This document shows, piece by piece, positions 1 through 64,000 of a DNA stretch of 64,000 nt. The notes below the pieces were generated by a model that had not been told where the DNA came from, made no database searches, and saw only the letters and a list, made by a program, of their open reading frames with translations. Where the stretch lies: the NCBI GenBank assembly GCA_900018345.1, contig FCNA01000020.1, positions 1 to 64,000 of the forward strand, written 5' to 3'. This DNA comes from Clostridiales bacterium CHKCI006 (GTDB taxonomy: Bacteria; Bacillota_I; Bacilli_A; Erysipelotrichales; Coprobacillaceae). Position numbers and translations under genes: made by a program. How positions within the stretch are numbered: position 1 is the first letter of the stretch; each line of letters opens with the position of its first letter.

Positions 1-131
1 TTGCCGCAGCCCTGGCAGGCATGGGCCTCCGGCTCCGGGCCGGTGGGCGCGCCTGCCGGTTCCGACTGCAAGAGGGCAAGGGGCAGGCGGATATTCAGGT
101 GGACAGTAACGGGTAAAATAATCTGTTTCAT
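1..131 (-). CDS. Partial small hypothetical protein of the mobile element
   Basis: Only the first 43 codons are visible; the gene runs off the left edge. It begins at an ATG (129-131, minus strand) behind a strong AAGGAGG site. The peptide starts hydrophobic (MKQIILPVTVHLNI), turns Pro/Glu/Ala-rich, and reaches a CQGCG Cys pair that could begin a metal-binding knuckle. I do not recognise the family. It is divergent from the antitoxin gene, so the roughly 100 bp between them must hold both promoters. Confidence 0.55.
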   Translation of the reverse strand, partial: MKQIILPVTVHLNIRLPLALLQSEPAGAPTGPEPEAHACQGCG

Positions 132-179
132 ACAGTGACCTCCTTCCATGAATTTACAGTTAAATATTTGTGCAAAGTA

Positions 180-208
180 TTGTTTTCTTCGTGCAAATGG
201 CATATACT
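180..208 (+). promoter_or_regulatory. Promoter of the antitoxin-toxin operon
   Basis: TTGTTT (180-185), a 17-bp spacer and TATACT (203-208) form a good sigma-70-type promoter 30 bp before the antitoxin start. Two near-identical direct repeats, TTGTGCAAA and TCGTGCAAA, lie just upstream of and inside the spacer. They are candidate sites for autorepression by the RelB/DinJ-type antitoxin; that role is inference. Confidence 0.5.
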
Positions 209-237
209 AAAAGTACCAGCAGAAAGGGGTTGATGAT

Positions 238-516
238 ATGGCTGGAAATACCACAAACATCAGCATCCGCATGGACGCGGATTTGAAGGCACAGGCCGAC
301 GCCCTGTTTGCGGAACTCGGCATGAATTTATCCACGGCGTTCAACATCTTCGTGCGCCAGTCGCTTCGTGAGGGCGGCATTCCCTTTGAAGTGAAGCTGG
401 AACAGCCCAACAAGGAAACGATTGCTGCCATGCTGGAAGCGGAAAGGATTGCAAAAGACCCGTCTGTAAAGGGCCGCAATGACCTTGACGAGTTGTTTGC
501 CGACCTGAAAAAATGA
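238..516 (+). CDS. RelB/DinJ-family antitoxin
   Basis: A 92-residue protein with a ribbon-helix-helix N-terminus of the RelB/DinJ type (ISIRMDADLKAQADALFAEL, then LSTAFNIFVRQSLREGG). The C-terminal half is charged and helical (EAERIAKDPSVKGRNDLDEL), the part that in this family wraps and neutralises the toxin. The family dimerises to bind its own promoter. The start ATG follows AGAAAGGGG. The reading frame is intact, and the stop overlaps the start of the toxin gene in the usual ATGA arrangement. Because the partner toxin is frameshifted, this antitoxin may now act only as a repressor or as a decoy against related toxins. Confidence 0.9.
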   Translation: MAGNTTNISIRMDADLKAQADALFAELGMNLSTAFNIFVRQSLREGGIPFEVKLEQPNKETIAAMLEAERIAKDPSVKGRNDLDELFADLKK

Positions 517-803
517 GGAAAACAAAAGTACACCGTCAAGTACACAACCGGCTTTAAGAAAGACTACAAACGGGCAATCAAGCGCGGCCTGAAAATCGAA
601 TTGCTGGAGCAGGTCGTGGCGCTGCTGGCGATGGGTGAACCGCTGCCGGAGAAAAACCGCGATCACGATCTGTCCGGCGATTGGGTGGGCCATCGGGAAT
701 GTCACATTCTTCCGGACTGGCTGCTCATTTACCGTATCGAGGATGATGTGCTGGTTCTGAGCTGGCCCGCACCGGGTCACACAGCGACTTGTTCGGCAAA
801 TAA
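513..803 (+). pseudogene. YafQ/RelE-family mRNA interferase toxin, frameshifted twice
   Basis: Read with correction, the product is a YafQ-type toxin of about 95 residues: KYTVKYTTGFKKDYKRAIKR near the start, then the catalytic-type region HDLSGDW, CHILPDWLLIYRIEDD and an ending SHSDLFGK. The natural start is the ATG at 513 overlapping the antitoxin stop, but ATGAGGAAAACAAAAG has one A too many, so that frame ends at once. The body of the gene is open in another frame with no ATG. A second shift of one base lies near 760, where the conserved LxLxRTGSHSD ending moves to another frame. Both lesions could be sequencing errors in principle, but two in one short gene, in an otherwise decaying element, fits real inactivation. 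Confidence 0.8.
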
Positions 804-810
804 ACCGTCT

Positions 811-845
811 GCCGCCGTATGGGGAAACCTGTACGGCGGTTTTTC
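811..845 (+). terminator. Intrinsic terminator after the toxin remnant
   Basis: GCCGCCGTA pairs with TACGGCGGT across a short loop and is followed by TTTTTCTG. Confidence 0.75.
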
Positions 846-909
846 TGTGTGCAAAGGGATGTCGTGAAACGCGACGCCCTCAAAAGGGGTCGCCAAAACG
901 CCGTACCCT

Positions 910-1257
910 TTACCGTTCCGGCCCCCGGTCATGAGACTTGTCCTGTCCCTGGCGGGCCTGTGTGGGGGTGGCATGGGCCAGAGCCTCCGGCAAGGCGGCC
1001 AGCAGCCACAGATGGGCGGCCCGTTCCTCGCGCTCCAAAAGGATTTCCTCCGGCAATCTGCCGTGTTCCAGCGCATAGTTCTCCGTCCAGCTATATGCGT
1101 CCAGAGAGTAGTAGGCGCGGTGGTAGACCTTCCGGCGCTCATAGTTGTTCATCTCGCGCTGGGCCTGCCGCATGACCTCCCAAACTTCATCGCTGACCTC
1201 CACAAACTCGTCATGCTGGTAGTGGGGATAAATCCACTGCAGATTGATTGTTTTCAT
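910..1257 (-). CDS. Sigma-like element protein, C-terminally truncated
   Basis: The start is set by ATG at 1257 behind AGGAGG. The 115-residue product begins MKTINLQWIYPHYQHDEFVE and resembles the sigma-factor-like proteins common in CTn elements (a helical domain with DEVWEVMRQAQREMNNYERR and SWTENYALEHGRLPEE). In that family a C-terminal sigma-70 region 4 helix-turn-helix usually follows the LPEALAHATPTQAR segment. Here the frame instead runs into an unrelated basic tail (GQDKSHDRGPER) and stops. I read it as truncated and probably non-functional for DNA binding. The junction near 955 may be where the toxin-antitoxin segment was joined. Family assignment is from memory of similar elements. 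Confidence 0.6.
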   Translation of the reverse strand: MKTINLQWIYPHYQHDEFVEVSDEVWEVMRQAQREMNNYERRKVYHRAYYSLDAYSWTENYALEHGRLPEEILLEREERAAHLWLLAALPEALAHATPTQARQGQDKSHDRGPER

Positions 1258-1360
1258 AGGCTTACCTCCTGAAAATGGGAGAGGCGGGCAGCTTGTCCGC
1301 TGTCCGCCTCCCGCTGGGATAAGGGAAACAATCCCTTTCACTTGATAGCCCGAAAAGGGG

Positions 1361-1774
1361 TCATTCGTGGGGTCTGTTTTCAAAAAAATCTTTGAAAATT
1401 TTTCTGACCGCGATAATGGAGTCCCGGACAGAATACTTTGAGCAGCCGCAAATCGTTCCAATCTCCGTGTAACTCAGCCCGTCCAGGGCATAGAGCAGGA
1501 ACCGGCGGCGCTGGGCCTCGGTACAGGTGTCCAGGACGGCCATCAGCTCGCCCAGCGTTTCCATGCGGCAAAGGTATTCCTCCGGCGTTTCGCCATAGAT
1601 ACCCACGCCCTCGGTGGCAACTATGTATTCGTCAAACTCCCGGCCATCCCAATGCCGCCGCTGCTCATGGGACAGGTTCTCGGCTTTGTGGTCGGCCCGG
1701 TCAAGAAATTCGTAGACTTCCAGCGTGACCTCCACGGCCACAGCTTGTCCATTGTAATTGATGGTGACTTCCAT
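1361..1774 (-). CDS. Sigma-70-family regulator of the mobile element
   Basis: A 137-residue protein starting MEVTINYNGQAVAVEV behind GGAGG. A middle part, HEQRRHWDGREFDEYIV, leads into a C-terminal region 4-like helix-turn-helix (EAQRRRFLLYALDGLSYTEIG, then CGCSKYSVRDSIIAVRKIFKDFF). Small sigma-like proteins of this kind accompany CTn/Tn916-like elements and are thought to control element genes. No region 2 is evident, so it may act as an activator and not as a true sigma factor. A perfect hairpin lies directly before its ribosome site. It is followed by the truncated sigma-like gene on the same strand. Confidence 0.75.
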   Translation of the reverse strand: MEVTINYNGQAVAVEVTLEVYEFLDRADHKAENLSHEQRRHWDGREFDEYIVATEGVGIYGETPEEYLCRMETLGELMAVLDTCTEAQRRRFLLYALDGLSYTEIGTICGCSKYSVRDSIIAVRKIFKDFFENRPHE

Positions 1775-1785
1775 CGGCCTTTCCT

Positions 1786-1817
1786 CCGTTCAGATTTTTG
1801 CAGGAAAATCTGAACGG
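1786..1817 (-). promoter_or_regulatory. Perfect 13-bp hairpin before the sigma-like gene
   Basis: CCGTTCAGATTTT (1786-1798) and AAAATCTGAACGG (1805-1817) pair perfectly around a 6-nt loop. On the minus strand the 3' arm runs straight into the GGAGG ribosome site of the sigma-like gene. There is no U-run at once after it, so translational control or mRNA protection is more likely than termination. Confidence 0.6.
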
Positions 1818-2253
1818 GGTGGCGGGGAACGACACCGGGGACACGGTTCGGGCCATGTTGGCCCGATGTTCCGGCCCCATAGGTATGAAAAAACGCCCGG
1901 ACAGCATGAAGCTATTCGAGCGCAAAAAATACGGTATTCAGTTACATTGTGACAATTTTCGCACTGGCTGCCAGACGGGGCCTGTTCGGTGGCCGGGATT
2001 TTTTTGACGATAGTGCAAACATCGTCTGAATTTGTCGGCGGTCAGTGTGCTTCATGGCGGCTCCCACCGTAAGCCGCCGTGTCAGCGTATAGGCGTCACT
2101 CCTTTGTCGAGGGCATAAGGAACGGCGGCCTTGATGTTACTCAAAACCGCCGCAGTACCCTGAAAATCCATTATGGGCGCACGAAGCTACCTGCCCTGCA
2201 ACGGTTTTTTTCTTTCCCCGTTTAGCGGGGCAGGATAGCTTGGTTTATTCGGT
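1818..2253. other. Gap between the sigma-like gene and the dtxR-type gene
   Basis: No convincing gene. On the minus strand two very short frames are seen: 1942-2055 (37 codons, MKHTDRRQIQTMF start, preceded by GTGGGAG) and 2082-2171 (29 codons). Neither is recognised. A small GC hairpin (CCCCG-TTTAG-CGGGG) lies at 2217-2230, just after the metal-regulator stop codon on the minus strand, and may end that operon. Confidence 0.4.
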
Positions 2254-2625
2254 TTATTCTTGCTCTTGTGCGGCTGCCTCTTTCAGCCGTGAAAAGCTCT
2301 CATCGCTGATGATGTGTTCAATCCGGCAGGCATCGGCCTCCGCAGTTTTGGGGTCAACGCCTGCGGCGATAAGCTGCTCGGTAAAAAAGCAATGGCGCTC
2401 ATAGATTTTTTCGGCTACCTCGCGGCCCACATCGGTCAAATGGAGAAAGTGATCCTCGTCCATTGTGAGAAAGCCGCCGTCCCGCAAGGTAGCCACTGCA
2501 TGGCACACGCTGGGCTTTGACACCTCCATGTGTCGGGCAACATCCACGGAGCGTACCATACCGAGTTTCTTTTGGAGAACAAGGATGGTTTCCAGATAGT
2601 CCTCCCCGGACGCATGAAGTTTCAT
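2254..2625 (-). CDS. DtxR/MntR-family metal-dependent regulator
   Basis: A 123-residue protein with the classic N-terminal winged helix (GEDYLETILVLQKK, VRSVDVARHMEVSKPSVCHA, LRDGGFLTMDEDHFLHLTDVG) and a helical metal-binding/dimer domain with EKIYERHCFFTEQLIAAGVD and EADACRIEHIISDES. It lacks the SH3-like third domain, so it is the short MntR-like form. The family binds Fe2+ or Mn2+ and represses uptake genes when the metal is plentiful. It is the last gene of the transporter operon, 18 bp after the ABC gene, with an AGGGAGG ribosome site. This supports a metal-uptake role for the whole cargo. Which metal cannot be told from sequence. Confidence 0.88.
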   Translation of the reverse strand: MKLHASGEDYLETILVLQKKLGMVRSVDVARHMEVSKPSVCHAVATLRDGGFLTMDEDHFLHLTDVGREVAEKIYERHCFFTEQLIAAGVDPKTAEADACRIEHIISDESFSRLKEAAAQEQE

Positions 2626-2643
2626 TAAGACCTCCCTTCGCTA

Positions 2644-4392
2644 TTAGGCCAGGCTCCAACCGGCAGCGTTTTTTCGGATATTGACAAAATCCTGATAAAT
2701 ACCGGGCTGCTCCAGAAGTTCCTCATGGGTGCCATGCTGTGCGATTTGGCCATTGTTAATTACCAGGATTTGATCGGCGTTCTGAATGGTATTCAAGCGA
2801 TGGGCAATCACCAGCAGGGTCTTACCTTTTACCAGCTCAGAGATGGCCTCCTGAATATAGCTTTCATTGTCGGTGTCTACACTTGCAGTGGCCTCATCCA
2901 AAATTACGATGGGTGCATCCTTCAAAATGCAGCGTGCAATCGAAATTCGCTGTTTCTCGCCGCCGGAAAGGGTAGCGCCTCCTTCACCCACCACAGTCTG
3001 GAACCCGTCAAGCAGAGCCATAATGAAATCATAGCAACGGGCTTTCTTTGCCGCCTCATGGACTTCTTCCTCCGTGGCATCTGGTTTTCCCATGCTGATG
3101 TTGTTATAGATGGTATCCTGGAACAAATACACTCGCTGGAATACCATGCTGATCTGGTCCATTAGTTCTGCCAGCGGCACATTCCGAATATCCACGCCCC
3201 TTATTGCAACACTGCCGGATTTTACATCCCATAGCCGGGCCAACAGATTTGCAATGGTGGATTTGCCGCCACCGGAAGGGCCAACCAATGCCGTCATGGA
3301 ATTTTTCTTCATAGCAAAGCTGATACGGTGCAGCACTTCTTTGTCTTGATAAGCAAAGGCAACATCATTAAACTGCACTTCTGGCTGACCGGGCTGTGCC
3401 TGAGCTGGCAAGTGTTGTTTGCCAGTGTCGGGAAGTTCCGGCTCATCCAATATCGCTTCAATGCGATCCAATGCTGCGTTCATCACGGTCAATCGGGATG
3501 CCTCACCGTAGAGTGCTTTCAGCGGTCCAAACAAATCAAATACGAACAGTAGAACACCAAGCACATAGGCCAGGGAAAGGGCACCGCTCTGTTCCAGAAG
3601 AATAGCCAGGCCAAAAATAGCGGCAATACCAGTTCCGTAAATGACATTCAGCCCTGTTGTCCAAGGGGTCATGCGCCGCTCAAAAGTGAGAGAAGTATCT
3701 CTGGACCGCTTGAAATTTCCTGTCAGTTCCTCAGACTTCTCACCCAACAGGTTATAACTCTTGATAACACCGATACCTTCCACAAAAGACAACACAGCAT
3801 CGGTCAGTCGTTCGCTTTGCTCCTGGCGGCCTGCGGCCTCCCGCAGAGATACCTTGTTCATTCCTTTTGATACCAGCCATGCTAAAATTGTCACAATGGC
3901 GGCGATTAAGCCGAGTTGCCAGTTCAGATAAAACATAAACACCAGGAGAACCAGGGCAGACAGAAGATAGCTTATCATGTTTCCCAAGGTACTCATGGCA
4001 ACTTCCTCGATAAACACCATGTCAGTGCTGAGAACCGAGCTGATCTTGCCAATATTGCCGGAAGTAAAATATCCCATTGGCAGTTTCCGAAGGTGCCCGC
4101 CCAACTCCATTCGCTTGTCAGCAAACATCAGGTAGCCCGCTGCGCTCTGCAAACTGTCGCTAAGATAGTGTACCAGCATCTGAACCAATACAGACGCCCC
4201 AAGGCCAAACCCCACATAAAGGCAGGTCTGCCCAGTCAAAGTTCCCGCCGCAAAACCGCTCAAAACCACAAAGGCCAGAAAGATTGGCATTTTGGACAGA
4301 ATGGACTCCAGGAATGCACATACAACAGCTCCCTGTATCCGCCCTTTATAGCGACCGGACAGTTTCAAAATTCTTGAAAACAGTGCAAACAT
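2644..4392 (-). CDS. ABC half-transporter (permease-ATPase), IrtAB/YbtPQ-like
   Basis: A 582-residue fused exporter-fold protein. The N-terminal about 300 residues hold six membrane segments. The C-terminal ATPase has Walker A (VGPSGGGKST), the signature LSGGEKQRISIARCIL, Walker B (IVILDEATASVD) and the switch His in VIAHRLNT. Its start immediately follows the stop of the upstream half-transporter, so the two are very likely made together as a heterodimer. Pairs of this type beside AraC and iron-type regulators import siderophores (YbtP/YbtQ, IrtA/IrtB) even though they have the exporter fold. Function here is inferred from context; export of another substrate is possible. Confidence 0.85.
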   Translation of the reverse strand: MFALFSRILKLSGRYKGRIQGAVVCAFLESILSKMPIFLAFVVLSGFAAGTLTGQTCLYVGFGLGASVLVQMLVHYLSDSLQSAAGYLMFADKRMELGGHLRKLPMGYFTSGNIGKISSVLSTDMVFIEEVAMSTLGNMISYLLSALVLLVFMFYLNWQLGLIAAIVTILAWLVSKGMNKVSLREAAGRQEQSERLTDAVLSFVEGIGVIKSYNLLGEKSEELTGNFKRSRDTSLTFERRMTPWTTGLNVIYGTGIAAIFGLAILLEQSGALSLAYVLGVLLFVFDLFGPLKALYGEASRLTVMNAALDRIEAILDEPELPDTGKQHLPAQAQPGQPEVQFNDVAFAYQDKEVLHRISFAMKKNSMTALVGPSGGGKSTIANLLARLWDVKSGSVAIRGVDIRNVPLAELMDQISMVFQRVYLFQDTIYNNISMGKPDATEEEVHEAAKKARCYDFIMALLDGFQTVVGEGGATLSGGEKQRISIARCILKDAPIVILDEATASVDTDNESYIQEAISELVKGKTLLVIAHRLNTIQNADQILVINNGQIAQHGTHEELLEQPGIYQDFVNIRKNAAGWSLA

Positions 4393-6177
4393 TTATTTTC
4401 CCTCCTTTGTGGCATGGACTTTCCATTCGGCGCTGTCCTGCGCCGCTTTCCACAACTTTTGATATTCAGGGCAGGACTGGATCAGCTCTTGATGCTTGCC
4501 TGTTGCCACCAGTTTTCCGCGATCCATAACGCAAATTTGGTCGGCGTTCATAATCGCAGGCAGCTTGTGAGCAATGACAACCAAGGTTTTCCCCTTCACA
4601 AGCTCTGCAATGGCGGCCTCCATTTTTTCCTCATTCTCCGGATCAGCGTAGGCGGTCGCTTCATCAAGCACTACAATGGGAGCATCTTTTAAGATCGCCC
4701 GCGCCAAAGAAATGCGCTGGCGCTGGCCGCCAGAAAGCATTTTCCCGGCATCGCCTGCCATAGAATGAATGCCCTGGGGAAGTTTTTCAAGAAACTCCAT
4801 GCACTGAGCTTTCTTTGCTGCCTCCATTACTTCCTCGTCTGTTGCGTTCAGCCGACCAAGCCGGATGTTTTCCAACAGAGAAGTATTAAACAGGTATTGA
4901 TCCTGGGCCACATAGGAAATGCGGCTGTTCAATGCCTCCAGGCTCATATCACAAAGATTCTGGCCGCCAATGGAGATACTGCCTTTTTGCGGGTCATAAT
5001 AATGGATCAGCAATTTGGCTAAGGTACTCTTGCCGGAACCGGACTCGCCTACAAGTGCGGTTTTCTGCCCTGCCTTTGCGGTAAAAGAAATATCATGGAG
5101 AACTTCATCCTCCACAACCGTAGGTTTCCCGTCCGGGCCTGGCTGCATGGTCTGATACGCAAACGAAACATGGTCATAAGTAATGGTGTCATCTTTTCCG
5201 TGGAACGCATCTCCAGTCTGCTGAAGCTCCGGCGCGTCTAACACTTGCTCCAGTGCAGAAATCTTATAGTTAAGTTGGGGCATAGTAGGCAGAAATCCCA
5301 GCGATTTGAGCAACGGCATACCGATACTCAAGGATAGGCACAGCACCAAAATCAGATCTGGCAGGGCCGACCAACCAGAGAGAACAAACCACGCTCCTAA
5401 TGGCAGAGTCAGAATAACAGTACAAGGCAACAAGCTGCTGTAAATCGCCATCCAGGGCCATGCCGCTTTATACCATGCCAGTGTATAGTCACGATAATCA
5501 GATACATCCCTGCGGAATCGCTCATAAGAATCCGCATCTTTATTGAACACCTTGACAACTTCCATGCCATTGATGTACTCGATGATGGTGTTGTTCATCT
5601 TCTGTCCGGCCATATAGTACGGCCCCATTTTCTTCATACCAACGGAATACATGGTTTTCATGGCAATCAGGCTGATAGGGATAGAGGCCAGCGACAAAAG
5701 CGCCAGTTTCCAGTCTAAAAAAAACATGGCTACATAGACTGCAATGGGAACCATCAGATTTGCGATACCCTCCGGCATGGAGTGAGCCAACAGGACCTCC
5801 AAACTATCTACATCATCCACGAACAGTTTTTTGACAGTGCCAGTGCCTTTATCCTGAATCACACCCAGCGGCAGCTTTTCAAATCGTTTCTGCAAGGCGG
5901 CCCGCAGACGGAGCAGGGTATCATAAGCTGCCTTGTGTGAAATATTCAGTCCCCAACCATAGAGAATCGCTTGCAGCACCAGGCATACCAGCACCAATAC
6001 AACTCGAAGAATGATAAATGAAGCGTCGATTGTCTCCCCCATGACCAACGGCGAAATTACCTGGTAAGCCAGCACAAAGGGAAGAACCCCCATTAGAACG
6101 CTGATCAGCACCACTGCCGTGGCCGCATAAAGCCCCTTTTTGTGAGGCCCCGCATATTCAAATACTTTTTGGAACAT
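4393..6177 (-). CDS. ABC half-transporter (permease-ATPase), partner subunit
   Basis: A 594-residue permease-ATPase fusion. The N-terminal six-segment membrane domain begins MFQKVFEYAGPHKKGLYAAT. The ATPase shows Walker A (VGESGSGKST), signature LSGGQRQRISLARAIL, Walker B (IVVLDEATAYADPENE) and VIAHKL. The usual Asp-Glu-Ala-Thr-Ser-Ala-Leu-Asp is changed to AYADPENE, a form seen in the IrtA/YbtQ group. A GGGAGG site precedes the ATG. It lies between the ECF ATPase gene and its partner half-transporter in one minus-strand operon. Likely role: uptake of a metal chelate; stated as inference. Confidence 0.85.
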   Translation of the reverse strand: MFQKVFEYAGPHKKGLYAATAVVLISVLMGVLPFVLAYQVISPLVMGETIDASFIILRVVLVLVCLVLQAILYGWGLNISHKAAYDTLLRLRAALQKRFEKLPLGVIQDKGTGTVKKLFVDDVDSLEVLLAHSMPEGIANLMVPIAVYVAMFFLDWKLALLSLASIPISLIAMKTMYSVGMKKMGPYYMAGQKMNNTIIEYINGMEVVKVFNKDADSYERFRRDVSDYRDYTLAWYKAAWPWMAIYSSLLPCTVILTLPLGAWFVLSGWSALPDLILVLCLSLSIGMPLLKSLGFLPTMPQLNYKISALEQVLDAPELQQTGDAFHGKDDTITYDHVSFAYQTMQPGPDGKPTVVEDEVLHDISFTAKAGQKTALVGESGSGKSTLAKLLIHYYDPQKGSISIGGQNLCDMSLEALNSRISYVAQDQYLFNTSLLENIRLGRLNATDEEVMEAAKKAQCMEFLEKLPQGIHSMAGDAGKMLSGGQRQRISLARAILKDAPIVVLDEATAYADPENEEKMEAAIAELVKGKTLVVIAHKLPAIMNADQICVMDRGKLVATGKHQELIQSCPEYQKLWKAAQDSAEWKVHATKEGK

Positions 6178-6192
6178 AAGTCTAACCTCCCA

Positions 6193-7659
6193 TCAGTTAA
6201 AATACTTCTCAGAAAGAGTTTTCAAAATCCCTGGCGAAAGCCTGTGATTTTGAATGGCTCCGTGGTCATCCAACTGGACTACTTCCGTACAGGTACGGAC
6301 AATGAACTCAAAATCGTGGGATACCACAAAAACGATCACCCCGGAATTTGAAAGCTGTTCAATCAGATTGCTGACGCGCACCATCGAGTCATAGTCCAAA
6401 CCACTGGTAGGCTCGTCAAAGTAGATCACCGGGCTATCCTTTACGATGGCTGCGCCAATGGTGACGCGCTGCTTTTGACCGCCCGATAGGGAGGCTGGGT
6501 GACGCTCCCGGTACTCTGAAAGCTCCAATGCCTCCAAAGTGGCATCTACTTTTTCTTTGCAATCCTCCTTTATTCCCAGGGACAGTTCCTCGTCCACGCT
6601 GCTTGCAAAGAGCTGATAGTCTGTATCCTGCATCACCAGATAAGACAGAGCGCGCCGCTGACGAGGTGTGAGTTTCTTCCCGTCAAAGCTGATTTCCCCT
6701 TGCCGCTGTTTTAAGAGGCCGGTCAAAATTGACAAAAGGGTTGTCTTACCCGCGCCATTGTGACCGAGAATACCAATGACATCTCCCGAATGGGCTTCAA
6801 AACTGACATTCTGAAATACATCAGGGCCTTTCTTATAAGAGAACGCCAGGTCTTGTACCGCCAGCAGGTGCTTTCCATCGGAACCCCGTTCTTTTTCGTG
6901 ATAGTTTTCCGCATCCCGTTCCGGGTACGCTGTCCGTAGGCCGTAGGAGATCCGCGTTTTCTCAGGCAGCGTGCAAAACTGTTCTCTGGTAAATTCCCGC
7001 TCGATCTTCCCATCCTGAATGAGAAACACCCGGTCAATCAAATCGCGCAGGTAATAAAAGCGATGTTCCACCACAAAGATGGTATATCCGTCTTTCTTCA
7101 ATTTTCCCATGATTTCAGCCAACCGTTTAGTCGCCGCATAATCCAAATTTGCGGATGGCTCATCGAAAATGTAGACCTTGGGTGAGAGAGCGTAAACTGA
7201 GCCAATGGCAATCTGCTGTTTTTCTCCACTGGACAGGGCGAAAATGCTCCTGTTCAGATAGTCCACCAGTTCCAAATCTTTGGCTGCCTTTGCAATCCGC
7301 TCAATCGTTTCTTCACGGGAAAGCCCCATATTTTCACATCCAAAGGCCAGTTCCCGCGTAGTGTCTGTCATAAAAAACTGAGAGCGCGGGTCCTGGAATA
7401 CAGTTCCTACCTGTCCGGCCAGTTGTGATGGCTTCATTTCCAGAAGTGAGTGCCCATCCATCACAAGGTCCCCCTGAATTTCTCCGGGGTAAAAGTGCGG
7501 GATCAGGCCATTGAGCGAACGGATCAGTGTTGTCTTGCCGCAGCCGCTTCGCCCGGTCAATAGGATAAACTCGCCGGTCTGTACGGTCATATCAATGCCA
7601 CGGAGAGTAAAATCCGGGCTTTCTTCATAGCGAAAGCTGAAATTCTGAAATGAGATCAT
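6193..7659 (-). CDS. Fused double ECF ATPase (EcfA1-A2 type)
   Basis: About 489 residues with two complete ABC ATPase domains in tandem. Domain 1 has LTGRSGCGKTTLIRSL, LSSGEKQQIAIGS and YIFDEPSANLD; domain 2 has GHNGAGKTTLLSIL, LSGGQKQRVTIGAAIV and IYFDEPTSGLD. This is the energising part of an energy-coupling-factor importer. The start is chosen at ATG 7659 because GGAGGG lies 7 bases before it; ATG 7665, which overlaps the ecfT stop as ATGA, and GTG 7674 are alternatives. It is translationally close-coupled to the T component. Confidence 0.88.
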   Translation of the reverse strand: MISFQNFSFRYEESPDFTLRGIDMTVQTGEFILLTGRSGCGKTTLIRSLNGLIPHFYPGEIQGDLVMDGHSLLEMKPSQLAGQVGTVFQDPRSQFFMTDTTRELAFGCENMGLSREETIERIAKAAKDLELVDYLNRSIFALSSGEKQQIAIGSVYALSPKVYIFDEPSANLDYAATKRLAEIMGKLKKDGYTIFVVEHRFYYLRDLIDRVFLIQDGKIEREFTREQFCTLPEKTRISYGLRTAYPERDAENYHEKERGSDGKHLLAVQDLAFSYKKGPDVFQNVSFEAHSGDVIGILGHNGAGKTTLLSILTGLLKQRQGEISFDGKKLTPRQRRALSYLVMQDTDYQLFASSVDEELSLGIKEDCKEKVDATLEALELSEYRERHPASLSGGQKQRVTIGAAIVKDSPVIYFDEPTSGLDYDSMVRVSNLIEQLSNSGVIVFVVSHDFEFIVRTCTEVVQLDDHGAIQNHRLSPGILKTLSEKYFN

Positions 7660-7661
7660 CG

Positions 7662-8435
7662 TCATACCCTCCACAAAATGATTTCCCCGATTTTGGTCTG
7701 GTCAATAAGAAGCAGGCCAGCCAAAAAGAGGATACCAAGCAGAGATACCACAATTTCCGGCCATGCAAAACGGATTGTCCGCAGCGCATATCGTTTGCAC
7801 TCCAGCTCCAGACCGCGTGTTGTGCCGGATGCCGCCAGTTCATCGGTAACCTTCAGGCACCGCATCAGCAGTGGTATCAAAATATACTCTATCGTTGCCA
7901 GCGGATGGGATACCCGTTTCCAGAGGGTATCACTGATACCGCGAATATCCATCGTACTTCGGATTTGCCGGTATTCAATCCGCAATGTAGGGATATAGCG
8001 GAACATGACCACAAGGGGTATCGTAACCGCCTGCGGCAGCCGCATCCGCTGGAGAGCCACCATCAAATCGTCCATATAGGTGGTCCGCAATATCCAAAGT
8101 CCCATCATCATGATGGGGATCAGTTTCAGAACCGTCACGCCAAATACGCTCATAATCACACTCAAAATCGGCACCTGCACATAGCGGAGCAAAGCGTTGA
8201 GATAGGCGACAATGATATAGGTCACTATCATTTTTACAGCCCATTTTCCGCCATTACCCAAGGCGATGAACAATCCGTAAACCAGCATGAGTACAAGACT
8301 GACAACTTCTCCGGCCAGAAAATAACTGACAAAGCCGATGCAAACCAGGAGAAGGATCTTGCAGCGCGGGTCCAGGAGCGCAGACCCATGGAGGGGCTGC
8401 CGCTCAATAATCTGTTTGATTTGTGCTTCTTCCAT
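7662..8435 (-). CDS. ECF transporter T component (EcfT-like)
   Basis: A 257-residue membrane protein with about five to six hydrophobic segments (for example ILLLVCIGFVSYFLAG and IVVSLLGILFLAGLLL). It has an EcfT-like cytoplasmic coupling stretch with MDIRGISDTLW, the Arg-Gly motif region that contacts the ATPases. It couples the S component to the fused ATPase. It is preceded by a GGAGGCA site, and its stop overlaps the possible ATPase start. A hairpin separates it from the S-component gene. Confidence 0.85.
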   Translation of the reverse strand: MEEAQIKQIIERQPLHGSALLDPRCKILLLVCIGFVSYFLAGEVVSLVLMLVYGLFIALGNGGKWAVKMIVTYIIVAYLNALLRYVQVPILSVIMSVFGVTVLKLIPIMMMGLWILRTTYMDDLMVALQRMRLPQAVTIPLVVMFRYIPTLRIEYRQIRSTMDIRGISDTLWKRVSHPLATIEYILIPLLMRCLKVTDELAASGTTRGLELECKRYALRTIRFAWPEIVVSLLGILFLAGLLLIDQTKIGEIILWRV

Positions 8436-8459
8436 TCCAATGCCTCCCTATAAAATCAA

Positions 8460-8487
8460 AGTGCGGGACCACATTCAGCCCCGCACT
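8460..8487 (-). promoter_or_regulatory. Hairpin between S and T component genes
   Basis: AGTGCGGG (8460-8467) pairs with CCCGCACT (8480-8487). On the minus strand it is followed by TTTGATTTTA, a weak U-rich tail. It could partly stop transcription or mark an RNA-processing site that makes more S component than T/A components. Confidence 0.55.
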
Positions 8488-8548
8488 CTAAAATCAGGCA
8501 GCCCGCTTGCCCGCGTTTGTCTGATGAATTTTCAGGGGGCTGATCCTG

Positions 8549-9151
8549 TTATTTTACTGAAACGAGGCCAGCCTTGATAAAGTGTTTCTTCAACGCTTTC
8601 TGGCCGATAAAACCGCCAATCAAGCCGCCAACCAGACCGGCTGCAACAATGACTACCAGCATAGGAACAGAAGTGATATTCAACATTCCCTCGATGTACT
8701 CCGGCGCTATGTTGTTTTTCTCCATCGCTCCCACAAAGGCGCTCTGGAGGAATTTGATAGGGCAGATGGCACTAAAGGCAAGAATGGCACTGAATAGCGC
8801 ATAAGCCACTATCATGGATTTCATCGTGATTTCTTTTCGGCCCATAACCAGGAAGTCGCAGATTATACCGCCAATCACCAGACCGATGGGGATGAACCAG
8901 AAAGCGCCCACCAGCAGGAACAGAATAGCTTGAATGGCGGCGCAGATGGTGAATACGCCCTTCTTTGGCACCTTGGCCAGAAGAAGCATCATCACGATAC
9001 CGTTAGGAATAGCAACAACGGACGGGTAAAACACATTGGTCACCGGGCCAGCCACGCTCATAATGGTGCTGATAATCATGCAGATGATCCACATGAGGGC
9101 AGTCAGGACACCGATGAGAATAAAGTCTTTCGCATTCAACTTTTGTTTCAT
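8549..9151 (-). CDS. ECF transporter S component, MptD/Trep_Strep family
   Basis: About 200 residues, strongly hydrophobic, beginning MKQKLNAKDFILIGVLTALM, a hallmark start of the MptD-like (Trep_Strep) putative S components. The membrane segments include VFTICAAIQAILFLLVGAFW and a C-terminal Gly-rich VVIVAAGLVGGLIGGFIGQK. The S component binds the substrate. ATG at 9151 is preferred over 9157 because AGGAGG then has 7-base spacing. It is the first transporter gene, downstream of the AraC gene and a hairpin. Substrate unknown; the metal-regulator context suggests a metal or metal complex. Confidence 0.82.
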   Translation of the reverse strand: MKQKLNAKDFILIGVLTALMWIICMIISTIMSVAGPVTNVFYPSVVAIPNGIVMMLLLAKVPKKGVFTICAAIQAILFLLVGAFWFIPIGLVIGGIICDFLVMGRKEITMKSMIVAYALFSAILAFSAICPIKFLQSAFVGAMEKNNIAPEYIEGMLNITSVPMLVVIVAAGLVGGLIGGFIGQKALKKHFIKAGLVSVK

Positions 9152-9176
9152 GCTCATGCCTCCTCACTTTGTTGGA

Positions 9177-9218
9177 TAATAAAAATGTGATGCGGTTAGC
9201 AACATCTAACCACATCAC
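9177..9218 (-). terminator. Hairpin with U-run between araC-type gene and ECF genes; GGTTAG/CTAACC dyad
   Basis: GTGATGCGGTTAG (9187-9199) and CTAACCACATCAC (9206-9218) form a 13-pair stem with a 6-nt loop (one wobble pair on the minus strand), followed on the minus strand by ATTTTTATT. This is a plausible terminator or attenuator between the regulator and the ECF genes. The inner halves GGTTAG/CTAACC also resemble DtxR-type operator half-sites, so it may have a DNA-level role as well. Confidence 0.65.
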
Positions 9219-9289
9219 ATAGAATATCAGTTATCGCAGACTAATCCAACCCAAAACCTACCCATTTTGACCCAAAAACAGTTGAACGC

Positions 9290-10273
9290 TTATTTTTTTG
9301 CATCATCAAAGTAGCTTCCCCGGTAATTCTTAGGCGCTACCCCATATTTTTTCTTAAAGGCCGCCGCAAAATTGCTGGGCTTTCCATATCCAACAATCGC
9401 GGCAATTTCACTTACATTCCAGTCTCCTTCCAAAAGCAACTGTGCCGCCTGTGTTAAACGCTGCTCAATAATATATTGATGGATTGGCATACCGTAAAAT
9501 GATGAAAAACCGCGTGTCAATTTCGTTACGCTCAAATGTACCAAACGGGATAATTCTTCACATGAGGGGGCAAATGCAAGCTGACTGTCTATAATCCGTT
9601 TTGCCTCCATAATGGCAGTCCTTTCGGTCTTAGACATAGAAATGTTTTTGCCCATCAAAATATCTAATTCAAGTACTTCTCCCAGATAAATAGACAATAA
9701 TTCCAGTAATTTGCCATCCAAATACAAATAACCCAATCCACCACGATATTGCGTAAAACGGCTCGTCTCCGCTAAAAGCTGTTCCATGACGGGTGTTACT
9801 GGAACTTTAGAAATTCCGTTGAGAAGTTTCTTTTCATAAGCAGTTACCTCCTGCCCGTCAAAGTAATCTGCGAGGAGATGAGAGAAATAAGGAATGGGGA
9901 TTTTTATGCTCTTGAATGAGAAATTGCTGTCTTTCTTGTAACAGATATATTCTGTTCCCCCATGCCCAGCATAAATGCAGGACTCATTCTTCTGAATAGT
10001 GACAGAACGCTGTTCGTCCATAATCTCCCAGGAAATCCCGTCATTCAAGCAAAAAATGATTTGCATATATTCCTTACTGACAGGGCCTTGCACATTCATA
10101 TCTGCCTGGTAGCACATTTGCCAGTCCGAAAGAATAACTCCATGTTTGATCTTAGTTTGAGCAATTCTTCCTCTCCCTATGTCAGATGGAATATCCATCG
10201 AGATTGTCTGGGGAGAATTTGCTATGAGGTCATTATATAATTTGCTAAGATAGTGGCTTCCATGTGTCATCAT
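9290..10273 (-). CDS. AraC-family transcriptional regulator
   Basis: A 327-residue protein. The N-terminal two-thirds is a sensing domain of unknown ligand (region with QMCYQADMNVQGPVSKEYMQ). The C-terminal about 100 residues is a double helix-turn-helix of the AraC type (APSCEELSRLVHLSVTKLTR, then LEGDWNVSEIAAIVGYGKPS and FAAAFKKKYGVAPKNYR). GGAGG precedes an ATGATG start. In Yersinia, an AraC regulator (YbtA) with YbtPQ-like genes responds to the siderophore, so this gene probably activates the downstream uptake operon. A promoter with a dyad operator lies just upstream. Confidence 0.88.
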   Translation of the reverse strand: MMTHGSHYLSKLYNDLIANSPQTISMDIPSDIGRGRIAQTKIKHGVILSDWQMCYQADMNVQGPVSKEYMQIIFCLNDGISWEIMDEQRSVTIQKNESCIYAGHGGTEYICYKKDSNFSFKSIKIPIPYFSHLLADYFDGQEVTAYEKKLLNGISKVPVTPVMEQLLAETSRFTQYRGGLGYLYLDGKLLELLSIYLGEVLELDILMGKNISMSKTERTAIMEAKRIIDSQLAFAPSCEELSRLVHLSVTKLTRGFSSFYGMPIHQYIIEQRLTQAAQLLLEGDWNVSEIAAIVGYGKPSNFAAAFKKKYGVAPKNYRGSYFDDAKK

Positions 10274-10294
10274 GTGTTGTTACCTCCACAATGG

Positions 10295-10342
10295 TTAGTT
10301 ACGACTAATTCTATGATATACCAGAAGCGACCTCATAGTCAA
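10295..10342 (-). promoter_or_regulatory. Promoter and dyad operator of the AraC gene
   Basis: On the minus strand TTGACT (10342-10337), a 16-bp spacer and TATATC (10320-10315) form the promoter. The dyad TTAGT-TACG-ACTAA (10295-10308) lies directly downstream of the -10 element, where a repressor would block initiation. It shares the GGTTAG half-site with the dyad at 9187-9218. Confidence 0.55.
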
Positions 10343-10370
10343 GGGAAAGAAATACTCTCGTCCTTACAAA

Positions 10371-10402
10371 AAGCAGAGAGCGCAATAACTCTCTGCTTTT
10401 CT
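10371..10402. terminator. Hairpin terminator 5' of the AraC promoter and 3' of tnpV's neighbour
   Basis: AAGCAGAGAG (10371-10380) pairs with CTCTCTGCTT (10389-10398). There are A- and T-runs on the two sides. It separates the regulator promoter from the tnpV end and could act in both directions. Confidence 0.6.
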
Positions 10403-10407
10403 ATAAT

Positions 10408-10761
10408 TTAACCGTAAATCAATTCACAAAAAATTAGCTCGTCAATTTGTGCTTTCAGCGTGTTCATAAGCCCCACCCAGCGCATGGGGTCACGGGATTT
10501 CAGTTCCTCGGTGACGCCCGCCGCCTCCATCATGCGGGGCAGCATGGCGTCCATGCGCTCCCGCGCCGCCCGGTCAATCTCCAACAGGTGCGGGTACAGC
10601 TTTTCGCTCAAAATCAAGCTGCTGTAAAGGCCGGGCCGGTGTTCCTTCAGGTAGCGTTGCCGCATACGGCCATACTTGCCGATGGGGGCCTCCGGCTGCT
10701 CGGAAAGTTTCAGGTCGGGGATGTAGTAATCTCCGCTGCGGGTGTAAGTTAATTCGTTCAT
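10408..10761 (-). CDS. tnpV: TnpV-family transposon protein
   Basis: A 117-residue protein with the TnpV pattern: N-terminal LTYTRSGDYYIPDL, then IGKYGRMRQRYLKEHRPGLY, and a C-terminal helical part ending MRWVGLMNTLKAQIDELIFCELIYG-like. The start ATG (10761) follows AGGAGG. TnpV accompanies serine recombinases of Tn4451-like elements; its biochemical function is not known. It lies 26 bp after the recombinase stop on the same strand. A second, frameshifted copy lies at 14,542-14,873. Confidence 0.8.
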   Translation of the reverse strand: MNELTYTRSGDYYIPDLKLSEQPEAPIGKYGRMRQRYLKEHRPGLYSSLILSEKLYPHLLEIDRAARERMDAMLPRMMEAAGVTEELKSRDPMRWVGLMNTLKAQIDELIFCELIYG

Positions 10762-10787
10762 GTTCGTCCTCCTTTGCACTGTGATGG

Positions 10788-12668
10788 TTAAACTGCGGCA
10801 CTGGCTGATACAGTGGCCTTGCGCGGCTCCTGCCTGGGTAACTGGCTGACGGTGGTAAAAATGCCCTTCTCCATGTCCTCGGCTCGGATTGCGGCCTTTG
10901 CCGCCTCCATTTTTGCTTTGCGCTTGGCATTGTAGCGTTCTTCCCATTCCTTTTGCTTGCCGTTGGCCTTGCGGCGTAAGTAGTTCTGGTGAAGCCTGTC
11001 CTTGCGTTCCTCCTTCTTCCGCAGTTCTTCCTGTTCCTCCGGGGTCAGGGGAACCGGCTGCAAGGCGGGCGGGATATACCGGCCCACAAAATTGAAGTAA
11101 ATTTCAACCTCCTGCGTAGTGTCCTGGCTGCCTTTCCGGGCGCGTTCATGGACAAGGATTTTCTCTACAAACTCGTTGAGCATGGTATTTGTCAGCGTGT
11201 CGAAATTCTCATACTTGTCAATCAGGGCAATAAACTTCTCCGCAGATTTCCGGCTCTGCTCATAGCCGGTAACAGCCTTTTCCAGTTCCGCGATTTCCGC
11301 ATTGAGGGCGTCCTGCTCTTTGGCGTACTGTGCGTCCAGGGCCTCATACCGGGCGTCCGGCAGTTTGCCCAGGGCGTTGTCCTCATAGATTTTGCAAATC
11401 AGCCGTTCCAGTTCCCCAGCCCGCTTTTGGGCGGCGGCCAGCCGTTTCCGCTTCTTGGAGATGTCGGCGGTCTGCTGGGCGGCCTGCGTTTCCTGGACGG
11501 TGCGGATAAACTCGGCCCGGTCATTCTTGGAATATTCCGCGATGGCCCGAAGCATATCGGCAATCAGGGTCAGAACAGCTTCAGCCTTGATCCGGTGCTG
11601 TGTGGGGCAAAGGGAGCCGATAGGGTATTTTCCATACTGGCCGCAAGTGTACTGCGGGACACGCTTGCCGTTATTGACGCGATGGACATACATCTTGCCG
11701 CCGCAGTCGGCGCAGTACATCAGGCCGGTCAGAGGGTGGGCCTCGCCCCAGCCGTCCGGGTAGCGCCTGACATTCGCCCGGATACGCTGCACATTGTCAA
11801 AGGTTTCCTGGTCGATGATGGCCTCATGGGTATTCTCGAAAATTGTCCACTCGCTTTCGTCAACATAGTGGCTTTTCTTGTCCTTGAAGTGCTTGCGGGT
11901 CTTGAAATTGACCGTGTGGCCTAAATACTCCCGTTTTTTCAGGATTTCAACAACGGTAGAAGCACTCCAACGATAAATATCCGCAAAGGTCTTATTTTTG
12001 TTCACTCCCTCGCCATAGCGGGCAAGGTGAACGGCGGGCATTTCGATTTTTTCTTCTGACAACTTGGTTGCGATCTGATAGGGGCCGTAGCCCTCCATCG
12101 CAAGCGCGAAAATATGGCGTACCACAGCAGCGGCTTCTTCGTCAACAAACTAGTGTTCCCGCTTTTCGTCCCACAAATAGCCGTAAATGACAGTGCCGGT
12201 CAGGTGCTTGCCGCTCATGCCTTTGGACTTGAACACGGAGCGGATTTTCCGGCTGGTGTCGCGGGCGTAAAACTCGTTCATAATGTTGCGGAACGGGGTA
12301 AAATCATCATCGCCTTTCAGACTATCCACACCGTCATTGATGGCGATTAACCGGACGCCGCGCTGCCGCAAAATCTCCATGACCTGGCCGACTTTCAGAT
12401 AGTCACGCCCCAGGCGGCTCATGTCTTTGATAACAATGGCCTCCACTCGTCCGGCCTCGACTTCCTCCATCATCGCCAGAAAGCCGGGGCGGTCAAAACG
12501 GGTTCCCGATACGCCGTCATCGGTGAAGTGGGTGGGGTTCGGCAGCCCGTTTCGGCGGGCAAAGTCCTCTAACATCTGCTTTTGATGGCTTATGGAATTG
12601 CTCTCGCCCTGTAACTCATCATCGCGGCTCAAACGCTCATACAGAGGAGCGATTTTCTCGTTTCTCAT
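10788..12668 (-). pseudogene. Large serine recombinase interrupted by an in-frame TAG
   Basis: If the TAG at 12150-12152 is ignored, one continuous frame encodes about 626 residues. The first 172 hold the complete resolvase-type catalytic domain (nucleophile Ser in LYERLSRDDELQGES; DDGVSGTRFDRPGF; SRLGRDYLKVG). After the stop come the recombinase domain, a zinc ribbon (LMYCADCGGKMYVHR with a downstream CGQYG...CPTQH pair) and a coiled-coil region rich in Lys/Ala/Glu. The codon at the stop is almost surely a former Trp (TGG to TAG) in DEKREH-W-FVDEE. An AGGAGG site precedes ATG 12668. The break separates catalysis from DNA binding, so the element should be unable to excise unless TAG is read through. 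Confidence 0.9.
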
Positions 12669-12690
12669 GGCTGTACCTCCTGAAATGAAA

Positions 12691-12754
12691 ATGCTCTAAG
12701 CGACTGCTTCACTAACCATGACAAAAACCATGATTAAGAAGTCACTTAGAGCAT
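12691..12754. repeat. 64-bp imperfect palindrome at the element end
   Basis: The left arm starts ATGCTCTAAGCGACTGCTT (12691-12709) and the right arm, read in reverse complement, starts ATGCTCTAAGTGACTTCTT (12754-12736); they differ at two of 19 positions and stay related further in. It lies between the recombinase ribosome site and the terminase fragment. It may be a recombinase-binding att arm and/or cover the recombinase promoter. Confidence 0.8.
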
Positions 12755-12759
12755 ACATC

Positions 12760-13610
12760 TCCAGCTGCTCGATGAGTTTCTCAATGTAGCCGTAATGAAC
12801 CACGTTGCCCGAGGTGGTCATTAATGTTCTCTGATTTTCCCACAGGTCGTAGGGGACATGGTCGTGTCGTACACGGAGATCCAGCGTTTCCTCCGGTATC
12901 CAGAAGTACGGAAGGATTCGATATTTGTCCTCCTCATCTATCGGCGGAAACACCAAAACAAGAGCCGTAATGTCCGTGGTGGAAGAAGGGCAAGACTGAT
13001 GTAGTAGATGCACCCTTCAAGATCATCTTCGAAAACCGAGAAGGCATAGGTGTCTACCTTGCTCATCGGCATCCAGCGGACGGACTGCTTCACCCACTAG
13101 TTGAGCCTTAGATGCCGGAAAGCGTTCTTTTCGCCTAGATTATGTTAGACGGATTCACAGACGGTTTTGATCTTATTGATGTCTGCTGCGATACCAGGGG
13201 AGGGATCGACTTTCTGTTTTCCACAATGTCAATGGCATTCTGATGCACCTTATTACAGATGGAGTTGGTGATGTTGTTAGCCGTAGTGATCAGAAAATAC
13301 AGCGGCTGCACTTGGCCGTCCCCGGAACCTTGGAGCATGACGTCAAAGAGTTTCCGATTGGGCTGAGTGTGCAGTTCATCGAAGATCACCCAGTGAGTGT
13401 TGAAACCATGCCTGTTCGCTACATCCGCCGACAGTAACTGATAGGAACTGTATGTGGGAAGGTCGGTAATCTACTTCTGGGCTTCCAGGATTTTTACCCG
13501 CTTGAAAAGCGCTGGGCAAAACTACACCATATCCATCACCACATCAAACACAATCTTGGTCTGGTTGCGGTTGGCGATATCCTGATCATAATGAGAGGTC
13601 TTCACAATGA
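12760..13610 (-). pseudogene. Decayed phage large terminase (TerL) fragment
   Basis: In three frames on the minus strand one can follow a phage terminase: NRNQTKIVFDVVMDMV, LPTYSSYQLLSADVANRHGF, VIFDELHTQPNRKLFDVM (Walker B-like), PLYFLITTANN, then NAFRHLRLN-stop-WVKQSVRWMPM, SSTTDITALVLVFPP and RILPYFWIPEETLDLR. At least three stops and several shifts break it. The text stops at EKLIEQLE, exactly where the palindrome-bearing element end begins. The element therefore seems to have entered an already decayed or later decaying terminase gene. The missing C-terminal part would be expected beyond the left end of the element. Confidence 0.8.
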
Positions 13611-13753
13611 AACTTATAGGCTTCTATTTTTCAGCTTTCGCAGGGACATCACCTTCAAATGATATAAAAATAAGTCGCATCACTACGACTTTCCAAATAA
13701 TCCCGTGCGAAAGAAAGAGCAGTACAGTTCAATCTCGGGTTGTTTTCTGTTGT

Positions 13754-13972
13754 TTACTGCTGCATCGCGTAGGCAATGGCGTGGCCGTCATCTTCAAACT
13801 CGACCATGCTGGCGGCTCTTAACCCGATGGATGATTCCTTTGCAGGTATGGTCATCGGTGAGAAACACGTATGCCACGTCTTGCCATCCATACGAGAGAA
13901 ACACATCTCCAAATCCTCGTTAGTAGTAGGGTTCGGTAGCCGGTATTTTTTTATCGCCTCATTGATTGTCAT
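13754..13972 (-). CDS. Small hypothetical protein in the remnant region
   Basis: A 72-residue frame beginning MTINEAIKKYRLPNP behind AGAGG, with the segment MDGKTWHTCFSP in the middle. Its start overlaps the end of the preceding frame (GATGACAATCAATGA), a typical coupled pair. I do not recognise the family. Its neighbours are broken mobile-element genes, so it may itself be a fragment. Confidence 0.4.
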   Translation of the reverse strand: MTINEAIKKYRLPNPTTNEDLEMCFSRMDGKTWHTCFSPMTIPAKESSIGLRAASMVEFEDDGHAIAYAMQQ

Positions 13973-14200
13973 CGTTTTTAGCCTCTGATTTCGTTTGTTT
14001 TCTTTTAGTGGCATTCAGTTGACCGTCATAATTGCGAAATTCTAGCACTCTAAAGTTGCGACAGCTATTTCCGGTATCAGCTTGCCGCTTTTTGCCTTTT
14101 CTTCTAGTTCCTTGTGGTGGATTTGACGGTTGACTGCTGGAAACTGGACGCTCAAAAATCTGATGAGAAAGCACGTTTTCAACCCGCATAACCCCAAAAT
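13959..14200 (-). pseudogene. C-terminal fragment of an unidentified mobile-element gene
   Basis: An open frame ending in a Lys/Asp-rich tail (ATKRKQTKSEAKNDDNQ) overlaps the next small gene. Upstream of about 14,200 the sequence belongs to a different, oppositely oriented fragment, so the N-terminus has been lost at a junction. The readable part includes FGVMRVENVLSHQIFERPV. Family not recognised. Confidence 0.35.
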
Positions 14201-14222
14201 ATCGCCCATGAGTTCTATCTAG

Positions 14223-14486
14223 GAGAACGGGAGACGTGGTGTTGATAAAATCCTCTTGGCCTGTGAAAAGGACGGCGTGCTGCAGCCGGAATATACGATC
14301 AACCCTGATGACATGATGATAAAGTTCGCTGCACCGGAAGATCCCGGTTATACAATGCCGCAACTAGCTGAGCGGTTGAGCGTCAGCCGGAAAACGGGAG
14401 CAGCTCGACTCAAAAAATGAAAGGATGCTGGCATGATTGAGCAAATTGGTTTTGACCGCAAAGGATACTGGAAGTTGCTGAGATAA
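14223..14486 (+). pseudogene. C-terminal remnant of an AlbA/COG2865-type ATP-binding protein
   Basis: The + strand reads RRGVDKILLACEKDGVLQP, then INPDDMMIKFAAPED, followed by a winged-helix-type TMPQLAERLSVSRKTGAARL, a TGA stop at 14418-14420, and KDAGMIEQIGFDRKGYWKLL to a natural TAA. This is the C-terminal end of the divergent-AAA (Schlafen/AlbA_2) regulator family often found in mobile elements. The N-terminal domain is missing and the HTH is broken by the stop. Confidence 0.65.
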
Positions 14487-14494
14487 TGCAAAAT

Positions 14495-14550
14495 GCCCTC
14501 ACGGCAGGCTTTATAAGATTTGTTGTGAGGGCTTCGCTGCTTTATTTTAC
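14495..14550. terminator. Probable terminator between two remnants
   Basis: GCCCTCAC (14495-14502) pairs with GTGAGGGC (14525-14532), followed by a T-rich stretch (CTTTATTTTAC). It lies between the + strand remnant and the convergent tnpV remnant. Confidence 0.45.
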
Positions 14551-14873
14551 GGACATAAGTTCCTGCAGAACAATTGTTCTGGTCTGGCTTTGAAGGCTGT
14601 TTCTCCGGCGCGCCCATTCCATCTGATTGGCAGTTTTCAGTGTTTCAGTCACCTCTTTTTGGCACATCATCTTAGCCTCAATGGTCTTTAGCCGATTGAA
14701 GCAGACGATGTTGATCTCTGCCAAAGGGGAAAAACGTTTTCTGTTAGCTTCAGGGTACGGTCAAGGGATGGCTGATGGCCTTTCAGATAGGCATGTTGCA
14801 TCCGACCATATTTACCGATGTGGCACTCCTGCGTGTCAGTTAATACAGGGCGTTGAGTGCTGGTCAGTTTCAT
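14542..14873 (-). pseudogene. Second TnpV copy, frameshifted
   Basis: The N-terminal half (MKLTSTQRPVLTDTQECHIG, KYGRMQHAYLKGHQPSL) is in one frame and the C-terminal half (AEINIVCFNRLKTIEAKMM, ANQMEWARRRNSLQS, IVLQELMSV) in another; the shift lies near 14,730 in the CCCCTTTGG stretch. Together they make a TnpV-like protein related to the intact copy at 10,408-10,761, but clearly diverged. It marks a second, older element to the right of the first one. Confidence 0.7.
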
Positions 14874-15149
14874 AATGGTCTTCTTTGTGATTGATTTTCC
14901 TACAGATTCAATCATTCCGATCGACTACAAAAGTCAAAGGAGAGAGAACTTCCTTGCGAAGTCTATCCCCCATGTGCTTTTTAAAAAATATTGATTGTAT
15001 ATCAGATAGACAAGATTTTTATTAAGTGCAGATTTTGTTAAGTATTGTTTAAAAATGGTTTAAAAAAACTGAAAACGCTTAAATATTTCTTAAAATAATG
15101 TAGTATTTGTTTGAAATTGGGTATATAATGGATTCAGGAGGGATAATTT

Positions 15150-15578
15150 ATGAAAAAAATGGTAGGACTCGCTTTAGCTGCCCTGATGTTGGTTGGATGC
15201 AGCAGCGGTGGCGGAGGAGGATCCGCAGAGACTGTCAAATGCTCGGGAACAATGGAAGGATTAGATGCCACTGTCAATCTGGAATTTGATGGTGACGAAA
15301 AGCTCACTGGATTAGAAATGATCATGTCAATGGATATGGGTAGTGAAGAAGACGCCAGTCAGTTAGAAGGTCAGGAATCTTATTTCGCGGAAGCTTTAGG
15401 TGTTGACGAAAGCACAGTAGATATTAAAGTTGACGGTTCTGAAATTGAAATCACTGTTGATATGAATCGTTCTCAGATGCAGGATTCAGATCTCTTTGGT
15501 GATGTTGATTTAGATGCATCTAAAGAAGAAATGATCAAATCTATGGAAGATGATGCTGGCTTAACTTGTCAGGAATAA
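15150..15578 (+). CDS. Small acidic lipoprotein
   Basis: A 142-residue lipoprotein: signal MKKMVGLALAALMLVGC with lipobox LVGC (Cys17), then a Ser/Gly linker (SSGGGGGS). The mature domain starts VKCSGTMEGLDATVNL and includes LTGLEMIMSMDMG and LFGDVDLDASKEEM, ending GLTCQE. The two Cys in the domain could form a disulfide. The layout recalls DUF1307/YehR-type lipoproteins, but I am not sure. AGGAGG precedes the ATG; a terminator follows. The next gene has a C-terminal copy of this domain, so this one may be the ancestor or a derivative. Confidence 0.85.
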   Translation: MKKMVGLALAALMLVGCSSGGGGGSAETVKCSGTMEGLDATVNLEFDGDEKLTGLEMIMSMDMGSEEDASQLEGQESYFAEALGVDESTVDIKVDGSEIEITVDMNRSQMQDSDLFGDVDLDASKEEMIKSMEDDAGLTCQE

Positions 15579-15590
15579 CTTTCAAATGGA

Positions 15591-15614
15591 AACTGCCTGC
15601 GGGCAGTTTTTGTT
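15591..15614 (+). terminator. Intrinsic terminator after the small lipoprotein
   Basis: AACTGCC-TGCG-GGCAGTT followed by TTTGTTTT. Confidence 0.75.
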
Positions 15615-15751
15615 TTGGCAGGTGATAGAAAGTGAAAAGAATGTATAATAAAGGCTCAATCTGTGCTTTTCTGGCTGATTGGGCATTGTCGAAGAATGTC
15701 ACAATATGTTATCATATTGTTAAGAAAAATATAAAAAGAAGGGGGAATTTT

Positions 15752-16957
15752 ATGTTAAAGTCTAATCATCATGGGCATTGGATGCTTTGCGGCGTCTTGA
15801 TGCTGGGTGTACTGTGTGGCTGTTCACAGGATAAGGTCAATCTCGATGATCTGATGGCAGATGCGAAAACCGCATTGCAGGATGTGGATTCAGCGAATAT
15901 GCAGTTTGTTATGGATATGGATATGAATATTGAGGCTTCTGGCTATGAACTGCCAATGACTATGAATATGTCCATGGACGGCGATATGCAAAAAGATCCG
16001 GCAGGGATGGATATGCAGATGGAAGTCAGTGTATCGATGCTAGGTCAGGAAGAAAGCATGGATGGCAAGATGTATGTCGTTGAAGAAGATGGCCAAACGG
16101 TGACCTATACACAAACTTCAGAGAGCCAAAGCTGGGTACGGGAGGTTGGTGCACAGGCCAATTTTGATGAAATCATTACCCCGGATTTCTTGAGCAACTT
16201 TGATGAAGAGACCTTGAAATTAGAATCGACGGATGAGAAGATCAATGATAAGGAGGTTTATCTCATCACAGGGAAGATGAGCAGTGATGTTTTTGATGAA
16301 GCCATGCCGGATGTCGGGTCGGATATCCTTGATTCATCAGGTGTCTTTGATGATACAAGCTCAACCGATGTCCAAATCGATGGCGAAGTCTATTTGTACA
16401 AGGATTCCAAGCTTCCTGCGCAAATCAAGCTGGATCTTACAGATGGCTTTGATGAACTGCTGACAGCCAGTCTGCAGGAGTCACTGGGTTCAGAAGCCAG
16501 CTGCTCCATCAATCGTTTTGAAATGAGCATGACCTTTGATCAATATAATGAGATCAGTGAGATTACTGTTCCTGATGAGGTGATCAATACGCTTTCGGCT
16601 CCGATGACGATTAAGTGTTCTGGCGTCCTTTCTGGCATGGATACGGATGTCAATCTGAGCTTTGATGGTAATGATCAGCTTCTGGGTCTGGAAATGATCA
16701 TGAGCATGGATATGGGAGATGCGCAAACAGCGTCGGCATTGCTTGGCCAGGAAGAGACCTTGAAAGATTCTTTGGGAGTCGGCGATGATACCTTTGTACA
16801 GATTACGACCGAGGGCAGCCGGGCCACGATTACCTTAAATATGGATACGGATGCGATGCGAAATTCTGCTCTCTTTGGTGATGTGGATCTTACCGCACCC
16901 AAAGATGAGATGGTCACATCGATGGAAGTCGATGCCGGTCTAGTTTGTCTGGAATAG
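15752..16957 (+). CDS. Two-domain lipoprotein (LppX-like + copy of preceding lipoprotein domain)
   Basis: Start chosen at ATG 15752, behind AGAAGGGGG and at once followed by a lipoprotein signal (MLCGVLMLGVLCGC). The 401-residue product has an N-terminal domain of about 250 residues with repeated short Met/Asp strands (MQFVMDMDMNIEASGYELP, MTMNMSMDGDM), resembling the LppX/DUF6612-type outer-surface lipoproteins. Its last about 115 residues copy the preceding small lipoprotein: IKCSGVLSGMDTDVNLSFDG, LLGLEMIMSMDMG, LFGDVDLTAPKDEM, GLVCLE. A longer frame back to 15632 lacks a ribosome site and would bury the signal peptide. Likely an extracytoplasmic binding lipoprotein; ligand unknown. Confidence 0.85.
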   Translation: MLKSNHHGHWMLCGVLMLGVLCGCSQDKVNLDDLMADAKTALQDVDSANMQFVMDMDMNIEASGYELPMTMNMSMDGDMQKDPAGMDMQMEVSVSMLGQEESMDGKMYVVEEDGQTVTYTQTSESQSWVREVGAQANFDEIITPDFLSNFDEETLKLESTDEKINDKEVYLITGKMSSDVFDEAMPDVGSDILDSSGVFDDTSSTDVQIDGEVYLYKDSKLPAQIKLDLTDGFDELLTASLQESLGSEASCSINRFEMSMTFDQYNEISEITVPDEVINTLSAPMTIKCSGVLSGMDTDVNLSFDGNDQLLGLEMIMSMDMGDAQTASALLGQEETLKDSLGVGDDTFVQITTEGSRATITLNMDTDAMRNSALFGDVDLTAPKDEMVTSMEVDAGLVCLE

Positions 16958-16958
16958 A

Positions 16959-16982
16959 GGCTGCCTGAGGGCAGTCTTTTTT
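16959..16982 (+). terminator. Intrinsic terminator after the two-domain lipoprotein
   Basis: GGCTGCC-TGA-GGGCAGTC followed by six T. Confidence 0.7.
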
Positions 16983-16996
16983 AGGAGGAATCAGCG

Positions 16997-18307
16997 ATGC
17001 AGCCCAAATATCATTTGTGTGCCCCTTATGGATGGTTAAATGATCCTAATGGATTGATTGTTTTTCAGGGACACTATCATCTTTTTTATCAGCATTTTCC
17101 TTACGCGCCTTCCTGGGGAACGATGCACTGGGGACATGCGATCAGCGATGATCTGGTCCATTTTACCCATTTACCGATCGCTTTGTATCCAAGCAAAGCT
17201 TATGATCGCAACGGTTGCTTTTCCGGTTCTGCGCTGGTGCGTGATGAGGAACTCTATCTCTATTATACAGGGATTCGGTATACAAAAGAGGATCCGGAGA
17301 ATATTCATATCAAAGTGAGCGAACAGGACTATCTCGCCAGCCAGGTGCTCTGTCGTTCAAAAGATGGCCGGCATTTCGATAATCTTCAGGACAAACAGGT
17401 CGTGATCCCCGTGATCAATGATCTTTCCCAAGGACATCCGACCCATACGCGTGATCCTAAAGTCTGGCTGGACAAGTCAGGACAGGTTTTTTTAGCGGTC
17501 GGAAGCAAGATCCCATCAACGAAAGGATACGCTGGTGCGATGCTCTTTTATCAGAGCCAGGACGGAGTACATTTTGAGCGTGCTGGCATCTTCAGTGATC
17601 CTGAGATCGGGGATATGTGGGAATGTCCAGATCTTGTTAATATCGAAGGGCAGCGCTATGCCATGGTGTCGGCGGAGAATATCGATCAGGTACCCGGTCC
17701 CAATTGTAATGCGTTGATTTTCCCGGTGGCTGGCGAAGGGCTTGCCTTGCGCCGAACAGGTGCCTGGCAGTATCTGGATGAAGGATTAGACTTCTACGCA
17801 CCGCAGACATTTCAGGACATGGAAGGAAATCTGGTGATGATCGGCTGGCTGCGTATGCGTCAGGCTCCCGATGGGGAAGACTGGTGCGGCATGTTCAGTT
17901 ATCCTCGTCTTTTGCAACAAAAAGAGGGGCATATTTATACCCCGGTCCATCCTCATGTCGAAGCACTTTTTGACAAACCGGCAAGCGCGCTTGATTTTAC
18001 CCAACCGTTTCGCCTGGTGGTGGAACTGAAGGAAGGCGATCTGATGCATCTAGGCGGTTTGAAGATCCAGGTTCATCACGATCGTCTGCAAGTGGATCGA
18101 CAGCAGGTATCGATTCAAGCGTTGAAGGTCAAAAATCAGACCGTGAGTTCTTCTTTACAGGGACGTTATCATCTGGATATTTATTATGACCAGCATGTGT
18201 TTGAAATTTATGTCAATGGTGGCAGGCGCGTCCTGAGTCAGATTGTCTACAATCTCAAAGCGGACTATACTATCCCACGTCCTTATGCTTTGTGGGTGGA
18301 ATCGTAA
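16997..18307 (+). CDS. GH32 sucrose-6-phosphate hydrolase / fructosidase
   Basis: A 436-residue glycoside hydrolase family 32 enzyme. The nucleophile motif WLNDPNG is at residues 13-19, the transition-state Asp in RDPKVW, and the acid/base Glu in WECPDL. A C-terminal beta-sandwich follows from about residue 330. No signal peptide, so it acts in the cytoplasm on sucrose-6-phosphate or short fructosides. It hydrolyses the beta-fructosidic bond to give glucose(-6-phosphate) and fructose. No PTS or fructokinase gene is adjacent; the ROK kinase at 45.7 kb is far away. The ribosome site is AGGAGG, and the gene has its own terminator. Confidence 0.93.
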   Translation: MQPKYHLCAPYGWLNDPNGLIVFQGHYHLFYQHFPYAPSWGTMHWGHAISDDLVHFTHLPIALYPSKAYDRNGCFSGSALVRDEELYLYYTGIRYTKEDPENIHIKVSEQDYLASQVLCRSKDGRHFDNLQDKQVVIPVINDLSQGHPTHTRDPKVWLDKSGQVFLAVGSKIPSTKGYAGAMLFYQSQDGVHFERAGIFSDPEIGDMWECPDLVNIEGQRYAMVSAENIDQVPGPNCNALIFPVAGEGLALRRTGAWQYLDEGLDFYAPQTFQDMEGNLVMIGWLRMRQAPDGEDWCGMFSYPRLLQQKEGHIYTPVHPHVEALFDKPASALDFTQPFRLVVELKEGDLMHLGGLKIQVHHDRLQVDRQQVSIQALKVKNQTVSSSLQGRYHLDIYYDQHVFEIYVNGGRRVLSQIVYNLKADYTIPRPYALWVES

Positions 18308-18326
18308 AAAAACGATTCCATTTTTT
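18298..18326 (+). terminator. Terminator overlapping the end of the GH32 gene
   Basis: GGAATCG (18298-18304) pairs with CGATTCC (18313-18319), then TTTTTT. Confidence 0.8.
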
Positions 18327-18329
18327 GTC

Positions 18330-18358
18330 TTGACAAAAAGAAAACACAGGTTTATTAT
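18330..18358 (+). promoter_or_regulatory. Promoter of the MarR-MATE operon
   Basis: TTGACA (18330-18335), a 17-bp spacer and TATTAT (18353-18358). The TTTAACTGTTCAAAAACAAA stretch just after the -10 is a candidate MarR site. Confidence 0.65.
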
Positions 18359-18393
18359 TTAACTGTTCAAAAACAAACTGAAGGAGGCGCTCT

Positions 18394-18822
18394 ATGAAAT
18401 ACTTTACCCTGGCGATGTACCCTTACATCACAAAAAAATATACGTCTTTATTTGAACCACTTCTAAAAAAATACGGATTGACCCAGGCCGAAGTGGATGT
18501 TTTAGCCTTCTTACATAACAATCCGGAATACAATCATGCACAGGACATTGTGGATGTTCGGGGAATCTCTAAAGGTCATGTATCTATGGCTGTCGAGAAA
18601 CTGGTACATAAAGGATATCTCGACCGTCAACCAGATCCACACAATCGACGATGCAATATCCTGACGATCAATGCTTCGGCTAAAAAATTAGTGAATGAAA
18701 TTATTGCGATCCAAAATCATTTTAATCAGACAGCTTATGCTGCAATTTGTGAAGAAGACAAGGCTGTTTTTCATGAAGTCTTATATCAGATCTATCAGAA
18801 TCTTGGAGGTGGCAAAGGATGA
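18394..18822 (+). CDS. MarR-family regulator
   Basis: A 142-residue winged-helix protein: LTQAEVDVLAFLHNNPEY, recognition helix region GISKGHVSMAVEKLVHKGYL, wing DRQPDPHNRRCNILTI, then a C-terminal dimer helix. GAAGGAGG precedes the ATG. Its stop overlaps the MATE start (ATGA), so the two are co-translated. MarR proteins usually repress their neighbouring pump until a small toxic molecule binds. The site is probably just downstream of the promoter at 18330. Confidence 0.9.
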   Translation: MKYFTLAMYPYITKKYTSLFEPLLKKYGLTQAEVDVLAFLHNNPEYNHAQDIVDVRGISKGHVSMAVEKLVHKGYLDRQPDPHNRRCNILTINASAKKLVNEIIAIQNHFNQTAYAAICEEDKAVFHEVLYQIYQNLGGGKG

Positions 18823-20165
18823 ATGAACGATTAGAAAAAGAAAAAATATCAAAACTGTTATTATCAATGGCGATCCCGGCGATTTTAGCGCAATTGGCGA
18901 CCCTGATTTACAACATGGTGGACCGAATCTATATCGGGCAGTTGCCAGATGGTTCTTTAGGAATTGCCGGGATTGGGCTGTGTACGTCCATTATTACGAT
19001 CATTACGGCTTTTACGAATCTGTTTGGACGTGGCGGTGCCCCATTGGCAAGCATCCATATGGGTGAAAAGCGGACAGATCTGGCAGAACGGATCATGGGG
19101 AATTGTTTCTTCGACCTGGTGATATCATCCATCATCATTACGGTGATCCTGCTTGTTTTTGGAGAGGATCTGCTGTTTTTATTTGGAGCCAGTGAGAATA
19201 CGATCCGCTATGCCATGGATTACATGGGGATCTATTGCCTGGGGACACTCTTTGTTCAGTTGAGTGTGGGGATGAATTATTTCATCAATGCCCAGGGCTA
19301 TACCAAATTTGGTATGCTGACGCTGATGATCGGAGGCGTGCTGAATATCATTTTAGATCCTATCTTTATTTTTGTCTTAGGTTTGGATGTCAAAGGGGCC
19401 GCTATCGCAACGGTCATCTCACAATGTGTCTCCTGTCTTTGGGTCATGCAGTTTTTGACAGGAAAGAAGACGAATCTGAAAATACGACGTCAATATTTTC
19501 GGGTGGATATGCCCATCCTCAAGCGGGTGTTAGGCTTAGGTTTTTCTCCCTTCTTTATGAGCGCTTCAGAAGGCGTCCTGCAGGTATCTTTTAATCGTCA
19601 GCTGCTTTTCTTCGGCAGCGACCTGGCGGTCAGCGCCATGACGATCATCTCATCTTTGGCACAGATCGTTACCTTGCCCGTGGAAGGGATTGCGCAGGGA
19701 ACGCAGCCGATCATCAGCTACAACTACGGCGCTAAAAACTATGCGCGCGTCAGAAAGACCATGAAGCTCGCCATGGTGGTGGCTCTAGGCTATACCTTAT
19801 TGAGCGTGGCAGTCATGGAAGGCTTACCTCGGCTGTTCATTTCTTTGTTTGCCAGTGATCCGGAACTCATTGAATTGACCATGCCGATGTTAAGAGTTTA
19901 TATTCTAGGGTTAAGTGTTTTAGGCGCCAACTCTATCTTCCAGCAGAGCTATACTTCACTTGGCTTTGGTAAAACGTCCTTCTTCTTTGCTTTCTATCGT
20001 AAGGTCATTTTACTGATCCCGTTGATCTATATCCTGCCTTCGATTTTGAGCTGGGGTGTTTATGCCGTCATGCTGGCGGAGCCAATCTCGGATATGTTGA
20101 CCACATTCACCAATGCCATTGCCTTCAGATTCTTTAAGAAAAAACATTTACCGCTCGAATCATAA
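18819..20165 (+). CDS. MATE-family efflux transporter
   Basis: A 448-residue membrane protein with about twelve hydrophobic segments and MATE-like N-terminal features (KLLLSMAIPAILAQLATLIY, NMVDRIYIGQLPDG). The two six-helix halves are recognisable, the second starting near VDMPILKRVLGLGFSPFF. It exports cationic drugs or metabolites using a Na+ or H+ gradient. It overlaps the MarR gene by four bases and has GGAGG 9 bases before its ATG. Confidence 0.92.
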   Translation: MNERLEKEKISKLLLSMAIPAILAQLATLIYNMVDRIYIGQLPDGSLGIAGIGLCTSIITIITAFTNLFGRGGAPLASIHMGEKRTDLAERIMGNCFFDLVISSIIITVILLVFGEDLLFLFGASENTIRYAMDYMGIYCLGTLFVQLSVGMNYFINAQGYTKFGMLTLMIGGVLNIILDPIFIFVLGLDVKGAAIATVISQCVSCLWVMQFLTGKKTNLKIRRQYFRVDMPILKRVLGLGFSPFFMSASEGVLQVSFNRQLLFFGSDLAVSAMTIISSLAQIVTLPVEGIAQGTQPIISYNYGAKNYARVRKTMKLAMVVALGYTLLSVAVMEGLPRLFISLFASDPELIELTMPMLRVYILGLSVLGANSIFQQSYTSLGFGKTSFFFAFYRKVILLIPLIYILPSILSWGVYAVMLAEPISDMLTTFTNAIAFRFFKKKHLPLES

Positions 20166-20175
20166 ACAAAGGACC

Positions 20176-20196
20176 AAAGGGACGATGTCCCTTTTT
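20176..20196 (+). terminator. Terminator after the MATE gene
   Basis: AAAGGGAC-GAT-GTCCCTTT followed by TT. Confidence 0.7.
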
Positions 20197-20244
20197 CAAT
20201 TTGATGTTGATTGAGGCGCTTTTGTTCAAATCACTATTTTTTTC

Positions 20245-20273
20245 TTGTATTCGCTTTCATTATAAGCTATAAT
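20245..20273 (+). promoter_or_regulatory. Promoter of the acetyltransferase gene
   Basis: TTGTAT (20245-20250), 17-bp spacer, TATAAT (20268-20273). Confidence 0.65.
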
Positions 20274-20298
20274 GGGTGCATAAAAAAGGAGAATGTCT

Positions 20299-20730
20299 AT
20301 GTTGAGATTATGCGAGCCTACAGACGGCCTCAATATCTGGCAAATCAATTGCGAAGATTTAGGATATGAAGTGCCTTTAGATTTATGTGAGTCACAGTTA
20401 AAAAAAGTGCTGAAAAACCCGGAACATTGTATTTTCGTTTACGAATGTGACGGACAAGTCGTAGGGTATATTCATGCCCAGCGCTATGATGTGACTTATG
20501 CCAACCCTTTAGTCAATGTGTTGGGGTTAGCAGTCAAGAAAGCATACCGTCGTAACGGCATTGGCGGTCTTTTGCTGTTGATGGTAGAAGATTGGGCCAG
20601 AGAGATCGGCGCAGAAGGAATACGCCTCAATTCTGGGGCCCGGCGTACAGCTGCCCATGCTTTCTATGAAGCCTGGGGATATACCTGCCGAAAAGAACAG
20701 AGAAATTATTTTAAATCATTAATAGACTGA
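20299..20730 (+). CDS. GNAT-family N-acetyltransferase
   Basis: A protein of about 143 residues. The acetyl-CoA-binding core is visible as VLGLAVKKAYRRNGIGGLLL (motif A, RRNGIG), with motif B in GAEGIRLNSGARRTAAHAFY and a terminal GYTCRKEQRNYFK. The ATG at 20299 is preferred over 20293 because AGGAG then has good spacing. Substrate unknown. The R-x-x-N-G-I-G loop is complete, so it should be active. A terminator separates it from the next gene. Confidence 0.88.
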   Translation: MLRLCEPTDGLNIWQINCEDLGYEVPLDLCESQLKKVLKNPEHCIFVYECDGQVVGYIHAQRYDVTYANPLVNVLGLAVKKAYRRNGIGGLLLLMVEDWAREIGAEGIRLNSGARRTAAHAFYEAWGYTCRKEQRNYFKSLID

Positions 20731-20749
20731 GGGGCTCGTTCCCCTTTTT
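20731..20749 (+). terminator. Terminator after the GNAT gene
   Basis: GGGG-CTCGTT-CCCC followed by TTTTTG. Confidence 0.6.
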
Positions 20750-20767
20750 GTTTTCATAGAAAGGAGA

Positions 20768-22399
20768 ATGTTTATGCGAACGATTTATATACACGGCATC
20801 ATTGATACGATGACGAAAGGTATGGCGACGGCGATGGTTGTTGACGGTCGCAATGTGATCTACGTGGGCGAAAACGAAGTGGCCTTGACTTATCAGAATG
20901 ACAACAGTCAGGTGGTGGATCTGGAAGGATGCTTTGTCACCGCCGGCTTCAATGATAGCCATATGCATTTATTAGGATATGGTTCTACCTTATATCAGCT
21001 ACAATTGGCTGAGCATACACACAGCATTCAGGATGTGATTGAAACGGCGAGGAGCTATTTAGCCGCGCACCCCTTAAAAGAAGGGGAATGGCTGCGTGGA
21101 CGTGGCTGGAATCATGATTATTTCAGCGATGAAAAACGCTTCCTGAATCGTTATGATCTCGATAAGATCAGTACCCAACATCCAATCTGCCTAATTCGTG
21201 CCTGCGGTCATGTGTGTGTCGTCAATTCCAAAGCCTTAGATATCCTTGGCATCGATGCTTCCACGCCGCAGGTAGAGGGCGGTCGGTTTGATGTCGATGA
21301 AAAGGGCCAACCGCTTGGCATCTTTCGAGAAAATGCGTTGGGAATGGTTTATAATGCGATTCCCCAGCCTACTTTAGAACAGTTAAAGGAAATGATCCTG
21401 GCTTCCTGCCGATCCTTAAATGCTTTTGGTATCACCAGCAGCCAAACGGATGATTTCGAGACCTTTGATGTTGGCTACAGGACCATCATCCAGGCTTATC
21501 AGGAACTCGAACAAGAGGGGCTTTTGACCGTCAAGGTCAATGAACAGGCCCAGCTTCCGACCTTGGCAAAACTGAAACAGTTTATCGCTGATGGCTATAC
21601 CTCCAATGTCGGCAGTGAATACTTTAAGATCGGACCGTTGAAACTGTTAGGAGATGGTTCTTTAGGAGCGAGAACAGCCTATTTGACTTATCCTTATGCT
21701 GATGATCCAGAGGCAAAGGGAATTCTTTGCTTTGATCAGAAGACTTTGGATGATCTGATTACTTATGCGCATACCCATGGGATGTATGTCGCTGTGCACT
21801 GCATTGGGGATGGCATCATGAAAATGGTCATGCAAAGTTACCGTAAAGTCCTCTCCCAATTCCCTAAGACGGACCATCGGCATGGGATCGTCCATTGTCA
21901 GATTACCGATGAAGGCTTATTAGAAGATTTTGAGGACATGCAGATCCATGCCTATATCCAGCCTATCTTTTTAGATTATGATATACATATCGTTGAAAAG
22001 CGCATCGGGAAACAAAAAGCGGCCAAGACCTATCAGTTTAAACGTCTTTATAACCAGCATGCTTCCAGTGGCTCGGATGCACCGGTCGAACTCCCGGATG
22101 TCTTAGCCGGGATGCAGTGTGCGATCACGCGCTGTACGCTCAACAATGAAGGACCGTTTATTCCTTCAGAGGCGCTGACAGTTGAAGAAGCACTGCGATC
22201 CTATACGCTGGAAGGGGCCTATGCCAGCTTTGAAGAAAAGATCAAAGGCAGCCTGGAAGCCGGAAAACGCGCAGATTTTGTCATATTGGATCAAAATCCT
22301 TATACCACAGCGCCTTCCAACATCAAAGAGATTCAGGTTCTAGCGACTTATCTGGATGGGCGCGAGGTCTATCGTCGGACGCGTGAAGTTAGGAAATAA
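20768..22399 (+). CDS. YtcJ-like metal-dependent amidohydrolase
   Basis: A 543-residue protein of the amidohydrolase superfamily, YtcJ-like branch: beta-sandwich start with GMATAMVVDGRNVIYVGE, then metal ligands in FNDSHMHLLGYG, the long insert WLRGRGWNHDYF, GDGSLGARTAYL, AVHCIGDG and the final Asp in SSGSDAPVELPD. It closes with KGSLEAGKRADFVILDQNP. This group hydrolyses amide or carbamate bonds; the substrate is not predictable. Either ATG (20768 or 20774) is possible, with AAAGGAG upstream favouring 20774. Confidence 0.88.
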   Translation: MFMRTIYIHGIIDTMTKGMATAMVVDGRNVIYVGENEVALTYQNDNSQVVDLEGCFVTAGFNDSHMHLLGYGSTLYQLQLAEHTHSIQDVIETARSYLAAHPLKEGEWLRGRGWNHDYFSDEKRFLNRYDLDKISTQHPICLIRACGHVCVVNSKALDILGIDASTPQVEGGRFDVDEKGQPLGIFRENALGMVYNAIPQPTLEQLKEMILASCRSLNAFGITSSQTDDFETFDVGYRTIIQAYQELEQEGLLTVKVNEQAQLPTLAKLKQFIADGYTSNVGSEYFKIGPLKLLGDGSLGARTAYLTYPYADDPEAKGILCFDQKTLDDLITYAHTHGMYVAVHCIGDGIMKMVMQSYRKVLSQFPKTDHRHGIVHCQITDEGLLEDFEDMQIHAYIQPIFLDYDIHIVEKRIGKQKAAKTYQFKRLYNQHASSGSDAPVELPDVLAGMQCAITRCTLNNEGPFIPSEALTVEEALRSYTLEGAYASFEEKIKGSLEAGKRADFVILDQNPYTTAPSNIKEIQVLATYLDGREVYRRTREVRK

Positions 22400-22419
22400 A
22401 CAAAAGTTTGAAAATTTGT

Positions 22420-22447
22420 TTGTCTTACGCTTAAATTGCGATATAAT
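22420..22447 (+). promoter_or_regulatory. Promoter of the aminopeptidase gene
   Basis: TTGTCT (22420-22425), 16-bp spacer, TATAAT (22442-22447), 25 bp before the start codon. Confidence 0.55.
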
Positions 22448-22472
22448 AGATTACATGTGAGGAGGTTGTGCG

Positions 22473-23699
22473 ATGAATCAGAAATTACTTAAAAAATATG
22501 CGCATTTATTAGTGAAGACCGGTCTGGATGTTCAGCCTGGTCAAAAAGTCATCATTGAGTCTCCGGTCGAGACCTACGCTTTTGCCCGCATGGTCAGCGA
22601 AGAGGCCTATGCCAATCAGGCCAGTGAGGTCATTATCCACTATACCGATCAGACGCAGGAGAAGATCAGTGCGCTTTATCAAAACGGTGACGATATTGCC
22701 CGTGTCGAGGAATGGGAAAAAGAAAGCTTATCTCATTATTTGGATCAGGGTGCATGTTCATTACTTTTTGCTTCACCGAATCCACATATCATGGATGATC
22801 TGGCTGAAGATAAGGCGCATGCCATTCAGACCCATACCAATGACAAGCGAAATGTGATCCGTTCTAAGATTGCCACCGATGGCATCCAGTGGTGCATTGC
22901 GGCTGTCCCTAATCAGGCCTGGGCAGAAGCGGTGATGCCAGATGTGCCCAAGGATGAAGTCCTCGATCGATTCTGGGATCAGATCCTGAAATTGGTCTAT
23001 GTCGATGAAGAAAATGATCCCGTGAAGGTTTGGGAGCAAAAACGTATTGAAAAAGGCGAGCTCCAGCAAAAACTCACTGATCTGCATCTCGATCATATCC
23101 ATATGACATCGTCTAACGGAACGGATGTGGTCTTTGGTTTCCATGAAGACTGCAGCTTTGGCAGACGCTATGTCAAACGTGAAGGGCCAGACAATGTCTG
23201 CAACATCCCAACTGAAGAGATCTGCACCAGCCCGGATAAATGGCGTACCAACGGAAAAGTGGTTGCGAGTCGTCCTTTATTAGTGGGTGGTAAGATCATT
23301 GATGGATTTGAGATCGAATTCAAAGATGGTAAGGCGGTCTCCTGCAAGGCAGAGGTCGGCGAGGAATTACTGCGCAAAACTATCGAAACCGATGAAGGCA
23401 GCTGTTATTTAGGGGAAGTGGCTTTCGTACCTTATCATTCACCTATCTCAGAAAGTGGTTATATCTACTACAATACCCTGATCGATGAAAATGCGTCATG
23501 CCACATCGCCTTAGGAAAAGGTTTTGCCGGCAGTGTTGGTCTAAGCAGTGCCGATCCTTCGACCTGGGCAAGCAAGAACTTAAACTATTCCAAGATCCAT
23601 ATTGATTTTATGATTGGCTGCAAAGATACGCAAATTATTGGTTATACCCGCGATGGTAAAGAAGTTGTCATCTTCAAAGATGGGGACTTTGCTTTGTAA
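22473..23699 (+). CDS. M29-family aminopeptidase
   Basis: A 408-residue cytosolic metallo-aminopeptidase of the thermophilic-aminopeptidase (AmpS/PepS, M29) family. Start region LLKKYAHLLVKTGLDVQPGQ is typical. Metal ligands appear in NIPTEEICTSPDKWRTNG, EVAFVPYHSPISESGYIYYN and the ENASCHIALGKGF motif, with the final HIDFMIG. It removes N-terminal residues from peptides, probably with two divalent metals. GGAGG precedes the ATG; a terminator follows. Full length for the family. Confidence 0.93.
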   Translation: MNQKLLKKYAHLLVKTGLDVQPGQKVIIESPVETYAFARMVSEEAYANQASEVIIHYTDQTQEKISALYQNGDDIARVEEWEKESLSHYLDQGACSLLFASPNPHIMDDLAEDKAHAIQTHTNDKRNVIRSKIATDGIQWCIAAVPNQAWAEAVMPDVPKDEVLDRFWDQILKLVYVDEENDPVKVWEQKRIEKGELQQKLTDLHLDHIHMTSSNGTDVVFGFHEDCSFGRRYVKREGPDNVCNIPTEEICTSPDKWRTNGKVVASRPLLVGGKIIDGFEIEFKDGKAVSCKAEVGEELLRKTIETDEGSCYLGEVAFVPYHSPISESGYIYYNTLIDENASCHIALGKGFAGSVGLSSADPSTWASKNLNYSKIHIDFMIGCKDTQIIGYTRDGKEVVIFKDGDFAL

Positions 23700-23720
23700 G
23701 TTCAAAACGAGATACACGAA

Positions 23721-23755
23721 ACAACGAGATCCTACGAAGGAACTCGTTGTTTTTA
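23721..23755 (+). terminator. Terminator after the aminopeptidase gene
   Basis: ACAACGAG (23721-23728) pairs with CTCGTTGT (23743-23750), then TTTTA. Confidence 0.75.
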
Positions 23756-24303
23756 TGTTGTCACATATATTCAAACAAAAACTATTTTAACTAGCCGGTG
23801 ATCGATCATGTCACAAAATATATATAAACCACTGTTTATAGTCACATCATGTAGATAGTTGACTGATCAGTACCCACTATGGCATTCCCAACCAGCCTTC
23901 CTCTGGAAAAATCAAGTAGATCTTTTGGCGATTTGAACTCCGGAGGGGAACTAAAGAAAACAGTCTGTATAGGTTTCGCGATTACCGAAGTCACTGGATA
24001 TCCAATGATTGGACAGGCCTATTTCACCATATGGGATTGACAGTTTTTTTATTGGACACAACATGCAATGATTTTCCAGTAATATTGTTTTTGGCTGGGA
24101 CAAGCTAGTGCAGAAAACCAATGCCATCATTTTCAGCTGGATACAAATGGTTTTAAAGTAGTCTAGAAACGAATCCGTAAGTAGGATATTGACGTTTTCA
24201 ACAAAACGATTTAGAATGAAAATATCCAGGTAATAAGCAATAGAATCGTAGCTTCATAAGCGTTGCCTGAATACAATATGTAGTCTAGAAAGGAGAAAAT
24301 AAA
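23756..24303. other. 548-bp gap with no intact gene
   Basis: No intact coding frame. On the minus strand about 54 codons (roughly 23842-24003) stay open with a natural-looking composition (SSPPEFKSPKDLLDFSRGRL). This is faintly like the C-terminus of UbiX-type flavoproteins, but too short to claim. A short sequence, GTAGTCTAGAAA, occurs at about 24,158 and again at about 24,282 just before the next ribosome site. Confidence 0.3.
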
Positions 24304-25590
24304 ATGTGCAAAAAAATGCATCTACTCGTTATGGCTGGCATTCTTGCTGCTGGTTTCATGATTGCCCCGTTACAAGCCGGAGCGACTGAACCATCAACGG
24401 GAAATACAGCCAGCCTGACATCATCCGAGGCTGAAGAATTGATCGAGAAGAATATGCCTGAGGTTTTGTACGCGCATTATAATCAGAGCTTCAGTGAAAT
24501 TGATTTACCTGAAGGCTGGAGCTGGCCAGACCCCGACATGCTCATCAATGAACATAACATACAGGATTTTGGGATCGGCTATGTGTATGTCCCTGCCCGC
24601 TTTGATGTATCCCAATATGATGATATCGATTTTTCAGAGGTTCAAGGATATGATCCTCAAGGCAAATATGTCGAAATGCTCATTGAAATGTTTGTCGCTC
24701 AGGCACCCAATTTCGTAAGCTATAAAGACGGTTTTTCATTGGATAAGGTCTATGATGGCAAGCCTGTGGAAGTATCAGCGGATGATGTGGTGATCTCTAC
24801 AGGTGTCGGAACAGTCCGGTTCACATACCAGGAAAAGCGTATTAGCAATCACGGAACAGAATACTGGGTGAATATTGATGAAGCCCCATCTAATGCCGGT
24901 TCATATCGAATCTATACGATTTTAGATTCCGGCAGTAACTATTATGCGAGTGATACCATGCATTTCTACTTCGATATCGAGCAGGCCACACCGGCTTACA
25001 CTCTTCCTGAAAATCTGAGCACCACGCAGGGCAATCCCTTGGCAAGCCTCTCTCTTCCAGCAGGCTTTCAATGGCTGGATGAGACAGAACTGTGCAGTGA
25101 GGCTGGACATCACCGCTTCAAGGCCATCTATACTCCTGAAGATACCACCAACTATCAAACTGTCGAAGTCGAGCTTGATGTCGAAGTCATGGCGACATCT
25201 GCATCCGTCGATCAATCGCCAATGATTGCTGGTGATGAGGTGACTTTGACGGTGGGAGATACCTTTGACTGGAAAAAATATGTGACTGCCACAGATACGG
25301 AAGATGGTAATCTGACTGATCAGATTCAATTCGTCAGCCAGGATGTCGATACCAGCAAGCCAGGAACCTATGCATTCACTGTTCAGGTTACAGATAGCCA
25401 GGGCAATACGACCACGAAGACCATTGCCGTGAGTGTGAACGCACCGGTTCAGGATAGTACGAGTACTGAAGACATCGTTCAAACGAATGATCCAACATCC
25501 TTAACACTTTGGACAGGCTCTTTCCTGCTGTTTGCAGCGGCACTTGTTATTTTATGGTTCAAACGCCCAAAACAGAGCAATAACGCGTAA
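24304..25590 (+). CDS. Membrane-anchored surface protein with Ig-like domain
   Basis: A 428-residue exported protein: N-terminal signal (HLLVMAGILAAGFMIAPLQAGATE), a region of about 270 residues of unknown fold with two MBG-like strands (SLDKVYDGKPVEV; ATPAYTLPENL), then a DUF5011/HYR-type Ig-like domain (TLTVGDTFDWKKYVTATDTE, DGNLTDQIQF, TSKPGTYAFTVQVTDSQGN). It ends in a membrane helix (FLLFAAALVILWFKRPK) and basic tail. There is no LPxTG motif before the helix, so it is membrane-anchored and not sortase-linked. The DUF5011-type domain recurs in proteins at 32.7 and 36.4 kb. Confidence 0.85.
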   Translation: MCKKMHLLVMAGILAAGFMIAPLQAGATEPSTGNTASLTSSEAEELIEKNMPEVLYAHYNQSFSEIDLPEGWSWPDPDMLINEHNIQDFGIGYVYVPARFDVSQYDDIDFSEVQGYDPQGKYVEMLIEMFVAQAPNFVSYKDGFSLDKVYDGKPVEVSADDVVISTGVGTVRFTYQEKRISNHGTEYWVNIDEAPSNAGSYRIYTILDSGSNYYASDTMHFYFDIEQATPAYTLPENLSTTQGNPLASLSLPAGFQWLDETELCSEAGHHRFKAIYTPEDTTNYQTVEVELDVEVMATSASVDQSPMIAGDEVTLTVGDTFDWKKYVTATDTEDGNLTDQIQFVSQDVDTSKPGTYAFTVQVTDSQGNTTTKTIAVSVNAPVQDSTSTEDIVQTNDPTSLTLWTGSFLLFAAALVILWFKRPKQSNNA

Positions 25591-25592
25591 AG

Positions 25593-25615
25593 ATCCACTT
25601 TTAGTGGATTTTTTT
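25593..25615 (+). terminator. Terminator after the Ig-like surface protein
   Basis: ATCCAC-TTTTA-GTGGAT followed by six T. Confidence 0.75.
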
Positions 25616-26329
25616 CTTTCAATCAGATACCTGCTCTCAATGAGTTAAGGGTAAGCACATAGCGACATATCGCTGCACGATCATCAAAAACTGGCAAGTG
25701 GTAAAAGGACTGCTGGATGCTTCAAAAATGGGACTTTTCATTGTCTGGCAGGGTCTGTCAAACATTATCGGGACTCCCTAGCTGAAATATCATGCAGCAT
25801 AGTGTAGAATGACAATGACGGTAGTCCAGCTGATCCATTTGGCTTTTTCCATTATTTTCCATATCCCATCCCATATGGATCATCGTCTTTCATGTCACTT
25901 TTGAACAGCAAGATCATCCCTGCAATGGTGTCCGTGAGTCTCTTTTATATGCCATCCTATGCATGGTCAGATAGAATGATGAAGCAAAAACCAAAGTGGA
26001 AGTTGATTTTAGGAAAGAGATACTTTTTTACCTATTTAGGGTTTATTAAGGATAAATTTCTCTTAAAACGGTTTCAATCCCTTTATTTCAGAATCAAGCG
26101 TTACACAAAGAAAAAGATTTTATTTTACAAAATAATGATATTTTTAATAAAAGTAGTATAGAAAAATACAACTATCTTTATAAAAAACATTGATTTTTTC
26201 AAGCAACAATATTTCATTTTAGACATAAATGTGGTATATTAATGACGTGGAGATTTTTCACAGGATGGATTGAATGCTTTGAGTCGATGGAGCATGTAAT
26301 TAACTGGTAGTGAAGAGAGAGTGGTATCT
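25616..26329. other. 714-bp gap before loaP
   Basis: No convincing gene. A short open stretch near 25,670-25,790 (IIKNWQVVKGLLDASKMGLF) ends at TAG and looks like decayed coding DNA. The frame at 25,892-26,161 has no ribosome site and low-complexity Lys/Phe/Ile content. The last about 150 bp are AT-rich and should contain the loaP promoter (candidate -10 TATATT near 26,236). Confidence 0.35.
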
Positions 26330-26824
26330 TTGAACTGGTACATATTATTTGTTTTTTCAAATAGAGCGAAGAAAATACGTGATTTATTGATCTCAAATAA
26401 CATTGAATCCTTTATCCCACTTTACGAATATTATCATCGGAGCACCAAAAGCTTACAATTAAAGCCCCTGTTTCCGAACTATCTCTTTGTGAAAACACGC
26501 ATGGAGATCGGTGAGTTTTACGACTTTTTAAGAACCTTGAGCGAGAAAAGTAATAGCTTAATCAAGCTGTTAGACAAACCGGATGTGTCGGCTTTGAAAC
26601 AGACAGAGATTCAAATGCTCGAACATCTGATGGATCCTACCTATATTGTCAGGATGTCGATCGCTTATCTTGAAAATCGCAAAGCAATCATTGTGAAAGG
26701 ACCTTTAAAGTTCTTTCAGGATAATATCGTTAAAGTAGATAAACATGATCGGGTTGCCTATTTAGACCTTGTCTTTATGGAGCATCGGATCAAGCTGGGG
26801 TTGCAGTTAATAAGAAGAGAATAG
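26330..26824 (+). CDS. loaP: LoaP-type NusG paralogue (processive antiterminator)
   Basis: About 164 residues with a NusG N-terminal domain (NWYILFVFSNRAKKIRDLLI, FIPLYEYYHR, LKPLFPNYLFVKTRM) and a C-terminal KOW-type segment (AIIVKGPLKFFQDNIVKVD, HDRVAYLDLVFMEHRIKLGL). LoaP proteins bind RNA polymerase and a hairpin in the nascent leader, letting polymerase pass terminators in long biosynthetic operons. I chose TTG 26330 as start because it gives the family-like MNWY start and GAGAG lies about 9 bases before; GTG 26321 is the alternative. No ATG start is available, so expression may be kept low. The leader just downstream fits a LoaP target. Confidence 0.82.
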   Translation: MNWYILFVFSNRAKKIRDLLISNNIESFIPLYEYYHRSTKSLQLKPLFPNYLFVKTRMEIGEFYDFLRTLSEKSNSLIKLLDKPDVSALKQTEIQMLEHLMDPTYIVRMSIAYLENRKAIIVKGPLKFFQDNIVKVDKHDRVAYLDLVFMEHRIKLGLQLIRRE

Positions 26825-26908
26825 TCTAAGGAGAATGGTTTACCGCCCTTAGATTGAGACTTGGACATCGTCGACTTTGCATGGGTAGGGGAGACTATGC
26901 CCTTTTTT
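26825..26908 (+). promoter_or_regulatory. Candidate LoaP-responsive leader: hairpin followed by terminator-like element
   Basis: TCTAAGG (26825-26831) pairs with CCTTAGA (26847-26853) as a stem-loop directly after the loaP stop. Thirty bases on, GGGTAG (26883-26888) pairs with CTA..CCC (26895-26902) before TTTTTT (26903-26908), a weak intrinsic terminator. The hairpin-then-terminator order before the biosynthetic genes is what LoaP systems use. The pairings are seen; the role is inferred. Confidence 0.55.
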
Positions 26909-26988
26909 GTTTTGAAGCCATTAATTCCTTCTAATTGTACCATCGGTTGACAAGCGCATGAATTACCGATGGACGAGGAGTGATCAAG

Positions 26989-27312
26989 ATGAAACTAAAA
27001 GATGATTTAATATTACGTGAAGTCGCGGGACAGTATGTGATTGTCCCGGTTGGTAAGAGAGTGCAGGAAGTCACATCACTGGTTTATATATCCAAATCCG
27101 CCGCTTACCTCTGGGATTACATGAAAGACCATGAATTCACGGTAGACGATCTAGTCCAGAAGATTCTGGAACATTATGTCGGTGTAACGGAAGAAGTTGC
27201 CCGCAAAGATATCGAAGGCTATATCAAACTATTGACGGATAACTTTATTATCGATGATGGTAAAATTAGAGGTCGTAACTTTGTGCGAATCAAAAATCCG
27301 GAGATGAAATAA
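26989..27312 (+). CDS. PqqD-like peptide chaperone (RiPP recognition element)
   Basis: A 107-residue PqqD-family protein: three beta strands (LILREVAGQYVIVPVGKR, SLVYISKSAAYLWDYM) and three helices (EFTVDDLVQKILEHYVGV, ARKDIEGYIKLLTDNFII). In RiPP pathways such a domain binds the leader of the precursor and presents it to the radical SAM enzyme. ATG 26989 is chosen over GTG 26980 because GAGGAG has 8-base spacing to it. Its last base overlaps the first base of the radical SAM gene, so the two products are made together. Confidence 0.88.
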   Translation: MKLKDDLILREVAGQYVIVPVGKRVQEVTSLVYISKSAAYLWDYMKDHEFTVDDLVQKILEHYVGVTEEVARKDIEGYIKLLTDNFIIDDGKIRGRNFVRIKNPEMK

Positions 27313-28439
27313 TGGCTTACGAGTTTGAACCTGCCTGTCGGCGTATGGAGTGGCTGGATCCCTTCTATAAACAGGTATGGGAGAAAGCTTGCGCAGACGC
27401 AATCCCAATCTCAGGTACTTTCGAAATAACCCCTAGATGTAATTTCAGTTGTCGGATGTGTTATGTCCATTTAAAAGAAGATGAGATCTCCAAACATGGA
27501 AGAGAAATGTCAGCTCAAGAATGGATCGATCTAGCCAAACAGGCCAAAGAGATGGGAACAACCTGGTTATGCATTACTGGTGGTGAACCTCTCATGCATC
27601 CGGAATTTGAAACCATCTGGAAAGAAATATCCAAAATGGGTTTTTTCATTACCCTCCAAACCAATGGTGCACGCATTCCCCAATTCCAATCCCTATTTGA
27701 AGAATGCCCACCACGGGCTGTAAAGATTACTCTTTATGGCACCAGCGATGAAACCTACGAAAAAGTCTGTCGTATCAAAAATGGCTTTACCTTAGTTCAT
27801 AATGGAATCATGCTGCTTAAACAGATGCATATTCCCGTTGAACTCGTCAGTACGATCATCCAGCAAAACTTTGATGATATGCAGAAAATGGCTTTCTACG
27901 CCTATATGATGCAAGTCCCATGGGCAAGCACCGGTGGGATCCGGGCTTCTTTAAGAGGTGCCGATACGCACGTCGAAGAACTCAGAGTTCACGACAAAAA
28001 CGAAGAAAGTCAAAAGCAGCAAATCAAACATTATCTGGAACACCCCATCAATATTGAAAGAAAACCATGTACCTACTGTAAAGACTATCGTCTCGGGTAC
28101 TGGATTACATGGGATGGTTATGTCAGGTTCTGCAGTTTCATGAATGAACCTAACATCTCTATCCACAATCAAACATTTAAAGACGCCTGGCAACAGTTGG
28201 TCGATTATGAAGACAACTTAGACTGGCCAGACGAATGTAAGACTTGTGAAGTTTCCAGTGTTTGTTTCAAGTGTGTAGCAACACTTGCAACAAATTCAGG
28301 ATCAGTGACACAAGTCAATCCTTCCTACTGTAACAAAATCAAAGCGTACTTAAAACAAGTCAAAGAAGAATTACAGCAGGAAAAACAAGAACAAGAAATA
28401 AAACAAACCAATAAACAAGAAAACGAAAAGAAAGATTAA
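27312..28439 (+). CDS. Radical SAM/SPASM peptide-modifying enzyme
   Basis: A 375-residue enzyme. The radical SAM cluster motif C43xxxC47xxC50 (RCNFSCRMC) is followed by ITGGEPLMHPEF (SAM-binding GGE) and a TIM-barrel core. From about residue 250 a SPASM region holds extra Cys for auxiliary Fe-S clusters: CTYCKDYRLGYW, RFCSFMNEP, DECKTCEVSSVCFKC and PSYCNK. SPASM enzymes beside PqqD proteins form C-C, C-S or C-O crosslinks or epimers in ribosomal peptides. The last about 25 residues are a Gln/Glu/Lys/Asn tail of no known function. Probable substrate: the 128-residue protein encoded 12 bp downstream. Confidence 0.92.
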   Translation: MAYEFEPACRRMEWLDPFYKQVWEKACADAIPISGTFEITPRCNFSCRMCYVHLKEDEISKHGREMSAQEWIDLAKQAKEMGTTWLCITGGEPLMHPEFETIWKEISKMGFFITLQTNGARIPQFQSLFEECPPRAVKITLYGTSDETYEKVCRIKNGFTLVHNGIMLLKQMHIPVELVSTIIQQNFDDMQKMAFYAYMMQVPWASTGGIRASLRGADTHVEELRVHDKNEESQKQQIKHYLEHPINIERKPCTYCKDYRLGYWITWDGYVRFCSFMNEPNISIHNQTFKDAWQQLVDYEDNLDWPDECKTCEVSSVCFKCVATLATNSGSVTQVNPSYCNKIKAYLKQVKEELQQEKQEQEIKQTNKQENEKKD

Positions 28440-28451
28440 GGGGGAAGAAAT

Positions 28452-28838
28452 ATGCCTAATGGAGGTAGTTATGTAAAAAATCCTGGGTATGACCCAAATG
28501 AAATTGAACAATATTCTACAGTACAAGCATATACAATCTCAGGAAATAGTAGACCTATTCCATCCGGTGCATCGATTGTTCGTGGTATTTACTATATGTG
28601 GGATGACAATGGATTTACTGGTAACGGATGGATGTATAATGTTCAATGTGGGCCAACCAATATGTACCCGGGATTTACAAGAGATCAGGATGTTGCTGAT
28701 TATGTAGCTGAAAAGGGAAATTTAGATGCTGTATTTGCACACTGGGCTCAAAATTACACATTAGAAGGTTGGCACAATTTTTATATGGCAGTATATGTTA
28801 ATTCTGGTTGCATGAACGTTGATCGTAGTGATTCATAA
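28452..28838 (+). CDS. Candidate RiPP precursor / radical SAM substrate (aromatic- and Asn-rich)
   Basis: A 128-residue protein without signal peptide or membrane segment, behind AGGGGGAAG. It is unusually rich in aromatics (12 Tyr, 4 Trp, 4 Phe) and Asn (13), with only two Cys (66, 120). Six of its Asn sit exactly three residues after an aromatic: Y7-N10, Y13-N16, W50-N53, F55-N58, W60-N63 and W98-N101. It ends in Ser (VDRSDS). No known family is recognised. Its place between the SPASM enzyme and a kinase/exporter pair makes it the best substrate candidate. It is long for a precursor, so an accessory protein or self-modified enzyme remains possible. Confidence 0.75.
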   Translation: MPNGGSYVKNPGYDPNEIEQYSTVQAYTISGNSRPIPSGASIVRGIYYMWDDNGFTGNGWMYNVQCGPTNMYPGFTRDQDVADYVAEKGNLDAVFAHWAQNYTLEGWHNFYMAVYVNSGCMNVDRSDS

Positions 28839-28840
28839 TA

Positions 28841-29623
28841 ATGGATTATTCAATTATTCATGCGAAGATAAAACTAGACAGAAAAAGGAATGAGTGGGGT
28901 TTATTTGAAGAGGTTCCATTAGTTAAATCTGATATTCAATTGTTTTGTTCTGCTCATTTTGATTTGATTTATGGATTAAACTTCTACAATCTCCAGGACA
29001 CTAACTCTCATCTTGTCATGAATGATACTGACTTGATGGTTGTGAATGAAGATTGGACGAAAGCCAATATTATTCGAATGGACCATCCTGAGAGTTTTGA
29101 TGCATTTACGATGCAGTTATTTTATACGCATGCGGTTCAAAAACACATGATTCAGGTACATAGTTCCTTGGTTGAATATAATGGATATGGCGTGATGTTT
29201 TTAGGTCCTTCGGGGATCGGTAAGACCACGCAGGCTGAATTGTGGAATCAGTATTTAGATGCCTTGATTATTAATGGCGATTGTGTTTTTGTAGAAGATA
29301 AAGGAGAAGAGTTCATAGGTTGGGGAACTCCCTGGCATGGCTCTTCACCTTATTGTGAGAATACGAGTGTCCCTGTGAAGGCATGGGTTGTGCTGAAGCA
29401 GGGAACTGAAAATAGTCTTCGACGTTTGGAAGGCTTTGAAATGGTTTCTGAGGTGAGTCAGAACATTATTTATCCAATGTGGTTAGAAAATGGGGCAGAG
29501 TTAGCTCTGGAGACATTGGATCATGTATTGAAGGGGATACCGGTATATGAGCTGGTAAATCGTGCTGATGAAGAGTCAGTGATGATGGTAAAGCAGGCGG
29601 TTTTTGGTAATGAAGAAGATTAA
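28841..29623 (+). CDS. HPr-kinase-like serine kinase of a peptide cluster
   Basis: A 260-residue protein with an HprK/PEPCK-type P-loop (FLGPSGIGKTTQAELW, about residues 121-136), preceded by IQVHSSLVEYNGYG and followed by ALIINGDCVFVEDKG and GTPWHGSS, the usual block order of this fold. It is not HPr kinase itself: the N-terminal sensor domain of HprK is missing. Related kinases in lasso peptide clusters phosphorylate a C-terminal Ser of the peptide. The neighbouring 128-residue protein ends in Ser, so a similar role is possible. It starts 2 bp after that gene and overlaps the exporter gene. Confidence 0.8.
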   Translation: MDYSIIHAKIKLDRKRNEWGLFEEVPLVKSDIQLFCSAHFDLIYGLNFYNLQDTNSHLVMNDTDLMVVNEDWTKANIIRMDHPESFDAFTMQLFYTHAVQKHMIQVHSSLVEYNGYGVMFLGPSGIGKTTQAELWNQYLDALIINGDCVFVEDKGEEFIGWGTPWHGSSPYCENTSVPVKAWVVLKQGTENSLRRLEGFEMVSEVSQNIIYPMWLENGAELALETLDHVLKGIPVYELVNRADEESVMMVKQAVFGNEED

Positions 29624-31373
29624 ACATATATGGAAAAGGATCCAGGAGGGCAGGCTGAAGGAACTGCTTGATCAGCTTGCCTGGATGGGGATCTATGTCA
29701 GAAAGTATTGGATCTTAATTGGTATTTATACTTTTTTGATGACATCTGGCTCTTTATTGAGTTTAGGGTCAACGGTGGTCTCGCGTGACTTAGTGGATGC
29801 GGTCACCGGACAGAATGCATTGAATATTGTTTATGTTCTGGCTCTCTATATCGGTACAGGTGTTGGACAGATTTTTATCAATGTGATACGTTCACGGATT
29901 TCTTTAAAGATATCTTTGAAGATTCAGACAGAGATCAGAGAGGATGTCTTTAAACAGATCATGGAGACGGATTGGGAGTCTCTATCGGATTATCGCACAG
30001 GTGATTTATTGTATCGAATTAATGGAGATGCGGGAATGGTCGCCAATAGTATTTTGACGTTCATTCCAACCGTCATCTCCGTTTTTATTAGTTTTGGCAG
30101 TGCGTTTTGGATCATGGTTCAAAATGATCCGATCATGGCAGTGATTGCTTTAATGGGTGCGCCGATCACCCTGGTCACTTCGCGTTATTCGATGCGTAAG
30201 ACAAGGGAGTATATGCGCAAGAATCAAGACTTTTCAAGTAATAAGATGTCGTTTGATCAGGAGACGTTTAATAACCTGCAGATGATCAAAGCCTTTGGTT
30301 TAGTGCCGCACTTTATTGAGAGTTTCCATGATGTTCAGCAGGAATCGATGCGTATCTCGTTGAATCAAAATAAGTTCCAATCGATGAGTACGATCATCAC
30401 TTCGTTAGTGGGACAGGTGGTCGGCTATGCCTGTTATGGGTATGCCCTGTTTCGTTTATGGACGGGCCATATTTCTTATGGAACGATGACGATGTTTGTC
30501 GGAATGGCGGGTTCGTTACGTGGCTCATTTAGCTCGATCGTGAATCTGGCGCCGACGTTAGTCAGAAGCTGTATTAATGCCGGACGCATCATTGAGGTCA
30601 TTACACTGCCTAGAGAAAAGGTAGAAGACGATCCGAAGGCGAAGGAGATCTTAGATGCTTCTAAGACTAAGGGTGTTTATATTGAAATGCATGATGTGAG
30701 CTTCTGGTATAAGGAAGGGAAGCCGGTCTATGAACATGCTTCTTTCTATGCGAAACCTGGCGAAATTATTGGTTTGCTGGGACCTTCGGGTCAGGGAAAA
30801 ACAACGACCTTGAATCTGTTTTTAGGCCTGTTTCATATTCGTTCAGGCAGTCTTGAGATCGGTAACCCGGGTGGTGAGAAAATGGATGTTTCTTCGGCAA
30901 CCCGTTGCTTATTTAGCTATATTCCGCAGGGGAATACCTTATTTAGCGGTTCGATTGCGGATAATGTCGGAATGGTGAAGCCAGGTGCCAGTGAAGAGGA
31001 GATCATTGAAGCTTTAAAAGCAGCCTGTGCCTGGGAGTTTGTGGAGGATCTTGAAGAAGGCATCCATACTCATGTCAGGGAATTGGGAAGACGTTTTTCA
31101 GAAGGACAAAAACAGCGCTTATCGATTGCCCGTGCTTTACTGGCAAAACGTCCGATCATGCTTTTAGATGAAGCGACAAGCGCCCTGGATATGGCGACGG
31201 AACGCAAGGTCTTAGGCAGTATTCTACAATATGATCCTCTAAGAACGCTGATTGTAGCGGCACATCGTCCCTCGGTCTTTTCCATGTGTGACCGGGTCTA
31301 CCGGATCGAACAGGGAACGATTCGCGAGGTGGATCGCGAAGAAGTGAATTTATTTTTAGAGGGGAAAGCATAA
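29610..31373 (+). CDS. ABC exporter (permease-ATPase) of the peptide cluster
   Basis: About 587 residues: six membrane segments in the first 320, then an ATPase with Walker A (GPSGQGKTT, near residue 392), signature FSEGQKQRLSIARALL instead of LSGGQ, and Walker B (IMLLDEATSALD). There is no N-terminal C39 peptidase domain, so it does not cut a double-Gly leader itself. ATG 29610 lies inside the kinase gene's end (14-base overlap), showing tight coupling. It most likely exports the cluster's product; a dedicated protease would have to be encoded elsewhere. The hairpin at its end faces the convergent gene. Confidence 0.88.
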   Translation: MKKIKHIWKRIQEGRLKELLDQLAWMGIYVRKYWILIGIYTFLMTSGSLLSLGSTVVSRDLVDAVTGQNALNIVYVLALYIGTGVGQIFINVIRSRISLKISLKIQTEIREDVFKQIMETDWESLSDYRTGDLLYRINGDAGMVANSILTFIPTVISVFISFGSAFWIMVQNDPIMAVIALMGAPITLVTSRYSMRKTREYMRKNQDFSSNKMSFDQETFNNLQMIKAFGLVPHFIESFHDVQQESMRISLNQNKFQSMSTIITSLVGQVVGYACYGYALFRLWTGHISYGTMTMFVGMAGSLRGSFSSIVNLAPTLVRSCINAGRIIEVITLPREKVEDDPKAKEILDASKTKGVYIEMHDVSFWYKEGKPVYEHASFYAKPGEIIGLLGPSGQGKTTTLNLFLGLFHIRSGSLEIGNPGGEKMDVSSATRCLFSYIPQGNTLFSGSIADNVGMVKPGASEEEIIEALKAACAWEFVEDLEEGIHTHVRELGRRFSEGQKQRLSIARALLAKRPIMLLDEATSALDMATERKVLGSILQYDPLRTLIVAAHRPSVFSMCDRVYRIEQGTIREVDREEVNLFLEGKA

Positions 31374-31395
31374 AAAAGGTCGCTTATTAGCGACC
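31372..31395 (-). terminator. Terminator for the nucleotidyltransferase gene
   Basis: GGTCGC (31378-31383) pairs with GCGACC (31390-31395); on the minus strand it is followed by six T. It overlaps the stop codon of the minus-strand gene. Confidence 0.75.
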
Positions 31396-32586
31396 GAAGA
31401 TGTCATATTGACGATAGAGCTTTGCGCGTTGTTTGGCGATGCTCAGAGATTCATTGACATCGAAATCTTTGTGAAGAATTTTACGGAAGATCCGACGATA
31501 ACGTTTGCACCAGTAGATAGGCAGGCGTTTTGGATGTTCTTTCAGAACAGGATAAACTTTCTGCATTTGTCCCAGGCTTGGGAAGAGTAAGTAACCAATC
31601 TGGGAAAGACGGTTCCCTTCGCTTCTGGAGACCATGGAATTGGTAAAAGCGGAGCTATAGGCCTGCGTCGCACTGAAACTCCCTGTACAGCCGGAGACAA
31701 GTAAGTTTTCCATTAAAGGCTCGAGCTTTTGTTTGAACTTTGGCTTTTCGTAGGGGAAATGCAGATAAGTGTCCCCACATTGCATCAGGGCATCATAGAG
31801 CTTGGTGATATGCATGTCCTCGAGTGCCTGATCAATGAATGCCATATCGATCTTGTCGGCATAGGCTTTCTTGTACAAGAGCAGATCCAGCAGCTGTCTA
31901 ACCCCCACACCTGCACTTAAGAAGTGCTTGTAGAGGTGGAAGATCAAAAACAGATAATGTTCGGTTGGCTGTAAGGTATAGAAAGGCTCGCTGTAGTAAG
32001 GATGATCGCAGGAGTCCAGAAAATAGCGATTCATGCGTTGATGTAATTCATGATTTGTACCAAAAGGGTGGATATGCAGCTCAAGAGTCAGATGATGGTT
32101 AGTGAAGTTGATGGTTTGAGAATGTTTGAGGATGGTTTCATCCACCTCAGCACGCGCCTGGCAGATATAGCCGTTAGCGGTGAGGATCTTGGCATAGCGC
32201 GGATAATCCTCTGTTTTGATCAGGAGATCTTCATCGGCAGAACAGCGATAGTCCGGTTGTGGATAAGTCTCACGACAGATGCGTCCTTTGAGGACCAAAG
32301 GCTTTAAACCATCCTGTTTGAAGCATTCATTGATGCGTTCGAGTTCGTGATCATATTGTTGCTGGGTGATGATCTGGCCGATGGCTGAATACCTCATCTG
32401 GGTCTGAATGGCTGGGTCAGCCTGCTTGAAATGATCCAGTTCCCGGCAGCTTTCATAAATCATGGGGATCAGGTGCTGATCCCTGGCTAAAATATAAAGG
32501 GAATCATAGGCGAGGATCTCGTCTATGGGTTCCTGAAAGAAATAATGTCGAATGAGTGCTAAGAAATCAAGCTGATAGGTTTGCAT
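31387..32586 (-). CDS. NTP_transf_5-family nucleotidyltransferase
   Basis: A 399-residue protein of the uncharacterised nucleotidyltransferase family PF14907. The catalytic pattern is PLVLKGRICRETYPQPDYRC followed by the acidic pair ADEDLLIK, then LTLELHIHPFG. Members are frequent in lasso and other peptide clusters, where they are thought to add a nucleotide or act with an HPr-like kinase. It is convergent with the exporter gene and so is not in the same transcript, but the association with PqqD, kinase and exporter makes a shared role likely. Full-length for the family. Confidence 0.82.
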   Translation of the reverse strand: MQTYQLDFLALIRHYFFQEPIDEILAYDSLYILARDQHLIPMIYESCRELDHFKQADPAIQTQMRYSAIGQIITQQQYDHELERINECFKQDGLKPLVLKGRICRETYPQPDYRCSADEDLLIKTEDYPRYAKILTANGYICQARAEVDETILKHSQTINFTNHHLTLELHIHPFGTNHELHQRMNRYFLDSCDHPYYSEPFYTLQPTEHYLFLIFHLYKHFLSAGVGVRQLLDLLLYKKAYADKIDMAFIDQALEDMHITKLYDALMQCGDTYLHFPYEKPKFKQKLEPLMENLLVSGCTGSFSATQAYSSAFTNSMVSRSEGNRLSQIGYLLFPSLGQMQKVYPVLKEHPKRLPIYWCKRYRRIFRKILHKDFDVNESLSIAKQRAKLYRQYDIFGR

Positions 32587-32660
32587 TTATATCCCTCTTT
32601 TCGATACCATTATAACAAATTTTCTTTTTCTGTCTAGTATAAAATGTGAGGAGTGATGAT

Positions 32661-33482
32661 ATGCGTTACATACGTTTGGCCGTCATTCTGGTCTTTTTGG
32701 TGGGGCTTGGCATCAAGGGAACGGCAGAGGTTCGCAGTCGTTTTTTTACCGATCACAGCTATCCTGTCATTACCAGTACCAGCGAGACCATCAGTGTTCC
32801 CTGCGCTTACAGTGATGAAGAGCTGCTGGCGGGACTGAGTGCGACCGATGAAAAAGATGGTGACATTACGGCCAATATCTTAGTGGGGGAAATCTCTCGA
32901 TTTAAGGAAATAGGGACTTCAGAAGTGACTTATGTGGTTTTTGATTCAGATGGTCATTCATCGACTTATAGTCGTCAGGTGACTTTTTCGGATTATCAGT
33001 CCCCACGTTTCAGTCTAGATTCGGCCTTAGTTTTTCGAGAAGGCGAAGGCGGAGATGTGATGGAATCGATTCACGGTTCGGATCTGCTGGATGGGGATAT
33101 CAGCGGAACGCTCAGTTTGGATAGCAGTGATGTAAACTATCAGATCAGTGGGGATTATGCGATCACGGTTTCGATGTATAACAGTTATGGGGATGAGGTC
33201 GAGATCACATTGCCGGTTCATGTGCTGGCAGCAGCTGATCAGCAGTTGGATATCGCGCTTTCCAGTTATCTGGTTTACCTTTCAGCCGGTGAAAGCCTGA
33301 ATCCTAGAGATTATCTTGAGGATGTGCTGACTAGCAGCGGCGAGAGCCTGGGCACAGGTATCGTGAGTGTGGATAGCTCGGGGTTAGATACGAGTACACC
33401 GGGAGTCTATCAGGTCGCTTATACAGCCAGCAGCCGGGATGGCCGGACAGGTCATAGCTGGCTGACGGTAGTTGTGGAATAA
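32661..33482 (+). CDS. Exported Ig-like (DUF5011-type) protein, first copy
   Basis: Start at ATG 32661 behind GAGGAG. The 273-residue product has an N-terminal membrane signal-anchor (YIRLAVILVFLVGLGIKG) and extracellular DUF5011/cadherin-like repeats: LSATDEKDGDITANIL, DLLDGDISGTLSLD, LDTSTPGVYQVAYTASSRDG. It precedes two BY-kinase genes, and a paralogue (36,375-37,208) follows them. Such proteins may sense or organise the cell surface. An upstream GTG at 32646 would overlap the ribosome site and is less likely. Confidence 0.82.
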   Translation: MRYIRLAVILVFLVGLGIKGTAEVRSRFFTDHSYPVITSTSETISVPCAYSDEELLAGLSATDEKDGDITANILVGEISRFKEIGTSEVTYVVFDSDGHSSTYSRQVTFSDYQSPRFSLDSALVFREGEGGDVMESIHGSDLLDGDISGTLSLDSSDVNYQISGDYAITVSMYNSYGDEVEITLPVHVLAAADQQLDIALSSYLVYLSAGESLNPRDYLEDVLTSSGESLGTGIVSVDSSGLDTSTPGVYQVAYTASSRDGRTGHSWLTVVVE

Positions 33483-33496
33483 GGGGGGGGATCACA

Positions 33497-34903
33497 ATGG
33501 AATTTCAAATTGATGATATTGATTTTCGCAGCATCGTATTAGATCTAATTAAAAATATCTGGGTCATCATTTTAGCGGTTCTGGCGGTTCGCATGGGGAT
33601 CTCGGGTTATTATGAGCTGACTTATGAACCCCAATACACATCCACAGCGACCCTGGCAGTCACCGCCCGTGGCAGTTCCAATGGTTCTTACAGCTCTTTG
33701 ACAACGGCGATGAACATGGCCGATGTCTTCAGTGAAGTGTTTCAAAGTGATGCCTTGAAGAAAATGATCGAAGCGGATATCGGGGAAAGCAATATCCAGG
33801 GGACGATCAATTCTTCCATCATCTCACAGACCAACCTGATTACGCTGACTGTCACTTCGGATACACCGGCCCACGCTTATCAGATGATTCAGTCAGCTTT
33901 GGATAATTATTCCAGCGTTTCAGATTATTTGTTCTCGAATGCTTCTTTGCAGATGGTCAGAGAACCCAATGTGCCCTACGGTCCTAGCAATTATGTCAAT
34001 TATTTGCGTATCCAAAGAATGGCGACTTTAGCGGCGGGGGGACTGACGGCAGCCGTGATTGTCCTGGTTTCGATCCTGAGACCGACAGTGAAACGAAAGA
34101 GCTCAGCCAGAAGGCAACTGGATGGGCGGATCCTGGCGACCATTCCTTATGAACGTAAATATAAATCGATTCATGAATATCTACATAAACCAAAGAAATC
34201 GGTGCTGATTTCCTCGCGACTGCTGAGTATGTCATTTACCGAATCCAATCGTAAGCTCGCGACTTTGATTGAAAGACATATGACCCGTCATCAACAGAAA
34301 GTACTGCTGGTTTGTTCGGTGGCCGAGAATGAAGGAAAATCATCGGTGGCCAGTAACATTGCACTCGCTTTGGCTGATAGGCACAAAAAGGTCTTGCTGG
34401 TGGATGGTGACTTAAGAAAACCGGCCCTGCATCGTATCTTTGATTTGCATGATCAGGTCAAATATAGTTTATCTGAATATTTACTTGGTCAGTGCAGCTT
34501 TGAACAGGTCATTACGGAAGTGCCCAATGGCCTGCAGATCATTTGTCAGACCAGAGGCTTGAACAACTCCACGAAATATATCATGTCGAAAAACATGCTG
34601 GACTTTATCTTGAAATGTCGCGAAAACTATGATCTGATCGTTCTGGATACGCCGCCGATCGGTGCCGGGGTGGATGTCGAAGCTATCTTAAACTATGGGG
34701 ATACATCCATTATGACCGTGCGTCAGGACTGGAGCGAGATTGGTGCAATCAACGATTTCAGTGATTTATTGAAACAGAACGACAAGGAATTCATGGGCTT
34801 TGTCCTCAATGCATTCCATGAAAATATCTTGATTGAAAAGAGCTACGGACAATATCCTTATCAAAATTATCAATCACGCAGCGTGCGAAAAGCGGAGGAA
34901 TAA
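33497..34903 (+). CDS. Wzz/BY-kinase fusion (tyrosine autokinase), copy 1
   Basis: A 468-residue protein. A Wzz-type domain with two membrane helices (IWVIILAVLAVRMGISGYY; LAAGGLTAAVIVLVSIL) brackets an extracellular loop. The cytoplasmic BY-kinase has a P-loop (SVAENEGKSSVASNIALAL, near residue 275), Walker A' (LLVDGDLRKP) and Walker B (LIVLDTPPIG). The tail has only a few Tyr (KSYGQYPYQNY). BY-kinases control polysaccharide chain length and export by tyrosine phosphorylation. The canonical GEGKS is altered to NEGKS. It lies 14 bp after the Ig-like gene and 3 bp before a second copy. Confidence 0.88.
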   Translation: MEFQIDDIDFRSIVLDLIKNIWVIILAVLAVRMGISGYYELTYEPQYTSTATLAVTARGSSNGSYSSLTTAMNMADVFSEVFQSDALKKMIEADIGESNIQGTINSSIISQTNLITLTVTSDTPAHAYQMIQSALDNYSSVSDYLFSNASLQMVREPNVPYGPSNYVNYLRIQRMATLAAGGLTAAVIVLVSILRPTVKRKSSARRQLDGRILATIPYERKYKSIHEYLHKPKKSVLISSRLLSMSFTESNRKLATLIERHMTRHQQKVLLVCSVAENEGKSSVASNIALALADRHKKVLLVDGDLRKPALHRIFDLHDQVKYSLSEYLLGQCSFEQVITEVPNGLQIICQTRGLNNSTKYIMSKNMLDFILKCRENYDLIVLDTPPIGAGVDVEAILNYGDTSIMTVRQDWSEIGAINDFSDLLKQNDKEFMGFVLNAFHENILIEKSYGQYPYQNYQSRSVRKAEE

Positions 34904-34906
34904 CGT

Positions 34907-36388
34907 ATGGATGAAAAAGAATTACAGCAGGAAGAAGAAGTAGAAATTGATTTATGGGTCCTTTTCCGTGACTTTTTCATGGGATGCGTCAAATTCTGGT
35001 GGTTAGTCGTTTTGTTGGCAGTGATTGGTGCCGCTTCGATGCTGTTTAAGGATACGGGGTTTTATACGCCGATGTATCGCTCCCAGGCCACCTTTACGGT
35101 GACAACCAACACTTCCGAAGACAGCAATGCGAGTTATAATTTCTATTATGACAGCGCCACAGCACAGCAGTTATCCCTGACCTTTCCTTATATCTTGAGC
35201 AGTGATCTTTTGACGGATGCTATCATGGAAGACATGGGCACGACGTCGATCAATGGGTCTATCTCTGCTTCGGTCATTTCCGATTCAAATATGATCACGA
35301 TGAGTGTTATTTCCAGTGATCCGCAAGCCGCGCATGATATTTTGGAATCGGCCATTAAAGTGTATCCGGATGTGGCACGCTTTGTTATCGGGCCCACGCG
35401 CTTCAATATGATCGATGCTCCGACTTTACCAACAGAGCCTTATAACCAGCCGCATTATACGGTGAACTTTGCCAAAGGGGCTTTGATCGGGGCAGGCATC
35501 GGCTTCGCTTTTATCATCGTTTATGCGTTCTTGCGCAAAACGGTGCATAAAGAAGAGGAGCTGCGGCAGAGCATTAACTTGAAGTGTATTGCCTCGATCC
35601 CTAATTTGAAACAGAAGCGACGCAAGAAACAAAGAAAGCAGCCCTTGCCATCGATCTTAGATCGCCGCATCGACCCTTATTTCATTGAAAATATGGACAG
35701 TTTGTATTTGCGTATCATGCGTGAGATGAATGAACGAAAAGGCAAAACGCTCTTGATCACAAGCACGGTTTCCGGGGAAGGAAAATCCTTGATTTCACTG
35801 AACCTGGCTTACGAATTAGCTAAAAATAAGCGTCATGTCCTCTTAATTGATGCAGATCTGCGTAAACAGGATCTGCGCGAACAGCTCCATTTACCAACGG
35901 ATGGAGAGGGACTTGAAAGTCTGCAGGATGGTGTTGAGGCTGCTGTGAAGTCAATCAATTATTTGGAAGATAGCGGTATCTACTTTTTAGGTGGCAGCCA
36001 TATCAGTAAAGATCCATCAGGACTGCTCTCCAGTAAAGAGATGGATACATTCATGAAATATATGAAGGAATACATGGATTTTGTCATTATCGATGCGCCA
36101 CCATGTGAAGGCTTTGAAGATGCGTTGATCCTGGAAAACTATGCAGATGGGGTGCTCTATATCGTCAAACAGGATTATGTGCAGAAGCGTCGCATCATCG
36201 ACAGTATCTCCATGTTGGCAGAGACGCAGGCGGATCTGATTGGTTATGTCTTCAATGGTGTCTCTCATATGATGCGTGGTTATGGTTATGGACACTATGG
36301 CAGCTATGGGTACTACCAGCGCTATGGCCGTTATGGTAAGTCCTATGGTTACGGACATGACCAGGAGAAAGCCAATGCTGCAGAATAA
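34907..36388 (+). CDS. Wzz/BY-kinase fusion (tyrosine autokinase), copy 2
   Basis: A 493-residue paralogue of the preceding protein. The Wzz domain has helices at FWWLVVLLAVIGAASMLF and FAKGALIGAGIGFAFIIVY. The kinase has TSTVSGEGKSLISLNLAYEL, LLIDADLRKQ and FVIIDAPPCE. The C-terminus is extremely rich in Tyr and Gly (GYGYGHYGSYGYYQRYGRYG), the classic autophosphorylation cluster. It has more Tyr than copy 1, suggesting different roles. Its last codons overlap the second Ig-like gene. Confidence 0.9.
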   Translation: MDEKELQQEEEVEIDLWVLFRDFFMGCVKFWWLVVLLAVIGAASMLFKDTGFYTPMYRSQATFTVTTNTSEDSNASYNFYYDSATAQQLSLTFPYILSSDLLTDAIMEDMGTTSINGSISASVISDSNMITMSVISSDPQAAHDILESAIKVYPDVARFVIGPTRFNMIDAPTLPTEPYNQPHYTVNFAKGALIGAGIGFAFIIVYAFLRKTVHKEEELRQSINLKCIASIPNLKQKRRKKQRKQPLPSILDRRIDPYFIENMDSLYLRIMREMNERKGKTLLITSTVSGEGKSLISLNLAYELAKNKRHVLLIDADLRKQDLREQLHLPTDGEGLESLQDGVEAAVKSINYLEDSGIYFLGGSHISKDPSGLLSSKEMDTFMKYMKEYMDFVIIDAPPCEGFEDALILENYADGVLYIVKQDYVQKRRIIDSISMLAETQADLIGYVFNGVSHMMRGYGYGHYGSYGYYQRYGRYGKSYGYGHDQEKANAAE

Positions 36389-37208
36389 AAAAGGGCTGCT
36401 TGGTATTCTGGCTGTTCTATTGCTAGGTTTGCTTTTTCTGGCGGCTAGACAACTCGAAAGTCAGACCGGCAGTCAACATGACACGTTAGGTGAAGATGCG
36501 ACCATTACCGTAGCGGATGAGTCCCTGACTTATGATGGTTCCGGTCTGATCGATTATTTAGAGGGTGTTACTGCCAGTGATGCCGATGGAACCGATCTTT
36601 CCGATCAGATGAACTATATTATTGTCAGCGATGGCAATCAGAAATATGTGCAGTACAGCGTGAGCGGTCAAAATGGGCAGGTGGTCTATGCCAGAAGACC
36701 ATTAGTCTTGGAAAATTATCAGGGTCCTAGTCTGGAAGTGAGCGATCCATTACGCTTTGATGCAGAAGCATTAAATCAGTTGGTGCCCTATCTTGCTGAA
36801 CAAGGGGATCTGAAAGCTTTGGATGGTTTTGGCCAGGATCAGACATCTTCCGTATCCTATCGGCGTACAAAAGAGGGCACCGGACGATATCTGATTCAGT
36901 TTACCTATACGAATGCTTTTCAGGATAGTGTATCTCAAACAGTGAATGCTTATATCAGTGGAGAAGTCTCCGATCCAAGTGTTGAACTTGTCCAGAATTC
37001 GGTCGTACTCAGTGTCGGCTCTTCCTTTGTACCAACTGATTTCATCTTATCCGCCAATGACGGGACACAATCGGCAGTGGATCGTGTTCAGATCAGTAAT
37101 TACGTGAATACGGCTGTACCAGGAAAATATCGGGTCGTCTATGAACTGACTTCTGCCGATGGAACGGCTTATACGTCTTGCGCACTGGAAGTGGAGGTGC
37201 AGGGATGA
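36375..37208 (+). CDS. Exported Ig-like protein, second copy
   Basis: Start at ATG 36375, inside the end of the kinase gene, behind AGGAG. The 277-residue protein has a signal-anchor (GLLGILAVLLLGLLFLAARQ) and extracellular repeats matching those at 32,661-33,482 (VTASDADGTDLSDQM, VVYARRPLVLENYQGPSLE, VNTAVPGKYRVVYELTSADG). The order exported protein / kinase / kinase / exported protein looks like a duplicated pair. Its stop overlaps the phosphatase start (ATGA). Confidence 0.82.
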   Translation: MLQNKKGLLGILAVLLLGLLFLAARQLESQTGSQHDTLGEDATITVADESLTYDGSGLIDYLEGVTASDADGTDLSDQMNYIIVSDGNQKYVQYSVSGQNGQVVYARRPLVLENYQGPSLEVSDPLRFDAEALNQLVPYLAEQGDLKALDGFGQDQTSSVSYRRTKEGTGRYLIQFTYTNAFQDSVSQTVNAYISGEVSDPSVELVQNSVVLSVGSSFVPTDFILSANDGTQSAVDRVQISNYVNTAVPGKYRVVYELTSADGTAYTSCALEVEVQG

Positions 37209-37924
37209 TCGATCTGCATATCCACATTCTGCCGGGAGTCGATGATGGAGCCAAGACGGTCTATACTGCTTTGCAGATGGCTGAAATGGCCGAGGACACG
37301 GGGACAGATATTATGGTTGTCACGCCTCATGCCAATATGCCCGGGATCTATGAGAATACTTATGATGATCATTATAAAGAAAAGTTTCGACTATTGGAAC
37401 GAACCTTTCAGGAACAGCACTTACAGATTCAACTGATTCAGGGAATGGAGATCTTTGTGACCGATGATGTGGTGGAAAAGTTAGATCGACATGAATTGAT
37501 TACGCTTAATCATACGCGGGTGCCGTTAGTCGAATTTGACTTCAATGAGCATTTTGATTATATGCAAACCATGCTTCAGACCTTGATTGATCACCACTAT
37601 CAGCCCCTGTTAGCGCATCCTGAGCGATATCGGACCTTCCGTTATGAACCAGAGAAAATGGCTTTGCTCAAACAGATGGGAGTGCTGATTCAGGTGAATA
37701 AGTCGAGTGTCTTAGGACATTTTGGCCGTTCAATTCAAAAATGTGCGGATTTCTTCTTGAATCATGGTTGGGTCGACGTGGCGGCAAGCGATGCGCATGG
37801 TGTGCGCAGTCGAACACCGGAACTCGATGACCTCTATTACTACTTGGATGCAGAATACGGCTTGGCCGAGACATTACTGGAGGACAATCCTAGACGTATA
37901 CTGTCACCCGCCAAAGTGAAGTAG
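37205..37924 (+). CDS. CpsB/YwqE-type PHP tyrosine phosphatase
   Basis: A 239-residue PHP-fold phosphatase: IDLHIHILPGVDDGAKT at the start, VVTPHAN, the LEFDF-like VPLVEFDFNEHFDY, LAHPERY and the final ASDAHGVRSR hold the metal-binding His/Asp/Glu. It removes phosphate from BY-kinase tyrosines using Mn2+. It overlaps the upstream gene by four bases, closing the five-gene phosphorylation operon. Full-length; no glycosyltransferase or flippase genes follow. Confidence 0.92.
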   Translation: MIDLHIHILPGVDDGAKTVYTALQMAEMAEDTGTDIMVVTPHANMPGIYENTYDDHYKEKFRLLERTFQEQHLQIQLIQGMEIFVTDDVVEKLDRHELITLNHTRVPLVEFDFNEHFDYMQTMLQTLIDHHYQPLLAHPERYRTFRYEPEKMALLKQMGVLIQVNKSSVLGHFGRSIQKCADFFLNHGWVDVAASDAHGVRSRTPELDDLYYYLDAEYGLAETLLEDNPRRILSPAKVK

Positions 37925-37932
37925 GTATATCT

Positions 37933-37966
37933 GCAAACAGTCCTCAGATAGCGAGGGCTGTTTTGC
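37933..37966 (+). terminator. Terminator of the tyrosine-phosphorylation operon
   Basis: GCAAACAGTCCTC and GAGGGCTGTTTTGC form a long stem with one mismatch around AGATAGC. Confidence 0.7.
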
Positions 37967-38132
37967 TGTGTCAAGCAATCCCAGGTAGTAAAGGGATATT
38001 TGAGAATGAATGGGTAATGTTGCTATGATGAAATATGTCCCATAATTGAACTTGATCTGCTGTTGCTTTTTCAATCATTTTTCAATCTTTCCTCACTATA
38101 ATGAAAAGAGAAAAAAGTGAAGGAGGAGAGCG

Positions 38133-38855
38133 ATGCAAAAGCAATTGGTGTTTCAAAGATATGAATTAAAATTTCTGCTGTCAGAAGATCAAAAAGAAAG
38201 ACTGATGACCTATTTTCCTTGCTATATGCGACCAGATCCGTATGGGTTGACCACGATCCGTAATCTCTATTATGATTCTGATCATTATCGTTTGATTCGA
38301 CGTTCGATCGAAAAGCCGGTCTATAAGGAAAAATTGAGTCTGCGTGGGTATGGGAATATTCTACCAGACAGTCCGGTGTTTGTCGAACTCAAGAAAAAGT
38401 ATAAAAAGATCGTCTATAAACGCCGACTCAGTATGTCGGAAAGGGAGGCGACCGCCTGGCTGGCTGGGATCAGTTTACCATCGGATCGATCGCAGATTGC
38501 CTGTGAGATCGAATATGTGCTGCATTACTATGAATCATTACATCCGGTCGTCTTCTTAGCTTATGATCGCAGTGCTTATTTTGGCAAAGAGGATGCGACT
38601 TTCAGAATCACTTTTGATAAGAATATTGTGTGTCGTCAATCCGATCTTTCCCTAATATCTGCAGTATACGGGGCGTGTCTACTGCCCAAAGGACAGGTTT
38701 TGATGGAAATAAAAAGCATGGGAGCTATTCCTCTCTGGCTGGTTCATTTCTTATCGTAAGAAAAACTATATCAGACTTCGTTTTCCAAATATGGTACCGC
38801 TTACCAGCGACTGATCCTGCCAAAATGCCAGAAAGAGGTGTTGCAGTATGCCTGA
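38133..38855 (+). pseudogene. VTC-domain (polyphosphate polymerase-like) gene with an in-frame TAA
   Basis: The VTC domain is clear: RYELKFLLSEDQKERLM, IRNLYYDSDHYRLIR, EKLSLRGYG, VFVELKKKYKKIVYKRR, CEIEYVLHYY, RSAYFGKEDATFRITFD and VLMEIKSMGAIPLWLVHFLS. Translation then meets TAA at 38757-38759, but the same frame continues with EKLYQTSFSKYGTAYQRL to a natural TGA at 38853. The SFSKYG motif beyond the stop is conserved in bacterial VTC proteins, so the 208-residue product is probably defective. Known VTC domains polymerise ATP phosphate into polyphosphate. AGGAGG precedes the ATG. The end overlaps the DUF4956 start. Confidence 0.82.
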
Positions 38856-39543
38856 GGGGTTATTTAGAGGCTTGTTTGATACCGATCTGACAACGGTGAT
38901 CAGTGTCTCTGATTTCTTATTGTGTTTGTTTGTTTCATTAGTATTAGGACTGATCATGAGCCTCTCTTATATGTATCGTACCCGTTATACAAAAAGCTTT
39001 GTCGTGGCCTTAGCCATTTTACCAACCGTTGTTTGTGTTGTCATTATGATGGTCAATGGTAATGTAGGTGCCGGTGTGGCCGTGGCCGGTGCGTTTAGTC
39101 TGGTGCGTTTTCGTTCGGTACCGGGAACAGCTAAAGAAATATGTGCGCTGTTTTTAGCGATGGGAGCCGGTCTGATCACTGGTATGGGCTATCTTGGGTT
39201 TGCCTTACTGTTTACCCTGATTTTAAGTGGGATGTTCGTGCTTTATCATCGTTTGGATCTGGAGACAACCAAGAACAGTCATCGTTATCGTACCTTAAGC
39301 ATTACGATTCCTGAAGATCTGGATTATTATGCTGTTTTTGATGACATCTTCCAGCAATACACGCAAGACTGTGAGCTCATTAGTGTGAAAACCACGAATA
39401 TGGGAAGTCTCTTTCATTTGACTTATCATATCACATTAAAAACGACAGGACAGGAAAAGGCGATGATCGACGCTTTACGCTGTCGTAACGGTAATTTAGA
39501 AATCATGCTGTGCCAGCAGGAAACGACGGTGCTTGAGTTATGA
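38848..39543 (+). CDS. DUF4956 membrane protein
   Basis: A 231-residue protein with about four membrane segments in the first 130 residues (FLLCLFVSLVLGLIMSLSYM; FVVALAILPTVVCVVIMMV; GFALLFTLILSGMFVLY) and the family's VAVAGAFSLVRFRSVPGTAKE motif, then a cytoplasmic domain. DUF4956 proteins almost always sit beside VTC-domain genes and may move or use the polyphosphate-like product. Its ATG lies within the last codons of the VTC reading frame, with AGAGGTG upstream, and its stop overlaps the next gene's ATG. Confidence 0.88.
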   Translation: MPEGLFRGLFDTDLTTVISVSDFLLCLFVSLVLGLIMSLSYMYRTRYTKSFVVALAILPTVVCVVIMMVNGNVGAGVAVAGAFSLVRFRSVPGTAKEICALFLAMGAGLITGMGYLGFALLFTLILSGMFVLYHRLDLETTKNSHRYRTLSITIPEDLDYYAVFDDIFQQYTQDCELISVKTTNMGSLFHLTYHITLKTTGQEKAMIDALRCRNGNLEIMLCQQETTVLEL

Positions 39544-41267
39544 GAAAGAAGATCATATGTGTATTCATCGTACTGTGCCTGTCACTCACAGCCTGAGCGA
39601 AGTCGACGCAGGACGCTCCCCCTACCGACAATACCGCTTCTGTTGAAGTGGACTTTGCGAGTACGGATGAAGAAATGTTTACCAATCGAGATCTGGATGC
39701 TTCTTATGATCCGATTACCTGTATCCAAGTGGCTTTCAATGGCGATCAGATCACCGCGACGTCGGACAGTGTTCAGATTAGCGGCACAACCATCACCCTG
39801 ACCGAAGAAGCCACGTATCTCATATCAGGTACGTTGGATGATGGCATGCTGATCATCGATGCCGATGAGAACGCCAAGCTTCAATTAGTCTTGAATGGTG
39901 TGGATATCCACAGTCAAACCATGGCACCCCTGTATATACGAACAGCTGATAAGGTGTTCATCACGCTGGCTGATGGAACGACCAATACATTATCGAACGG
40001 CGGGACGATCACTTCTCCATCCGGACATGGTATTGTCTGTAAGGATGATCTTGTCATAACCGGCGGGGTGGTATCGATCAAATCTGCAGCGCATGGAATC
40101 GATGCCAATGACAGCGTACGCATGACAGGGAATGTTCAGTTGGCCATTCAGGCAGGGAAGGATGGGATCCATGTGGACAATAGTGAGGATGCCTCATTGG
40201 GATTTCTTTATATCTCCCAGGGTCAGCTAAACATTGAGGCAGAAGGAGATGGCGTGAGTGCGAGTGCATCTATACAGATTGAAGATGGTGACTTTGAGAT
40301 ACTTGCCGGTGGAGGGAATACCAATGGCGAACAGGAAAACTCAGAGAACTGGGGAAATTTTGGAGGGCGTGGTGAAGAGCTGAACCCCATCGATCCTCAT
40401 GACCATTCCTCTAATCGAGACGATGCAATGGTAAGACCGACGGCCAATATTCTGATGACAACAACAGAAGAAAACGGATCCAGCATGAAAGGCTTCAAAG
40501 CAGGAAGTGGCCTTTTGATCAACGGTGGGACCTTCAATATTGACTCTGCCGATGATGCTTTGCATACCAATACGTCTATGTATATCAGCGCCGGAATATT
40601 CGAGTTAGCCAGCGGAGATGATGCCTTGCATGCCGATGAAAGTTTGCTTATTCTAGATGGCAGTATTCATGTTTCCACATGCTATGAGGGAATTGAAGGA
40701 TTAACAGTGGTGATCGAGGGTGGCAGCATTGATCTGGTCGCTACGGATGATGGGATCAATGCCGCTGGTGGTGTCGATACGAGTGGCTCTGCAGGCGGAC
40801 GAGATGGTATGTTTGGTGGTAATCCAACATCCTCTAATGGTAATGGCAGTATTCAGATTTCTGGCGGAACTATTCAGATTCAGGCCAGCGGGGATGGAAT
40901 TGATGCCAATGGAACCCTGGTCATCTCCGGTGGTTCGACAACGATCATTGGAGCGACACAAGGGGATACCTCCATTTTGGATTACGATACATCTGCCACC
41001 ATCACAGGAGGAACCTTCATAGGAACAGGGGCATCCGGGATGACCCAAACTTTCAGTAATTCCACTTGTGGTGTTGTAACGGTTGATGTAGGGAATCAGT
41101 CCGCCGGAACGGAAATCGGCTTGTATGATGCAGATGGGAATACCATTCTCACTTATACACCGGAAGAAGATTTTCAAATGCTCATTTTAAGTAGTCCTCA
41201 ACTGGCTTTGCAGGAAAGTTATACCTTAATGGTCGGTACAACGCGTCAAACCGTGCGTACCAGTTAA
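39540..41267 (+). pseudogene. Cthe_2159/DUF4353-like carbohydrate-binding lipoprotein with TGA at the lipobox Cys
   Basis: From ATG 39540 the frame reads a lipoprotein signal (RKKIICVFIVLCLSLTA) and then TGA at 39594-39596, exactly where the lipobox Cys should be, before continuing as AKSTQDAPPTDNTASVE without further stops. The body is a DUF4353 carbohydrate-binding beta-helix (ITLTEEATYLISGTLDDGML, LVLNGVDIHSQ, GIDANDSVRMTG, SADDALHTNTS and many similar turns). A single base change (TGC/TGT to TGA) would abolish translation. The downstream frame (from about 39648) has no signal peptide. It completes the VTC-DUF4956 operon. Confidence 0.8.
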
Positions 41268-41560
41268 AATGTAGTCTATAAAAACAATGATAATATGTCA
41301 AATTATAGAGTAAATGATAGTTAAATAATGGCAATTGACGAAAAAACGAAAAACGCTGGAAAATCTAGACTTTTTCGTTCAAACATTATACAATGATATA
41401 TATGAATTTAAGAATGATATAATTAACAAAAATCAAATGATTAGGGTGATAAGATTACTGAAAGAAATTTCCTGAAATATCGTTCTGGACTGGTTGAAAA
41501 CGTGCGATCTTACTTTCGCTGATCTTTATTGATGTATGGATAAATAGGGGGGATGAAAGT

Positions 41561-41755
41561 ATGTTTATTAAAGCTGTTCCAAATAATAGAGGTAAAAAAG
41601 GAACATACTATTGTTCATTAGTTGAATCTTATCGTGAGGCAGGTAAAGTCAAGCATCGTACCATCCAGAAATTCGGTTTGGTTGACAAGGAAGGAGTCGA
41701 GCTATTAAAAGCGAAATATGCCTATTTAATCAGACAGCCTAAAAGAAAGAAATAG
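41561..41755 (+). CDS. Small stand-alone protein like an IS1634-type transposase N-terminus, copy 1
   Basis: A 64-residue protein behind AGGGGGGATG: FIKAVPNNRGKKGTYYCSLV, ESYREAGKVKHRTIQKFGLV, then LLKAKYAYLIRQPKRKK. The pattern (aromatic YY, S/LVESYR, GKVKxRT, KFG) matches the first about 50 residues of IS1634/IS4-family transposases, but the catalytic domain is absent and the gene ends cleanly with its own terminator. A close paralogue lies at 45,393. It may be a domesticated or decoy domain, for instance a nucleic-acid-binding regulator. Function unknown. Confidence 0.75.
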   Translation: MFIKAVPNNRGKKGTYYCSLVESYREAGKVKHRTIQKFGLVDKEGVELLKAKYAYLIRQPKRKK

Positions 41756-41766
41756 GCTGTTTTTTT
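41734..41766 (+). terminator. Terminator overlapping the end of small gene copy 1
   Basis: ACAGCCT (41734-41740) pairs with AGGCTGT (41754-41760), then TTTTTT. Confidence 0.75.
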
Positions 41767-42180
41767 GCGCCTTACTTAATGATCGAGGCAGATAAACATC
41801 GGATAGGTGGTTATATTTGTATATAAAGCCGGAATTATAAGTGGCAATTTATATCGTAAAATAAAAAATAAAGTCTCAATTGTAGTGTAGTAAATAAAAC
41901 ATAAAAAGCATTTTGGATCCGCTGTTCGGACTAGAGATGGTTTTTTTTAACTACGTAGAGGATGATAAAATGATCACTTGATTTGAGAAAAAATAAATTA
42001 TTACCGTAATAATTTTGACATAAATGCTGGAAAAACTAGGAAATTTCGTGCGCCAAAAAAATACCCTCATTGTAGTGAAGATGTATCATATAGCAGACGA
42101 ATCAATACGTATATTTATTATATAACGGCTGAACGGAAATGTCTACATTGTCGGGCGGACTGAATCGATACCAGAAAGGA
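41767..42180. other. Gap before the repeat surface protein; zinc-knuckle-like remnant
   Basis: AT-rich and mostly without coding sense. At about 42,063-42,165 one frame reads YPHCSEDVSYSRRINTYI then ERKCLHCRAD-stop, two CxxC-like pairs with the first Cys of one pair changed. It looks like the end of a lost zinc-ribbon protein. No start codon or ribosome site. Confidence 0.35.
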
Positions 42181-42196
42181 AAGAGAGGAGAAGAAA

Positions 42197-44770
42197 ATGA
42201 TGAGAAAGAGATTTGCGAAAGCAGCTCTGGCTAGTGTGCTTGCTGTATCCATGGCTGCCACAGCAACGAACTGGGTCGCTCCAAATGCTTTCGTAGAAGT
42301 TGCTCATGCTGAAGAAACGGTCACTATGAACATTCAGTTCAAAGATGGCGAAGAAGTGGTAGCTGGCGGTGATTACTCAGTTCCAGCAGGTGTACAGAAT
42401 TATTCTGTTTTACAGCAGTATGTTCCTGATGGGTATCAGATGATGGTATCAGGCGATTTCATGGCAGAAGAAGGCGGAAAATTAGTTATCAATGTTCAAA
42501 AAATGGCCACGATGAACATTCAGTTCAAAGATGGCGATGAAGTGATCGCAGGTGGCGATTACACAATCCCAGCCGGTGTGCAGAATTACTCAGTATTAGA
42601 ACAGTATGTTCCTGCAGGCTATAAGATGACTGCTTCTGGTGATTTCTACGCAAGCGATGGTGAAAAACTTGAAGTGAACATCGAAAAGATCATTACTGAT
42701 GTCACAATGAACATTCAGTTTAAAGATGGTGATGAAGTTGTAGCTGGTGGCGACTATACGGTTCCGGCTGGAGTTCAGAATTATTCTGTTTTAGAACAGT
42801 ATGTTCCTGCAGGCTATAAGATGACTGCTTCTGGTGATTTCATGGCTGAAGAAGGCGGAAAACTCGTTATCAATATTGAAAAAATCAGTACAACTGTAAC
42901 GATGAACATTCAGTTCAAAGCTGGCGATGAAGTGATTGCCGGTGGTGACTATTTTGTACCTGCCGGTGTACAGAATTATGCTATCTTACAGCAGTATGTT
43001 CCAGCGGGATATAAAATGAGCGTCTCTGGCGATTTCATGGCTGAAGAAGGCGGAAAATTAGTTATCACAATTGAAAAAATTGTTACAAGCACAACTTTAC
43101 ATTTCGTATTTGTTGATGAAGAAGGAAACAATCTTGGCGGCGGCGATTATGTTGTAGACCAGGATGGCGACGGTATCTTTAACTGGAGCGAAGTGCAGCT
43201 TCCAGAAGGATATAAACTCATTGTTTCTGGTGATGCTTTCGTTAAAGATTACGCATCCGGTACCAATGAAGTGGTTGTTGAAAAGATTGCAAAAGCTTCA
43301 ATCATTAATGTGACATTCGTTGATGCAGCTGGAAATGTTTTAGGTGGCGGCGATTTCTTTGTTGATGCTGATGGTGATGGCATCTTCAACTTAAGTGAAA
43401 TTGAGGCGCCTGCTGGTTATAAAACGACCTTGACCGGTGATCAGTTTGTCAGTGATTATGTTGATGGAAAGACGGTAACCGTTGAAAAAATCAACAAAGG
43501 GACAATTATCAATGTTGTTTATAAAGATGCTCAGGGCAGAAACCTTGGCGGTGGTGATTACATCGTTGACTTAGATGGTGACGGTATCGCGAATTATAGT
43601 GAACTGCCATTACCTGAAGGGTATCAGTTAACTGAAACGGGTGATTTCTTTGTCAATGAAGGTACAAGCTATACAGTGACTTTGAAACGTGCAGGTGCTG
43701 CAATTATCCACGTTCAGTTTGTCAGTGATGGTGGCAAGGTGCTTGGCGGTGGCGATTACTTCGTCGATGCTGATGGTGACGGTATTGCCAATTACAGTGA
43801 ACTGACTTTACCAGAAGGTTATGAATTAATCGAAACGGGTGACTTCTTCGTTGATACTGATCAAGATTATGTCATCACTGTTTCTAAGATCATCGAAGGT
43901 ACGATCATTAATGTTGTTTACGTAGACAAAGATGGTAATGTTCTTGGTGGTGGCGATTACTTCGTTGACGCTGATGATGACGGTATCGCTAATTACAGCG
44001 AATTGACTTTACCAGAAGGTTATGAATTGATCGTAACAGGTGATTTCTTTGTCAATCCAAATCATTCTTACACCATTGAATTACAGAAGATTCAAAAAGG
44101 CACAATGATCAATGTTGTTTTCGAAGATGAAGAAGGCAACCATTTAGGTGGTGGCGATTATATCGTTGATGAAGATGGCGATGGTATTGCGAACTACAGT
44201 GAATTAGATCTGCCTGTAGGATATGAATTAATTGTAACGGGTGACTTCTTCGTTGAAGAAGGCGAATCTTACACGATTGTTTTAAAGATGAGAGAAACTG
44301 TTCTAACAGTGACTTTTGAAGATACTGAAGGTAACGTAGTTGATACAGTGACTCTGAAAGCAGGTCAGCCTGGTTCTCCAGAAGAGACTTATGCTTTTGT
44401 CTTAGGTGAACACTTCAATTTACCAGAAGGCTATCAGTTAGCTGAAGGGGTTGATCAGGTAACAACCATTGAAATTCCTTATGGTTCTGTTGGCGGTCAT
44501 ACAATGATCGTTGAAAAGATGGCAGAGGAACCAGGTGAAACACCTGAGGAGCCTACTGATCCTGAAAAACCAGGAGAAACACCTGATGATCCGGATGTCA
44601 CAGTAGATCCTAGTGAACCTACAGATACGCCTGAAACAAGCGAACCAGCTGAAACAGACGACACACCAAAAACGGGTGATACGATGATGATGCCTTACTA
44701 TGCAGCCTTTGGTGCAGGTATCAGCTTACTGGCTATGCTTTTATTAGTAAGAAGACGTCTTGTTAAATAA
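42197..44770 (+). CDS. Large repeat surface protein with sortase-type anchor
   Basis: An 857-residue cell-wall protein. The signal peptide (RFAKAALASVLAVSMAATAT) is cut near AHAEE. Four A-type repeats of about 62 residues (TMNIQFKDGDEV, GGDYTVPAGVQNYSVLEQYV, PAGYKM, SGDFMAEEGGKL) are followed by six B-type repeats of about 66 residues (INVVYVDKDGNVLGGGDYFV, DADGDGIANYSEL, LPEGYELIVTGDFF). Each B repeat has a DxDxDGxxxxxE-like loop typical of calcium binding. A Pro/Glu/Thr spacer and TPKTGD, a membrane helix and RRRLVK tail follow, a sortase signal variant of LPxTG. GGAGAAG precedes the ATG. Probable adhesin or S-layer-like stalk. Confidence 0.9.
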   Translation: MMRKRFAKAALASVLAVSMAATATNWVAPNAFVEVAHAEETVTMNIQFKDGEEVVAGGDYSVPAGVQNYSVLQQYVPDGYQMMVSGDFMAEEGGKLVINVQKMATMNIQFKDGDEVIAGGDYTIPAGVQNYSVLEQYVPAGYKMTASGDFYASDGEKLEVNIEKIITDVTMNIQFKDGDEVVAGGDYTVPAGVQNYSVLEQYVPAGYKMTASGDFMAEEGGKLVINIEKISTTVTMNIQFKAGDEVIAGGDYFVPAGVQNYAILQQYVPAGYKMSVSGDFMAEEGGKLVITIEKIVTSTTLHFVFVDEEGNNLGGGDYVVDQDGDGIFNWSEVQLPEGYKLIVSGDAFVKDYASGTNEVVVEKIAKASIINVTFVDAAGNVLGGGDFFVDADGDGIFNLSEIEAPAGYKTTLTGDQFVSDYVDGKTVTVEKINKGTIINVVYKDAQGRNLGGGDYIVDLDGDGIANYSELPLPEGYQLTETGDFFVNEGTSYTVTLKRAGAAIIHVQFVSDGGKVLGGGDYFVDADGDGIANYSELTLPEGYELIETGDFFVDTDQDYVITVSKIIEGTIINVVYVDKDGNVLGGGDYFVDADDDGIANYSELTLPEGYELIVTGDFFVNPNHSYTIELQKIQKGTMINVVFEDEEGNHLGGGDYIVDEDGDGIANYSELDLPVGYELIVTGDFFVEEGESYTIVLKMRETVLTVTFEDTEGNVVDTVTLKAGQPGSPEETYAFVLGEHFNLPEGYQLAEGVDQVTTIEIPYGSVGGHTMIVEKMAEEPGETPEEPTDPEKPGETPDDPDVTVDPSEPTDTPETSEPAETDDTPKTGDTMMMPYYAAFGAGISLLAMLLLVRRRLVK

Positions 44771-44789
44771 GCAAGAAACATATAAAACC

Positions 44790-44824
44790 AATATTGCCAG
44801 AGGAAATTCTTCTGGCAATATTTT
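44790..44824 (+). terminator. Terminator of the surface protein gene
   Basis: AATATTGCCAGA and TCTGGCAATATT form a 12-bp stem around GGAAATTC, followed by TTTTG. Confidence 0.85.
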
Positions 44825-44838
44825 GTCATGGGGGCAAT

Positions 44839-45393
44839 ATGAAGGAATTAATGATTAAGCTGCTGGCCGTTGTTTTAGCGATGTTTTGTCTAGTGGGGTG
44901 TGGGTCTTCTAAAAATGAGGTGCCACCGTACGAGGGACAAAACACCCTAGGGTATGGCTATATGTATGATCGGATTCCGGATTCGAATGAGTCGTATTCA
45001 AATGAAGAGATGTCTTTCATTCAAAAAGGAATCCTCGCTTGGGCGAGAGGAAGTTTATTGTTAGATAATCAGCAGAGTGAAGATCTGAATGCACAGAGCT
45101 TCGATTCTTTGATCGTGGATGCCGATGATCGCAGCAGGATTCAGGATGATCGTGCGAATACGGAAACAGTCCAGATCGACAATATGGCTGTTCAATTACA
45201 AAAAGCGGTGCGCACGAAATATCAGGATAAAGAAGTAGGTAAGGTGCATTGCACGATTGAATTGACTGGTCAGCGTAATGGTCAGGATATGAATCGAACC
45301 TATACGCTGGTTTTGCTGATTCATTATGCCAATTCACAAATGTCTATTTATGAGATCGGTGAGATTGATTTCACTGAGGCAGGAGAAGCCTGA
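44839..45393 (+). CDS. Hypothetical lipoprotein
   Basis: Start at ATG 44839 behind GGGGG, at once giving a lipoprotein signal (IKLLAVVLAMFCLVGCGSS, lipobox LVGC). The 184-residue product has an acidic, Asn/Gln-rich mature part (MYDRIPDSNESYSNEEMSFI, VHCTIELTGQRNGQDMNRTY) with a probable alpha/beta fold of about 130 residues. Family not recognised. Its stop overlaps the ATG of the second small transposase-like gene (TGATG), so they are translated together. The longer frame from 44794 lies inside the preceding terminator and is rejected. Confidence 0.82.
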   Translation: MKELMIKLLAVVLAMFCLVGCGSSKNEVPPYEGQNTLGYGYMYDRIPDSNESYSNEEMSFIQKGILAWARGSLLLDNQQSEDLNAQSFDSLIVDADDRSRIQDDRANTETVQIDNMAVQLQKAVRTKYQDKEVGKVHCTIELTGQRNGQDMNRTYTLVLLIHYANSQMSIYEIGEIDFTEAGEA

Positions 45394-45593
45394 TGTTTAT
45401 CAAAGTCATCCCCAACAATCGGGGAAAAAAGGGAACATACTATTGTCAGCTAGTGGAATCTTATCGTGATCATGGTAAGATCAGACATCGTACTTATTTA
45501 AAATTTGGTTTAATGAACGAAGAACAGGTACAGTTATTAAAGGCGGAGTATGCGCATTTATTAAAACAACCACATCGACGTAAAAAGGAGTAG
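45393..45593 (+). CDS. Small stand-alone transposase-N-terminus-like protein, copy 2
   Basis: A 66-residue paralogue of the protein at 41,561-41,755: FIKVIPNNRGKKGTYYCQLV, ESYRDHGKIRHRTYLKFGLM, LLKAEYAHLLKQPHRRKKE. The two are about 70 percent alike by eye over the whole length. It overlaps the upstream lipoprotein gene, so it belongs to an operon and is not a stray fragment. Conservation of length, start and basic tail in both copies argues for a kept function. Function unknown. Confidence 0.75.
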   Translation: MFIKVIPNNRGKKGTYYCQLVESYRDHGKIRHRTYLKFGLMNEEQVQLLKAEYAHLLKQPHRRKKE

Positions 45594-45628
45594 AGCGTTT
45601 GAACCTCATGATTCAAACGCTCTGTTTT
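45592..45628 (+). terminator. Terminator after small gene copy 2
   Basis: AGAGCGTTTGAA and TTCAAACGCTCT form a 12-bp perfect stem, followed by GTTTT. Confidence 0.85.
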
Positions 45629-45681
45629 CGTGTTGAGATGTATCGCGCGGTGATGAGAAGACCATTGATTGCGATGCCATC

Positions 45682-45709
45682 AAAAAAAGCGGCCTGTTTT
45701 AAGCCGCTT
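45682..45709 (-). terminator. Terminator of the ROK kinase gene
   Basis: On the minus strand AAGCGGC and GCCGCTT pair and are followed by TTTTTTT; it overlaps the stop codon. Confidence 0.8.
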
Positions 45710-46613
45710 CAGATAAATCAAAGAAGTTTTTGAGTGCACCGATCAGATTGGCGTCATTATTAAACTGACAGCGGTCCACTTCTGGTTTACACATTGGGAT
45801 CATATGCTGGTATTTTTCGTAGTATGCGTCAACCCCTTGACGAATGCTGTCAATCAGAATATCCTGAGCGCTGATACCGCCACCGATGCAGTATTTTTGT
45901 ACATCCAGAACACATTGCAGGTCGTAGATGGCTGTGACAGCATTTTCTACGAAGGTATCAAAAATGGCTTTGGCTTTGTCATTGCCCTTATGCAAAGCCT
46001 GGAAGAAGATCTTGCCATTGACTTCTTCGACTGGGAGATTCATGGCTTTGGCATAAGGGTGAACTAAACCGCTTGGGGTACCATTAATATTGGCCCACCA
46101 GCCGGCTGCGAGTGTTGCAGGATGGAAATCCGTAGTTAAAACAGAGAATTCACCAGCGGCACCATTCCAGCCACGCCAAAGCTGTCTATTCAACATGATG
46201 CCTCCGCCAATGCCGGTTCCTAGAATCAGTACCACACCATCACGCACATCTTTCAGATTGCCCTTCCACATTTCGGCTAAGCAGGCGGCTTTGCCATCGT
46301 TCTCAATAAATGTCGTGATACCAAAGCGTTTCTCAAACTCTCCTTTGACATCCGTATTAGAAAGATAGCCTAAAGCACCGCTCGTATAAGCATAGCCTTT
46401 TTCACGATCCAAACGACCAGGCATGCTCAACGCGATTCCTTCAATACGATCTTTGTACTGAGGAACAATGGTGGCCATCGCTTCGAAGAAAGGTTCTGCA
46501 TCTTTGGCATGAACAGCGGGGATCTCTCCTTTTTCAATGAAGTTCGCTTCTGCATCCATTAAAGCATATTTAAAAGCGGTACCCCCGATATCAATGACTA
46601 AATATTGTTTCAT
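45699..46613 (-). CDS. ROK-family sugar kinase
   Basis: A 304-residue kinase: ATP-binding start YLVIDIGGTAFKYALMD, sugar/ATP site FIENDGKAACLAEMWKG (catalytic Asp), GVVLILGTGIGGGIMLN and YCIGGGISAQD. The ROK zinc motif CxCGxxGCxE is absent; GEFSVLTTDFHP stands in its place. This occurs in the zinc-less branch that includes beta-glucoside and other sugar kinases. So it should phosphorylate a hexose or glycoside, not certainly glucose. AGGAGG precedes the ATG. It is a single gene with its own terminator, convergent with the preceding operon. Confidence 0.88.
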   Translation of the reverse strand: MKQYLVIDIGGTAFKYALMDAEANFIEKGEIPAVHAKDAEPFFEAMATIVPQYKDRIEGIALSMPGRLDREKGYAYTSGALGYLSNTDVKGEFEKRFGITTFIENDGKAACLAEMWKGNLKDVRDGVVLILGTGIGGGIMLNRQLWRGWNGAAGEFSVLTTDFHPATLAAGWWANINGTPSGLVHPYAKAMNLPVEEVNGKIFFQALHKGNDKAKAIFDTFVENAVTAIYDLQCVLDVQKYCIGGGISAQDILIDSIRQGVDAYYEKYQHMIPMCKPEVDRCQFNNDANLIGALKNFFDLSEAA

Positions 46614-46699
46614 TTCACAATTCCTCCTCTTATAAAATTATTTTACCATTTTTCAGTGAAAGCGTAAACAAAAAAGATGAAGCCAGGCGAAGCAAAGAC

Positions 46700-46728
46700 T
46701 TGCTTTAAACAGCAAAAAGGCTTATAAT
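46700..46728 (+). promoter_or_regulatory. Promoter of the DUF134-NifX gene
   Basis: TTGCTT (46700-46705), 17-bp spacer, TATAAT (46723-46728), 36 bp before the chosen ATG. Confidence 0.7.
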
Positions 46729-46763
46729 ATTATCGACATATGTCGGAAACAATGGAGGTGACT

Positions 46764-47483
46764 ATGCCTAGACCTCATAAATGCCGCCTGGTCAGTGAAC
46801 TGCCGGATTATGAGTGCTTTCGCCCGGATGGGATCCCGGTCAAGGAAAGTGTCGTTTTGAGCTGTGATGAATATGAAGTCATTCGTTTAGTAGACTTTGA
46901 GCAGTGTACGCATGCCATGTGTGCAAAGCGGATGGGGATCTCACGAACGACGGTAACTGAGATTTATGGAGCGGCACGCTATAAATTAGCGGATTGTTTA
47001 GTGAATGGAAAAATTTTAGAAATCAAGGGCGGAAATTATCGTTATGTTAAGGAAAAGACGAAACCTGTTTCCGTTCAAATCGAAAAGAAGGAGAGAAATG
47101 CAATGCGTGTAGCAGTCACTTATGAAAACGGTCAGATCTTTCAGCCTTTTGGCCGTACAGAAACATTTAAATTATATGATCTGAAGGATGACAAGATCAT
47201 ACAGACCAGCCTGCTGGATACAAATGGACAAGGGCATGGGGCTCTTGCTTCTGTCTTGAAAGAAGCAAAAGTCGATGTGCTGATCTGTGGTGGGATCGGC
47301 CAGGGAGCTAGAGACAGACTGGCTGCTGCTGGGATCCAGATCATCGGCGGCTGCAGTGGCCAGGCGGATCTGGTCATGGAGGATTACCGCTCTGGAAAAT
47401 TGCAGGATGATCCTGAGGCACGTTGTGGGTGCCATCATCATGAAGACGAACATCATTGCGGTCATGAATGCCATCATGAATAA
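46764..47483 (+). CDS. DUF134-NifX/NafY fusion with His/Cys-rich tail
   Basis: A 239-residue fusion. Residues 1-85 are a DUF134 DNA-binding domain (MPRPHKCRLVSELP, LSCDEYEVIRLVDFEQCTHA, RMGISRTTVTEIYGAARYKL). Residues 115-220 are a dinitrogenase Fe-Mo cofactor-type domain (MRVAVTYENGQIFQPFGRTE, VLICGGIGQGARDRLAAAGI). The last about 20 residues are almost all His, Cys, Asp and Glu (CGCHHHEDEHHCGHECHHE), a likely metal-binding tail. ATG 46764 is chosen because GGAGG lies 5 bases before it. The family is usually linked to ATPases of the MRP/NifH type; none is near. Probably a metal- or redox-sensing regulator. Confidence 0.88.
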   Translation: MPRPHKCRLVSELPDYECFRPDGIPVKESVVLSCDEYEVIRLVDFEQCTHAMCAKRMGISRTTVTEIYGAARYKLADCLVNGKILEIKGGNYRYVKEKTKPVSVQIEKKERNAMRVAVTYENGQIFQPFGRTETFKLYDLKDDKIIQTSLLDTNGQGHGALASVLKEAKVDVLICGGIGQGARDRLAAAGIQIIGGCSGQADLVMEDYRSGKLQDDPEARCGCHHHEDEHHCGHECHHE

Positions 47484-47488
47484 ACAGT

Positions 47489-47522
47489 AAAAACAGGGGA
47501 TGAATTGCTTTCCCCTGTTTTC
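47489..47522. terminator. Bidirectional terminator between DUF134-NifX and HAD genes
   Basis: AAAACAGGGG and CCCCTGTTTT pair around ATGAATTGCTTT; T-runs on both strands. Confidence 0.8.
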
Positions 47523-47523
47523 A

Positions 47524-48294
47524 TTATTTATTCAACATTTTACGGGCAAGGATCCCTGCCAGCAGAAGAACCCCGACGGCACCGGTAATCCCTGCGGCTG
47601 CCTTGGCATACTTCTTGATCGAACTTGGCTTTTCTTCAACGGTCTGCTGTTCGATCAGATAATCCTTGACGAGATCCAGACTATCCAGAATAGCTGTTGT
47701 CATTTGTGCATACTGTTCTTCCGGATATTTCATATCAGGAATACAGATGACTGGAATATTGGCACGGAAGGCAGCTTCGATTCCGGCCTCAGAGTCTTCC
47801 AGCACTAAGGCTTCATCCGGATTGACAAACAGCTTATCACAGGATTTCAAAAAGACCTCTGGATTCGGTTTGCCATTCGTTACCTCGTCACCACAAATAG
47901 AATCATCAAAATAATCTGTCAGATTCGCTGAGGCGAGGATCTTATCCACCCGATCACGGTTGCTGGAAGTGGCCACGATCGTCCGGTAATCATTTTTCTT
48001 TAAATACTGCAAGAGAGGAATCAATCCCTGTTTGAGTGGGACACCCTCTGTCTCAAAACGTTCTTCCATATAGGCATGTACGCGTTTGATGACCTGCTCA
48101 ATTGGAAAATCGTCACCATAGACATCATAAAAACGCTGGTAGATGCCTTTGACCGGTTTTCCCAATAAAGTAATGTAGAAGGCTTTATCAATGGTCAGTC
48201 CCATTTTGGCCAATTCATACTGGTAGCCTTCGAAAGTCACTCTTTCACTGTCAATCATCAATCCATCCATATCAAAAATGACGGCTTTAATCAT
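47524..48294 (-). CDS. HAD-family phosphatase with C-terminal membrane helix
   Basis: A 256-residue HAD hydrolase of the beta-phosphoglucomutase-like group: FDMDGLMIDSERVTFEGY (nucleophile Asp), TIVATSSNRDRVDK, DDSICGDEVTNGKPNPEVFL and VLEDSEAGIEAAF. After residue 215 it carries an extra segment with a membrane helix (AAGITGAVGVLLLAGILARK) not usual in the family, so the enzyme is probably tethered to the membrane. It overlaps the oxidoreductase gene by 8 bases. Substrate unknown, probably a sugar phosphate. Confidence 0.9.
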   Translation of the reverse strand: MIKAVIFDMDGLMIDSERVTFEGYQYELAKMGLTIDKAFYITLLGKPVKGIYQRFYDVYGDDFPIEQVIKRVHAYMEERFETEGVPLKQGLIPLLQYLKKNDYRTIVATSSNRDRVDKILASANLTDYFDDSICGDEVTNGKPNPEVFLKSCDKLFVNPDEALVLEDSEAGIEAAFRANIPVICIPDMKYPEEQYAQMTTAILDSLDLVKDYLIEQQTVEEKPSSIKKYAKAAAGITGAVGVLLLAGILARKMLNK

Positions 48295-49327
48295 CGCTTA
48301 ATCCTCCTTCTCTTTGTTGTTTGATGCCTGTTTCCAGGATTTCCATCAGCGTCAGTGTCTCTTCGTCCTTGATCAGCTTTTCGGTCTGATGCAATAAGCT
48401 TGCTTCAATGCCGTCATAGATACGTGCATAGTCGCCCTGCTCGCTGATGACCTTTTCTTCATGATAGATTCCTTTGTCATCCACGTAGGTTAAGGTACCA
48501 TAATCTTCAGGTCGATCGAGGCCAAAATCAGGCTGACCGGGCATATAGAAGAGTTTCAAATGTTCTTCCTGACGATCCTTTTTTTCTTTGATGAACATGC
48601 CTCGTTTACCATAAACGACAAAGCTTGGGCGCGGTTTGATCCTGAAATAGCTGGATTTGACCGAAACCTTCAGCCCCGGATAATAAAGATCTACATCGAA
48701 ATAATCATTCATATGATCCGTACCGCATAAGCATTGAACGTCATAGTGAATATGCTGTGGCTTTCCCCAATAGGCGATGACCTGATCGATCGTATGACAG
48801 CCGTGTCCGTAAAGGAAGCTATGGTAAGGCGGGGTATGCATGGCATTTTGCGGAACCTCAGGTCGATAATAGTCAAAATGCATATCGACTTCATAGATTT
48901 CGCCGAGCTTACCGCTCTCAATGACTTTTAAGGTTGTCAGATAATCAGCATCAAAACGCCGGTTCTGATAACATTGCACAAAGAGCCCTTTCCTTTTGGC
49001 CGTGTCAAAGAGCATCTTTGCTTCCTGATAGGTTCTTGTCATCGGTTTTTCAATCAGGACGTTTTTGCCATGCTTAAGTGCCTGCATCCCGTATTCAAAA
49101 TGAGAATCCACACCGGTCGAAACAACCACAAGATCGATGCGATCATCCTGCCAGATGTCCTCTAATTGGTCAGTATAATGCACTCCTTCTAAGTGAGGCC
49201 ACTTAGGGGTGTTGACATGTCGATCATAGATGGTTTGAATATGCCAGGCGTCAGGCCGTGTCAGTACAAAAGGCGCATGATAGCGATTCACGCTTTTACC
49301 ATTGCCGATATATGCAATATGCAACAT
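48287..49327 (-). CDS. Gfo/Idh/MocA-family oxidoreductase
   Basis: A 346-residue NAD(P)-dependent dehydrogenase: N-terminal Rossmann fold (IAYIGNGKSVNRYHAPFVL; the usual GxGxxG is reduced to GNGKSV), the EKPMTRTYQEAKMLF motif and a C-terminal substrate domain with YHSFLYGHGCHTIDQVIAYW holding the catalytic His/Asp. It oxidises or epimerises a sugar or polyol. The HAD gene overlaps its end, suggesting a joint pathway on a phosphorylated sugar. Start at ATG 49327. Confidence 0.88.
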   Translation of the reverse strand: MLHIAYIGNGKSVNRYHAPFVLTRPDAWHIQTIYDRHVNTPKWPHLEGVHYTDQLEDIWQDDRIDLVVVSTGVDSHFEYGMQALKHGKNVLIEKPMTRTYQEAKMLFDTAKRKGLFVQCYQNRRFDADYLTTLKVIESGKLGEIYEVDMHFDYYRPEVPQNAMHTPPYHSFLYGHGCHTIDQVIAYWGKPQHIHYDVQCLCGTDHMNDYFDVDLYYPGLKVSVKSSYFRIKPRPSFVVYGKRGMFIKEKKDRQEEHLKLFYMPGQPDFGLDRPEDYGTLTYVDDKGIYHEEKVISEQGDYARIYDGIEASLLHQTEKLIKDEETLTLMEILETGIKQQREGGLSDD

Positions 49328-49432
49328 GATTCATCACTCACTTTCAAATTCATTTTAAGATGTTTGAAAATGAAAAGCAATAAAAATCATCCGGTTAAAT
49401 GTGAATTGCTGAGGGCTTTCAAAAACGATGCG

Positions 49433-49801
49433 CTAAGGCATCGCTAGGGGGATGATCGTAAAAGGCCAAATGGTTGAGAGATGTTCATTGAGGGGTTGCT
49501 GACTGAACCAATAGATACAGCTTTCTTCAAGATTTAATGATTGGTGCAGCAGGGCGAGCGTATCAAAGATTTCTTCAAGACTGGCTGCCGTTGGCAGATC
49601 GAGACTGCAAAAAGGGACGATACAGAGCGCATCTAAAGGCAGAACTTCTAAGAGGTAGACCCAATGCATGGGGTCATGCAGATAGAAAAGTGAGAAGAGT
49701 GCACCCGGTTGATTGATGCTGGCAAAGGCCTTTTGGACAGATTGGGATTCGATACTGAAATATTCATCGATAAAAAAGATAAAATGACGATCCATAGACA
49801 T
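49433..49801 (-). CDS. Hypothetical protein
   Basis: About 122 residues, starting MSMDRHFIFFIDEYFS, with ATG 49801 chosen because AAGGAG lies 8 bases before it. It has no signal peptide, no clear membrane helix and no motif I recognise; the sequence is rich in Leu, Phe and Pro (LLEVLPLDALCIVPFCSLDL). It is divergent from the HTH gene at 49,854, with only about 50 bp between them, so the two may share control. Function unknown. Confidence 0.6.
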   Translation of the reverse strand: MSMDRHFIFFIDEYFSIESQSVQKAFASINQPGALFSLFYLHDPMHWVYLLEVLPLDALCIVPFCSLDLPTAASLEEIFDTLALLHQSLNLEESCIYWFSQQPLNEHLSTIWPFTIIPLAMP

Positions 49802-49853
49802 ATTTTTCACTCCTTTAGCATATTATATAGATAAAAGGTGGGGAGGTGGTCGC

Positions 49854-50264
49854 ATGCGAGGCGACAAATACTTTTATCGCTGGCTCTGTCTTCAGGAGAC
49901 GTTGGCGGAATATATGGCTAAAGAAAAAGAAGAGAATTACCTGGATGCACTGCTGCAAAGGCTGCGTCAGTCCGAGCGTGGACATGTGGCCATCTATAAG
50001 GATGCCGGTATGGATCGGCGTTATTTTTCTAAGCTTGTTTCCGGTCAGTTGAAGCTGCCTTCCAAAAAGGCCATGATCCGCTTAGGACTGGCGATGCATT
50101 TAGATCTAGAGGGGATGCAGCGCTTATTACATAGCTGTGGGTATCATTTATCGGCCAGCGTTGATCTGGATCTGGTGGTCATGTATTGTATTTCTCAGGG
50201 AAAATATGATCTTTGGCAGGTCAATGCCATGCTGTATGAGTTGGATCTGCCGCTTTTAGAATAA
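49854..50264 (+). CDS. Probable DNA-binding (XRE/HTH-like) protein
   Basis: A 136-residue protein behind GGGGAGG. The middle reads AIYKDAGMDRRYFSKLVSGQ then SKKAMIRLGLAMHLDLEGM and LLHSCGYHLSAS, which fits a helix-turn-helix of the Cro/C1 type with the usual A-L-A-x-x-L continuation. The N-terminal 45 residues are a charged helix (AKEKEENYLDALLQRLRQSE). No effector domain is seen. It may regulate itself and the divergent gene at 49,433. Assignment is moderate. Confidence 0.65.
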   Translation: MRGDKYFYRWLCLQETLAEYMAKEKEENYLDALLQRLRQSERGHVAIYKDAGMDRRYFSKLVSGQLKLPSKKAMIRLGLAMHLDLEGMQRLLHSCGYHLSASVDLDLVVMYCISQGKYDLWQVNAMLYELDLPLLE

Positions 50265-50267
50265 GAA

Positions 50268-50296
50268 TTGTTTTGCTTGCAGGAATCTGCTATAAT
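50268..50296 (+). promoter_or_regulatory. Promoter of dus
   Basis: TTGTTT (50268-50273), 17-bp spacer, TATAAT (50291-50296), 20 bp before the ATG. Confidence 0.7.
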
Positions 50297-50316
50297 GCTT
50301 GCGAGGATGTGAAGAC

Positions 50317-51312
50317 ATGTTTAAGATAGGAAACGTAGAAATACCGAATCGCATCATTATGGCGCCGATGGCGGGTATAACGAATAAGGCTTTTCGGACG
50401 ATCATCAAAGAGTTTGGTGCGGGACTTGTTTATTCCGAGATGGTGAGTGATAAAGCCATCTGTTATCAAAATAAGAAAACACTGGAGATGCTGGCCGTGG
50501 ACGAACACGAGCACCCAATGAGCATGCAGGTTTTTGGCGGCGATCGTGATTCCATCGTCGAGGCAGCGAGGTTTATTGCCACGCATTCGAATTGTGATAT
50601 CATTGATATCAACATGGGCTGTCCGGTCCATAAGGTTCTCAAAGCGGAGGCAGGCAGCAAGCTCTTATTATATCCCGACAAGATCGAGGATATTGTGCGC
50701 CATGTGGTCGCCGCTGTTGACAAGCCGGTGACAGTCAAGATTCGCTCAGGTTTTGATAAAGAACATATCAACGCTGTGGAAGTCGCCAAACGTATTGAAA
50801 GGGCTGGCGCGAGCGCGATTGCAGTGCATGGGCGGACCCGTTCACAAATGTATGAAGGCAAGGCCGATTGGCAGATCATTGCCCAGGTCAAACAAGCTGT
50901 TCGTATTCCTGTGATGGGCAATGGGGATGTCTGCACCCCGCAGGATGCCCAAAGAATGCTTGACGAAACGGGATGCGATGCGGTGATGGTTGGGCGTGCG
51001 GCGTTAGGCAATCCATGGGTCATCAAACAGATGGTGGCTTATGTGGAAGAGGGAATCTTATTACCCGATCCGACCCCAGAGATGCGGATCAACCAATGTC
51101 TGGATCATGCCAGGCGATTGATGACGATGATGCCTGAGCATGTGGCGATGAGTCAGATGCGCGGTCATGCGCCCTGGTATATGAAGGGCTTAAAGTCATC
51201 TTCCTATGTGAAAAATCAGTTGGCGAAAGTGAATACTTATGAAGAGCTAAAAACGATTCTTGAAACATATGCGCAGTATCTCAGGACCGGCGATCGATCA
51301 TTATTGAAGTGA
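50317..51312 (+). CDS. dusB: tRNA-dihydrouridine synthase
   Basis: A 331-residue FMN enzyme that reduces uridines in tRNA D-loops. Visible features: start MFKIGNVEIPNRIIMAPMAG, catalytic Cys in INMGCPVHKVLKAEAGSKLL, FMN/tRNA contacts VKIRSGFDKEHINAVEVAK, AIAVHGRTRSQMYEGKADW, VMGNGDVCTPQDAQ and VMVGRAALGNPW. ATG 50317 is taken as the start; the upstream TTG 50299 lacks a ribosome site. Bacterial Firmicutes members are DusB-like. Single gene with promoter and terminator. Confidence 0.92.
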   Translation: MFKIGNVEIPNRIIMAPMAGITNKAFRTIIKEFGAGLVYSEMVSDKAICYQNKKTLEMLAVDEHEHPMSMQVFGGDRDSIVEAARFIATHSNCDIIDINMGCPVHKVLKAEAGSKLLLYPDKIEDIVRHVVAAVDKPVTVKIRSGFDKEHINAVEVAKRIERAGASAIAVHGRTRSQMYEGKADWQIIAQVKQAVRIPVMGNGDVCTPQDAQRMLDETGCDAVMVGRAALGNPWVIKQMVAYVEEGILLPDPTPEMRINQCLDHARRLMTMMPEHVAMSQMRGHAPWYMKGLKSSSYVKNQLAKVNTYEELKTILETYAQYLRTGDRSLLK

Positions 51313-51331
51313 GGACTCCCTCACTTTTTTT
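51308..51331 (+). terminator. Terminator of dus
   Basis: AGTGAGG-ACTC-CCTCACT followed by six T; overlaps the stop codon. Confidence 0.8.
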
Positions 51332-51385
51332 ATATAACAGCATATAACAGTTGACAAGTGTTTTATTCTGTTATATACTGTTTAT
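51332..51385 (+). promoter_or_regulatory. Promoter and GntR operator of the YtrA-type module
   Basis: TTGACA (51351-51356), a 17-bp spacer and TATACT (51374-51379) form a near-consensus promoter. ATATAACAG (51342-51350) and CTGTTATAT (51368-51376) are perfect inverted repeats 17 bp apart. Outer half-copies (ATATAACAG at 51332-51340; CTGTTTAT at 51378-51385) extend the symmetry. This is a strong candidate for autorepression by the adjacent GntR protein. Confidence 0.75.
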
Positions 51386-51402
51386 GAAGAGGAGGACGGG
51401 AA

Positions 51403-51783
51403 ATGCATATTATCATTAATAATTCCAGCCAGCAGCCGATCTATGAACAGATTGTGGAAAGCATTAAGGCGATGATCATGAGCGGCGAGCTGGGCGAGGA
51501 TACCATGCTCCCCTCTGTTCGTGCGCTGGCGCGCGATCTGAAGATCAGTGCATTGACTGTCAAAAAAGCATATGATCATCTGGAAAGCGAGGGCTTCATT
51601 GTTACTGTGCACGGTAAAGGAAGCTTTGTGGCCATGGCAAATGCCAATCTGTTGGCTGAGCAGGCACGAAAAGAAGTAGAAGCTGATTTGGAAAGGGCCA
51701 TCCAAAAAGGCAGAAGATGTGGAATGACGGATGAAGAGATCAGCGATCTTGTTCGTCTATTAATGGAGGATTCGATATGTTAG
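51403..51783 (+). CDS. GntR-family regulator, YtrA type
   Basis: A 126-residue short GntR protein: winged helix with QPIYEQIVESIKAMIMSGEL, LPSVRALARDLKISALTVKK, HLESEGFIVTVHGKGSFV and a short helical tail (no large ligand domain), the YtrA subfamily layout. Such regulators repress a following ABC-2 transporter and respond to cell-wall-active antibiotics. GGAGG precedes the ATG; the end overlaps the ATPase gene by 7 bases. Confidence 0.9.
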   Translation: MHIIINNSSQQPIYEQIVESIKAMIMSGELGEDTMLPSVRALARDLKISALTVKKAYDHLESEGFIVTVHGKGSFVAMANANLLAEQARKEVEADLERAIQKGRRCGMTDEEISDLVRLLMEDSIC

Positions 51784-52628
51784 TCAAATTAGATCATGTC
51801 AAAAAACATTATGCCACTTTTGATTTGGATTGCACGATGGAGTTAGCGGAAGGCTGTATCACAGGTGTGATCGGTCGAAATGGAGCAGGGAAAACGACGA
51901 CTTTTAAATTGATTTTAGACTTAATTCATCCCGATGCGGGAGAAATCACAATCTTGGATGAACCTGTCAGCAAGTTAAATACCAAAAAACGGGAACAGAT
52001 CGGGGTGGTGTTATCGGACAGCGGCTTTAGTGAATCCTTGCACCTGGAAGCCATTGCCAGGATCTTGAAACCTATGTACCATACGTTTGATCCGGCAGAT
52101 TTCAAAAAACAGGCACAGGCCGCCGGATTGCCGCTACGTCAGCCTTTATCTCAGTTTTCGAATGGGATGAAGGCCAAGGCGAAATTGCTGATGGCCTTGT
52201 CCCATCATCCACGCCTGTTGATCTTAGATGAACCGACCGCCGGTTTGGATGTGGTTGCCCGGGATGAGGTGCTGGATATGTTGCGCGCCTTTATGGAGAA
52301 TGAACAAGCAGGGATCCTGATCAGTTCGCATATTTCCAGTGATCTGGAGGGATTATGTGATGATATCTATCTGATTGATCAGGGAAAAGTCAAACTGCAT
52401 GAATCCAATGAGACGATCTTAAGTGAGTATGGCTTGATCAAGGTCAATGCATCGCAATATGAGAAGCTTGATAAGGACTATTTACTGGCGGTTGAAAAAG
52501 AAGGGTATGGCTATGCCTGCTTGACCAATCAGCGGGCTTACTATCAGGAGAATTATCCTGGCATTGTGGTGGAGAAAGCCAATCTGGATCGTGTGTTAAC
52601 GATCATGAGTCGAGGTGAAAGCAAATGA
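51777..52628 (+). CDS. ABC transporter ATPase of the YtrA-type module
   Basis: A 283-residue ATPase: Walker A GRNGAGKTTTFKLI, Q-loop region VVLSDSGFSESLHL (Gln replaced by Ser-Asp-Ser), signature LSQFSNGMKAKAKLLMAL (degenerate compared with LSGGQ), Walker B LLILDEPTAGLD and the switch His in ISSHISSDL. It powers the ABC-2 permease encoded next. The degenerate signature SNGMKxK is common in this YtrB/BcrA-like branch. Confidence 0.9.
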   Translation: MLVKLDHVKKHYATFDLDCTMELAEGCITGVIGRNGAGKTTTFKLILDLIHPDAGEITILDEPVSKLNTKKREQIGVVLSDSGFSESLHLEAIARILKPMYHTFDPADFKKQAQAAGLPLRQPLSQFSNGMKAKAKLLMALSHHPRLLILDEPTAGLDVVARDEVLDMLRAFMENEQAGILISSHISSDLEGLCDDIYLIDQGKVKLHESNETILSEYGLIKVNASQYEKLDKDYLLAVEKEGYGYACLTNQRAYYQENYPGIVVEKANLDRVLTIMSRGESK

Positions 52629-53275
52629 AAGGATTACTTGTGAAAGATTATTTGATGCTGTCAGCGCAAAAACGCTTTATGCTGCTGGCGCTGATCATGA
52701 TGATCGTGATTTCGGTAAGTGCAAATAACGGCTCCTTTGTGATCGGTTACTGTGCCTTTATGGGATCCCTGATGGGAACCAATTCGATCAGTTACGATGA
52801 TTATAATCACGGTTATAGTTTTCTGATGACATTGCCTTTTACACGTAAGGAATATGTGTTAGAGAAGTTCATCTTCTGTTTATCCTGCGTTGTCTTATTC
52901 TCTGTTGTCGGCGCTTTGATTGCGCTGGTCGGACAGATGATGCGGGGCCTGAATGAGACCTATTTGATGAGCTTTGGACTTACCTATCTCATTTTGATCT
53001 GGATTGCTTTTCTGATTGCAGCCATCATGCTGCCTGTTCAACTGCACTTTGGTTCGGAGAGAGCCAGAATTGCTTTTGCCATCGTGATGCTAAGCCTGTT
53101 TGTTTTGGTTATTGGTGGCATAAAGCTGACAGAGGGGCTGCCAATCCAGTTAGATCCTATCTTCAGTCAACTGTCGCTGCCGCTAATGGTGGGTGTTGGC
53201 ATAGGTATTTTGGGTGTGGCCTTTGCCCTTTCTTACAGCATCAGTTTAGCAATCATGCAAAGAAAAGAATTTTAA
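52625..53275 (+). CDS. ABC-2 type permease
   Basis: A 216-residue membrane protein with six hydrophobic segments (FMLLALIMMIVISVSAN; FILSCVVLFSVVGALIALVG-like; YLILIWIAFLIAAIMLPV; FAIVMLSLFVLVIGGIKL; LPLMVGVGIGILGVAFALSY) and the YDDYNHGYSFLMTLPFTRKE loop typical of ABC-2 permeases of this group. It overlaps the ATPase gene by four bases (ATGA). Likely role: export of, or defence against, membrane-active peptides. Confidence 0.87.
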   Translation: MKGLLVKDYLMLSAQKRFMLLALIMMIVISVSANNGSFVIGYCAFMGSLMGTNSISYDDYNHGYSFLMTLPFTRKEYVLEKFIFCLSCVVLFSVVGALIALVGQMMRGLNETYLMSFGLTYLILIWIAFLIAAIMLPVQLHFGSERARIAFAIVMLSLFVLVIGGIKLTEGLPIQLDPIFSQLSLPLMVGVGIGILGVAFALSYSISLAIMQRKEF

Positions 53276-53298
53276 AACCGGTTCAGGCCGGTTTTTTT
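53276..53298 (+). terminator. Terminator of the GntR/ABC module
   Basis: AACCGG-TTCAGG-CCGGTT followed by TTTTTG. Confidence 0.8.
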
Positions 53299-53299
53299 G

Positions 53300-53328
53300 T
53301 TGACATGATGCTCTTTCCATTTTAAACT
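53300..53328 (+). promoter_or_regulatory. Promoter of the second MarR gene
   Basis: TTGACA (53300-53305), 17-bp spacer, TAAACT (53323-53328). The direct repeat TAAACTAAGATAAACTAGG covers the start region and could be the operator. Confidence 0.6.
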
Positions 53329-53352
53329 AAGATAAACTAGGGAGGGAGTGCA

Positions 53353-53781
53353 ATGCAACGCTCACAGCAGGAAGAATATATTATCCGCTGTTTCTCGCTG
53401 CTGGCAAATGAAATTGCCATTCAGGGAGATCTGATTTTGCCGGATATCACTTATCGGCAATGGTTTTTATTAGCCATCATTGCCAAGATGCCAGCTAAAG
53501 AAACACATGTTCAGGCAATTGCTGATATGGCCGGTTCTTCAAGACAGAATGTTAAGAAGATGTTAGAGGCATTGGAAGTTAAAGGATATGTTAGAATGCA
53601 GCCGTCAAGCCAGGATAAACGCGCACTGAGCGTCAAGCTGACGACGAAGGCCAAAAGATATTTAAACGAACAGGCTGCTTCGATTGCCCAGTGGACACAG
53701 TCCCTCTTTGCGAATTATAATGATGAGGAAGTCAGACAGCTGCTTTTCCTTCTGGTCAAATTAATGGATGAGATAACGTAA
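53353..53781 (+). CDS. MarR-family regulator
   Basis: A 142-residue winged-helix protein: DITYRQWFLLAIIAKMP, QAIADMAGSSRQNVKKMLEA, LEVKGYVRMQPSSQDKRALS and a long C-terminal dimer helix. The wing DKRAL is standard. GGAGG precedes the ATG. It stands alone between two terminators, so its targets are elsewhere or it controls itself. Confidence 0.88.
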   Translation: MQRSQQEEYIIRCFSLLANEIAIQGDLILPDITYRQWFLLAIIAKMPAKETHVQAIADMAGSSRQNVKKMLEALEVKGYVRMQPSSQDKRALSVKLTTKAKRYLNEQAASIAQWTQSLFANYNDEEVRQLLFLLVKLMDEIT

Positions 53782-53805
53782 AAAAGATCCTGCGGGATCT
53801 TTTTT
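53782..53805. terminator. Bidirectional terminator
   Basis: AAAAGATCC-TGCG-GGATCTTTTT serves the MarR gene and the convergent CmpB-like gene. Confidence 0.8.
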
Positions 53806-54478
53806 AATGTGTGCGCCGGTACTGGTCGATCAGTTCACGAATCTCCTTTTGACCAAGACGATAGCGACGGGAATGGGTTCCCGGATTTCGTTTCAAGATC
53901 TTTTCAGCCTTTTTGAGAGCCTTGATTGGATCGACCAGGACCTTATCCAATCTGAGGATGTGTTTGAGATCCAAAGCCTGGATGACCGACAGAACGGTAT
54001 CGGAAATAAAGAGGATCAGCGCGATGGCATCGATCAGATAGAGCCATGGCACAGGAATCTGCTTGACAAGATGATAGATCGGTGCATCGATCCACTGGAC
54101 CAGTAAAATAGAGAAAAACCCCCAGATCAAACTGGCTCCCAGACAAATATACCCTTTATAATTGAAAGGCAGTGAACTGTAGTCCCAATAGCGCATATGG
54201 AAGATCTTCTCCATTCCCCATCCGATGAAAAGCTCAAAAGCAGTTCCGGCAAGCATGCCGACTAAGAAAATGAGGGGAATCTGATCTTTAAAGGGCAGCG
54301 TCAGAAAGAGAATGATCAGGGCCCCAAAACCATAGATCGGCAGCCATGGACCATTGAGAAATCCGCGGTTGATAAAATGATGGGTTTTGATCCACTTTTG
54401 TCCCGTTTCCCAAACCCAGCCTAGAAACGCATAAATAAAGAAGATCAGGATCCATTGTGGTGTATCAAAAATATTCAT
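53804..54478 (-). CDS. Putative membrane permease, CmpB/PF06541 family
   Basis: A 224-residue protein with five to six membrane segments and the family motifs FFIYAFLGWVWETGQKWI, FLNGPWLPIYGFGALIILFL and RYWDYSSLPFNYKGYICLGA. It is annotated widely as a putative ABC transporter permease, but the real function is unknown. The C-terminal about 60 residues are cytoplasmic and basic (KKAEKILKRNPGTHSRRYRL). Its ATG overlaps the stop of the GT8 gene, so the two are co-expressed. Confidence 0.82.
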   Translation of the reverse strand: MNIFDTPQWILIFFIYAFLGWVWETGQKWIKTHHFINRGFLNGPWLPIYGFGALIILFLTLPFKDQIPLIFLVGMLAGTAFELFIGWGMEKIFHMRYWDYSSLPFNYKGYICLGASLIWGFFSILLVQWIDAPIYHLVKQIPVPWLYLIDAIALILFISDTVLSVIQALDLKHILRLDKVLVDPIKALKKAEKILKRNPGTHSRRYRLGQKEIRELIDQYRRTH

Positions 54479-55272
54479 CCGTTCTTCCTCTCATTCATCA
54501 ATTGATCATAGAAATATTTGAGACGTCCATGGTAAGAGGACTGCCAGGGCTTATGTGGACCGCAGAAGTGAATGATGACGGTATGCTCACTGACCCATTT
54601 GAGATCACGCTTTTGCTGGGGATGCTCGATATTGTAGATATTGAGGATGCGATCACTCAAATTATAAATAAAGTGATTCAACAAGAGAATGTGATCACCA
54701 TAGAGAGAGGACAGAATATCCTGATCGGGTAACAGCAGGTGTTTTCTACGTTTCATGAAGTTTTCAATATCCTGTGCAACGGAAATGTCTCGTAGCTTAG
54801 CTAAATTGATCAGTAAGACACCGGTATTGATGTAGGGGACATCCTTGGTATTGCCTAAACGCAAATGATTCATCTTTCTAAGAAAGCGGCGAATATGCGT
54901 GCAGCCGGCAAAATAGTGATCACCTAAGGGGGTCTCGTAAAGCGTCTCTAAGGAATGGATGATCAGGGTATCGGCATCTAAGTAAAGGATGCGATCCAAA
55001 TGCTGCGGTAAAAAATGGGCCGCATACAGGCGGTAGTAGATTTCCAGAGGGTAGCGCTGTGTTGTAGGAAAATAAGGCAGGTCTTCTTTCTGAATGGTCA
55101 GAAAGTGAAAATCCATTTCTGGAAAAGTATTTTGAATGTGCTGCTGCAGCTTTTCATCTAGATCGCGATGAAAGATATAGACGTGATAGTCAGCTGGAAA
55201 GCGTGCCAGCGAACGGAGCGTCACTAAAAAAGGGGAAAGATAATGCTGATTGATACAAAATAATAAATTCAT
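54475..55272 (-). CDS. Glycosyltransferase family 8 enzyme
   Basis: Start at ATG 55272, behind GGAGG (10-base spacing). The 265-residue GT8 protein starts MNLLFCINQHYLSPFLVTL and has the metal-binding DxD in RILYLDADTLIIHSLETLYE, then PYINTGVLLINLAKLRD, LPDQDILSSLYGD and the final VIIHFCGPHKPW. It transfers a hexose, usually galactose or glucose, from a UDP-sugar to a surface glycan. It overlaps the CmpB-like gene by four bases. A longer frame to 55326 lacks support. Confidence 0.9.
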   Translation of the reverse strand: MNLLFCINQHYLSPFLVTLRSLARFPADYHVYIFHRDLDEKLQQHIQNTFPEMDFHFLTIQKEDLPYFPTTQRYPLEIYYRLYAAHFLPQHLDRILYLDADTLIIHSLETLYETPLGDHYFAGCTHIRRFLRKMNHLRLGNTKDVPYINTGVLLINLAKLRDISVAQDIENFMKRRKHLLLPDQDILSSLYGDHILLLNHFIYNLSDRILNIYNIEHPQQKRDLKWVSEHTVIIHFCGPHKPWQSSYHGRLKYFYDQLMNERKNG

Positions 55273-55466
55273 TGTTCTCGAACCTCCACCAAGATAAAGT
55301 ATAGTCTGATTATATGAATGGAACATTAACAGTTGTAAGACATCCAGGATGGGAAGAATTTACAGAGATGTGATCTTATGATATAATATGCCAGATGAAC
55401 CATCCTTAGGTGCTTTTTGGCAAGGATGATGCGTTGGGACTGCTTCCCGTCAAAAAGCAAGAGAGG

Positions 55467-56684
55467 ATGGAAAAATTGAAATATCAAAAGGAGATCATGA
55501 TTACGGCCGTGATGGTAGCTGTGATCTTTGTTTTACGCCTGTTGAATGTTTTTCAGGTGGAAAATGGACTTGCTCATCCACTGGTCATGTTGTTGATGAT
55601 TGTTGGAAGCAGTCTTCTGGCAATCTGGCTTCAGCGCGATATGGATGCGAATTATGCCCATCAGCGTCTTTACTATCCTAATTTGAACATCTTAAAATAT
55701 GTATGTGCCGTACTGATCGTCATCTTACATTTAAGACCTTTTTTAGGTTACTCGTCCAAATTGGATCTGGCTTTTAATAATATTCTTTCGCGCATCTGTG
55801 TGCCGGTCTTCTTTTTGATCACGGGTTATTTTGTCGCTCAAAAAGAAAAAACGAATCCAACCTACATTCGTTCTTATATTCAAAAAAATATTCATTTATA
55901 CCTGGTCTGGAGCATGATCTATATTCCTGTCTCGGTCTATTTTGCTTTTACGAACAGGCATGTGATCGACTTGTACATTCCCAGTCTCTCGTTTCCGCTC
56001 TATGCTCTGATTCCGCTAGTCATCTTGGGATTGCCATTGATCTTAATTTTTTATACAGGCACGTATTATCATCTTTGGTATTTTCCGGCGGTAATCCTGT
56101 CACTAATTGTTGTGGCCCAATGGAAGAAACGCTGGTCACTGGGCTGGCTTTTGGTCATCTCATTTGTTTTGCTTTTGTTTGGGGCAACTGAGACATACTA
56201 TGGCGTCTTGCCGCTCACACTGCAGCGCATCATTTCTTATTATTATAATATCTTCTTTACGACACGTAATTTTCTTTTCTTTGGCTTGTTTTATGTGGTG
56301 TTGGGTTATTATTTGGGCTCAAAAAAACAGGTGTATGCCAGCTACTGTTTGGAAAAGCTGCTGATTTCCATCATGCTATTGGTGTTTGAGGCGCTGTTGC
56401 TGCAGGGAACAGAGCGCTTGAACAGTAATATCTTACTGGCTTGTGTACCGGTGACTTACTATTTGTTTGTCTGTACCATCTATTTGTCTAACCATCATCA
56501 AAAACATCTTCCGTTTGGGGAATTGTCTAAATATTATTACCTCATTCATCCTATTGTCATTGTACTCGTAACTGCCTTTCCGCTGCATCCACTTCTGCAG
56601 TTATTGGTGGTGCTTCTTCTTACTCAGCTTGTGTCTTATGGCTTGTATCGACTCAAAAGAAAACATCCATCGCTGCCGATTTAA
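55467..56684 (+). CDS. Acyltransferase 3-like membrane protein
   Basis: About 405 residues with ten or more membrane segments. NILKYVCAVLIVILHLRPF carries the His of the acyltransferase-3 family start, and RICVPVFFLITGYFVAQKEK is the second typical block. Such enzymes O-acetylate surface sugars; the membrane half of VanT-type racemases is similar, but no racemase domain is present. ATG 55467 is preferred; an earlier GTG at 55410 would add an unlike soluble lead. It is divergent from the GT8 gene, so both may act on the same glycan. Confidence 0.8.
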   Translation: MEKLKYQKEIMITAVMVAVIFVLRLLNVFQVENGLAHPLVMLLMIVGSSLLAIWLQRDMDANYAHQRLYYPNLNILKYVCAVLIVILHLRPFLGYSSKLDLAFNNILSRICVPVFFLITGYFVAQKEKTNPTYIRSYIQKNIHLYLVWSMIYIPVSVYFAFTNRHVIDLYIPSLSFPLYALIPLVILGLPLILIFYTGTYYHLWYFPAVILSLIVVAQWKKRWSLGWLLVISFVLLLFGATETYYGVLPLTLQRIISYYYNIFFTTRNFLFFGLFYVVLGYYLGSKKQVYASYCLEKLLISIMLLVFEALLLQGTERLNSNILLACVPVTYYLFVCTIYLSNHHQKHLPFGELSKYYYLIHPIVIVLVTAFPLHPLLQLLVVLLLTQLVSYGLYRLKRKHPSLPI

Positions 56685-56704
56685 GATCAGTCATCAGAAA
56701 AAAG

Positions 56705-56737
56705 GTGTTGGCCAATGTGACCAACACACTTTTTTTA
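56705..56737 (+). terminator. Terminator of the acyltransferase gene
   Basis: GTGTTGG (56705-56711) and CCAACAC (56721-56727) pair, followed by eight T. Confidence 0.8.
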
Positions 56738-56857
56738 TCCGATCGGGTTGCTGTCTGGATCAAATTCATCATTTCGCTCACGGAGGCCAAGAGGGGTTGT
56801 TTCCCAAACAGTCTTAAAGACACCTTCACCAAAATCCCATTTGCGTCCTTGAGCATC

Positions 56858-56889
56858 AAAAAACCAGGGGTCGAAATGATCCCCTGGTT
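56858..56889 (-). terminator. Terminator of eno
   Basis: On the minus strand AACCAGGGG and CCCCTGGTT pair and are followed by TTTTTTG. Confidence 0.85.
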
Positions 56890-56897
56890 ATCATGCT

Positions 56898-58217
<1,320 letters not shown>

Positions 58218-58257
58218 CTATGTGACTGGCATAGGGAAAGGAAAATCATTTATTCAC

Positions 58258-58313
58258 AACAGTTAGACTTCGCTAACTGTATATAGTATATCATACATCG
58301 AGTGAAAATGCAA
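58258..58313 (-). promoter_or_regulatory. eno promoter with downstream dyad
   Basis: On the minus strand TTGCAT (58313-58308), a 17-bp spacer and TATACT (58290-58285) form the promoter. A perfect dyad ACAGTTAG-6-CTAACTGT lies within 58258-58280 right after the -10, at the start site. It may be a repressor operator or a 5' mRNA-protecting hairpin. About 50 bp further, TTCCCTATG/CATAGGGAA in the leader can form a second hairpin. Confidence 0.65.
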
Positions 58314-58575
58314 ATCATTCTGCTTCTTTAAAAATAAAATGAGAAAATGGTGCTCATAGACAGGCATGAATTGTGTTGAAGGCTGCCGTTTTTTTGAAAT
58401 GACAGACAAATATGGGGATTTTTCGGGTGGGCTTGTCGCTATTTGCGAAATCATCGATAGGGAATCAATAAATCGACTTTTTTCCCAAATATTTTTGGAA
58501 GAATGCTTTTAAAAAGTCGGCATATAATGCTAAAATAGACTTATAACATCCATGTAGGGAAAGGAGCGAGCAGGG
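58314..58575. other. Gap between eno promoter and FHA gene
   Basis: No gene seen. It should contain the promoter of the FHA-kinase operon (TATAAT near 58,523 without a clear -35) and the FHA ribosome site AAGGAG at about 58,560. Confidence 0.4.
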
Positions 58576-59016
58576 ATGAATGATCATAAACAAGGATGGG
58601 TAAGCCGGGAACAGATATCGATTCCGCCCATTGAAAAGAAAGGCTACCCTTCGATGGTCCTTATTCGACCAACAACCAGACACGTTGAAATCAAAACTTC
58701 CCGTCCAGTCCTCAGGCCTTTTGTCTATCGCCTGAAGACAGACGAGAAGATTGCTGTCACTGCGGATGCTTTTGTCCTTGGCAAAGGCTCACAGGCAGAT
58801 TATATTATTGGCGGAAACAGTGCCATTAGTCGGACCCATGTCCGTATTTCGAAACGCGACGATCACTATTATCTGGAGGATCTGGGCAGTTCGAATCATA
58901 CTTATGTCAATGACGATTTGCTGCAGGGTGAGGTGGCGCTTGAAGACGGTATGCTGTTTAAGATGGCCGATGAAACATTCCGTTTTGCGTTAGAAGGAGG
59001 TCAGGAAGATGCCTGA
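58576..59016 (+). CDS. FHA-domain protein
   Basis: A 146-residue protein. The FHA fold occupies residues 55-146: FVLGKGSQADYIIGGNSAIS, RTHVRISKRDDHYYLEDLGS, SNHTYVNDDLL. The phosphothreonine-binding Arg (GKGS/R) loop and SRxH are conserved. FHA domains bind phosphothreonine, here probably on the kinase encoded next. The first 50 residues are a basic, disordered-looking lead. It overlaps the kinase gene by 8 bases. Confidence 0.9.
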   Translation: MNDHKQGWVSREQISIPPIEKKGYPSMVLIRPTTRHVEIKTSRPVLRPFVYRLKTDEKIAVTADAFVLGKGSQADYIIGGNSAISRTHVRISKRDDHYYLEDLGSSNHTYVNDDLLQGEVALEDGMLFKMADETFRFALEGGQEDA

Positions 59017-60988
59017 TTTCAGTCAAATTGCCAGTACGTATACAGGAATTCAAAAGATCGGCGAAGGCAGCGGCGGGATTGTGTATAAAGCCTACCATGA
59101 GCGTTTGAAGATCCCGGTTGTTTTAAAAGAGGTCAAGCATATGGGGAAGACCCTGGCGACCAGTCGTCAGGAAGTGGACATCCTCAAAAACTTAAAACAT
59201 CCCTATTTACCCCAGGTCTATGATTTTTTAGAACTGGATGGGTCTATTTATACCGTGATGAGCTTCATCCCCGGCAAATCTTTCCAGACGCTGCTGGATG
59301 AAGGACAGCATTTCAGCCAGGCGGAGCTTATCATCTGGGCCAGACAGCTCTTAAGTGCGTTACATTATCTGCATACGCAAACACCGCCGATCATTCATAG
59401 CGATATCAAACCGGCGAATCTCATGCTGACTCCGCAGGGGAATATCTGTCTGATTGACTTTAATATCTCTTTCTTTTTAGACGGAAAGACCTTACTAGGC
59501 TATACGCATGGGTATTCCAGTCCGGAACAGAAGCGAGTCGCGATGTCAAGGGAACATAAGGGAGTGGAGACCATTGACGTCAAGACCGATATTTACAGCG
59601 TCGGGGCGACGTTCTATCATCTCGCTACCGGGACGAAGATGGGAGATGCGGGAGATTTTGCCCTGCTAAGCCAGTGCACGAGTGAAGCCTTTAGTCGGGT
59701 GATTGAAAAAGCTACCTCTAAAAATAAAAATACCCGTTATGCTTCCGCTTTAAAAATGTTTGCGGCTTTGGGGAATATCCGCAAACAGGATCAGCGCTAT
59801 CGTCATTTGACCAGTCAGCACCATTTCATTCAGACGATGCTGGTGCTGGTGATGGCGGTATCGATCGTCGTTGTCGGTTATGGTTTTCACAGTTTGCAGC
59901 TGGAACGCACCCAGAGCTATAATCTTTTGGTCGAAAGTCAGATGACCAATCGCGAAAATGGTCAGTATGATGCGGAAAATACGAATTACCTTCAGGCGAT
60001 TGCTTTAAAGCCGGAAAGCATTGAAGCCTACTACCAGCATGCCTGTGCGCTTTATGAGCAGGAAAAATATCAGGAGTGCATCGATTTTGTGAATTACGAT
60101 GTGAATCAGAATGAAAAGCTGGATCTGACGAATCCACGCGTGGCGGATATTGGTTATATTCAGGCCAATAGTTATTTTGAGTTAGGCGACTATGAGCATG
60201 CCATCACAGCTTATGAAAAACTGTTTACGATCGGTGGCTTCTATGCGTCCTATTATCGTGATTATGCGATCACGCTGGCCTATGCCGGCAATCTGGAAAA
60301 AGCCAATGATGTCTTAGCTCAGGCAATTGATTATGGTCTGACAGATGACTCGGTTTACTTTGCGAAAGGCGAGATCTCAGCGAGCCAGAATATGCGGGAT
60401 GATGCCTTGAAGAATTTTGAACTTTGTATCGAAGAGACCGAAGATACGGATCTGAAAGCCAGAGCCTATCTCATGAGTGCTAAGCTCTATGAGCGCTTTA
60501 ATGAAAATGCCAAGATTCGGGAAATCCTGCTGGAAGCCAAGGACGTCTTACCAATGTCCAGTCAGCTCATGATCTTGCAGAAGCTGATTCAGGCAGATAT
60601 TGATCTGGGGGATACGACCGGGCAGACCAGTTATTATGAAGAAGCGGTAACGCTCTCTGAAAGTCTGATCTCACAAAAATGGGCAACGCGGACGACTTAC
60701 AATAATCTGGCGATCTTGCATCAGAAATTAGGCCAATTAGACGAGGCCGAAGCAAGTTTGGAAACGATGAAGGATCTTTACGGAGAGGATTATAACCTAT
60801 ATAAACGTTATGCCTTTATTGAATTGGACCGCCAGGCATTAAAAGAAAATCTGGAAAGAGATTATGCCCAGTTTGCGGCCTATTATGAAAAGGCAATGGC
60901 CCTTTATGATGGCAACAACGAAGATGCCGAAATGGCCTTGCTGCAAACCCAATATGCCCAGGTACAGGAAGGAGGCTGGTTATCGTGA
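59009..60988 (+). CDS. Membrane Ser/Thr kinase with extracellular TPR repeats
   Basis: A 659-residue protein. Residues 12-270 are a Hanks-type kinase: IGEGSGGIVYKAYHERL, catalytic Lys in PVVLKEVKHM, HSDIKPANLMLT (HRD changed to HSD), LIDFNISFFLDG (DFG changed to DFN) and HGYSSPEQKR. A single membrane helix (TMLVLVMAVSIVVVGYGFHS) follows near 280-300, then about 350 extracellular residues of TPR-like helices (AIALKPESIEAYYQHACALY, NSYFELGDYEHAITAYEKLF). It lacks PASTA repeats, so it is not a PrkC type. GGAGG before the ATG lies within the FHA gene. Confidence 0.9.
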   Translation: MPDFSQIASTYTGIQKIGEGSGGIVYKAYHERLKIPVVLKEVKHMGKTLATSRQEVDILKNLKHPYLPQVYDFLELDGSIYTVMSFIPGKSFQTLLDEGQHFSQAELIIWARQLLSALHYLHTQTPPIIHSDIKPANLMLTPQGNICLIDFNISFFLDGKTLLGYTHGYSSPEQKRVAMSREHKGVETIDVKTDIYSVGATFYHLATGTKMGDAGDFALLSQCTSEAFSRVIEKATSKNKNTRYASALKMFAALGNIRKQDQRYRHLTSQHHFIQTMLVLVMAVSIVVVGYGFHSLQLERTQSYNLLVESQMTNRENGQYDAENTNYLQAIALKPESIEAYYQHACALYEQEKYQECIDFVNYDVNQNEKLDLTNPRVADIGYIQANSYFELGDYEHAITAYEKLFTIGGFYASYYRDYAITLAYAGNLEKANDVLAQAIDYGLTDDSVYFAKGEISASQNMRDDALKNFELCIEETEDTDLKARAYLMSAKLYERFNENAKIREILLEAKDVLPMSSQLMILQKLIQADIDLGDTTGQTSYYEEAVTLSESLISQKWATRTTYNNLAILHQKLGQLDEAEASLETMKDLYGEDYNLYKRYAFIELDRQALKENLERDYAQFAAYYEKAMALYDGNNEDAEMALLQTQYAQVQEGGWLS

Positions 60989-61116
60989 GTTTAGGGATGA
61001 TCTTCGTTATCATTGGAATCGTCGGTATCCTGCTGTCTATTCTTGGCTTAGGCATAGAAAGTGCGTTATTTAGAAGGCGGCAGCGCCGCTTGATCAAAGA
61101 AATGGAGGATGAGTGA
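60985..61116 (+). CDS. Small membrane protein (43 residues)
   Basis: A short gene starting at GTG 60985, overlapping the kinase stop (GTGA), with GGAGG 9 bases upstream. The product is one membrane helix (MIFVIIGIVGILLSILGLGI) followed by a basic-acidic tail (ALFRRRQRRLIKEMEDE). Tight packing between two operon genes and a proper ribosome site support it. It may be a subunit or adaptor for the kinase or the next membrane protein. Confidence 0.7.
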   Translation: MSLGMIFVIIGIVGILLSILGLGIESALFRRRQRRLIKEMEDE

Positions 61117-61118
61117 CC

Positions 61119-61997
61119 ATGAAGAAGGGACTACGATTTATCATTGCGCTGCTGCTGATGGCCGGTGTCGGAGCTTTGACCTTTTTGCCGGTCTTATCAA
61201 TTGCCTCGGTGAATATCGCTGTGAAGGACATGATCTTGTTGGCCTTCAATCAGTTAGCAGGACTGGAAGCCCTGCAGGAAGTGGGGGTTCTGGTGCAGTC
61301 CTATATCAGTCCGTTTGGCTATGTGCTGATTGGCGGGCTGGTCCTGGCAGCTTTGCTGGCGATACTCATCATGATCTTAGGTGGGAAAAAACCATATATC
61401 TTATCTATTTTTGGGCTGATTGCCTTAAATGGTTATATCGGCGGACTGGTTTATTTCCTCTATGATAAGTTTCAGAATTTAGCTCAGGGAGTGGCTTTTT
61501 ATCAGCTGGAAGGCGGTCTTGTTTTTTCATGGCTGCCTGTCATCCTCTGGGCTGTGGTGAATATAGTGATGGTGGTACTTGCTATCGTGGGGATCCGTCT
61601 GAATGGACAAGACCGTCAGGTGGAGAAGGAAATCTTGATGCCCGAGTCTTATCCAGGTTCAGTTGCCGAGCGCCTGGAAGAAAAAGAAGTCGTCTTTCAG
61701 GGGGCTTTGCTGGGAGTCGCCGGTCAGTATCTGGGACTGGCTTATCCATTGCAGGGCATGCAGCCTGTCTACATTGCCGAGGATGATACTGGGCTTTATG
61801 TGAGCAAACAAGCCCCAACAACCTTTTTGGCCCAGGTACAATATGACAAGACAAAACAGGAATACCAGTTGGCTGTGCAGGCTTTGCATACGGTCCATTT
61901 AGATAGTGGCCAGCCACTTGGGGCACGCTTATACTATTTGCCTCGCGGCACCCAATTGCATTTCATATCGGCTCAAGAGGAGCTGGTATTAGGCTAG
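61119..61997 (+). CDS. Four-helix membrane protein of the kinase operon
   Basis: About 292 residues from ATG 61119 (GGAGG upstream, inside the small gene). Four membrane helices fill the first 165 residues (FIIALLLMAGVGALTFLPVL; YVLIGGLVLAALLAILIMIL; ILSIFGLIALNGYIGGLVYF; LPVILWAVVNIVMVVLAIVG). A cytoplasmic domain of about 120 residues follows, rich in beta strands (VVFQGALLGVAGQYLGLAYP, LYVSKQAPTTFLAQVQYD). Family not recognised. Its position suggests a target or partner of the kinase/FHA pair. Confidence 0.82.
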   Translation: MKKGLRFIIALLLMAGVGALTFLPVLSIASVNIAVKDMILLAFNQLAGLEALQEVGVLVQSYISPFGYVLIGGLVLAALLAILIMILGGKKPYILSIFGLIALNGYIGGLVYFLYDKFQNLAQGVAFYQLEGGLVFSWLPVILWAVVNIVMVVLAIVGIRLNGQDRQVEKEILMPESYPGSVAERLEEKEVVFQGALLGVAGQYLGLAYPLQGMQPVYIAEDDTGLYVSKQAPTTFLAQVQYDKTKQEYQLAVQALHTVHLDSGQPLGARLYYLPRGTQLHFISAQEELVLG

Positions 61998-62013
61998 AAG
62001 GGAGATGAAGAAC

Positions 62014-64000
62014 ATGAAGTGTCGTCAATGTGGACATATCAATGAAGAGGGAGCCCGTTTCTGTGAGAAATGTGGGCAGCCACTCATTGAAGAGAGTCGT
62101 CCGATCAAACCAAAAAAGAAACATCATTTCAAATGGCTCATTCCCTTCTTATTGATTCTGATCGTTGCAGTGGGTGGTGGCATCGCTTTAGTGATGACAC
62201 GTTCACCTCAGTCAAAGGATTATACCATGCTGCTGGATGAAGCGGATCGCTATCTGGTTGGCATGGAGTATGCCCAGGCCGAAGCCAGTTATCTTGAAGC
62301 CATCCAGATCGACAAGAAACAGACCATGCCTTATGAACGATTGACAGAACTTTACTTGACGCAGGAGGATTATCCCAAAGCCCAGGAGATCCTGCAGCGT
62401 GCCCTGTCTAACGTGGAAGATGAATCGACGTTTAACGAAACCTACACCTATGTACGCTATATGAATGAGGAAATCCTTGCGGACAACGGACAGGTTCACC
62501 AGGGGAAGTACGATGCTTCCTATGCTTATCAAAATGAGATCCCAACGACCTCTTATGTCGAGGATGTCAAAGGCCTAATGACCAGTGATATCCGTGATTA
62601 TGACAAGGATGGTCAGACGGAATTGCTGGCGGTCAGTCTGGATGAGTCAGGCAGTACGCTTACCCTCGTTTTGACGATGTATGAATATCAGGAGGACAGC
62701 GTTGTGCTTTCGGATCAGCAACGCTTAGGTACAGTGCTGGGCGGCGATGACGCTGAACAGGTCGGACTCTATTTGAAAGACGTCAATGGGACACCCTATA
62801 TTTATGGTTTTATAGAAAAGGAAATGAACTTTGCCAGTCAGGGAACCCAAGCTAATCATTTTGTCTTCACGTATGATGGGAGCCAGTTTGTTTCCTATTT
62901 GGAGATGTCAACGACAGAGCCGTTTATTGCTGATGAAAATGCTGTAGCTTCATTTGAACAGGCTGCCGCTTTATTAGAGAATATTGGACTTTATGCTTCT
63001 GCCAGTCAGACTTATGATACGGCTGGTCAGACCTTTGGCATCGTTCAAGCCGATGGTGCTGATGAGACCTTGCTGACCATTCAAGGAAAGCGTGCGAATC
63101 AGGATGTCGGTTACACGACCGGCATCAGTCTGGAAGCCTGCGGTAAGGTTCAGTACCGTCTGGTGGTTTATATGGAGACACCGGAGAAAACGGCAGAAGC
63201 CCTCTATCAGCCGGTCCTGGATGCCTACCATCATGCTTTATCAAGTCAGGAGGCTTCCATCAATCCGCTGATCTTAAACGAACAGACGACGGGGCTTTTG
63301 GCAGGAGAGAAACCCGAGGATCTCTTCTATCACTTATTGGATATCGATGAGAATGGTGTGGAAGAACTGTTCATTGCCAAAAGTGATGGGACCATTGTCG
63401 ATGTGTGGACCTATGATGGGGTCGATCTTCGCAGTCTGGAATTACAGGGTCAGTTACTGAGTGATAAGAGTATCCGCTGCCAGACAGCGGAGAATAGGTA
63501 TACCTTTTATACATTGGCAGATGATGGCTATGAGATCTGCACGAAGCGCGAACTCAAGGCAGAAGACGGTAGCTATTATAGCCGTGAGAATAGTTCTCAA
63601 TGGATGAGCATCGGTCAGACAGACTATGAAAGCCAGCTCTCTGATGAGCAATGTCTTTCAGTGCAATGGACCTCCATCGTCAACGATTATGTGGCCAAGA
63701 CACAGGCGCCTACCTATAATAAGGCCGATATCTTAAACGAGTTAGAGGCGCTGGAAACACAGACCGAAGAAATGACGAGCTCTGCCATGTCGACAATTGA
63801 AATGATTTCTACCAGTAAAGAAGCGACAGAGCTGTGGGAAGCGGAAATGAACCAGATCATTACGCTTTTAAAACAGAGCATGAATGAAACGCAGAGTGCT
63901 GCCTTCGACCATGAGCAGGCGGAATGGGAAATCGAAAAAGAAGAGATTGCTTCTGAAGCTTCTAGTGAATATGAAGGCGGGTCCTTATCAGGTGTGGCAC
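62014..64000 (+). CDS. Zinc-ribbon, membrane and LprI-like protein (partial, runs off the right edge)
   Basis: Starts at ATG 62014 behind GGGAG and stays open to the end of the window (662 codons visible). A zinc ribbon (CRQCGHINEEGARFCEKCGQ) is followed by a Lys-rich stretch, one membrane helix (WLIPFLLILIVAVGGGIALV), two or more TPR-like helices (EYAQAEASYLEAIQIDKKQT), a central beta-rich extracellular part, and near the edge an LprI/DUF1311-like segment (ATELWEAEMNQIITLLKQSM, EQAEWEIEKEE, ASSEYEGGSL). Such zinc-ribbon membrane proteins recur with FHA/kinase clusters; role unknown. The C-terminus is missing. Confidence 0.85.
   Translation, partial: MKCRQCGHINEEGARFCEKCGQPLIEESRPIKPKKKHHFKWLIPFLLILIVAVGGGIALVMTRSPQSKDYTMLLDEADRYLVGMEYAQAEASYLEAIQIDKKQTMPYERLTELYLTQEDYPKAQEILQRALSNVEDESTFNETYTYVRYMNEEILADNGQVHQGKYDASYAYQNEIPTTSYVEDVKGLMTSDIRDYDKDGQTELLAVSLDESGSTLTLVLTMYEYQEDSVVLSDQQRLGTVLGGDDAEQVGLYLKDVNGTPYIYGFIEKEMNFASQGTQANHFVFTYDGSQFVSYLEMSTTEPFIADENAVASFEQAAALLENIGLYASASQTYDTAGQTFGIVQADGADETLLTIQGKRANQDVGYTTGISLEACGKVQYRLVVYMETPEKTAEALYQPVLDAYHHALSSQEASINPLILNEQTTGLLAGEKPEDLFYHLLDIDENGVEELFIAKSDGTIVDVWTYDGVDLRSLELQGQLLSDKSIRCQTAENRYTFYTLADDGYEICTKRELKAEDGSYYSRENSSQWMSIGQTDYESQLSDEQCLSVQWTSIVNDYVAKTQAPTYNKADILNELEALETQTEEMTSSAMSTIEMISTSKEATELWEAEMNQIITLLKQSMNETQSAAFDHEQAEWEIEKEEIASEASSEYEGGSLSGVA

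Follow-up and report, generated by a model that had tools for sequence, protein, structure and literature searches.

Genes for RiPP maturation and genes for capsule-type polysaccharides are usually handled separately. On the RiPP side, a radical SAM (rSAM) enzyme with SPASM-type cysteines and a PqqD partner is found beside a small substrate and an ABC exporter in clusters of the sactipeptide/ranthipeptide type and in those of SkfB and PqqE, while the SynChlorMet cassette (ScmC/D/E/F) groups, partly judging by NCBIfam names, HprK-like, PqqD-like and rSAM/SPASM proteins. The lasso systems of paeninodin (PadeK/ThcoK) and pseudomycoidin (PsmK/PsmN) place PqqD, an HprK-like kinase and sometimes an NTP_transf_5 protein around the peptide. 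On the polysaccharide side, capsule modules combine Wzz, tyrosine kinase (BY-kinase) and CpsB phosphatase. Here we describe a locus within a 64,000-nucleotide stretch of Clostridiales bacterium CHKCI006 (the window; contig FCNA01000020.1), in which features of both sides are joined (Table 1). Our main reading, to which we give a probability of roughly 60%, is that a RiPP-type maturation and export cassette is built in at the front of a polysaccharide module of the Wzz/tyrosine-kinase type.

Table 1 Features of the cassette and the adjoining module in the window
Feature	Coordinates	Strand	Basis
NusG-family specialised paralog, LoaP-like	26321..26824	+	NF033641 LoaP 102 bits vs NusG model 21
RNA hairpin in the leader with a UUUA loop, candidate target of the NusG paralog	26822..26856	+	Fold -11.3 kcal/mol, z -2.6
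Terminator-like hairpin and T run ahead of pqqD	26882..26913	+	Weak hairpin, z -0.7
PqqD-like leader-binding protein	26980..27312	+	Pfam PF05402 E 1.1e-10; kept in all close loci
Radical SAM enzyme, SPASM-type cysteines	27312..28439	+	PF04055 E 7e-23
128-aa hypervariable small protein, likely precursor/substrate	28452..28838	+	No Pfam/NCBIfam match; 24-sequence alignment; motif counts
HprK-like kinase, variable N-half and conserved P-loop C-half	28841..29623	+	Hpr_kinase_C E 3e-4 (below cut-off); alignment; model
ABC exporter without peptidase domain	29610..31373	+	PF00664 ABC_membrane and PF00005 ABC_tran
NTP_transf_5 nucleotidyltransferase-like protein	31387..32586	-	PF14907 E 9.5e-42; invariant KG and DED motifs
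Promoter-like site of NTP_transf_5 gene	32609..32636	-	11/12 consensus bases, TG extension
Ig-like surface protein specific to module	32646..33482	+	PF16403 E 6e-17; alignment; co-occurrence
Wzz/bacterial tyrosine kinase fusion 1	33497..34903	+	PF02706 and PF13614
Wzz/bacterial tyrosine kinase fusion 2	34907..36388	+	PF02706 (weak) and CbiA/ParA/AAA_31
Second Ig-like surface protein, start codon uncertain	36276..37208	+	PF16403 E 1e-7
CpsB/CapC-type tyrosine phosphatase	37178..37924	+	PF19567 E 1.3e-60

An earlier sequence-only reading had placed every open reading frame of the cassette correctly, including the convergent NTP_transf_5 gene and the exporter without a peptidase domain, and had described a tight packing that we also find: the five core genes from pqqD to the exporter overlap or are spaced by 2-12 nt. 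Its expectation that the order PqqD-rSAM-small protein-HprK-ABC would be met in other genomes was borne out. The unit is present in about 25 loci across Erysipelotrichaceae, Lachnospiraceae and Oscillospirales, and this very order in more than 20, with rSAM enzymes 56-69% identical to that of the window; the order is therefore not due to chance. Drancourtella massiliensis, which can be cultured, is among the carriers. No copy of the rSAM gene was found on plasmids, and none of the small protein in phages.

The rSAM enzyme shows in alignment the CxxxCxxC motif (C43/C47/C50) and a set of SPASM-type cysteines (C256-x12-G-x4-C274; C309-x2-C312-x5-C318-x2-C321; C340), which are degenerate in loci L012 and L013; the Pfam SPASM model itself did not match the protein. 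Its nearest solved relatives are SkfB (E 2e-18), the maturase of the sporulation killing factor, and PqqE (E 1e-11). None of the curated NCBIfam models for sactipeptides or ranthipeptides reached its own cut-off, and none of the curated rSAM families fits the enzyme. A reading of it as an anti-phage viperin-like protein was dropped, the similarity being weak and confined to the N-terminus.

The small gene invariably lies between the rSAM and HprK genes. Its 128-aa product is rich in aromatic residues (15.6%) and Asn (10.2%), as had been noticed from the sequence, and the challenge that it might be a known enzyme finds no counterpart, no family being matched in Pfam, NCBIfam, PHROGs (best E 0.07), PADLOC or PDB. 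Across loci the small proteins share a median pairwise identity of 27%, as compared with 60% for the rSAM enzymes. What they keep is a W...G[FIYV][TSI]..W block and, at a distance of 2-8 residues from the C-terminal end, a single Cys, which is Cys120 in the window protein. The Cys is present in 27/27 proteins (4.4 expected after shuffling) and the W-G motif in 26 of the 27 (0.5 expected), the latter motif having been drawn from the same sequences. Because the C-terminal Cys is invariant, a thioether cross-link is possible. The proteins have what is expected of a RiPP precursor: they are small, variable, leader-like at the N-terminus and encoded beside modification enzymes. Moreover, locus L120 has a stand-alone pair of PqqD and small protein, and in more distant relatives leaders typical of RiPPs (PEMR...IAASG) occur where the small gene would be or close by; no leader protease was found in the close family. 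An AlphaFold model of the 128-aa protein had low confidence (pLDDT 57), which fits a non-enzyme but might merely mirror a shallow alignment. Judging from these sequence features, the protein is likely to be the precursor or substrate of the cassette. The proposal of an undescribed PqqD and rSAM RiPP-type cluster stands, without the lasso-like tailoring that had been attached to it.

Sequence comparison further showed that the small gene is allelic, hypervariable and swapped block-wise, a property that went unmentioned in the sequence-only reading. In two species whose flanks are 94-98% identical (L004 and L005), a block of about 650 bp is replaced whose content is exactly the small gene plus the part of the kinase gene that encodes the N-terminal half; the small proteins are 28% and the kinase N-halves 21% identical, whereas the kinase C-halves are 98% identical. 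A similar swap was seen between L003 and L006. When rSAM and the kinase C-half were controlled for, the small protein still co-varied with the kinase N-half (partial r 0.28, 3/2000 permutations). The matching of substrate and kinase is loose, however, because the small proteins of the window and L005 are 58% alike and their kinase N-halves just 25%; a strict pairing of the two types was weakened by this comparison. Overall, the conserved gene set seems to modify and export a fast-changing small protein.

The conserved unit does not end at 32,586, as had been thought, but reaches about 37,924. Behind the exporter, 20 of 21 testable loci encode the Ig-like surface protein and then a pair of Wzz/tyrosine-kinase proteins, with the CpsB phosphatase mostly coming next, in the order usual for capsule modules of the Wzz/BY-kinase/CpsB type. 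The sequence-only reading had left this module out, although it is part of the conserved unit. Unlike in those capsule modules, the close Ig subtype occurs here only alongside the rSAM cassette: close relatives of the Ig protein were seen only in genomes with the rSAM gene, all 10 genomes with a match of at least 300 bits being rSAM-positive. Close linkage by itself could yield much of this co-occurrence; the link persists despite a rearranged order in L059, L074 and L125 and despite separation in genome G480 (L055/L119). A second Ig-like protein is also present in L051, L053, L056, L119 and L120. In L003 the module is followed by a sugar transferase and glycosyltransferases; no glycosyltransferase gene was found after the CpsB gene in the window. 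In literature searched for rSAM, PqqD and HprK with exopolysaccharide, Wzz with RiPP, capsular polysaccharide, and SynChlorMet, mostly in papers outside subscription, the pairing was not found.

A hypervariable, exported peptide with an rSAM/PqqD/ABC set, whose alleles are replaced block-wise and whose maturase has SkfB as its nearest solved relative, could also be a bacteriocin, in which case toxin diversification would explain the hypervariability and the polysaccharide genes would adjoin merely as mobile surface or competition cargo. We consider this unlikely, as no immunity gene or leader protease was recognised in the unit and the Ig/Wzz-kinase/CpsB partners are fixed in nearly all testable loci, with a co-occurrence that goes beyond physical linkage. 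The unit differs from described rSAM/SPASM and PqqD clusters in its substrate, which is 98-151 aa long and conserves just one Cys, at the C-terminal end, in the HprK-like kinase fixed in it and in the Wzz-kinase genes joined to it.

The regulation of the locus bears on another alternative. In LoaP-type processive antitermination, as in the dfn/mln operons of B. velezensis, the target is a UNCG-type leader hairpin (PMC12691694). In the window, too, a NusG paralog adjoins a leader hairpin and a weak terminator, but the loop is UUUA. What the sequence-only reading called a leader is this RNA hairpin together with the modest terminator-like hairpin. LoaP was the best-fitting model for the paralog (NF033641, 101.8 bits), although below its cut-off of 125; the same model gave 93.5 for the housekeeping NusG of this genome and 188.8 for its two other LoaPs. 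The paralog is 28% identical to the bona fide LoaP and 20% to the NusG. The hairpin has a single exact copy in the genome, further matches being due to chance and at least one lying inside a coding sequence, and no RNA family of Rfam was found in the window. No NusG paralog was found in the other loci and no convincing leader terminator in the close family, that of the window not being seen at this place in close relatives; the proposed LoaP control is therefore specific to the window and not conserved with the cassette. Elsewhere, a response regulator and a GHKL kinase lie directly upstream (L004, L053) or similar two-component genes are present (L050, L052), so that the peptide might be a pheromone sensed by these LytTR/GHKL systems and regulating the polysaccharide operon, with the allele variation typical of pherotypes. 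This is quite improbable: the window and several other loci have no two-component pair; its place is taken by the NusG paralog in the window, by a SARP-like regulator in L064 and L065 and by an invertible element in L003 and L006. In addition, the small protein exceeds the usual size of a pheromone.

The kinase gave a model of high confidence (pLDDT 89.5), residues 102-260 of which match L. casei HprK/P (1jb1; Z 11.5, 3.2 A over 122 aa) and have its C-terminal P-loop fold, PEPCK, a related P-loop fold, tying as a match. Kinases that tailor lasso peptides have a catalytic His-Lys-Asp-Asp motif (PMC9266682). In our kinases H107, K128 and D147 never vary, but all 16 have Gly next to D147, so that one of the four residues differs. 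The KG and DED motifs of NTP_transf_5 are likewise invariant in alignment, and the convergent gene occupies the same slot in L053, L056 and L124. The presence of this pair, a Ser at the C-terminal end of the window protein and the PsmK/PsmN precedent (PMC9266682) recall pseudomycoidin, in which case the kinase would phosphorylate the C-terminal Ser and NTP_transf_5 would add a sugar. The sequence-only reading had proposed lasso-like tailoring while noting that no cyclase or protease was present; indeed neither a lasso cyclase (Asn-synthetase-like) nor a B2 protease was found among the Pfam-scanned genes between 24.3 and 45.4 kb, an rSAM enzyme being there instead. The Ser, the site phosphorylated by PadeK/ThcoK, is present in only 4 of the 27 small proteins and, among loci with NTP_transf_5, in the window protein alone. 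Its phosphorylation was dropped as a general mechanism, and a lasso-like peptide is very improbable. A peptide-derived redox cofactor like PQQ, mycofactocin or SynChlorMet is scarcely credible, in spite of the PqqD and SPASM pair, the gene grouping shared with SynChlorMet and a weak similarity to ScmF (73 bits, cut-off 400) and ScmC (20 bits, cut-off 125), both far under their cut-offs, because the precursor is hypervariable, an exporter is present and the cassette has one rSAM, not two.

We return to the reading of a maturation cassette in the head of a polysaccharide module. The sequences show a conserved set of genes that is linked to the Ig/Wzz-kinase/CpsB genes, contains a hypervariable small gene replaced block-wise, and has intact motifs in the rSAM enzyme, kinase and nucleotidyltransferase. 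The chemistry of the cassette and its tie to polysaccharide we infer as follows. PqqD would bind the small protein by its N-terminal leader (the Y-x-x-V-x-A region) and pass it to the rSAM enzyme, which would put a cross-link or similar modification around one or both of two conserved elements, the W...GGFTGxGW block and the invariant C-terminal Cys. The kinase may recognise the variable part of the small protein by its own variable N-terminal domain and then phosphorylate it, NTP_transf_5 may add a further modification in some loci, and the exporter would deliver the product to the cell surface. There it might work with the products of the Ig/Wzz-kinase/CpsB genes, in the role of a signal setting polysaccharide assembly or in that of a polysaccharide-attached peptide. 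In this genome, the NusG paralog probably gates transcription into the cassette by read-through of the leader terminator.

A chemist should seek the rSAM modification at the Trp and Cys positions that are invariant, and the swap of the substrate together with the recognition half of the kinase offers a natural, directly testable exchange of specificity. A fixed PqqD/rSAM/kinase/exporter and Wzz-kinase/CpsB unit in distantly related gut bacteria would indicate a peptide in the building or control of the cell surface. More tentatively, and possible rather than probable, the modified protein is an allelic peptide part of the surface polysaccharide machinery, joined to the polysaccharide through a phospho-sugar or acting as a subtype-specific factor of the Wzz/Ig complex, and diversified by cassette exchange with the recognition domain of the kinase; if this is true, it would be a peptide analogue of the capsule serotype.

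The cluster is real and conserved and, so far as the searched literature shows, undescribed. A gene and domain scan of the window found all the genes that the sequence-only reading had named, correctly placed, and the genes inside its proposed cluster stood; the limit that it set at 32586 did not, since Ig-like, Wzz/tyrosine-kinase and CpsB genes continue beyond it.

Features of the window locus and of related loci (L-handles; L081 and L082 lie in G000, the window's genome)
Feature	Position	Orientation	Remark
NusG-family gene	26321-26824	+	short leader follows
Cassette of five packed genes	26980-31373	+	PqqD, radical SAM (rSAM), 128-aa small protein, HprK-like kinase, ABC exporter without peptidase domain
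Small protein gene	28452-28838	+	
NTP_transf_5 gene	31387-32586	convergent to cassette	own promoter-like site
Downstream module	beyond 32586, to 37924		Ig-like surface protein, two Wzz/tyrosine-kinase fusions, second Ig-like protein, CpsB phosphatase
VTC domain, DUF4956 and Cthe_2159 genes	38133-41267		after CpsB
Unrelated block	L004:9077-9702; L005:9077-9765		626-689 bp
Inverted-repeat element	L003:6812-7087; L006:2162-2453		
Additional PqqD and small protein genes	L120:12173-12838		
Two RiPP-like precursors	L060:6646-6900; L060:9301-9585		
Two LoaP genes	G000:C31:6603-7103; G000:C4:42826-43326		L081; L082

A scan with the rSAM gave 13 loci, 11 with an rSAM 57-64% identical, the partial L014 (51%) and the remote L015 (29%), and whole-genome searches gave about a dozen more. 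For the family of L003's genome, 397 genomes gave 12 strong rSAM matches, three known already; for the order of L010's genome, 394 gave two, one known already; the window's own class had a match in just 2 of 296 genomes, the window's included. The order of the cassette genes is invariable throughout the close family; in the distant relatives L059, L074 and L125 the pieces are in another order, yet still together. Four loci (the window, L053, L056 and L124) have a convergent NTP_transf_5 gene between the ABC and Ig genes; in L010, L012 and L013 it is placed upstream of pqqD.

The polysaccharide genes belong to the conserved unit. Among the 21 loci whose contigs extend far enough downstream, 20 carry the Ig-like gene and two Wzz-kinase genes after the cassette, with CpsB behind them in most, and the single exception, L055, comes from a genome that has such a module on a separate contig (L119). 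In L003 and L070 the module runs on into sugar transferase, glycosyltransferase and acyltransferase genes; in the window that place is not taken by glycosyltransferases. Relatives of the Ig-like protein scoring at least 300 bits occurred in 10 of 250 genomes, all 10 of which also have the rSAM family, and lesser relatives (144-298 bits) mostly in genomes without it. If all 250 genomes were among the 397, which their handles suggest, the chance of this co-occurrence is about 1e-15; this figure is inflated by physical linkage, so that the rearranged and unlinked loci are the better evidence for the tie.

The small protein is the variable part, with a median pairwise identity of 27% compared with 60% for rSAM and ABC. 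In L004 and L005, from two Mediterraneibacter species, flanks with 94-98% DNA identity (9 kb on the upstream side, about 7 kb on the downstream side) enclose an unrelated block whose only contents are the small gene and roughly 100 codons from the start of the kinase; identities are 28% for the small protein and 21% for the kinase N-half, against 98% for the kinase C-half and PqqD and 99% for ABC. L003 and L006 show a like pattern, but one reaching into the rSAM end. Across 22 loci the small protein co-varied with the kinase N-half (partial r 0.28, 3 of 2000, with rSAM and kinase C-half controlled) but not with the C-half, and its partial r with rSAM was 0.51. The matching with the N-half is loose, because the window and L005 share 58% identity in the small protein against 25% in the N-half.

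The 128-aa protein is probably the substrate of the cassette enzymes. Family searches with it gave no match, and its predicted fold was of poor confidence. Aligning 24 relatives showed just two invariant residues, G54 and C120, and four nearly invariant ones, Y21, W50, W60 and W98. The last Cys lies 2-8 residues from the end in all 27 small proteins (a Cys within 12 of the end is expected in 4.4 shuffled sequences), and a W/Y...G[FIYV][TSI][GNS]..W block, drawn up from the very sequences in which it was counted, occurs in 26, with 0.5 expected after shuffling. In L120, 3' of the Wzz-kinase module, an additional PqqD is directly followed by another small protein without rSAM, which ties the small protein to PqqD. 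The distant L059, L060, L074 and L125 have RiPP-like leaders (type MKK.Y..PE.R...IAASG) at or near the equivalent position and genes that read as resembling S26-type peptidases. The two L060 precursors, in a more distant rSAM cluster, have identical MDENIAASG leaders and end in ...CLA.

Judged by their motifs, the cassette enzymes look active. In rSAM both the SAM cysteines and a SPASM-type pattern are in place, the C-terminus being degenerate in L012 and L013. Residues 102-260 of the kinase model (pLDDT 89.5) match HprK/P (Z 11.5), with His107, Walker A Lys128 and Asp147 retained; unlike the lasso kinases, which have an Asp beside the Asp147 position (PMC9266682), all kinases compared have Gly there. 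NTP_transf_5 retains KG and DED. Because a kinase and an annotated nucleotidyltransferase jointly add phosphate and hexose to the peptide in pseudomycoidin (PMC9266682), a phospho-sugar link on the cassette product is suggested. The lasso-like tailoring proposed earlier fits poorly, the C-terminal Ser used in pseudomycoidin being found in just 4 of 27 small proteins.

Upstream regulation varies among the loci. The arrangement behind the proposed LoaP control, a NusG paralog with a hairpin and a terminator-like site, occurs in the window alone, and the paralog, although closest to LoaP, scores below the cut-off, with the genome's own NusG nearly equal on the LoaP model. The same genome has two LoaP genes, L081 and L082, whose protein products are identical; L081 lies upstream of a sugar transferase gene, L082 upstream of an RmlA-like gene. 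Other loci have LytTR/GHKL pairs or, by our reading, a SARP-like regulator. In L003 and L006, from two species, a perfect inverted repeat of 26-27 nt with arms 222 nt apart adjoins a tyrosine recombinase gene upstream of pqqD, and is probably an invertible promoter of the cassette; the better promoter match in L003 is directed away from pqqD. Invertible switches are typical of surface structures.

The best reading is a hypervariable exported protein, tailored by the rSAM and kinase and built into a polysaccharide module; we infer its chemistry, export and surface role.
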